DNA of 21,660 nucleotides from a virus: positions 1-21,660 of IMG/VR virus record IMGVR_UViG_3300046722_000157, one strand, 5' to 3'. A model generated the notes under the pieces. It saw only the letters and a list, made by a program, of their open reading frames with translations. It was not told the origin of the DNA and searched no databases. This document shows positions 1 through 21,660 of the stretch, one piece after another. Every line of letters starts with the position of its first letter. The first letter of the stretch is position 1. The translations under genes and the position numbers were made by a program.

Positions 1-258
1 GGTCCAGACGGCGGCGAAATCGGTGGCTCCGCCTGGGTAGGCGTATCCTTCCGCGCCGCCGGCCCGGATCATCGCCTGGGAGGGCGTTCGGATCGCTTCG
101 ATGGCGGCTCGGGCCTGGGCGATACAGACGGCGCGCAGCGGTGTGTGCTGCTGGTCCCATGGGACGGGTCCGTTGGGTCCCAGTTGCGGATCGGCGTCGT
201 AGATCGCGCGGGCGGCGGCTTCGAGGGTGGCGAGGGCGAGGGGTTGGATGAGGGTCAT
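1..258 (-). CDS. Small hypothetical phage protein, 3' end cut by window edge
   Basis: An open frame runs from an ATG at 256-258 off the left edge of the window without a stop; 86 residues are visible. The protein begins MTLIQPLALATLEAAARAIY and continues with PNGPVPWD, an Ala-rich helix (RAVCIAQARAAIEAIR) and a PSQAMIRAGG motif. This reads like the small, Ala-rich hypothetical proteins common in alphaproteobacterial phages that carry an 'IR-PS--M---G' signature; I know of no function for them. The Shine-Dalgarno match is weak (TGGAATCA upstream of the ATG). The gene lies downstream of the helicase gene on the same strand, separated by the AT-rich 259-406 region with inverted repeats, so it probably has its own promoter. 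Confidence 0.65.
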   Translation of the reverse strand, partial: MTLIQPLALATLEAAARAIYDADPQLGPNGPVPWDQQHTPLRAVCIAQARAAIEAIRTPSQAMIRAGGAEGYAYPGGATDFAAVWT

Positions 259-291
259 GTCATTGATTCCATTGAATTGTGGTTTTTCACC

Positions 292-418
292 AATGCGGGT
301 TATGCTACTTTTGCGGGTTTCCCCCAATACCCCGTCACGAAAAACTCGTTACAAAATACGATAATGATTCTAGTGAAAACCTACATGGCGCAACCCGCAA
401 TACTAGCTATCCCGCATT
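292..418. repeat. Paired inverted repeats in AT-rich intergenic region (origin or operator candidate)
   Basis: Two similar arms face each other. The left arm at 292-319 has AATGCGGG and TTTGCGGGTT separated by about 10 nt. The right arm at 392-418 has AACCCGCAA and CCCGCATT with the same layout on the other strand. The hexamer GCGGGT/CCCGCA therefore occurs four times, 17-18 bp apart within each arm, and the arms are separated by about 72 bp of AT-rich DNA. The right arm overlaps the last codons of the helicase gene. The region also holds a small ACGA-AAAAC-TCGT hairpin (about 337-349) and two GAnTC sites (265-269, 366-370). Paired, helically phased sites next to a replicative helicase gene suit an origin or a repressor operator; neither is proven. 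Confidence 0.55.
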
Positions 419-2062
419 TTTGTCTTTTGTCAAAATCCATTTAAGCCGTGAAATATCATTCCGGTTAACTGTGAGTTTGAGGTCTCCTACTCTGTTATTA
501 TTGTTTTTAGCCAACCACTTACCTAATCTCTGGCCTGATATGGAATGGCCACTTCTGTCAGATGCGACGATCATGCAGGCATCCCGGAATGGCTGTCTGA
601 CGAATCCATGCTCGTCCCGTTCGTCAGCGTCTTCGATGAGTTCCGATGCCGTACGACCTGGAATACCCACCCATCCATAGCGTTCCCACGTCCGAAAGAC
701 AGCCGCGCGTGCCGCGCGAATGGGGTCTTCCGAACGGGCGACATCCATGGACAAACAAGGATCGGCACAGCCAAGCCACACCAGGGAGGACCGCACCAAA
801 TTGGACCACCGCTCGAAACTGGCCAGCGCGCGGCAGGGTTTCGGCCTGCCCGCGGCGATGTAGGCCCGTCCGATGGTCAGGCAGGCAGCGATGTAAAGTC
901 CACGGTTAGCCAGGACCATCTGAACCGGATCAGCCTCGAATTCCCGTTCCTCGGGATTTTCCAGATCGGCGTCGAGACGGCACACCAGGGTCCGGCGCAC
1001 CAGATCGGCGGGCGCCGACAGATTGTTGCCGTTGGCGAACACCGTGAAGCTGTTCGCGATGCGCGGCATGTTGCTCGATCCGAGGCCGCGCACCTGAAGA
1101 ATGGGCCGCTCGGTCAACTGATTAAGGAAATCCCCCACCATCATGTCCGAAACATTGTCGATGGCGATGATCTGCTGGCCGGCGAGGGCGGCTCCGATCA
1201 GACGCTTTTCGGTTTCCTCCGGGTTCGGCGCCTGCGCCAGCACGGCGCATCGCTCACCGGTCGATACCGTGGCGGCGATGTCAGCGAGGTAGCTTTTGCC
1301 CGTGCCCGGCTGCGGCGCGGTGGCGACGTGCATGGGCACGGCTGGCAAGAGCGCGCCACGCAGCACCGTGGTCATCACCATGGACAGCGCGACGGCCCGG
1401 CTCGCCTCGTCGGCGAAGGGAAATTCCACCAGCAACCCTTGCAAGGTCTCGATCGCCCGGTCGGCGTCCAGTCGGGTCGGATTATCCGGCACCAGTGGCA
1501 TGACGGGCGGGTTGACCAGCACGAAGCCGGTCGCGTCGTCATAACCAGGCGTTGCCAGGATCGTGCCATCTGGCCGCATGGTCGGAGTGCTGATGACTCC
1601 GGTTATGGGTGGAAACGGCCAATCGCCCGACATGGCGGCAATTTGTTCCACGACTTCGCGTGGCGGGTCGGTGCGAACCGGATCGCCGGTTTTCAGGGCC
1701 TTTTCCCATTCCGCCACGGTGCCGAGCGCGCGGCCCAGGACAGGTAACGTGACCCCGATGATGCCGGCGACCTCGATCACGGTGCCGTCCGAGGTTTTCG
1801 CCTTCGCCATGGATACCCTGACCAGCGAGCGGTCGCGCTGAAAGAACGGAACCTTGGCCCGCGCGAGCGCGATCAGGCCATGATCGGCGGCACGGTGGCG
1901 CAACCCGTTGATAACACGAATGACCGGCTTGGACGGGTCTTCGACCTCGGGATACCATCCTTGATCCGGGTCAGCGTCATGACCATTCACGAGCGGCTTC
2001 TTGCGAGGCGAGCGGCGACGGGGTGTGGGCAGGATCGGCTCATCGAAGAAGTTACCCGCCAT
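407..2062 (-). CDS. Phage replicative AAA+ helicase (primase-helicase C-terminal type)
   Basis: A 551-residue P-loop ATPase resembling the helicase half of phage and prophage primase-helicases. Visible motifs: Walker A APQPGTGKS (about residues 249-257), Walker B IIAIDN (298-303), a sensor-like TVFANGNN (340-346) and a downstream RR pair in DLVRRTLVC (353-361) that fits an arginine finger. The first 240 residues contain an RVINGLRHRAADHGLIAL segment but I see no primase/polymerase active site, so priming may come from another gene. It probably unwinds phage DNA at the replication fork. The ATG at 2062 is preferred over an upstream GTG (2086) because AGGA lies 9 nt before it. The gene overlaps the upstream gene by 11 nt. 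Its end lies inside the right arm of the inverted repeats at 392-418. Confidence 0.8.
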   Translation of the reverse strand: MAGNFFDEPILPTPRRRSPRKKPLVNGHDADPDQGWYPEVEDPSKPVIRVINGLRHRAADHGLIALARAKVPFFQRDRSLVRVSMAKAKTSDGTVIEVAGIIGVTLPVLGRALGTVAEWEKALKTGDPVRTDPPREVVEQIAAMSGDWPFPPITGVISTPTMRPDGTILATPGYDDATGFVLVNPPVMPLVPDNPTRLDADRAIETLQGLLVEFPFADEASRAVALSMVMTTVLRGALLPAVPMHVATAPQPGTGKSYLADIAATVSTGERCAVLAQAPNPEETEKRLIGAALAGQQIIAIDNVSDMMVGDFLNQLTERPILQVRGLGSSNMPRIANSFTVFANGNNLSAPADLVRRTLVCRLDADLENPEEREFEADPVQMVLANRGLYIAACLTIGRAYIAAGRPKPCRALASFERWSNLVRSSLVWLGCADPCLSMDVARSEDPIRAARAAVFRTWERYGWVGIPGRTASELIEDADERDEHGFVRQPFRDACMIVASDRSGHSISGQRLGKWLAKNNNNRVGDLKLTVNRNDISRLKWILTKDKNAG

Positions 2063-2396
2063 TGAGGTATGTCCTGACCGCTTCACGCAATTTTAGCCGG
2101 GAAGGTTCGTGTGACAGCCGCGCCACCAACGCATCGGCCGCATCCGTCTCGTCCTGGACCCGATCTGCTTCGGTAAGCAGTAAAGCGCCAAGCCAATCCG
2201 ACAACGCCTCGTAATGCGCTTCGGACAGGTATGACGCGCCCAGACGAATGGCCTCGGTCATGACCTCGGCCCATGCCTCGCCGAACGTCATCTCGTCCCT
2301 GGCGAGCGCGCCGGCCACATCGATCGTCATGGACCGCAGGCGCGGCGTGACATGCTCGCGAAACGCGATGGCGAACGCGGATGACGGCACCAGCAT
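2052..2396 (-). CDS. Hypothetical protein between RHH protein and replicative helicase
   Basis: A 114-residue, mostly helical protein without a family I recognise. It starts MLVPSSAFAIAFREHVTPRL and is rich in Ala, Leu, Glu and Arg, with no Cys and no membrane segment, so it is likely cytoplasmic. The ATG is preceded by the strong Shine-Dalgarno GGGGGAG, which lies inside the last codons of the upstream RHH gene only 4 nt away, indicating translational coupling. Its end overlaps the helicase gene by 11 nt. The position between a small DNA-binding protein and the replicative helicase suggests a replication accessory role such as helicase loading, but that is inference from position only. Confidence 0.7.
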   Translation of the reverse strand: MLVPSSAFAIAFREHVTPRLRSMTIDVAGALARDEMTFGEAWAEVMTEAIRLGASYLSEAHYEALSDWLGALLLTEADRVQDETDAADALVARLSHEPSRLKLREAVRTYLNGG

Positions 2397-2400
2397 GGGA

Positions 2401-2580
2401 TCACTCCCCCGCCGGCGCGAGTTCCTCTTCGCACGGGCAACCGCCCGCCAGCTTGGCCGTCGCGGCTTCGATCATCCATTGGCGGAGCGTCTTGCCGCTG
2501 ACAGCGGCGGCGACCCGGACGGCATGATGCAAATCGGGCGGCGCCTCGATGAAGAGGGGCTTTCCACGGCGGTCTGACAT
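2401..2580 (-). CDS. Small ribbon-helix-helix-like DNA-binding protein
   Basis: A 59-residue protein, MSDRRGKPLFIEAPPDLHHA then VRVAAAVSGKTLRQWMIEA, matching the ribbon-helix-helix plan: a basic beta strand (PLFIEAP), helix A (DLHHAVRVAAAVSG) and helix B (TLRQWMIEAATAKL). The C-terminal tail has a CPC pair and is acidic. Ribbon-helix-helix proteins of this size act as dimeric repressors or antitoxin-like regulators. The ATG has AAAGGGA about 8 nt upstream. A candidate promoter (2596-2633) lies in the 57-nt gap separating it from the helicase gene upstream, so it may head and regulate a sub-operon with the two genes that follow. No toxin gene is visible next to it, so a toxin-antitoxin role is less likely. 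Confidence 0.7.
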   Translation of the reverse strand: MSDRRGKPLFIEAPPDLHHAVRVAAAVSGKTLRQWMIEAATAKLAGGCPCEEELAPAGE

Positions 2581-2595
2581 TTTCCGATCCCTTTA

Positions 2596-2633
2596 ATTCT
2601 AGGCAGAATGCGCCGTCACGGAACTGTCGTCAA
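2596..2633 (-). promoter_or_regulatory. Candidate promoter ahead of the RHH-helicase sub-operon
   Basis: On the minus strand TTGACG (2628-2633) is followed after 17 nt by CATTCT (2605-2610). A better -10 match, TAGAAT, lies slightly further down (2596-2601) but has no good -35. The site sits in the only real gap (2581-2637) between the RecD-like helicase stop and the small RHH gene, and the following leader carries AAAGGGA as ribosome binding site. Confidence 0.35.
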
Positions 2634-2637
2634 CCGC

Positions 2638-3960
2638 TCACACCCCGACCAACACCAGGCCGTCCGATGCGCGGGTGGCTCCCGTGTATAGCAGCCGCCG
2701 CACTTCCAGCGGACTTTCCGCCATCTTCGAGCGGACATTGGGGATATCGAGGAAGGTGAACCGGAAGGTCGATCCCTGCGAGGCGTGCAGCGTCATGGCA
2801 TAGATCGACTGCGCGCGAATGAATTGATCCTTGAACTCGTGGAACTGATCCCACAAGGAATTGTCTACCTTACACATATCGCGCATCTCATTGAGCCTGA
2901 TCTGATATCCAGTGAAATCACGCGGCAGATGAATGTCATGGTCAACACCAGCCTCGGTCTTTACCTTCATGTCCCAGGTGCCAATGCCCAGGTGCGCTCC
3001 TGATTCGATCGCCAGCACCGTTACTTCCTCGTTGGTGGCGATCTGAACCGATTCCTCGACTATCAGCGGCGAGCGCATCAGCGCCATCTCGCCGGGCAGG
3101 AACGGCGGCGCGCCTGGCCGCACCGCGCTGTCACCGTGTATCCAGCGCCGAATACGAGTGTTGATCTCCGCCACGCGATCGTTGGTGTAGCAGAGGTAGC
3201 GTGCGAAGTCGGGATCGGCATGGAACGCCTCGCACGTCATGGCACGGCGCAGCCAGGCGTCCACGTCAGCGCGCGGCGGCACGAATACCCCGGTCTTCTC
3301 CAACGCTGTCCCAGGCGTTCCCCGTGCCTCGCGCGCCCAGGACCAGTCCATGGGCAGATCGGGGTTATCCTGCGTGCCGCGGATGACGGACGCGGCGGCG
3401 ATGATGGGGTTGCCTTCGGCCTGCCGGCAGATCGTGTCCAGATGGCTCGCGGGCATCACGTCGAAGGCGCGGCTTTCCGCCTCGCCCACGGGAGGGATTT
3501 GCGCCTTATCCCCAATCAACACCACCGCCTTGCCGGCGAGGTATCGATCAATATGCTGCATCAGCGAAGAATCCAGCATGGACGCCTCATCCACGAATAT
3601 CAGGTCTTCAGGAATTGGCCTGGCGTGTGGCGCGCGGACGAACACCTGACGATCGCCTTGCGCCTTGGGGCGTAGCGACAGCATCGAATGGATGGTGCCG
3701 CAGGGGATATCCAGACCGGCGGCCACCAACTTGCGCGACAGCACGGCGGCGGCTTTGTGTGTCGGCGCGGCGAGCCGGACACGGGACTGTCCGGCAATGG
3801 TGCGCCGACTGGCGTGATCGGCGGCGATGGCCTGCACCAGCGTCGTTTTACCGGAGCCGGCCACGCCGGTCAGCAAATGCGGGCGCCGCATGACAATGGA
3901 CGCCTCGATTTGCTCGCGTGCCCGCGCCTGGTCCTCATTCAGTTCCACGTTGAAGGTCAT
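2638..3960 (-). CDS. SF1 DNA helicase, RecD/Dda-like
   Basis: A 440-residue superfamily 1B helicase. Motif I is GVAGSGKTT (32-40), motif Ia AAPTHKAA (64-71), motif II FVDEAS (122-127), motif III GDKAQIPPVG (150-159), motif V TLHASQGSTF (about 390-399) and motif VI RRLLYTGATRA (421-431). All ATPase motifs are intact. The length fits the compact phage Dda/RecD2-like enzymes, which unwind DNA 5' to 3' and act in origin unwinding, fork restart or recombination. The start ATG overlaps the upstream stop as ATGA (3957-3960), so it is translationally coupled to the small gene before it and belongs to the same operon as the ssDNA-binding protein and the RecA-like ATPase. Confidence 0.9.
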   Translation of the reverse strand: MTFNVELNEDQARAREQIEASIVMRRPHLLTGVAGSGKTTLVQAIAADHASRRTIAGQSRVRLAAPTHKAAAVLSRKLVAAGLDIPCGTIHSMLSLRPKAQGDRQVFVRAPHARPIPEDLIFVDEASMLDSSLMQHIDRYLAGKAVVLIGDKAQIPPVGEAESRAFDVMPASHLDTICRQAEGNPIIAAASVIRGTQDNPDLPMDWSWAREARGTPGTALEKTGVFVPPRADVDAWLRRAMTCEAFHADPDFARYLCYTNDRVAEINTRIRRWIHGDSAVRPGAPPFLPGEMALMRSPLIVEESVQIATNEEVTVLAIESGAHLGIGTWDMKVKTEAGVDHDIHLPRDFTGYQIRLNEMRDMCKVDNSLWDQFHEFKDQFIRAQSIYAMTLHASQGSTFRFTFLDIPNVRSKMAESPLEVRRLLYTGATRASDGLVLVGV

Positions 3961-4202
3961 GTGTCCCGCACTGGTTTCACGTCGTCATCAATCAGCGGCA
4001 CACGCAGGAACTCCGGTGGCCTGCCGCGCCAACCTCGAATGTAATAGTGGTCCTCTTCCTTGACCGCCACGAAATGAATCGGCCAAAGGAAGAGGTCCGT
4101 GATCACACCGCCGATGGTTTTGTCCGGGTTGAGCCATAGTTCGCCGGTGTGCGATGGCGGCTCGTTTGGCGGCTTGAACGAGCGGTCAGTTTTTTCCGGC
4201 AT
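3957..4202 (-). CDS. Hypothetical protein between SSB-like protein and helicase
   Basis: An 81-residue protein of unknown family. The N-terminus is polar and Pro-rich (SFKPPNEPPSHTGELW); the second half contains FLWPIHFVAVKEEDHYYIRG and a WRGRPPEFLRVPL segment, suggesting a small beta-rich domain. It is locked into the replication operon: its ATG shares one base with the upstream stop (TGATG at 4200-4204) and its stop overlaps the helicase start (ATGA). Constant coupling to both the ssDNA-binding protein and the helicase suggests a replication accessory protein, but nothing in the sequence identifies the job. Confidence 0.7.
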   Translation of the reverse strand: MPEKTDRSFKPPNEPPSHTGELWLNPDKTIGGVITDLFLWPIHFVAVKEEDHYYIRGWRGRPPEFLRVPLIDDDVKPVRDT

Positions 4203-4711
4203 CAGAACGGAATCTCATCGTCCAGATCACCCCCGCGTGGAGCGTCCCAAGATGGAGCGGGCGACTTCGCGGGCGCCGCCGCTTTTGGCGCTGCCGGACG
4301 TGGTGACGCCTTGGCCTGGCCATTCCTGGCGATGTAATCCGCCACGGAATTGTTGGCTGGATAATCGCCCTGAGCGGGCTTGATACGCAATTTCAACTGA
4401 CCCTGCTTGCCGACCATATCGAACGGGTCAAGATTCCCTTGATCGTATTCCGATTCAATGCCGATGGATTCACAAAAATGGCGGACCTTGCTTTGCCATT
4501 TTTCATCGGGAAGAAGGTAGTCGAACACTGTTCGTTTGTTGCCTTCCGCGTTGAAAACATGAAGTGTCAACTTCACCATGTCATTGCCTGATTTGCTGCG
4601 ATCATCGGCCGCGTCATGGACCTCGAAATCGTAATCGCCGGGGCGCCACGGGGCGAATGCGTTACTGGCGGCATCGGCGACTTCCTTGCTTACAGGTGTC
4701 GGAATACGCAT
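4202..4711 (-). CDS. Single-stranded DNA-binding protein, DUF669-like
   Basis: A 169-residue protein resembling the phage DUF669 family, which replaces or supplements SSB next to recombination ATPases. The first 115 residues form the predicted binding domain, with the conserved stretch SGNDMVKLTLHVFNAEGNKR and FDYLLPDEKWQSKVRHFCES. This is followed by a flexible Ala/Pro/Lys-rich linker (about 130-155) and the acidic tip DLDDEIPF. That last motif is the classic SSB C-terminal peptide (DDDIPF in E. coli) that docks partner proteins such as helicases. It would coat ssDNA during replication and recombination, together with the RecA-like ATPase upstream and the helicase downstream. The ATG begins one nt after the preceding stop region. 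Confidence 0.85.
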   Translation of the reverse strand: MRIPTPVSKEVADAASNAFAPWRPGDYDFEVHDAADDRSKSGNDMVKLTLHVFNAEGNKRTVFDYLLPDEKWQSKVRHFCESIGIESEYDQGNLDPFDMVGKQGQLKLRIKPAQGDYPANNSVADYIARNGQAKASPRPAAPKAAAPAKSPAPSWDAPRGGDLDDEIPF

Positions 4712-4712
4712 G

Positions 4713-4934
4713 TCATTTACTCCAAAGTAAGGGGATCATCTCGACCAGTTTTCTGGTGAGTTCGTTGGCCTGTCCAGCGTCGATCCAGGTGCGCCGGACA
4801 GTTTTATCCCCAACGCCTATCGACAGATAGCGTTGGCCGTCTTTCGGATCGTACACAGCCTCGATATGTAAATCTCCGATCCGATCGCGCGCCAGTAACT
4901 TTGGCGATGTGGACGCGACCGGAACGACACGCAT
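4713..4934 (-). CDS. Hypothetical protein in recombination operon
   Basis: A 73-residue protein (MRVVPVASTSPKLLARDRIG...) with a predicted beta-rich centre (DLHIEAVYDPKDGQRYLSIG) and a C-terminal helix (ANELTRKLVEMIPLLW). The start is fixed by the TGATG overlap with the upstream ATPase gene at 4932-4936; reading further upstream would run through the ATPase coding region. No known family is recognised. Small proteins in this position between the RecA-like ATPase and the DUF669 protein are common in phages and may regulate strand annealing, but this is inferred from position only. Confidence 0.7.
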   Translation of the reverse strand: MRVVPVASTSPKLLARDRIGDLHIEAVYDPKDGQRYLSIGVGDKTVRRTWIDAGQANELTRKLVEMIPLLWSK

Positions 4935-5866
4935 CACACGTTTTCGATGGCGGCTATCCTGTTCCGCAGATAGGCGATGGCCTTGTCGGCGCGATGCGAT
5001 TCCATCTCGTCCCACGATGCGACGTTCGCGGCGGCGAGCCATTTGTCCACGGTGCCATCTTCCAGCTTGACGATATCCAGTAGGTGACTGATCTCCGCGC
5101 GTTGTTCCGGTGTGATCAGATTGACCGGTTGCGATGGCTCTCGGATCACCGCGATACCGTACATCCGGGCGAAGGTGTCGTAACTGAATTCAAATGTGCT
5201 GGCCTCGGGGAACGCGGCGATGCGGGTTTTCCGCACCCGCCCGATCCGGCGTGGGCCGGCTTTCAGCACCTGCACGGCCAGGTCCAGTTCGTACTCAAGC
5301 CTGGGCCAGCAGTCGAAGATGGTGCCGATCTGCTCGCGCTCGCCATTGGCGCCCTTGCCCCATTCCGCGATTTCGCCGCAGATCAGGATCACGTTCATAT
5401 CCAGGCGAACCAGCCAGTTGACCATGTGGCGCATGTAGTTGACGGCGGGCTTGCGGTCGGCGCCGAACTCGTTCTTCTTGCCAGCATCGGACAACCGTTC
5501 CGCCTCGCGGGCGATTTCGTTGGCGAACAGTTTGGTCGCGCTATCGATCACCAGCGTCTTGCGATCATGGCTTTCGGTGGCGAGCGCCTTGATCTGGCCC
5601 ATGACGACATCGAAGGATGAGGCGCCATCGTCGGGACCGAGATAGAGACCACCCGAGGCGCGCAGCTTCTCGACGTATTCCGGTTGCGTGGCGCCGCCTT
5701 CCACGTCGATCATGTAAACGTCGGGGAAGTCCAGCGCGAAGTAGGTCTTGCCCACACCAGACGCGCCGTAAACCAGGATTTTTGGTTTGCGCAGCTTGAC
5801 CGCTTCAGGTTTCACGGCCAGCAGCTTCGATCTCTTCGTCCTTATCGCGGCGGTTCCGTCCGGCAT
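4934..5866 (-). CDS. RecA-like recombination ATPase (AAA_24 / Sak4-type)
   Basis: A 310-residue P-loop NTPase of the phage nucleotide-binding protein type. Walker A is GASGVGKT (34-41), and a DVEGG motif (54-58) and Walker B TLVIDS (104-109) follow. These proteins (Sak4-like) are small RecA relatives that promote single-strand annealing with a phage ssDNA-binding protein, and the DUF669-type SSB two genes downstream fits that pairing. The ATG at 5866 is chosen because AAAGGAAG precedes it by 4-5 nt; an earlier ATG at 5944 lies wholly inside the RHH gene and lacks a ribosome site. The start overlaps the 3' end of the RHH gene by 62 nt, unusually long for this window. The C-terminal 70 residues include ITPEQRAEISHLLDIV, a helical region probably used for partner contacts. 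Confidence 0.85.
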   Translation of the reverse strand: MPDGTAAIRTKRSKLLAVKPEAVKLRKPKILVYGASGVGKTYFALDFPDVYMIDVEGGATQPEYVEKLRASGGLYLGPDDGASSFDVVMGQIKALATESHDRKTLVIDSATKLFANEIAREAERLSDAGKKNEFGADRKPAVNYMRHMVNWLVRLDMNVILICGEIAEWGKGANGEREQIGTIFDCWPRLEYELDLAVQVLKAGPRRIGRVRKTRIAAFPEASTFEFSYDTFARMYGIAVIREPSQPVNLITPEQRAEISHLLDIVKLEDGTVDKWLAAANVASWDEMESHRADKAIAYLRNRIAAIENV

Positions 5867-6005
5867 GGGACTTCCTTTCAGGATGGGTATCGAGCAACCG
5901 CCGCAGCAATTCCGACACCGTGACATCGAGGCGTTTCGCCTCAACGATCAACCACGCCATTTGCGGGCCGGTCAGCGCGAAAGAACGTTTGGTCACTGTC
6001 GCCAT
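5805..6005 (-). CDS. Ribbon-helix-helix repressor heading the replication operon
   Basis: A 66-residue CopG/Arc-like protein: MATVTKRSFALTGPQMAWLI opens with the DNA-contacting strand (KRSFALT), followed by helix A (PQMAWLIVEAKRLD) and helix B (TVSELLRRLLDTH). The C-terminal tail is highly charged. It is probably a dimeric autorepressor of the operon that encodes the RecA-like ATPase, SSB and helicase. The ATG at 6005 is preferred to one at 6014 because the latter lies inside the predicted -10 box. No Shine-Dalgarno is present, so the mRNA is likely leaderless. Its 3' end overlaps the ATPase gene by 62 nt in another frame. Confidence 0.75.
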   Translation of the reverse strand: MATVTKRSFALTGPQMAWLIVEAKRLDVTVSELLRRLLDTHPERKSHAGRNRRDKDEEIEAAGRET

Positions 6006-6011
6006 GGGAAC

Positions 6012-6041
6012 CATATAGGCATATAACGGAACCCCTGTAAA
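6012..6041 (-). promoter_or_regulatory. Promoter of the RHH-ATPase-SSB-helicase operon
   Basis: Minus-strand TTTACA (6036-6041) and TATATG (6012-6017) are separated by 18 nt. The predicted transcription start falls on or next to the ATG at 6005 (6 nt between the -10 box and the ATG), implying a leaderless transcript. The -35 box abuts the terminator of the preceding operon. Confidence 0.5.
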
Positions 6042-6043
6042 CC

Positions 6044-6073
6044 AAAAAAACGCGGACCATCCGGGCCGTCCGC
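6044..6073 (-). terminator. Intrinsic terminator of the XRE-headed operon
   Basis: On the minus strand the stem GCGGAC / GTCCGC (arms 6068-6073 and 6052-6057, 10-nt loop) is followed by G and then seven T residues (6044-6050). It lies 30 nt beyond the last gene of the operon (stop at 6104) and directly before the next promoter. A weaker hairpin ACACC-TCAC-GGTGT lies between (6082-6095). Confidence 0.75.
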
Positions 6074-6103
6074 CTCGCCCAACACCTCACGGTGTATCTC
6101 TGT

Positions 6104-6328
6104 TCATGCCGATTCCAAAGCGAGCCACGCCTGGTTCTCCGCGTATTCCCACATGTACGAATTGGATGCGTAGCACCACGCGGCGGGGATAGCCTTGAAC
6201 GAAATCCCGTTGAACATGGCGATCCACCGCGCGCTCATCTCGGATCGAGGAAAGTTGGCCGCGATACTGGTAAAGCCCGCCGCGCGCAGTTGTTCCGGCG
6301 TGACCGGCGGTGGTGTCCAGGGCGTCAT
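6104..6328 (-). CDS. Hypothetical protein, last gene of XRE-headed operon
   Basis: A 74-residue protein (MTPWTPPPVTPEQLRAAGFT...) unusually rich in Trp, Ala and Met, with RWIAMFNGISFKAIPAAWCY and YMWEYAENQAW segments. I recognise no family; no membrane segment is convincing. GGAAGG lies 5 nt before the ATG, and the start overlaps the preceding stop (ATGA at 6325-6328), so it is the last translationally coupled gene before the terminator at 6044-6073. Confidence 0.65.
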   Translation of the reverse strand: MTPWTPPPVTPEQLRAAGFTSIAANFPRSEMSARWIAMFNGISFKAIPAAWCYASNSYMWEYAENQAWLALESA

Positions 6329-7095
6329 CGTCCCTTCCTCGAATAGAGGCGTGGCGAGTTAAATATACTCAGTCCCGGTATCTCGCGCGCGCCCTGTTTG
6401 ATCGCCAACTTCACCGCGGCATCGTTCACCATCAAAAACTGTCTTGGGACCAAATCCGGGTGCGTGATCCCATATTCCCAGTTGTCGCTCAACCCGGCGA
6501 CCGAGTTATGCACGCTCCGCACCCGCGACAACTCAGGCAACGATGCCGTGGCCCGCGCCTCGGCCTCCTGAGCGGCCTGTAGCGCCTCTATGGCTACTTC
6601 CCCATCGCCGCCACGGTCAGCCGCCTGTAGCGCCTCCTGGGCCGCCGCGGCGAGGCGTTGCGCCTCTCGTTCCGCCGCCTCGCGTTCGGCCTTGGCCTTG
6701 GCCGCGAGGAAGGCGGCGATGCGCTGCTCGATGATGGGCAGCAGGACTTCGAGGCTGTCCTTGATCCGTTTGGCCATACCATCGATCAATCGTTGCGCGC
6801 CCAGGACCGGCTTTTTGATCCGCTCCCGCGTCACGTCGCAATCCGCGATCCCGGCCTTCACCTGTTCGCGGAAGTCGGTGGCGATGCCGCAGATATGCTC
6901 GTCGGCGATGCCGTCCCGCGTGGCCACCAGGAACCGTTCGTAGCGGTCGCACAGCTTTGTCGCGGCCTCACGGTGCGGGAGGTAGGCTCCGTCCAGCCAG
7001 TCCGTCAGGAGCGCGGGATCGAGTGCGGCGCCAAGGTCCACGACCGGACGATTCGGCAGGCGTTCGATGTCGGCGGCGAGTTCGGCGGTTCGCAT
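6325..7095 (-). CDS. Coiled-coil phage early protein of unknown function
   Basis: A 256-residue cytoplasmic protein. The N-terminal third contains DLGAALDPALLTDWLDGAYL; the centre is a long coiled coil (about residues 115-195) dense in Ala, Glu, Lys and Arg; the C-terminus has a compact domain, DNWEYGITHPDLVPRQFLMV and KLAIKQGAREIPGLSIF. This 'W ... VP..FL.V....V..AIK.G.REIPG..IF' ending is, from memory, typical of phage early proteins encoded next to recombination genes, several of which were named nuclease inhibitors or recombination accessory factors. The start at 7095 is set by the TGA-T-ATG junction with the upstream gene. Confidence 0.7.
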   Translation of the reverse strand: MRTAELAADIERLPNRPVVDLGAALDPALLTDWLDGAYLPHREAATKLCDRYERFLVATRDGIADEHICGIATDFREQVKAGIADCDVTRERIKKPVLGAQRLIDGMAKRIKDSLEVLLPIIEQRIAAFLAAKAKAEREAAEREAQRLAAAAQEALQAADRGGDGEVAIEALQAAQEAEARATASLPELSRVRSVHNSVAGLSDNWEYGITHPDLVPRQFLMVNDAAVKLAIKQGAREIPGLSIFNSPRLYSRKGR

Positions 7096-7096
7096 A

Positions 7097-7312
7097 TCAG
7101 ATGTCCTTTGGTTCAAACAACCGGCATATTTTTCCCGCGATCTCGAACTCCATCCGGCGTCCCTCAACAGGAGATGGTCTTTTACGCTGTAGATACGCCT
7201 GCTCCATTTCAGCCATGCCGAAAGAAACCAGTTGTCGAACCTGATTGATCAGTTCACAGGACTTCATCAGATCGACGATTTCACGATCAGTCATGTCTTT
7301 TATGGGTTTCAC
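7097..7312 (-). CDS. Hypothetical small helical protein
   Basis: A 71-residue protein, VKPIKDMTDREIVDLMKSCE continuing ...QLVSFGMAEMEQAYLQRKRP. It is predicted to be all-helical and basic in its second half. The GTG at 7312 is chosen because TAGGAAACGTC gives an AGGA site 6-7 nt upstream; the ATG six codons later (7294) has no ribosome site. It follows the preceding stop by 8 nt and is followed one base later by the coiled-coil gene. No family is recognised. Confidence 0.65.
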   Translation of the reverse strand: MKPIKDMTDREIVDLMKSCELINQVRQLVSFGMAEMEQAYLQRKRPSPVEGRRMEFEIAGKICRLFEPKDI

Positions 7313-7320
7313 GACGTTTC

Positions 7321-7593
7321 CTAGAATGTTTCGATTGTGCGAATATCGACTCGTTCCCCCGGCTTGTCGGCGGGATGATCGCGCAGGCGGAAATACTCGG
7401 CATCCGTGCATCGCTCGCCATAGAGCCATACATCTTCCACCGGCGCCGACTGGTAGCCGATCTCGGCTTGCAGGATGCCCATGACGGACCAGATGCGAGC
7501 CGCGCACCAGGGACCGTTACGAACCACGCGAATCTTGAAGCGGCCCGGTTCCGGCGCGTCGATCCGGCGCGAGGGTTGCTTCTGATCAGCCAT
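7321..7593 (-). CDS. Hypothetical protein (KIRVVRNGPWCAARIW family-like)
   Basis: A 90-residue protein starting MADQKQPSRRIDAPEPGRFK, with a core KIRVVRNGPWCAARIWSVMG and VEDVWLYGERCTDAEYFRL. The pattern 'G.F..R.V..GPWVAARI' followed by a hydrophobic helix and 'VW' is one I associate with a widespread group of small phage proteins of unknown function. The ATG at 7593 has AGGA 8 nt upstream; a directly preceding ATG (7596) is also possible. It overlaps the small membrane-protein gene by 8 nt. Confidence 0.65.
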   Translation of the reverse strand: MADQKQPSRRIDAPEPGRFKIRVVRNGPWCAARIWSVMGILQAEIGYQSAPVEDVWLYGERCTDAEYFRLRDHPADKPGERVDIRTIETF

Positions 7594-7747
7594 CATCGTT
7601 GTCCTCGCCTCGCATCGAGCAACCCAGGAAATATCCCAGGGCCAGAAACAGCAGATCGTCCGGCGCGCGATACCCAAAGGCAACCAGCAGCATGTCGAAC
7701 GCCACGACCGCGACCGGCAACGCTGTCCATCTCATGCGGTCAGCCAT
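7586..7747 (-). CDS. Small two-helix membrane protein
   Basis: A 53-residue protein, MADRMRWTALPVAVVAFDML then LVAFGYRAPDDLLFLALGYF, with two hydrophobic segments (about 8-26 and 31-46) separated by the polar turn RAPDD and an acidic tail GEDNDDG. It probably sits in the inner membrane as a hairpin. Its start lies inside the end of the XRE gene (8-nt overlap) and its end inside the next gene (8-nt overlap), so it is embedded in the operon. The function is unknown; superinfection exclusion or holin-like roles are typical of such proteins but are not shown here. Confidence 0.65.
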   Translation of the reverse strand: MADRMRWTALPVAVVAFDMLLVAFGYRAPDDLLFLALGYFLGCSMRGEDNDDG

Positions 7748-7937
7748 CGGCGTGGTCCTTCTGGTAATTCACCTTCAACCCCAGCGCCGCGAGGATACGC
7801 GGCCCCGGCGGCGCGCGGCCGTGCAACACCTGATGCGCGTAAGATGGGCTGAAACCGTGTTGCCGCGCGAACTCGCGCAAGGAACCGGCGGCGTCGATCC
7901 GGTTTCGTAGCAGCGTCAGGAGCGCGTCTTTGTTCAT
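7740..7937 (-). CDS. XRE/Cro-like helix-turn-helix repressor
   Basis: A 65-residue Cro-sized protein. The helix-turn-helix is SLREFARQHGFSPSYAHQVL (about residues 19-38) followed by HGRAPPGPRILAALGLKV, the usual XRE ending. It is probably a dimeric repressor that controls its own promoter: TTGACA and TAAACA flank the palindrome CGTTC-CAT-GAACG directly upstream. No Shine-Dalgarno is present and the -10 box lies 6 nt before the ATG, so translation is likely from a leaderless mRNA, as is known for lambda cI from PRM. It is the first gene of a five- to six-gene operon ending at the terminator 6044-6073. Confidence 0.8.
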   Translation of the reverse strand: MNKDALLTLLRNRIDAAGSLREFARQHGFSPSYAHQVLHGRAPPGPRILAALGLKVNYQKDHADG

Positions 7938-7943
7938 GCGTCG

Positions 7944-7973
7944 TGTTTAGCGTTCCATGAACGGCTGTGTCAA
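7944..7973 (-). promoter_or_regulatory. Promoter with internal palindromic operator for the XRE gene
   Basis: Minus strand: perfect -35 TTGACA (7968-7973), 18-nt spacer, -10 TAAACA (7944-7949). The spacer contains the inverted repeat CGTTC-N3-GAACG (7951-7963), ideally placed for a repressor to block polymerase. The -35 box begins only 4 nt after the stop codon of the HNH gene. Confidence 0.65.
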
Positions 7974-7977
7974 CAGA

Positions 7978-8694
7978 TTACTTTCCGCTCTCCGGTTCTC
8001 GCCACAGATCCACCCGCCTTGCGAGATCGGGGTCACAAGCGGGTTCTCCTCGTTCATCCCGGTGGTTGGCTATAATTCGTTCACACCATTGAAGTAACTG
8101 ATCATCAGTCATTCTATGACGCATCAGATTGACGATCACACATACCAGGCGAGTGTTCGCCATTGAATATGGCCCGTCATGATTTATTCGGTCCAGACTG
8201 ACCTTAGTTCCGTCCTGGCCCCATATATTACCAGAGCCGGACTGCCTGACACGTGTCATGGCTACACCAGAGATAGCGCACCGCCCATCTTGTTTAGTCC
8301 ACGTCTCTTCGAACCACGTGCGGGTCAGGTCAAACCCAGCACTTCCCTTACGGATTTTGGCTGATCTAAGTAGTGACGAAACTACATTTTCAGTCCATCG
8401 CTCACGCTTTTGCTTACAGAGGACGCACAGAGAATCGTGTCCACCTGTTGGTTGGAATATATCACCGCAGACGGAGCATTTAGCTGGGAAAAAACGTGCG
8501 CCTTTGATCCGCCTTGTTTCGCGACCAGCAGCATAATTCTCAATTCTCATTTTTCTATTGGCGGCCAGGGTACACGTTTTCTCACAGTAGATTCTTAGAG
8601 CGTGAGGCCGTATAAAAAGCTTCCCACAGTAACCACATGATAACTCAATCATTGGCTTGGCACGTCTGGTTCTGATTGAGGGATTCTCAGACAC
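7978..8694 (-). CDS. HNH endonuclease with N-terminal zinc fingers
   Basis: A 238-residue nuclease-like protein. Two zinc-binding units lie near the N-terminus: CGYCGKLF...YCEKTC and CSVCGDIF...SLCVLC. The C-terminal nuclease core reads GRCAISGVAM, then VSLDRINHDGPYSMANTRLV and CVIVNLMRH, matching the beta-beta-alpha-metal (HNH) fold with its conserved 'SLDRI...GY...N..LVC...N'. Such genes are often free-standing homing endonucleases in phages. A GTG at 8694 is taken as start because AGGAAGCCGCAA places a ribosome site 7 nt upstream and the GTG overlaps the preceding stop (GTGTCTGA); the ATG at 8652 has no such site. The gene is visibly more AT-rich than its neighbours, a sign of recent acquisition. 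Confidence 0.75.
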   Translation of the reverse strand: MSENPSIRTRRAKPMIELSCGYCGKLFIRPHALRIYCEKTCTLAANRKMRIENYAAGRETRRIKGARFFPAKCSVCGDIFQPTGGHDSLCVLCKQKRERWTENVVSSLLRSAKIRKGSAGFDLTRTWFEETWTKQDGRCAISGVAMTRVRQSGSGNIWGQDGTKVSLDRINHDGPYSMANTRLVCVIVNLMRHRMTDDQLLQWCERIIANHRDERGEPACDPDLARRVDLWREPESGK

Positions 8695-9274
8695 TTGCGG
8701 CTTCCTGAAATAAGTCATCTCGGAGAATGATATTCTCAGACGCCATTTTCTCAAACACAGAGTATACTCTTATTCTGTTATTATACCCTGATATAATACC
8801 CACGCACGCGACGAACCGCGTATCCTTCGGCGGGGAGGGCAGAATGTAATGGATCAGGCCGCAGCGTTGCCCCGGTTCCAGCGCGTCGAGCATGTTCGCG
8901 ATCAGCGCGTTCGGTTTGGGGTACATCGCCGCTCCGGGCGAATACGATGCCGCGTCGTCCAATGAATAGGGCGGATCGGCCAGCATCGCCTTGAAACCGG
9001 GTGGCAGCGGCCGGCGCGCATCTTGCAGAAAATCGGGCGCGCATTCCGGGTCCATGTCGAGGGTCTGGTCGTTGGGTCCGAAGCCGCCGCGGTAGGGGTA
9101 GAGCCGCGCGAGGCCACCGCAAACGTGCAGCACGGGATCGTTGATGGTAACGCCCAGCAGGGCGCGGGCGCGCTCGGGGAAGCCTCCAAGGTAAGAACCG
9201 TAACGCTTAATGCCGCCTTTTAGTTTGGCACGAGCAAGAAACCACGTATCTGCCAGCGGCCTGTAATTGGTCAT
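8687..9274 (-). CDS. Putative DNA methyltransferase
   Basis: A 195-residue Rossmann-type methyltransferase candidate. VLHVCGGLARLYP (48-60) is placed like the SAM-binding motif I, LDMDPE (72-77) like the acidic motif II, and LADPPYS (98-104) is the catalytic DPPY motif IV seen in N6-adenine and N4-cytosine methylases. No FGG motif I and no separate target-recognition domain are visible; the protein matches the short phage 'DPPYS' enzymes rather than full restriction-system methylases. It may methylate phage DNA to evade host restriction or to tune gene expression alongside the GcrA-like protein. The start overlaps the upstream stop (ATGA, 9271-9274); the last ~30 codons become AT-rich as the HNH gene is approached. 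Confidence 0.65.
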   Translation of the reverse strand: MTNYRPLADTWFLARAKLKGGIKRYGSYLGGFPERARALLGVTINDPVLHVCGGLARLYPYRGGFGPNDQTLDMDPECAPDFLQDARRPLPPGFKAMLADPPYSLDDAASYSPGAAMYPKPNALIANMLDALEPGQRCGLIHYILPSPPKDTRFVACVGIISGYNNRIRVYSVFEKMASENIILRDDLFQEAASV

Positions 9275-9492
9275 TCCCCCTCCCCCCGCGCGGCGAACAG
9301 GTCAGTGGGTCTCGGATCGAAACACTCAAGGCAATCGCCTCCGCATTCCGGCGCGGCACAACGACCAGTGGATTCCCGACCCGCCGTTCGAATGAACTGT
9401 TGTCGCCGATCCTCCGTGAGTTCGTTCCACGATCCGGTGCGACCAATATGCTGTGCATACCAGGCGCGTGCCCTTTTTTCAGCCGCGATCAC
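9271..9492 (-). CDS. Hypothetical Cys-containing small protein
   Basis: A 73-residue protein with a helical N-terminal part (EKRARAWYAQHIGRTGSWNE then DRRQQFIRTAG) and a C-terminal cysteine cluster CAAPECGGDCLECF, which could bind a metal. A GTG start is assigned because it overlaps the previous stop (GTGA at 9489-9492) and GGGAGG lies 8 nt upstream; longer in-frame readings run through the upstream gene. The function is unknown. It is coupled by ATGA to the methyltransferase gene. Confidence 0.6.
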   Translation of the reverse strand: MIAAEKRARAWYAQHIGRTGSWNELTEDRRQQFIRTAGRESTGRCAAPECGGDCLECFDPRPTDLFAARGEGE

Positions 9493-9689
9493 GCCACCCG
9501 CCTCCCGAACCGCTTCAGCCAGCACGCGCGGCACAGCACGACGCAAGCCACGCCCGCTTCGGTGGCCTTTTGTCGGCGCGTGAAAAGGTCGATGGCATCC
9601 AGCCGCACCGGCGCCAGGCCGGGCCGGATGGCGAACGGCGGGGCGCCACACGGGCAGGCGGCGGTGGTGAGCGTGGGGTCAGATGTCAT
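9489..9689 (-). CDS. Hypothetical zinc-ribbon-like protein
   Basis: A 66-residue protein, MTSDPTLTTAACPCGAPPFA..., with two cysteine pairs, CPCG near residue 12 and CRAC near residue 57, separated by about 45 residues. This is the spacing of a small zinc ribbon. The tail is basic (WLKRFGRRVA), compatible with nucleic acid binding. The start overlaps the end of the PP-loop gene as ATGA (9686-9689). Confidence 0.6.
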   Translation of the reverse strand: MTSDPTLTTAACPCGAPPFAIRPGLAPVRLDAIDLFTRRQKATEAGVACVVLCRACWLKRFGRRVA

Positions 9690-10435
9690 GTTCCGCACAT
9701 GCCCTCGCAATCCTCGCCAAATAAATTGGCTTGTCCGCGCTCCTCCCACGAGCGCAGATCGACCTCATCGATGGGCACGCGAGCCGGGTGCATGAACTGA
9801 CCGGTGGCCGCGAGGCGATGCGAGATCGCGACGGTTGCCGCCCACTCAGGTTGCGCGCGACGATCCTTCCAGTCGGCGGTTGAAAGTAGCGGGCACCCGC
9901 AACAGGCGCTTCGTGGCGTGTCGAGCCCCCATCTGTCCAAACGACCACGGCAATCCGCGCGGGTCATCTCGCGCTCGATCAATGGCCAACGATTGTTGAT
10001 ATAACCGACACGCGACGGCTTCATGCGGTGCGCCTCATCGCGGCTGATGCCAATCCACATTTCACAGCCGTCTTTTGGCGTCTTGTCACCCAGGAGTTCG
10101 CGAACCTTACGGCGGATCGGGACTAATTTGTACCAGTTCGTGCATTGCCGCTTGCCGATACCGTTCGGCAAAGTGAACCACGGAATTGGATTGAAACCGT
10201 CAGTCGCGATGGTGTCGCGAATATCTCCGTTGTCCACGCGAATGACGGGAAACGGCAGTAACTTTTCAAGGCGGTTCAGATGGTCGTAAACCGCACACGG
10301 TTCCCAACCGGTATCGGCGAAGATGGCGCAGTCAGGCATCGGTCCTATTTCACCGGCTGCCGCCATGAGTGCCAGTGTGGTGGACTGAACCCCGGCCCCT
10401 AAACTCAGGACACGCAAGCGTGGTTCACGCGGCAT
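9686..10435 (-). CDS. PP-loop (PAPS reductase-like) ATP pyrophosphatase
   Basis: A 249-residue adenine-nucleotide alpha-hydrolase of the phosphoadenosine phosphosulfate reductase type. The PP-loop is SLGAGVQS (11-18), followed by FADTGWEP (39-46), the cysteine motif QCTNWYKLVP (97-106), GISRDEAHRMKPSR (129-142) and a cysteine cluster SACCGCPLL (176-184). The combination of one central Cys (98) and a later C..C pair (178, 181) could bind an iron-sulfur cluster or carry a persulfide. Members of this family in phages are usually annotated as PAPS reductases but sit next to DNA modification genes, and relatives (DndC, TtcA) insert sulfur into nucleic acids. Here it lies two genes from a DPPY methyltransferase, so nucleic acid modification is plausible; a role in sulfate metabolism is less so. 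It overlaps the upstream gene by 11 nt. Confidence 0.8.
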   Translation of the reverse strand: MPREPRLRVLSLGAGVQSTTLALMAAAGEIGPMPDCAIFADTGWEPCAVYDHLNRLEKLLPFPVIRVDNGDIRDTIATDGFNPIPWFTLPNGIGKRQCTNWYKLVPIRRKVRELLGDKTPKDGCEMWIGISRDEAHRMKPSRVGYINNRWPLIEREMTRADCRGRLDRWGLDTPRSACCGCPLLSTADWKDRRAQPEWAATVAISHRLAATGQFMHPARVPIDEVDLRSWEERGQANLFGEDCEGMCGT

Positions 10436-10658
10436 CGTTCGGCACCAGGCTCACGACGGGCGCCCGCGGTTTACGTGGCCGCTTCCTGACCTGCTGTAGC
10501 CCCTTGCCGTCCTCGACCTCTATGGTGACGGTGCAGCCGTGCTCCTCGGCGCCGGTGCGCAGCAGTCCCAGCCATTCCCGCGTGCCATCGGGGATGGTGT
10601 GCAGGCCGAACTCGTCAGGCGTGATCGGGAGAGTCAGTGTGATGGTGAGTTGCTTCAT
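10425..10658 (-). CDS. Hypothetical small beta-rich protein
   Basis: A 77-residue protein, MKQLTITLTLPITPDEFGLH then TIPDGTREWLGLLRTGAEEH, with a beta-alpha-beta look and a basic linker KRPRKPRAP near the end, which could contact nucleic acid. The ATG at 10658 overlaps the preceding stop (ATGA, 10655-10658). It reads into the PP-loop gene for 11 nt. No family is recognised. Confidence 0.65.
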   Translation of the reverse strand: MKQLTITLTLPITPDEFGLHTIPDGTREWLGLLRTGAEEHGCTVTIEVEDGKGLQQVRKRPRKPRAPVVSLVPNDAA

Positions 10659-10849
10659 GGCGTGGCGCCTCCTCGTATCAGCAAGTCGCGCAACCTGCCC
10701 TGGTCCTCGGGCGCGCATTCCGAAATGAACTGGCAAACCCCACATCGTTGCTCAGGGTTCGGGACCAGCGTGTGAACGGAGCACCCGCAGGCGACGCACG
10801 TGAACTCAAACCACGCATCCGCGCCGATCGTCGGATCGAACAGGGTCAT
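10655..10849 (-). CDS. Hypothetical zinc-ribbon protein
   Basis: A 64-residue protein with two cysteine knuckles, FTCVACGC and RCGVCQF, the layout of a rubredoxin-like zinc ribbon, and a helical C-terminus APEDQGRLRDLLIRGG. The start ATG at 10849 overlaps the RusA stop (ATGA, 10846-10849); an ATG four codons earlier is possible. The gene sits directly after RusA, and small zinc-ribbon proteins in that place in phages may help nuclease or transcription complexes, but no function is established. Confidence 0.6.
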   Translation of the reverse strand: MTLFDPTIGADAWFEFTCVACGCSVHTLVPNPEQRCGVCQFISECAPEDQGRLRDLLIRGGATP

Positions 10850-11340
10850 GGGCGCAACCATGTAAGACCGGGTTTGTTCTTGCGGGCCCGCGGCCTGGAC
10901 ACGCGCATCGGCTTCGCCGCCTTCCGCACGCCGCCCATCGTGGGCAGGGGCCAAATAGCCACCATCACGTCGGCGCGTTGGGCCTGGCGGATCGTGATGG
11001 AGGAGGCGTTGCCGTCGTTGCTGACAGCCCCGACATGCTCGCACAAATCCATCACTCCTTTTTCATTGTTGCCGACATCGCGCCTGGAAATGGGAACTTC
11101 GATCAGCACGTTGAAACGACAGTCTATCGGTTTCATGCCGACGATCTGAGACCTGACCCGCCATCCTTCCGCGTGAAGCCATGCATTATACTCCGGCGAA
11201 CGCACCCGCTTCTTGCCGGGCATGGTGGACCACAGTTTATTGAGGCTGGGAGGAGGCGCCATATACAGCACGACAGCGGGCGGCCCGTCGCGCTCGGCCG
11301 GCAACTCGAATTGCACACGCGCCGCCGGATCGTCACTCAT
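10846..11340 (-). CDS. rusA: RusA-family Holliday junction resolvase with an altered acidic site
   Basis: A 164-residue protein of the RusA fold, close to the usual length but with an extra basic C-terminal tail (AAKPMRVSRPRARKNKPGL). The N-terminal PPPSLNKLW motif and the central SRRDVGNNEKGVMDLCEHVG-AVSND block match RusA. In E. coli RusA the block is [23 protein letters not shown] with essential Asp70, Asp72 and Asp91 and Lys76. Here Asp88, Lys94 and Asp109 align to three of these, but the second Asp (72) is Gly90. The enzyme would cut Holliday junctions during recombination or before packaging; the missing acid raises doubt about normal catalysis. Its start overlaps the upstream stop (ATGA). 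Confidence 0.8.
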   Translation of the reverse strand: MSDDPAARVQFELPAERDGPPAVVLYMAPPPSLNKLWSTMPGKKRVRSPEYNAWLHAEGWRVRSQIVGMKPIDCRFNVLIEVPISRRDVGNNEKGVMDLCEHVGAVSNDGNASSITIRQAQRADVMVAIWPLPTMGGVRKAAKPMRVSRPRARKNKPGLTWLRP

Positions 11341-11522
11341 CCGCGCGTCTCGCTCTCGACCGTCTTTTGGATCATTTTCCGCAGCTCCCTTTCTGTCAGT
11401 GTCGGTTCGGGACCGGTGTATGAACTCAATCGTATCACGAGGTTCAGCGCCTCCCGCAGCGCCTCGAACCGCGCCTCGCGGCGCACATCGGCCAGTTCCT
11501 TCGCCCGTTGTTCAGAGTCCAT
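11337..11522 (-). CDS. Hypothetical small helical protein
   Basis: A 61-residue, charged, probably helical protein (MDSEQRAKELADVRREARFE then ALREALNLVIRLSS). The N-terminal half has the heptad look of a short coiled coil. AAGGAGACAGCGA gives a good ribosome site before the ATG. It is coupled to rusA by ATGA. Similar short helical proteins are frequent in early operons; no function is known. Confidence 0.6.
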   Translation of the reverse strand: MDSEQRAKELADVRREARFEALREALNLVIRLSSYTGPEPTLTERELRKMIQKTVESETRG

Positions 11523-11566
11523 TCGCTGTCTCCTTTTCGATCAGTTCGCGGAGAGGGCGAGCGCCT

Positions 11567-12109
11567 TCATGCCACCATCTCCCGCCGGTCCCTGACGCGG
11601 TACGCCGTGGCCGCGTGGCCCTCGCAATAGCACTTCACTCGCGCCGGCAATTCGCAGAACAGCCACGCCGGGGCGCCGTCATTCATGGGCCACTGGCACG
11701 TCTTCGTTGTCGGCATCGGCAGTCGCGGCGCCTCCCTGACGACCGGGCGATACACCACGTTGTCAAAGATAGACGGCGTATGCGACGCCCTGGCGGCCGC
11801 TGAGGCGCGGTTGGCGTGGCCCGGCGCCTTCGGCGGCACGATCACGGCGACCGGCTCCTGACGGCCTGGTAGCGGTGGCAGCGTGGCGGCGACAGGGATC
11901 ACACGCGGAACTCGCGCCACCCGCACGCGCGGCTTGCCGTTCCGGACGATGGGCGATGGCCGCGGCTCAAGGAGCAGGCGATGGCTTTTGCTGATGACGC
12001 TGTTTTTCGGCCGGAATATCCGCTGCCCGATTGCCGCCGCTGACAGTCCCTCCGTCCACAACGCTCGCAGCGTCTCGACCTCGGCCGCCGTCCATTCCTG
12101 ATTTGCCAT
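11567..12109 (-). CDS. gcrA: GcrA-like cell-cycle transcription regulator
   Basis: A 180-residue protein with the two hallmarks of GcrA. The N-terminal DNA-binding domain reads WTAAEVETLRALWTEGLSAA and then SVISKSHRLLLEPR (GcrA itself has 'W...RV..LK.LW.EGLSA..IA..LG...RNAVIGK.HRL.L'). The C-terminal module CQWPMND...FCELP...CYCEGHAATAY (138-169) matches the conserved 'C.WP.....FC......YC..H...AY' that binds the sigma-70 subunit. The linker is Pro/Val/Ala-rich. GcrA activates promoters that carry CcrM-methylated GAnTC sites, so a phage copy could redirect host sigma-70 or time phage genes to methylation state. The ATG at 12109 has GGAA 6 nt upstream. Its first 143 nt are overlapped by the winged-helix gene in another frame. 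Confidence 0.8.
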   Translation of the reverse strand: MANQEWTAAEVETLRALWTEGLSAAAIGQRIFRPKNSVISKSHRLLLEPRPSPIVRNGKPRVRVARVPRVIPVAATLPPLPGRQEPVAVIVPPKAPGHANRASAAARASHTPSIFDNVVYRPVVREAPRLPMPTTKTCQWPMNDGAPAWLFCELPARVKCYCEGHAATAYRVRDRREMVA

Positions 12110-12383
12110 TCTGGTTTCCAATGATGAATTTCGGATCGATCCGCCAAACCTTGACCACGCCGCCCCGTGGCGGATTGGTCGGGTCTTCGTGGATCACCCC
12201 CGCGCGAGCCAGCGCATGGATCGTGGTCGATATGCTGTGGGTGCCGATCTGCGTGTCATGCGTGAGCGTTGATAGCGGACACTTGAAACATCCGTCCCGC
12301 GCCCGGTGGATCATCGCGATCAGTAGCAGCTTCCGCCCGGTAGCGAGGCGAAACGCGAAGATCGCGGTTAGGTCCGGCGTCAT
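11967..12383 (-). CDS. Winged-helix DNA-binding protein with long overlap into gcrA
   Basis: A 138-residue protein. Residues 1-90 look like a winged helix: FRLATGRKLLLIAMIHRARD, then a recognition-type helix THSISTTIHALARAGVIHED, then the wing PPRGGVVKVWRIDPKF. The remaining 48 residues (GNQNGKSGMDGGRGRD...) are low-complexity and are encoded over the start of the gcrA gene, giving a 143-nt overlap in two frames. Either the tail is real or the original stop near 12110 was lost. Phage winged-helix proteins of this kind act as replication initiators or repressors. Its start overlaps the preceding 24-codon ORF as ATGA (12380-12383). Confidence 0.65.
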   Translation of the reverse strand: MTPDLTAIFAFRLATGRKLLLIAMIHRARDGCFKCPLSTLTHDTQIGTHSISTTIHALARAGVIHEDPTNPPRGGVVKVWRIDPKFIIGNQNGKSGMDGGRGRDAASVVDGGTVSGGNRAADIPAEKQRHQQKPSPAP

Positions 12384-12454
12384 CCCCGCGCCGCCTCGAT
12401 CGCCGCGCGCCCGGCGTCGGTGAGAATGGCAGCATGTTGAAGATACAAAACCAT
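12380..12454 (-). CDS. 24-residue micro-ORF coupled at both ends
   Basis: ATG at 12452-12454 shares one base with the upstream stop (TGATG), and its TGA overlaps the winged-helix start (ATGA). It encodes MVLYLQHAAILTDAGRAAIE followed by AARG. It fills the gap exactly, in the same coupling style as the rest of the operon, which supports translation. The product may matter less than passing ribosomes to the next gene. 'LTDAGRAAI' is the kind of helix found in the ends of larger phage proteins, so a remnant of a longer gene is also possible. Confidence 0.45.
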   Translation of the reverse strand: MVLYLQHAAILTDAGRAAIEAARG

Positions 12455-12687
12455 CAGATCAACTCCGTCGCGATCACATCGGTCCACACACGGTCCAGCG
12501 CGTCCATCCGCACAACCGCGACGCGATACAGATCGTGGGTGATATCCAATCGCTTCGAGAAGCCACGCTCATCGACGCTCGCCGCGACGTATCGGTGCGC
12601 GTAGCGTTCCGCCGCCGCGAACGTGGGGAACCACCGCGGATTCTCGTCAAGCCATACCTGGAAGCGATATTTGGGCGGCTTCGCCAT
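12454..12687 (-). CDS. Hypothetical protein (MAKPPKYRFQVWLDENPRWF)
   Basis: A 77-residue soluble protein with an aromatic-rich N-terminal half and two likely helices (AAAERYAHRYVAAS, RMDALDRVWTDVIATEL). AAGGAG lies 6 nt before the ATG, an excellent ribosome site, which fixes the start; a much longer open frame upstream crosses the repeat elements and the neighbouring gene and is not coding. The 106-nt leader before it holds a copy of the 26-bp repeat and the hairpin GCCGG-TAAACTC-CCGGC. The function is unknown. Confidence 0.7.
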   Translation of the reverse strand: MAKPPKYRFQVWLDENPRWFPTFAAAERYAHRYVAASVDERGFSKRLDITHDLYRVAVVRMDALDRVWTDVIATELI

Positions 12688-12769
12688 CGCGCGCTCCTTG
12701 AAGAAACCCCGACGCCGCGGTTGCAACGGCGCCGGGAGTTTACCGGCTGGCAAATGGGGATGAGCCGCC

Positions 12770-12795
12770 GGCATCCCGCGTGTCGATGCGGGTTT
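12770..12795. repeat. 26-bp direct repeat, copy 1 (hairpin-forming)
   Basis: Identical over 26 bp to 13013-13038. The element itself folds: CCCGC-GTGTCGAT-GCGGG, with a competing GCATC/GATGC pairing. This copy overlaps the stop codon of the zinc-finger gene 12794-12973. Confidence 0.85.
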
Positions 12796-12973
12796 ACCAA
12801 TCCATATCGCGATCGAGGCGTTCATGCGCTTCCTCTCGCTCTTGAGCGAACGCATCTCGCGCCTCACGGTCGCACTCCTGTTTTCCGCATGTATCGCGTG
12901 GGTCGTAATCGGCATAAAAGCCGATATCATCGCCGCAGTTGAAGCAATAACGCTGTTTGGCCGTGCGTGGCAT
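12794..12973 (-). CDS. Small zinc-finger protein flanked by direct repeats
   Basis: A 59-residue protein, MPRTAKQRYCFNCGDDIGFY then ADYDPRDTCGKQECDREARD, with four cysteines in C..C...C....C spacing (CFNC, CGKQEC) that should bind zinc, and a charged helical tail ending EEAHERLDRDMDW. From memory, near-identical small proteins ('DTCG..EC.REAR.A..QEREEAHE.LD.DM.W') recur in alphaproteobacterial prophages; the function is unknown. GGAGG lies 8 nt before the ATG at 12973, so an earlier ATG (12988) is rejected. The gene with its leader is bracketed by exact 26-bp direct repeats (12770-12795 and 13013-13038), as if inserted or duplicated as a unit. Confidence 0.75.
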   Translation of the reverse strand: MPRTAKQRYCFNCGDDIGFYADYDPRDTCGKQECDREARDAFAQEREEAHERLDRDMDW

Positions 12974-13012
12974 GGCTTTGTCCTCCATCTGTTAAGAATG
13001 AGTGGAACCGCT

Positions 13013-13038
13013 GGCATCCCGCGTGTCGATGCGGGTTT
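13013..13038. repeat. 26-bp direct repeat, copy 2 (hairpin-forming)
   Basis: Second exact copy, 243 bp from the first, beginning 5 nt after the HAD gene stop codon on the minus strand. It folds as a CCCGC/GCGGG hairpin but lacks a following T-tract, so it is not a typical intrinsic terminator. Confidence 0.85.
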
Positions 13039-13043
13039 GGGTG

Positions 13044-13457
13044 TCACGATTTGGCGTTCCACGGCTTAAATCTGTGCAGGGCGGCAGGATCAAGCCACGG
13101 CACCGACCAATCGCCCAGAAAGCAAAGGGCGCGGTCATCAATCGTCAGCCATGCGGCGGGCTTTTCGTGCGCGAAATCGAAATCATCCATATACGGCGGC
13201 AGTTCTATGCTGACCATGTGACTGGTTTTCCAGGCGACCAGTTGTCCTCCGAGCCAATCCCGCATCTTGTCGATTTGCTCGTCATCCTTTGACCTGGATG
13301 AATAAATCACCAACTTGAACTGACCTCTGGCTTTCGCCGCCCACTCGAAAAATCCGGGCGTGGCGCTATCGTATATTTCACCGTTTTGCCACCCCTTGCT
13401 GTAGGCGTGGATCACGCCATCAAAGTCGATGCAGAGTGTAGGCTTGAAGTCAGACAT
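13044..13457 (-). CDS. HAD-superfamily hydrolase/phosphatase
   Basis: A 137-residue compact HAD fold. Motif I is [10 protein letters not shown] (8-17) with the nucleophile Asp in DFDGV, motif II is the Ser in IYSSRS (about 50-55), and the C-terminal acid motif is [11 protein letters not shown] (about 112-122). There is no large cap domain, as in phage phosphatases that act on nucleotides or DNA 3' ends. It probably removes phosphate from nucleotides or DNA ends during replication or repair; the substrate cannot be read from the sequence. AAGGAG 6-7 nt upstream fixes the ATG at 13457. A large inverted repeat (13478-13544) lies just before the ribosome site. Confidence 0.75.
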
Positions 13458-13458
13458 T

Positions 13459-13623
13459 TCATTCTCCTTGATGAGTTGGAACCACCAGCCCCGGCGGACA
13501 GCCGAGGGAAACCGCAAGCCTCCGCCTGCCGGGCTGGTGGTTCCGACCGAGGCCCGCCCGCGAGGGAGGCTCGGTAGCACGCGCGTCATCGTCGTTCTCC
13601 GCCGCGCGTGTTTTCGATTTCAT
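13459..13623 (-). CDS. Possible 54-residue protein overlying a large inverted repeat
   Basis: The frame starts at an ATG (13621-13623) that overlaps the stop of the preceding micro-ORF (ATGA) and ends 1 nt before the HAD start. It encodes [20 protein letters not shown] and then a Gly/Pro/Arg-rich part. The coupling at both ends argues for translation, but the second half is made by the arms of the inverted repeat 13478-13544 and has no protein-like pattern. It may be a leader or a gene disrupted by the repeat. Confidence 0.35.
13478..13544. repeat. 67-bp inverted repeat (strong RNA hairpin) before HAD gene
   Basis: Perfect 14-bp arms GGAACCACCAGCCC (13478-13491) and its complement (13531-13544), then a small bulge and a second stem GGCGGA/TCCGCC (13493-13498 with 13521-13526), enclosing 22 nt. 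The hairpin ends about 10 nt upstream of the HAD ribosome site, so folding could influence translation of that gene. It has no T-tract for termination and no riboswitch I recognise. Confidence 0.75.
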
Positions 13624-13682
13624 GCGCCGTTCATCCGATGCTTGTCATAAGCGCGGCGCAGATCGCGGATCGTTATAGCCAC
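13620..13682 (-). CDS. Possible 20-residue micro-ORF after GIY-YIG gene
   Basis: A GTG at 13680-13682 lies inside the end of the GIY-YIG gene (10-nt overlap) with AGGA 10 nt upstream. It encodes [20 protein letters not shown] and stops in an ATGA overlap with the next ORF. The peptide looks helical and basic. The only support is the position and the coupling at both ends. Confidence 0.35.
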   Translation of the reverse strand: MAITIRDLRRAYDKHRMNGA

Positions 13683-14164
13683 AGCTTGAATTTCCTACGA
13701 TATGTCAATGCGCGCCAACTATTCCATCGCAACTTCCTCTCAGCCAATGCTTCAGGTGTCCGGCTCGCATTCCAGAAGTCCGGAGGACCATATCCATATG
13801 CTTTCAGCACCCTGTTGATCGCGGGCTGATCGACGCCGAGTTCTTTTGCCACCATCCATGGATGAATGCCATCGTTGAAAATTCTATTAATAATTGATTG
13901 GTTGTATTCCTCTTCTGGAGTTTCCGGCTCGAATTGTTCCGTCAGCATGGTGTCTGACCAATTGAACCATTCTCCTTTAATTTTGAACTCCTCGAACCTA
14001 CGATGGGCTTCACGTTCAGTTCGAAGAAAACCATCAATGACACGAACAACGCTTAGTCGTAGCCTACAGGTATAACTCACACTTCTTACCCTGATATCGA
14101 CATTCCTGCTGGCTCCGATCTTGACCAGATTTTGTTGTTCAGCCTTGGCTATATAAACTGACAT
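13673..14164 (-). CDS. GIY-YIG (T5orf172/MUG113-like) nuclease-domain protein
   Basis: A 163-residue protein. The N-terminal 75 residues resemble the T5orf172 branch of the GIY-YIG fold: VYIAKA (GIY position), VKIGAS (YIG position), an Arg in NVDIRVRSV, and EREAHRRFEEFKIKGEWF containing the usual Glu. A second part, HPWMVAKELGVDQPAINRVL (about 102-121), is a helix-turn-helix, followed by a basic C-terminus with WRALTYRRKFKLW. The layout of nuclease plus DNA-binding helices is that of phage mobile or seed endonucleases. The DNA is visibly more AT-rich than the flanking genes, suggesting transfer. The ATG shares a base with the stop of the RHH gene (TGATG at 14162-14166). Confidence 0.75.
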   Translation of the reverse strand: MSVYIAKAEQQNLVKIGASRNVDIRVRSVSYTCRLRLSVVRVIDGFLRTEREAHRRFEEFKIKGEWFNWSDTMLTEQFEPETPEEEYNQSIINRIFNDGIHPWMVAKELGVDQPAINRVLKAYGYGPPDFWNASRTPEALAERKLRWNSWRALTYRRKFKLWL

Positions 14165-14379
14165 CAAATCAACCCCACCAGTTCCCGATCAAGCCGTGAT
14201 GGGTCGCTGACCAGGCCGACATGCTGACCGGCCTTCTTCGCCTCGTGGCAGACCTTATAGAGAGTGAATGCCATGCGGATCACGGTGGTCATGCTCGTGC
14301 CGGTCTCTCGCGCGACACGCTGGATATCAGCCTGAAAGCTGGGTGATATGTCCATGCTGAGGCGGGTTTTTGGTTCCAT
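14164..14379 (-). CDS. Ribbon-helix-helix repressor at the divergent control region
   Basis: A 71-residue RHH protein: strand KTRLSMDIS, helix A PSFQADIQRVARETG, helix B SMTTVIRMAFTLYKVCHEAK, and a C-terminal extension GLVSDPSRLDRELVGLI. The start is set at the ATG 14379; a longer reading from 14415 would pass through the promoter and operator. The predicted -10 box lies 7 nt before the ATG, so the transcript is probably leaderless. The 9-bp inverted repeat at 14400-14426 enclosing the -35 box is the expected target for a dimeric RHH autorepressor. As first gene of the long leftward unit next to the rightward unit, it may act as a switch between the two directions. Confidence 0.75.
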   Translation of the reverse strand: MEPKTRLSMDISPSFQADIQRVARETGTSMTTVIRMAFTLYKVCHEAKKAGQHVGLVSDPSRLDRELVGLI

Positions 14380-14386
14380 GAGACAC

Positions 14387-14426
14387 ACCCTACACGCTAG
14401 AAAATGTGCCGTCAATACACATTTTC
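14387..14426 (-). promoter_or_regulatory. Leftward promoter with 27-bp inverted-repeat operator
   Basis: Minus strand: -35 TTGACG (14410-14415), 17-nt spacer, -10 TAGGGT (14387-14392). A perfect inverted repeat, GAAAATGTG-N9-CACATTTTC (14400-14426), has the -35 box within its central spacer and left arm edge, so binding would exclude polymerase. Confidence 0.65.
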
Positions 14427-14429
14427 ATG

Positions 14430-14458
14430 TTGCATCCCCCAACACCCCGTGCCATCCT
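14430..14458 (+). promoter_or_regulatory. Weak candidate rightward promoter
   Basis: TTGCAT (14430-14435) and CATCCT (14453-14458) are 17 nt apart and would give a leader of about 18-20 nt with AAGGAG before the first rightward gene. Both boxes are poor matches. It lies back to back with the leftward promoter, and the operator at 14400-14426 ends 4 nt before it. Confidence 0.3.
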
Positions 14459-14483
14459 ACCGCCAGATATAAGGAGCCAACCG

Positions 14484-14666
14484 ATGCCCGAGTACCTGTT
14501 CCGAGGGACCGTGACGAGCGGTAATGTGACGTTCCGCGTCTAGGCGGCCAACCCGACCGAGGCTAAGGACAAGGCCAGACGCGGATTGTGGGAAGACTAC
14601 GATGACAGCGCGGCCGAAAACCTGGACTGCGAACTCGATCTGTCCACCATCGAACTGAACGAGTAG
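14484..14666 (+). pseudogene. Small phage protein interrupted by an in-frame amber codon
   Basis: AAGGAG lies 7 nt before the ATG at 14484. The frame reads MPEYLFRGTVTSGNVTFRV, then TAG at 14541-14543, then AANPTEAKDKARRGLWEDYD and a further 21 codons (ending DLSTIELNE) to a TAG at 14664. Both halves are clearly one protein of about 60 residues: an N-terminal beta hairpin and an acidic helix, as in small phage proteins with 'F.V.A....EA..KA'. There is no start codon soon after the amber. A CAG-to-TAG or GAG-to-TAG change, a sequencing error or programmed readthrough could explain it. TAG is used as a normal stop elsewhere (407, 14664), so genome-wide recoding is unlikely. It is the first gene of the rightward series. 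Confidence 0.7.
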
Positions 14667-14669
14667 ATC

Positions 14670-14954
14670 ATGCCCACCGAAACCGCCCCCCGCTTCGCCA
14701 TCCGCGACCTGAGCGTGTTGCAGTTCGCCAACGGATTCACTCTATGGGCATACAAAGCCGGCGACGCTTCGCTGAGTGCCATCACCGCGCCGGGTTTCTT
14801 CGGTGACGCGCGCGACATGATGCGCCCCGGCGACCATGTTCACGTGTCCGGTACCCGCGGCGGCGCGGTGCTGTATGTCGTATCGTCCAACGACGACGCT
14901 ATCCGAGTTCTCGTCATGTGCGCGGCACCGGTCGATGCGGGAGGGTTCTGGTGA
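14670..14954 (+). CDS. Hypothetical phage protein (FTLW-APGFF type)
   Basis: A 94-residue protein with FANGFTLWAYKAGDASLSAI, TAPGFFGDARDMMRPGDHVH and a beta-rich C-terminus GAVLYVVSSNDDAIRVLVM. The 'GFTLW.Y......I.APGFF..A.DM.RPGD...V' pattern is one I associate with a common alphaproteobacterial phage family encoded near virion genes; its role is not established, though RPGD and the beta repeats suggest a small beta-barrel. It starts 3 nt after the stop of the amber-interrupted gene and ends in a TGATG overlap. Confidence 0.7.
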   Translation: MPTETAPRFAIRDLSVLQFANGFTLWAYKAGDASLSAITAPGFFGDARDMMRPGDHVHVSGTRGGAVLYVVSSNDDAIRVLVMCAAPVDAGGFW

Positions 14955-15175
14955 TGCAGACACTCGACAAACACGATGTGAAGCAAATCTTTCGCTGCCT
15001 TGATCAGATCAAAGACCTTTGCGACTACATGCGGCACAATCATTTGGATGCGCCCTATGATACGGTCTATCGCGCGGTCGGTGGCGAAGGCTTCATCCGC
15101 GAGTTGCTGCTGGAGAAGATTGTCGCTGACATTCAGATCGAGGCGCCGGAACCTTTGCCAGTCGAGTCGTTTTGA
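14954..15175 (+). CDS. Hypothetical helical protein
   Basis: A 73-residue, mostly helical, acidic protein (MQTLDKHDVKQIFRCLDQIK then DLCDYMRHNHLD). It has two cysteines but no metal motif. The ATG shares a base with the preceding stop (TGATG at 14952-14956) and its own stop does the same with the next gene, so the three are one translational chain. No family is recognised. Confidence 0.65.
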   Translation: MQTLDKHDVKQIFRCLDQIKDLCDYMRHNHLDAPYDTVYRAVGGEGFIRELLLEKIVADIQIEAPEPLPVESF

Positions 15176-15369
15176 TGACCGGCGGTGCCGAACTGCGCGA
15201 GATGGCGGGTGTTCTGACCTTATTGCACTGGAACTCGCCATTCAGTCTGCGCCAGATTGAGCGCCTCCGCGAACTCGCGCATGAGTTCGACCGCATGGAG
15301 GCGGAACTTAACAGGCGCTACCAGGAAGAGCGCGAGGCGCACGCGGCGATGGAGGGATTGAAAACATGA
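15175..15369 (+). CDS. Hypothetical coiled-coil protein
   Basis: A 64-residue protein (MTGGAELREMAGVLTLLHWN...) whose last 40 residues form a charged coiled coil, RQIERLRELAHEFDRMEAEL then NRRYQEEREAHAAME. The start ATG overlaps the preceding stop (TGATG) and its stop overlaps the next start (ATGA). Likely a small oligomer; function unknown. Confidence 0.65.
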   Translation: MTGGAELREMAGVLTLLHWNSPFSLRQIERLRELAHEFDRMEAELNRRYQEEREAHAAMEGLKT

Positions 15370-15674
15370 CCGACTTCAACGCACCATGGGAATACGACGA
15401 CACCCTTCGCGCCATCTTCGACGCTGACGGCACCTCGGTCGCGTTCCTGCCGACGAGCCAGCGCGATCCGGCGCGGGCGCGGTTGCTGTTGGCCGCGCCG
15501 CGGTTGTTGAAGGCATTACAAATGCTGGAAGACGCCGAAAATGCGAACGCGAATTGCACTGAGTGCGATGGCGCGGGCGTTCCGGAATTGTGTCCGGTCT
15601 GCTTTCCATTGTTTGATGATGCGCGTCTGACACGCCGCGCGCTGATCGCGGAAATTGAGGGAGGCGGAACATGA
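15366..15674 (+). CDS. Hypothetical protein with zinc-ribbon-like motif
   Basis: A 102-residue protein. The first 55 residues contain WEYDDTLRAIFDADGTSVAF and the helix RARLLLAAPRLLKALQMLED, which resembles the 'N.RLI.AAP.LL.AL' family frequent in phages. The second part has two cysteine pairs, CTECDGAG and ELCPVC, as in DnaJ-type zinc ribbons. It ends with LTRRALIAEIEGGGT. It is coupled by ATGA on both sides. The role is unknown. Confidence 0.7.
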   Translation: MTDFNAPWEYDDTLRAIFDADGTSVAFLPTSQRDPARARLLLAAPRLLKALQMLEDAENANANCTECDGAGVPELCPVCFPLFDDARLTRRALIAEIEGGGT

Positions 15675-15841
15675 CCCTACGCCGCCTCTCCGCCCGCCGG
15701 CACACCCCGTTCGGTTGGGTCGAGATCCCGTCGCCGCAGGTCTTTAGGTGGTGGGATCATTGGCCGCTGTATATCGGCTTGACCTTGGTGTGCCTCGGAG
15801 GAATAGGCATCGGGATCGGTCTCGCGCGGTTGTGGCCATGA
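15671..15841 (+). CDS. Small single-span membrane protein
   Basis: A 56-residue protein: a basic N-terminus (MTLRRLSARRHTPFGWVEIP), a linker with FRWWDHW, and one hydrophobic helix PLYIGLTLVCLGGIGIGIGL, ending ARLWP. The positive N-terminal part should face the cytoplasm. ATGA overlaps at both ends place it in the rightward operon just before a secreted protein, so the two may act together at the envelope. Confidence 0.65.
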   Translation: MTLRRLSARRHTPFGWVEIPSPQVFRWWDHWPLYIGLTLVCLGGIGIGIGLARLWP

Positions 15842-16071
15842 GCAATGTGACCCGCGTCCTCGCCATTCTCGCCCCGCTCCTGACTGGCGCGGCTACTTTG
15901 GCACAAGGATCGTCGCCTGGAACTGGCGCGTCGCCGGTACCCATGGTCGTCATCCCGACTTGCGAAAACAATGCGGCCTGCAAGGAAGCACCAAAATCGT
16001 TCACCTACGATCTGCCGTGCGGCGGAACGGTGACGTTCACGATCATTCCAGGCGGAGGGACAGGGCGGTGA
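15838..16071 (+). CDS. Small secreted protein with signal peptide
   Basis: A 77-residue protein. MSNVTRVLAILAPLLTGAAT followed by LAQGSS is a good signal peptide, cut after TLA or LAQ. The mature part is short, Cys-containing (VIPTCENNAACKEAP, LPCGGTVTF) and beta-rich; three or four cysteines could form disulfides in the periplasm. The start overlaps the preceding stop (ATGA). It could modify the envelope or stop superinfection, but nothing identifies the target. Confidence 0.65.
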   Translation: MSNVTRVLAILAPLLTGAATLAQGSSPGTGASPVPMVVIPTCENNAACKEAPKSFTYDLPCGGTVTFTIIPGGGTGR

Positions 16072-16325
16072 AAACCGGCGCGAAGATAGTCGCGGATATC
16101 GAGAACTGGCCGGTAGCCACTTTGGAGCGTAGTGAATTGTGCGATAAGCACTGGCCCACGATCCGCGCCGCGCTGCTGGCCTACGAGCCGCCGAAGACGG
16201 CGCTACGGACGATTGTGGATGCAGTTGAGGCTTACCAAAGTGGTGCGTCCGTCGTGACTCTTTGCTTCACAGTAGAAGAAGTCGCCGTCGCCCGCGCGGA
16301 ACTGGATGAACTGGAGAAAAAATGA
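16068..16325 (+). CDS. Hypothetical cytoplasmic protein
   Basis: An 85-residue protein, VKTGAKIVADIENWPVATLE, with later helices YEPPKTALRTIVDAVEAYQS and VEEVAVARAELDELEKK. A GTG start is assigned because it overlaps the preceding stop (GTGA, 16068-16071) and GGAGG lies about 9 nt upstream. All-helical, acidic at the C-terminus, no known family. Confidence 0.6.
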   Translation: MKTGAKIVADIENWPVATLERSELCDKHWPTIRAALLAYEPPKTALRTIVDAVEAYQSGASVVTLCFTVEEVAVARAELDELEKK

Positions 16326-16606
16326 AGCGCCTGTTCTGGCTCGGCGTCGCGATGGAAGCCTATGATGCGACCGGACACATGTTGTCGGTTATGATACGAC
16401 TTACCGGCAGCGTGCCCTTATGGTGGTTCGCGTACTACTACACGGCCCCGCTTCCGACCATCGCCGGTCTGGAATGGGACATCTTCTGGTCCTGCTGGCA
16501 CGCCACCGCCGTTGGGTTGATCATCGTTGGGTACTTCGCCGCATCGCGCGGAACTGGAACGCAAGTGAGCACGCCGGTTCGATTCCGGCCCGCGTCTCCA
16601 TCCTGA
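16322..16606 (+). CDS. Small membrane protein, 3' end merged with a tRNA-like sequence
   Basis: A 94-residue protein with an aromatic, membrane-leaning centre, VPLWWFAYYYTAPLPTIAGL, and a transmembrane helix WHATAVGLIIVGYFAAS (about 59-75). The last 18 residues (GTGTQVSTPVRFRPASPS) are encoded by the tRNA 3'-end-like sequence 16568-16600 and look like fortuitous coding. It is coupled to the previous gene by ATGA. The original C-terminus may have been replaced when the tRNA-like sequence was acquired. Confidence 0.6.
   Translation: MKRLFWLGVAMEAYDATGHMLSVMIRLTGSVPLWWFAYYYTAPLPTIAGLEWDIFWSCWHATAVGLIIVGYFAASRGTGTQVSTPVRFRPASPS
16568..16600 (+). other. tRNA 3'-end-like sequence (possible attachment-site core)
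   Basis: GCCGG-TTCGATT-CCGGC (16573-16589) is a perfect T-arm with the conserved TTCGA loop. It is followed by seven bases CCGCGTC, T and CCA (16590-16600), as in tRNAs with a U discriminator; the segment looks most like the 3' end of tRNA-Cys. No matching 5' acceptor strand (GACGCGG), D-arm or anticodon stem is found upstream, so it is not a complete tRNA. Phage attP sites commonly carry exactly such 3' tRNA fragments. Confidence 0.5.
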
Positions 16607-16627
16607 ACGAACCAGAAGGGAAGTAAC

Positions 16628-16975
16628 ATGCCGTTCGACAACACGACTTACCCAGAGACAGAAACCCAGACCGAGCGCGACCTCCGCATCCTCCGCGCCG
16701 CGCGTGAGGGCATCAGCAAGCCGGGAGGGTGGTGTCGCCATATGGTGACGATACCTGGGGAACTTGCTCGTCATTGCGCGGTCGGTTGGATTGGGGCGGC
16801 CGTCGGGTCATTTGAGGATGAGACGTTGGCCTATGCTCAATCCTTGTTGGAACGCGACCTGCCGAAGCCTTACAAGGTGGTCACGACCTACAATGACAAC
16901 ATAGTGAATCAATCCACTGTGGTCCGTCTCTTCGACCGCGCCATCGCCCGCCTGGAACGCGAGCGCGACGCCTGA
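16628..16975 (+). CDS. DUF6197-like hypothetical protein
   Basis: A 115-residue protein. RDLRILRAAREGISKPGGWC at the N-terminus, HCAVGWIGAAVG in the centre and QSTVVRLFDRAIARLERERD at the end match the alphaproteobacterial family I know as DUF6197, whose members have 'L..A...I..P..W', 'C..GA..' and 'V...FDRAIA'. No function has been assigned to it. GAAGGGAAG gives a good ribosome site 4-5 nt before the ATG. It is the last gene of the rightward series and is followed by the bidirectional terminator. Confidence 0.7.
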   Translation: MPFDNTTYPETETQTERDLRILRAAREGISKPGGWCRHMVTIPGELARHCAVGWIGAAVGSFEDETLAYAQSLLERDLPKPYKVVTTYNDNIVNQSTVVRLFDRAIARLERERDA

Positions 16976-16987
16976 TAGCCGCGCACG

Positions 16988-17026
16988 AAAAAGCCCGCTA
17001 ACCATTCCATAGGAGAGCGGGCCTTT
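16988..17026. terminator. Bidirectional intrinsic terminator between convergent operons
   Basis: Stem GCCCGCT (16993-16999) and AGCGGGC (17016-17022), 16-nt loop. On the minus strand it is followed by five T (16992-16988 read as TTTTT); on the plus strand by CTTT (17023-17026). It therefore ends the leftward series from 17081 strongly and the rightward series from 14484 more weakly. Confidence 0.75.
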
Positions 17027-17080
17027 AAGCGCCGGGGCAATAACTAAGCGGCGACACCATGCCACCGCCGTCCGGTCGCG

Positions 17081-17491
17081 TCAAGGCGCGGGAGGCGTAG
17101 CCGGTGCGGGGTTGAGCGCCGCCTGCAACGCCGTGGTGGCAGCCTGAACGGCAGTGGTGTTGCCCTCAAGGGTTGCCAGGTCTGCCGCCGTAACCGGGCT
17201 ACCGGCCGCGATCTGATCCTTCAACGCCTGGATGGCGGCAGCATTAGCCGCGAGACCATCACTGACTTCAGTGGCAAGCGCCTGAACGGCCGCGCTCTGA
17301 GCCGCGAGGTCGGATTGGAGAGTAGCGGACATAGTTTTCAACTCCTCGATTAAGGTGTGATCGTAGTCGAGTTTCGCGTGCGCGGCGTGCAGTTCCCGGT
17401 GAACCTGATCGAGTTCCGCCTTGATCGCGGCGACCACGCGGGCCACGAAGCGGTCGTCTCTGTCATGCTCGCGATCGGGCTGGCGGCTCAT
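17081..17491 (-). CDS. Coiled-coil protein with structural-protein-like repeats
   Basis: A 136-residue protein. The charged N-terminal half (about 17-52) is helical (AAIKAELDQVHRELHAAHAK); the second half is an Ala-rich repeat QSAAVQALATEVSDGL and NAAAIQALKDQIAAGSPVTA followed by DLATLEGNTTAVQAATTAL and a Pro-rich tail. This pattern, sometimes with 'GSPVTAADL', is common in small phage proteins encoded near tail or lysis genes; it probably forms a trimeric or dimeric bundle. A start at 17330 (MSATLQSDLA) would give only the repeat part. It is the last gene before the terminator. Confidence 0.7.
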   Translation of the reverse strand: MSRQPDREHDRDDRFVARVVAAIKAELDQVHRELHAAHAKLDYDHTLIEELKTMSATLQSDLAAQSAAVQALATEVSDGLAANAAAIQALKDQIAAGSPVTAADLATLEGNTTAVQAATTALQAALNPAPATPPAP

Positions 17492-17535
17492 GGTGCCTTA
17501 TCGCACACGGCGCGTGGCGGGAACAGGGACGGGAA

Positions 17536-17784
17536 CTACTCAGGCGGGTCAGGAAGCGGCATCCAGTGCGTTGCTCGAACTTCCATGGGATATGCCAGGC
17601 GCCCAACCTCATGGTGCCCTTTCGCGATATCCGCCAACAATGGCGAAGGTGGCACCCATAGCAGCAAATCCACGCCTCGCGGCGCCGTCTCTATAGGTTT
17701 CCACATGCGAGCGATCTGATCCCGCATGTCCAGCATCCGGCATCCCCGCTGGCGCAGCAGCGCGGCGAGGTCTTCTTCACTCAT
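17536..17784 (-). CDS. DUF551-like phage protein
   Basis: An 82-residue protein: an N-terminal helix (MSEEDLAALLRQRGCRMLDM) followed by the DUF551 signature WKPIETAPRGVDLLLWVP and the ending ATHWMPLPDPPE. DUF551 proteins ('W....TAP..G..VL....' to 'HW.PLP.PP') are short beta-rich phage and prophage proteins of unknown role. The start overlaps the preceding gene by 8 nt. A 44-nt gap without features separates it from the coiled-coil gene. Confidence 0.75.
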   Translation of the reverse strand: MSEEDLAALLRQRGCRMLDMRDQIARMWKPIETAPRGVDLLLWVPPSPLLADIAKGHHEVGRLAYPMEVRATHWMPLPDPPE

Positions 17785-18088
17785 GCGCCAGGGTCTCAAG
17801 CCACCGCCACACGTCGGCCGCCGGCTCGACCTCCCCAAAGTCCACGCTGTTATTCAACCGCCGCACCACGTCCAGGAACGCGGCGATGGCGGCGGGAGAG
17901 GGTTGCCCCGGATAAGTGACCTTTCCAGTCAGGATGGGTGATCCTGTTATTGTGCGAATCATCACGTCCGACGTTGGCTCAGGGTTCCGCATGGCGCGTT
18001 GCTGTAACCCCTGTTGGACCTCGTTCACGGCCTGCTGCCCCGCCAACCGGAACGTCGGATCGTTCCAATCCCAAGGTGTTGTGCGCAT
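17777..18088 (-). CDS. Hypothetical soluble protein
   Basis: A 103-residue protein, MRTTPWDWNDPTFRLAGQQA, with helices VNEVQQGLQQRAMR and PAAIAAFLDVVRRLNNSVDF and a Pro/Gly-rich middle (GSPILTGKVTYPGQPS). The ATG at 18088 is preferred because GGGAG lies 9 nt upstream; one three codons earlier (18097) is possible. It follows the RHH gene directly and may be its operon partner. No family is recognised. Confidence 0.6.
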   Translation of the reverse strand: MRTTPWDWNDPTFRLAGQQAVNEVQQGLQQRAMRNPEPTSDVMIRTITGSPILTGKVTYPGQPSPAAIAAFLDVVRRLNNSVDFGEVEPAADVWRWLETLAHE

Positions 18089-18089
18089 G

Positions 18090-18296
18090 TCAGTCATCTC
18101 CCTGCTCTGTTTCTTGTTCCGTGACCGGAGGATAACCAGATTCGACGTGATCAAGCCAGAACGGTATCGCCCGGTTCAGCGCCTCGGCGCGGCTTCCAAG
18201 GCCAAGCCGGTCCACCGCCACGTCCAGCCGCCGCATGACCGGATTCGGGATTTTGGCCTGGATGTTTTCGGTGCGGGGACCGCGCGAGTGGGCCAT
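18090..18296 (-). CDS. Ribbon-helix-helix protein
   Basis: A 68-residue protein: strand ENIQAKIPN, helix A PVMRRLDVAVDRLGLG, helix B SRAEALNRAIPFWLDHVES, then an acidic tail TEQETEQGDD. This fits the RHH fold, with an N-terminal basic arm (HSRGPRT). It is likely a DNA-binding regulator within the accessory operon. It starts 3 nt after the stop of the second PP-loop gene, so it may regulate that operon, but no adjacent promoter is visible. Confidence 0.65.
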   Translation of the reverse strand: MAHSRGPRTENIQAKIPNPVMRRLDVAVDRLGLGSRAEALNRAIPFWLDHVESGYPPVTEQETEQGDD

Positions 18297-18299
18297 GAG

Positions 18300-19040
18300 T
18301 CAGGCTAAATCCTGTGAGGCGATCTGGCACAGGAAATCGCACGCGGGCGCCAATGGATTGAGCGTCGGCCAGTTCGCCGGTATCTCGTCAATGAATATCC
18401 GCTCGTTGGCGATCCGCGTCAGTCGCGCACCAAGCCGCCGCGAGAGTTCCGCCATGCGCGAGAACTGAGCGGGGAAGTGCAGACGCATCGCGGACCAGTA
18501 ATCCGGCGACGTGGCCTTGCCGCACGGGAGGCAGTTATTATTTTGGAAACCTAACGAATACATCACGGGCAGCGCGATCCCCGCGCCCTGAACCATCGCG
18601 AGACAGGCCGCCTTGTCCAGTCCCGCCGTGATCAGCGGGTTCTCGATGGTCAGTTCGTGGAACACCTTCGCGAGCCGTTCGGCGCGGGTCTGATCGGTCG
18701 CATCGCAGGTGTAGCCAAAGATGTGAATATCATCGGCATACTGAAACGCATGACGCGGCGCGACTTTGAGAATGCCAGTGCAAGGTGCTCCGTCTGGCCC
18801 GGCTATGAACCGGCGCCGCTCCCATACGTCCCAGGTGTCCTCATACTCATCTGAGTGCAGTCGGATCACGGATACGCCCCACCAGCGTTCGCAGTCGCGT
18901 AGGAAGCGTTCGTTGTCGGGATGCTCGGCGCGGGTTTCGCAGTAGGCCACCACGCCGCCGGGGTGGCCGCGCAGATCGAGCGCGATGGCAACCGCGCTAG
19001 CGGCACCGCAGCCGAACCAGCGGATGCGGCGTCGTTCCAT
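18300..19040 (-). CDS. Second PP-loop (PAPS reductase-like) enzyme
   Basis: A 246-residue adenine-nucleotide alpha-hydrolase. The PP-loop is WFGCGAASAVA (8-18), followed by YCETRAEHPDN (33-43), GAPCTGILK with Cys87, GYTCDATDQTRAERL (109-123) and the cysteine pair NNCLPCGKA (Cys170, Cys173). The order (PP-loop, central 'CT' cysteine, 'G...D...R', C..C) mirrors the enzyme at 9686-10435, though the sequences differ strongly. The ATG at 19040 has AAGGGG 5 nt upstream and puts the PP-loop strand at the N-terminus; the earlier ATG at 19061 overlaps the preceding stop (TGATG) and is the alternative. It could carry out sulfur transfer or nucleotide activation for nucleic acid modification. Confidence 0.75.
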   Translation of the reverse strand: MERRRIRWFGCGAASAVAIALDLRGHPGGVVAYCETRAEHPDNERFLRDCERWWGVSVIRLHSDEYEDTWDVWERRRFIAGPDGAPCTGILKVAPRHAFQYADDIHIFGYTCDATDQTRAERLAKVFHELTIENPLITAGLDKAACLAMVQGAGIALPVMYSLGFQNNNCLPCGKATSPDYWSAMRLHFPAQFSRMAELSRRLGARLTRIANERIFIDEIPANWPTLNPLAPACDFLCQIASQDLA

Positions 19041-19060
19041 CAATGCCCCTTTGTTGAACA

Positions 19061-19240
19061 TCAGTCATCAACCTCAACGATCGTGGTTGTCAGGACTACC
19101 AGTTCTGCCTCTATCTGTTCAGCGCGCCGCATCAGAATGTTGGCTTCGCAACGAAGACTGTTGATCGTTGCCCGTCTATCCTGGAGGTATTCAGGCAGGT
19201 TCATATTATCCCATTTGAACTTATATGTCTGATCACCCAC
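19061..19240 (-). CDS. Small hypothetical helical protein (GTG start)
   Basis: A 59-residue protein, VGDQTYKFKWDNMNLPEYLQ then DRRATINSLRCEANILMRRA, ending in an acidic strand (VVLTTTIVEVDD). The GTG at 19240 is taken as start because a perfect AGGAGG lies 6 nt upstream; the ATG 12 codons later lacks one. The helical part looks like a short coiled coil. Its stop overlaps a possible start of the PP-loop gene (TGATG). The gene is somewhat more AT-rich than its neighbours. Confidence 0.65.
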   Translation of the reverse strand: MGDQTYKFKWDNMNLPEYLQDRRATINSLRCEANILMRRAEQIEAELVVLTTTIVEVDD

Positions 19241-19259
19241 CAGTGTCCTCCTGTTTGCG

Positions 19260-19379
19260 TCAGGAGCGGTGATCGGGTATACCTATGGGCAGGGTTCCCG
19301 AAACCGCTTCCTCGGTTTCAGCGCGTGGCCGGGGTTCAGAGCCCGGCCCGCGCACCCTGCCACTTTCCCACACCGTCAC
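19260..19379 (-). CDS. Doubtful 39-codon ORF over the three-way-junction element
   Basis: A GTG overlapping the preceding stop (GTGA, 19376-19379) opens a frame of 39 codons (VTVWESGRVRGPGSEPRPRA...) that ends just before the AGGAGG of the next gene. The coupling fits the operon, but the peptide is Arg/Pro/Gly-rich and lies wholly across the stems of 19288-19361, so its composition is explained by the RNA structure. Probably not a functional protein. Confidence 0.25.
   Translation of the reverse strand: MTVWESGRVRGPGSEPRPRAETEEAVSGTLPIGIPDHRS
19288..19361. ncRNA. Compact 74-nt three-way-junction structure (possible RNA element)
   Basis: Three perfect or near-perfect stems nest without conflict. 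P1 GGCAGGGT (19288-19295) with ACCCTGCC (19354-19361), 8 bp. P2 GAAACCG (19300-19306) with CGGTTTC (19313-19319), 7 bp, 6-nt loop. P3 GCGCG-T-GGCCGGG (19321-19333) with CCCGGCC-CGCGC (19342-19353), 12 bp with one bulged T, 8-nt loop. The junction strands are TCCC, A and none. The fold exists on either strand; on the minus strand it lies between two coupled genes. It does not match a riboswitch or ribozyme I know. Confidence 0.55.
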
Positions 19380-19471
19380 GGCCTTGGCAACCGCGCGAGC
19401 CATCCCGCGAGCCACGCCGTCGCCACAGACACGGCGGCGACCAGGCCTATGACGAGCAGAGCCTCGATCAT
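19376..19471 (-). CDS. 31-residue micro-membrane protein
   Basis: ATG at 19469-19471 overlaps the stop of the preceding gene (ATGA). The product MIEALLVIGLVAAVSVATAW then LAGWLARLPRP is one transmembrane helix with a short basic tail facing the cytoplasm. It belongs to a run of similar tiny membrane proteins in this operon (19665-19937). The role is unknown; single-span phage peptides of this size can be holin regulators or exclusion factors. Confidence 0.55.
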   Translation of the reverse strand: MIEALLVIGLVAAVSVATAWLAGWLARLPRP

Positions 19472-19668
19472 GGCGCCATATCGGCCTCCACCAGAAGGCG
19501 TCCCAGGCGCCGCTCCATGTCGGCTCGGCAGAGAACCCCGGCACCGCCCGTCTCACCCGTGATGCTCAACCATACATCGTCGCGAATCATCGTGGGATAC
19601 TCCTTTAACCCGTTGGCGCCTGTGTCGCGCTGGCAGTCCATGCAACGGATGCGACTGAGTTTGCTCAC
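19468..19668 (-). CDS. Small Cys-containing phage protein
   Basis: A 66-residue protein with CMDCQRDTG near the N-terminus, then EYPTMIRDDVWLSITGETGG, and the ending LCRADMERRLGRLLVEADM. The layout 'C..C.........Y.M..D.W......GG.LC....E.RLGR.L...D' is that of a small family common in phages and actinobacterial or proteobacterial genomes, probably metal-binding; the usual second C..C pair is reduced here to LCRAD. A GTG at 19668 overlapping the previous stop (GTGA) is taken as start; an in-frame ATG at 19683 is an alternative. Confidence 0.6.
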   Translation of the reverse strand: MSKLSRIRCMDCQRDTGANGLKEYPTMIRDDVWLSITGETGGAGVLCRADMERRLGRLLVEADMAP

Positions 19669-19769
19669 CCCGCGAGCCACCATGCCACGGCGATAATCCC
19701 GCCCCACACGACGGCCAGCGCGACGATGATCGCGAGCCACACGCGGACGATCTCACGGTCGAGCGGCAT
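19665..19769 (-). CDS. 34-residue micro-membrane protein
   Basis: The frame runs from an ATG sharing a base with the preceding stop (TGATG, 19767-19771) to a TGA overlapping the next GTG (GTGA). The product MPLDREIVRVWLAIIVALAV then VWGGIIAVAWWLAG is a short charged N-terminus and a single long hydrophobic helix with Trp residues at both membrane borders. The coupling at both ends makes translation likely. Confidence 0.6.
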   Translation of the reverse strand: MPLDREIVRVWLAIIVALAVVWGGIIAVAWWLAG

Positions 19770-19855
19770 CACCGCCGCCACCAGCGCCAGATGGCCAGCG
19801 CCACCAGCCACCCAACGGCGATCGCCAGGATAAGCCATGCGGCGCTATCGATCAT
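19769..19855 (-). CDS. 28-residue micro-membrane protein
   Basis: ATG at 19853-19855, 4 nt after the stop of the 25-residue gene. The product MIDSAAWLILAIAVGWLVAL then AIWRWWRR is one transmembrane helix with a strongly basic, Trp-rich C-terminus that should anchor on the cytoplasmic side. It ends in a TGATG overlap with the next micro-gene. Confidence 0.55.
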   Translation of the reverse strand: MIDSAAWLILAIAVGWLVALAIWRWWRR

Positions 19856-19859
19856 GGCG

Positions 19860-19937
19860 TCAGACCCTCACAAGCACCCAGACCAGCATCAGCGCCAGTC
19901 CGAGGATCGCGATCGGGAGCCATGACGTGTGGTTCAT
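19860..19937 (-). CDS. 25-residue micro-membrane protein
   Basis: ATG at 19935-19937 overlaps the preceding stop (ATGA; AAGGATGA places AAGGA just upstream). The product MNHTSWLPIAILGLALMLVW then VLVRV is a single hydrophobic helix. It is the first of the run of tiny membrane proteins on this strand. Confidence 0.55.
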   Translation of the reverse strand: MNHTSWLPIAILGLALMLVWVLVRV

Positions 19938-20182
19938 CCTTGATATCTTCTGGCTCGTATTTCATCTGCCCTGCGAAGGATCGCGTCCTCCTCCAATCTT
20001 AGCTTTTCAGCTTTGATCGCCTGATATTCCGCTAATGGACGTTGGCGTTGGCTGACACCACCGGACACGGTGCAGCCACCGGGAGACTTGCAAGTTCCAG
20101 ACAAAGGGCTGCCGCCACAATGGCATGGCGTGAACCAGGATACGATTTCGTAAGCGTCCGGGTCCCAGAACATCATGCTCAT
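19934..20182 (-). CDS. Hypothetical Cys-rich small protein
   Basis: An 82-residue protein. The N-terminal half, MSMMFWDPDAYEIVSWFTPC, continues with HCGGSPLSGTCKSPGGCTV, four cysteines in a Gly-rich loop that could bind a metal. The second half is a charged helix, EYQAIKAEKLRLEEDAILRR, ending DEIRARRYQG. The start overlaps the preceding stop (ATGA, 20179-20182), so it is coupled to the two-span membrane protein. No known family. Confidence 0.6.
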   Translation of the reverse strand: MSMMFWDPDAYEIVSWFTPCHCGGSPLSGTCKSPGGCTVSGGVSQRQRPLAEYQAIKAEKLRLEEDAILRRADEIRARRYQG

Positions 20183-20421
20183 CGCCGGCCCGGCAGGCCG
20201 ATGCCACCGGAACAGGTCAAAATATCGTAACACAGCCAAACCAACCAGATCAGCACTATGGCGATAAGGATGATGTTGATGACCTGCATGACGACATCGC
20301 CGGCCACCCCGAGCCAACCAAGAACAATGGGAAGCACGCGCCGCCCGATCGCCACGATGGCACAGACCACGATCAGCCAGACGATGAACTGAACCAACCA
20401 CGCCGCCGAAAAGCATCCCAT
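20179..20421 (-). CDS. Two-span membrane protein, holin-like topology
   Basis: An 80-residue protein with two long hydrophobic helices, LVQFIVWLIVVCAIVAIG (9-26) and INIILIAIVLIWLVWLCYDI (48-67), joined by a short loop with GRRVLPIVLGWLGVAGDV. The C-terminus is basic (LPGRR). From memory, 'LVQFIVWLIVVCAIVA' proteins are a recurrent phage family of unknown function, and their size and topology fit a class II holin. The neighbours (a membrane-anchored coiled-coil protein and an exported coiled-coil protein upstream) would fit a lysis or envelope module, but no endolysin is seen. AAAGGG lies 6 nt before the ATG. Confidence 0.65.
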   Translation of the reverse strand: MGCFSAAWLVQFIVWLIVVCAIVAIGRRVLPIVLGWLGVAGDVVMQVINIILIAIVLIWLVWLCYDILTCSGGIGLPGRR

Positions 20422-20442
20422 CGCGATTACCCTTTCACATGC

Positions 20443-21093
20443 TCACGGCGCCCCCGGCCGCGTTCCCGTTCCCCCGATCCGGTCGGACAGCAGTTCCATG
20501 CGCTGTTGTATCAGATTCATGCGGGTCCGTATCTCATTGTCCGCGACGTTGCTCCGGTCCTCGACGCCACCGATCCGCCGGTTGACCCCGTCAAACCGCT
20601 CGACGTCGCCCTTGCTGTGCTCCTGTAGCCCCTCGATTCGCGCGATCAGGTCGTGCAGGTCTTTGCTCACCATCGGATACAACTCGTGATACCCGATCGC
20701 CAGGGATTCCACCTGCACCCGCAGCGCCTGCACCACCGGACTGCCTGACCGTTCCAGCGTCTCGACCCGCGCCGTCAGGTCATCGTGATGCACTTCCAGG
20801 CCGACGACATGCAGGTTGATCTTGGTGACTTCATCGGACATGCGCGCGAGCCGGTCGATGTTGCTGTTGACCATCTGCGCCATGCCGCCCAGAACGTAGA
20901 CATTGTAAAGCAGCGCCAGCAGGCCGGTGGCGATGGCTGACGTGACCCAAGGCCAGTGCTTGCAAATGAAGGCCATCAGCACCGTGACCCACGACCGGAT
21001 CACCGCATCGTCCGATGATTGCCGGCTGACCCTCCGCTCACGGTCCCACCGCGGCCTCGGCATCCCGACACCGGGCCGTTCTTCGTCAGACAT
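20443..21093 (-). CDS. Membrane-anchored coiled-coil protein
   Basis: A 216-residue protein. A charged N-terminus (MSDEERPGVGMPRPRWDRER...) is followed by one transmembrane helix around residues 46-70 (HWPWVTSAIATGLLALLYNV) and a long coiled coil (about 78-210) with many Leu/Val/Ile heptads, including MNLIQQRMELLSDRIGG at the end. The charged N-terminus would stay in the cytoplasm and the coiled coil reach into the periplasm, like i-spanins or XhlA-type proteins. GAGGAG lies 6 nt before the ATG. It could act in lysis or envelope attachment; the exact family is not certain. A 133-nt gap upstream shows no clear gene or promoter. Confidence 0.65.
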   Translation of the reverse strand: MSDEERPGVGMPRPRWDRERRVSRQSSDDAVIRSWVTVLMAFICKHWPWVTSAIATGLLALLYNVYVLGGMAQMVNSNIDRLARMSDEVTKINLHVVGLEVHHDDLTARVETLERSGSPVVQALRVQVESLAIGYHELYPMVSKDLHDLIARIEGLQEHSKGDVERFDGVNRRIGGVEDRSNVADNEIRTRMNLIQQRMELLSDRIGGTGTRPGAP

Positions 21094-21226
21094 ACCCGGC
21101 TCCTCGCCGTGTATGCGAATCCCCCGTTACCGCGCATTTAATGATGGTTTCACGATCTCGCGCGAGGCGAGTTTGAGCGTGGGTATGTTGGAACCGGGCG
21201 TCACCCCGGCGGATGGGTCCAGCCCA

Positions 21227-21427
21227 TCATTTCGGCGCGGCCTTCAGCTTCTCGACCTCCACCGTCAGTTCCGCGTTCCTGGCCCGCAGCGCCGCCAACT
21301 CCTGCGTCATGTTCGTGATCCACGACACGATGGCGAGACCTTGCGCCTCGATCGGCGGAGCTTGCTGCGCGTACGACGTGCCGGGTAGGGCGATGAGCGC
21401 CAGTAAGACAAGACGTTTCACGCGCAT
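21227..21427 (-). CDS. Exported coiled-coil protein with signal peptide
   Basis: A 66-residue protein. MRVKRLVLLALIALPGTSYA is a classical signal peptide, with cleavage after TSYA. The mature 46 residues (QQAPPIEAQGLAIVSWITNM then TQELAALRARNAELTVEVEK) form a short periplasmic coiled coil. No lipobox cysteine is present, so it is not an Rz1-type lipoprotein. It could pair with the membrane-anchored coiled coil at 20443-21093. It overlaps the preceding gene by 10 nt. Confidence 0.65.
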   Translation of the reverse strand: MRVKRLVLLALIALPGTSYAQQAPPIEAQGLAIVSWITNMTQELAALRARNAELTVEVEKLKAAPK

Positions 21428-21660
21428 ACGCCCCCACGTTCGCAGGTCTGTCTCGCTATATCAAAACAATCAAGCACGATCCCCTGGTTCCAGCGCACCG
21501 TCCACGACTTACCTCCGGCGGGATCAATCACGATAATGGCCGCGTCCACGGGACCGTCCGGTGTAATCCGGTAAGTGTATTGAAGTGGAATAAGTTTTTC
21601 CGGCACATTCCCGTTGTCTAACCGCCAGCCAGTCTCACAAGCTGGAAGTACCTCTCGCAT
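21418..21660 (-). CDS. Hypothetical protein, possibly truncated by window edge
   Basis: An open frame reaches the right edge; its first visible codon is an ATG at 21658-21660, so the real start may lie outside. The 80 visible residues, with LQYTYRITPDGPVDAAIIVI, SWTVRWNQGIVLDCFDIAR and the ending TCERGGVCA, contain four cysteines and beta-strand-like segments. An exported protein with disulfides would suit the neighbouring secreted and membrane proteins, but the N-terminus cannot be judged here. No family is recognised. Confidence 0.6.
   Translation of the reverse strand: MREVLPACETGWRLDNGNVPEKLIPLQYTYRITPDGPVDAAIIVIDPAGGKSWTVRWNQGIVLDCFDIARQTCERGGVCA

Follow-up and report, generated by a model that had tools for sequence, protein, structure and literature searches.

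Facing arrays of 9-bp iterons behind an SF3-like helicase gene mark a putative replication origin in tailed phages and plasmids

The window analyzed here, a complete IMG/VR record of 21,660 bases (IMGVR_UViG_3300046722_000157), contains a gene for a predicted helicase that is followed by a gap with two facing repeat arrays and then by a small gene on the same strand (Table 1). The paired facing repeats proposed for this place are present, with spacings of 18 bp and 17 bp, and lie at the end of the helicase gene as claimed, with the correction that the proximal array overlaps the last codons and the stop codon of that gene (407-409). Three of the four copies match the hexamer GCGGGT exactly; the outer right copy reads GCGGGA. 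The core of 73 bp (319-391) is AT-rich relative to the window as a whole (40% AT), but the most AT-rich 73-bp stretch lies elsewhere, at 8726; stretches starting at 398 and 300 rank third and sixth. The GAnTC sites suggested near both core ends were not found there: the stretch from 255 to 445 has only two, one outside the arms at 265 and one within the core at 366.

Table 1. Coordinates of the features at the helicase gene end of the window
Feature	Position	Strand	Details
Distal iteron array, facing the proximal array	294..320	+	Units TGCGGGTTA, TGCTACTTT (middle, decayed), TGCGGGTTT
AT-rich core between the arrays, putative melting region	321..390		58% AT over 319-391
Proximal iteron array	391..416	-	Units TGCGGGATA (416-408), GCTAGTAT (407-400; 8 nt, decayed), TGCGGGTTG (399-391)
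Helicase, 559 aa	407..2086	-	Relatives of phrog_29234 and phrog_10537; no Pfam match
Helicase C-terminal domain, approximately residues 465-559	410..694	-	Predicted winged-helix topology; co-varies with iteron sequence
Small gene 3' of the site	1..258	-	ATG at 258 (start by eye), runs off the record; phrog_33473

The pattern TGCGGG-n-TGCGGG occurs exactly twice in the window, once on each strand (294-317, plus; 394-416, minus), against an expectation of 0.06; two occurrences were reached in none of 100 shuffles. First-order Markov simulations of the window (300 runs) never produced the complete facing layout. One such arm by itself is frequent by chance, with at least 119 such stretches in a scan of the collection, and facing three-unit arrays around those matches score at most 0.61. 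Among the matches listed, the window repeat stands on both sides only in L012, L077, and L110, which are near-identical siblings of the window.

The structure of the helicase was modeled with AlphaFold2 (mean pLDDT 82.5). The protein matches no Pfam family and, at E ≤ 1, no PDB sequence, and the top fold match of the model is the SaPI5 primase-helicase (7om0; Z 13.2, rmsd 5.9, 364 residues aligned), tied with the vaccinia D5 protein (8apl; Z 13.0) and followed by the C-terminal region of NrS-1 (Z 11.2) and the MCM or E1 helicases (about 10). The modeled fold is thus of the D5/SF3-like primase-helicase type. Its C-terminus is predicted to form a helix-helix-helix-strand-strand arrangement, which is the winged-helix topology. 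For the isolated C-terminal domain, Foldseek gave no match at E ≤ 0.001, and a second structure comparison gave Z scores of at most 5.5, with Fur, ORC2, and MarR-type proteins mixed with unrelated hits; with fold matches this weak, the winged-helix call is based on topology. A Prim-Pol domain is present in the same protein in two viral relatives (L008 and L143) and in that of plasmid pMNOD06, and is lacking in the 559-aa window helicase; no primase was seen among the window ORFs scanned.

Seven viral loci were found with the helicase protein and 25 with an alignment of five relatives. In most of them, the same primase-helicase gene is directly followed by a pair of facing 27-bp arrays, which consist of three 9-bp units apiece and are separated by an AT-rich core of 50-110 bp. 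To score the layout, we used a detector based on the 15 unit pairs of two three-unit arms and applied it to the 4 kb surrounding the helicase gene end in 18 non-redundant viral loci, including the window, plus six annotated phages. Near-identical or repeated loci (L002-L004, L128-L131, L135, L141, L144, and L146) were excluded before counting, as were L134, where the contig ends inside the gene, and L150, a fragment. The best place in the 4 kb is the helicase gene end in 14 of the 18 viral loci, i.e., at the stop of the initiator gene in the window and in 13 of the 17 others (L005, L006, L007, L008, L132, L133, L148, L139, L140, L142, L143, L147, and L149). Twelve of these 14 score above the best of six block shuffles, while the window (0.563) ties with the shuffle maximum and L140 (0.556) falls below it. 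The helicase frame of L140 has a stop at 5419 and its homology continues in another frame to 5545, a frameshift or sequencing error; the sequence behind the helicase gene of L141 is the same as that of L140. The layout was not detected in the remaining four loci (L136, L137, L138, and L145), of which L138 has 8-bp-like units (z 6.3-6.7). The six annotated phages (L151-L156), at approximately 30% identity, have no array at period 9, and at other periods, scanned in three of them, z reaches at most 3.9. L138 and the plasmid pCM32 (L164), both 8-bp-like, were left out of the counts.

Of 16 loci scanned at periods 6-13, 14 had their highest z at a period of 9, which gave a summed z of 173.9 versus at most 33.9 for every other period. 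In five whole contigs of 33-85 kb, the site was the top place in four, scoring 0.711-0.859 versus 0.578-0.637 for the next place, and all eight array-like triplets in those four contigs are at the site and nowhere else; the fifth contig, L136, has no such array place. The core is richer in AT than the surrounding DNA in all 12 loci compared. The contigs L005, L008, L132, and L148 encode portal, major head, or large terminase proteins, and L006 and L007 encode large terminases; relatives with the layout are therefore phages rather than satellites. Among the ORFs scanned in the window fragment there is no portal, major head, or large terminase gene. DNA comparison gave no close phage relatives, and a search of genome contigs returned 65 stretches, none confirmed to encode a relative.

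The original prediction had looked to conservation of the hexamers and to GC skew as signs of an origin. It is the array layout that is conserved in relatives, while the hexamer sequence itself differs between clades, and a GC-skew extremum coincides with the site in only one of five contigs, at that contig's end. There is no common core motif: the best 8-mer is found in 7 of 14 cores, and shuffles also reach 7. The relatives also explain the appearance of the window arrays, whose 9-bp unit was deduced from them: the 17-18-bp spacing reads as two 9-bp units of which the middle one has decayed, so that only two units per arm are obvious. The decayed middle units, together with one spacer of 8 bp, account for the narrow lead of the three-unit score at the site over the next place in the window (0.563 versus 0.548).

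The unit sequence varies by clade, with GCGGGTTT-like, TGCAGGAT, TCCGTTTCC, GGGGACCT, and GCGGGGGAT forms, and this variation follows the helicase C-terminus. L007 compared with L133 and L148 has a helicase core that is 95 and 92% identical and a C-terminal domain that is 42 and 40% identical. The DNA between the arrays is 81 and 78% identical (69 and 66 of 85 aligned bases), and yet both arrays are unrelated (0.45-0.48 versus a shuffle mean of 0.44). By sequence comparison this is a natural swap, in which a change in the C-terminal domain is accompanied by a change in both arrays. Lying next to the gene, the left array could have been transferred along with the C-terminal domain; the change in the right array needs a separate explanation, because the conserved core separates it from the gene. 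It is also conceivable that one exchange, with a donor whose core was similar, accounts for the whole change.

The same association holds across loci. In a partial Mantel test on 66 pairs from 12 loci, iteron similarity was correlated with C-terminal identity after controlling for core identity (r 0.66, p 0.0002), whereas the correlation with core identity after controlling for the C-terminus was -0.20. The p value is only a guide, because identities among 12 related loci depend on one another. L140 was omitted because of its broken frame, and the start of the window proximal array was set by hand for the Mantel, core-motif, and sliding-window/swap comparisons. With 95-residue sliding windows, the correlation is negative up to residues 374-468, positive only where the windows reach into the C-terminal part, and 0.66 only at the C-terminus. 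Taken alone, the left and right arrays give 0.61 and 0.63, respectively. This co-change supports recognition of the iterons by the C-terminal domain of the initiator.

The co-change also bears on two other functions for the site. It could be an operator, at which a phage repressor of the RHH or XRE type, or the helicase itself, controls transcription of the downstream gene. The arrays do sit in the gap ahead of a co-directional gene, the window encodes short RHH-like (by eye) and HTH-like proteins, and helicase binding could also regulate its own operon. However, unit sequence tracks the helicase C-terminal domain and no other part of the protein, the genes behind the site vary among relatives (by eye), and the gap holds no promoter-like site; between 260 and 410 of the window, neither a terminator- nor a promoter-like site was seen in a scan that covered sigma-70-like promoters. 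We give an operator in general little credence. Between the origin and the operator that the original prediction offered for this site, placement, conserved arrays, C-terminal co-change, and occurrence in plasmids favor the origin, and an RHH/XRE operator, for which support was not found, is unlikely. Iteron-like arrays serve in partition too, so the site might instead be a centromere-like partition site or a recombination site that adjoins the helicase gene by chance of module order; given that the arrays change together with the helicase C-terminal domain, this is highly improbable.

A different kind of origin has been proposed for pRN1, whose essential site, as here, lies just 3' of the gene for a protein with primase, SF3 helicase, and winged-helix parts, orf904 (PMC4234260). 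There the authors state that iterons are absent and propose recognition of a stem-loop, in contrast to the direct 9-bp units in each arm here, and they extend the proposal to proteins with the same three parts, including that of Bordetella phage BIP-1, which has a stem-loop at the corresponding place (PMC4234260). Applied to the present site, a large stem-loop or cruciform would be recognized by the replication protein as a structure, rather than through its 9-bp units. Positions 288-422 of the window do fold as single-stranded DNA (-26 kcal/mol, z -4.96), and units that would pair in the stem are more alike (0.846) than non-partners (0.789), with partners the more alike in nine of 12 loci, equal in two, and less alike in one; iterons alone would require neither the fold nor the likeness. 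Direct repeats inside an arm are not expected from a stem-loop, but units of the same arm are alike (identity 0.773) and the 9-bp period is prominent. A pRN1-type stem-loop without iterons does not fit the direct 9-bp units within the arms, though a stem can form, and recognition of structure in place of the units is unlikely. A cruciform may still have an added role, since stem partners are slightly more alike and the strand folds.

Facing 9-bp units are also found near the primase gene of BPP-1, the sister phage of BIP-1, which again speaks against a stem-loop without iterons. In BPP-1 (L184, NC_005357.1), facing arrays of GTTTGCCTC with an AT-rich core lie at approximately 26605-26712, between bbp27 and bbp28 and 464 bases behind the D5-type primase gene, and score 0.704 versus 0.60 in shuffles. 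No array directly follows the stop codon of the primase gene, where the best z at period 9 is 2.0. The primase has the Pfam domains D5_N, PriCT_2, and Prim-Pol, and hhalign of the helicase profile against it gave no relation. The BPP-1 arrays may be relevant to BIP-1, for which a stem-loop has been reported 3' of the replication gene.

The layout extends to plasmids. We found 22 plasmid records with a helicase homolog and examined eight. Clear arrays stand 8-20 bp behind the homologous gene in three alphaproteobacterial records, Azospirillum lipoferum AZO_p2, Methylobacterium tardum pMt-1, and M. nodulans pMNOD06 (12.6 kb). AZO_p2 has six perfect AGTGGGTTT units, and the region is probably a prophage, because a large terminase gene lies about 2 kb further on. 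The 6.5-kb Psychrobacter plasmid pA32H2 (L162) has facing 10-bp units of GGTAGGGATA (z 8.1, period free) behind position 6271 and across the record start, following a primase-helicase-like gene; the unit length is therefore not 9 everywhere. Units of 8 bp are found in pCM32 (z 9.3, five of six matching). Locus L161 is weak (z 3.4), and the plasmid loci L160 and L163 have no arrays.

The position behind a D5/SaPI5-like helicase gene, the conserved facing arrays, the C-terminal co-change, and the presence in plasmids together favor an origin. The site is very probably a phage replication origin at which the C-terminal winged-helix domain of its own AAA+/SF3-like helicase binds the facing arrays, and its best reading is an origin of the SaPI/PICI type, used by tailed phages and plasmids, on which the helicase loads itself. 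SaPI/PICI origins, like the site here, are described as lying directly 3' of the replication helicase gene, with two iteron sets around an AT-rich region, and their iterons as recognized by the C-terminal domain of the initiator (PMC7581432, PMC6092414), a role suggested here by the co-change. The fold likeness of the window helicase to the SaPI5 protein points the same way. In contrast to the SaPI/PICI satellites, the relatives here are phages, and the window helicase has no sequence match to solved relatives. The rule here is 3+3 units of 9 bp, in a comparison that covers the arrangement rather than the numbers and lengths of PICI iterons. At the putative origin of SCCmec, the helicase Cch2 is described as needing a direct-repeat region of 23 bp that contains three iterons, lies downstream of the helicase gene as here, and is bound by the helicase C-terminal domain; unlike here, the account gives one direct-repeat set and not two facing sets, and inverted repeats can be deleted without loss of binding (PMC7581432). 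In the description of phage P4 alpha, as in our proposal, the winged helix of a primase-helicase binds origin repeats, and the primase is of the TOPRIM type (PMC4234260); the comparison is with the P4 protein and not with its repeats.

In the mechanism that we propose, the helicase would bind both of the facing iteron arrays that directly follow its gene. The three 9-bp sites of each array would hold a single helicase hexamer, with the two hexamers facing each other. The AT-rich core would then melt, and the helicases would load and unwind outward, with priming starting two forks. The single hexamer per array, the melting of the core, and the two forks are postulated from the parallels with Cch2 and the PICI origins.

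In 2018, the PICI authors described their layout, two iteron sets flanking an AT-rich region, as found in no other known bacterial replicon (PMC6092414), and among open-licence papers, judged by title or displayed abstract, we found none describing such facing iteron arrays in phages. Two things appear new here. One is a probable PICI-type origin that follows a 3 x 9-bp rule and accompanies a helicase family of tailed phages and plasmids with no Pfam assignment. The other is a natural swap, which on the alignments ties the arrays to the helicase C-terminus. The layout in full phages, a prophage, and plasmids would alter the view of it as specific to satellites. Two facing 3 x 9-bp arrays behind a helicase gene would be a simple rule for locating the origins of metagenomic phages, and the natural domain swap supplies paired proteins and arrays with which the DNA-recognition code of the helicase is directly testable. 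There is about an even chance, in our estimation, that facing 3 x 9-bp arrays, recognized by an SF3-type helicase through its C-terminal winged helix, form a general class of origin. Tailed phages, prophages, plasmids, and satellites would share this class, and its recognition module would be exchangeable, with the domain and both arrays switching together. If so, the PICI origin would be one branch and not unique, the stem-loop of pRN1 and BIP-1 would in part be a misread iteron pair, and phages might switch origin specificity, thereby escaping incompatibility or satellites that borrow their helicase.

By eye, the middle units of both arms deviate from the outer ones in mirror symmetry in the window (294-320/391-416), L132, and L007, a feature that a plain iteron model does not require. 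Six records (L002, L003, L004, L012, L077, and L110) differ from the window at no more than one position over 6-8 kb; they come from metagenome sets 3300046543, 3300046817, and 3300047322, among others. The window also encodes two phosphoadenosine-phosphosulfate-reductase-like genes (phrog_424), at 9686-10435 and 18300-19061.
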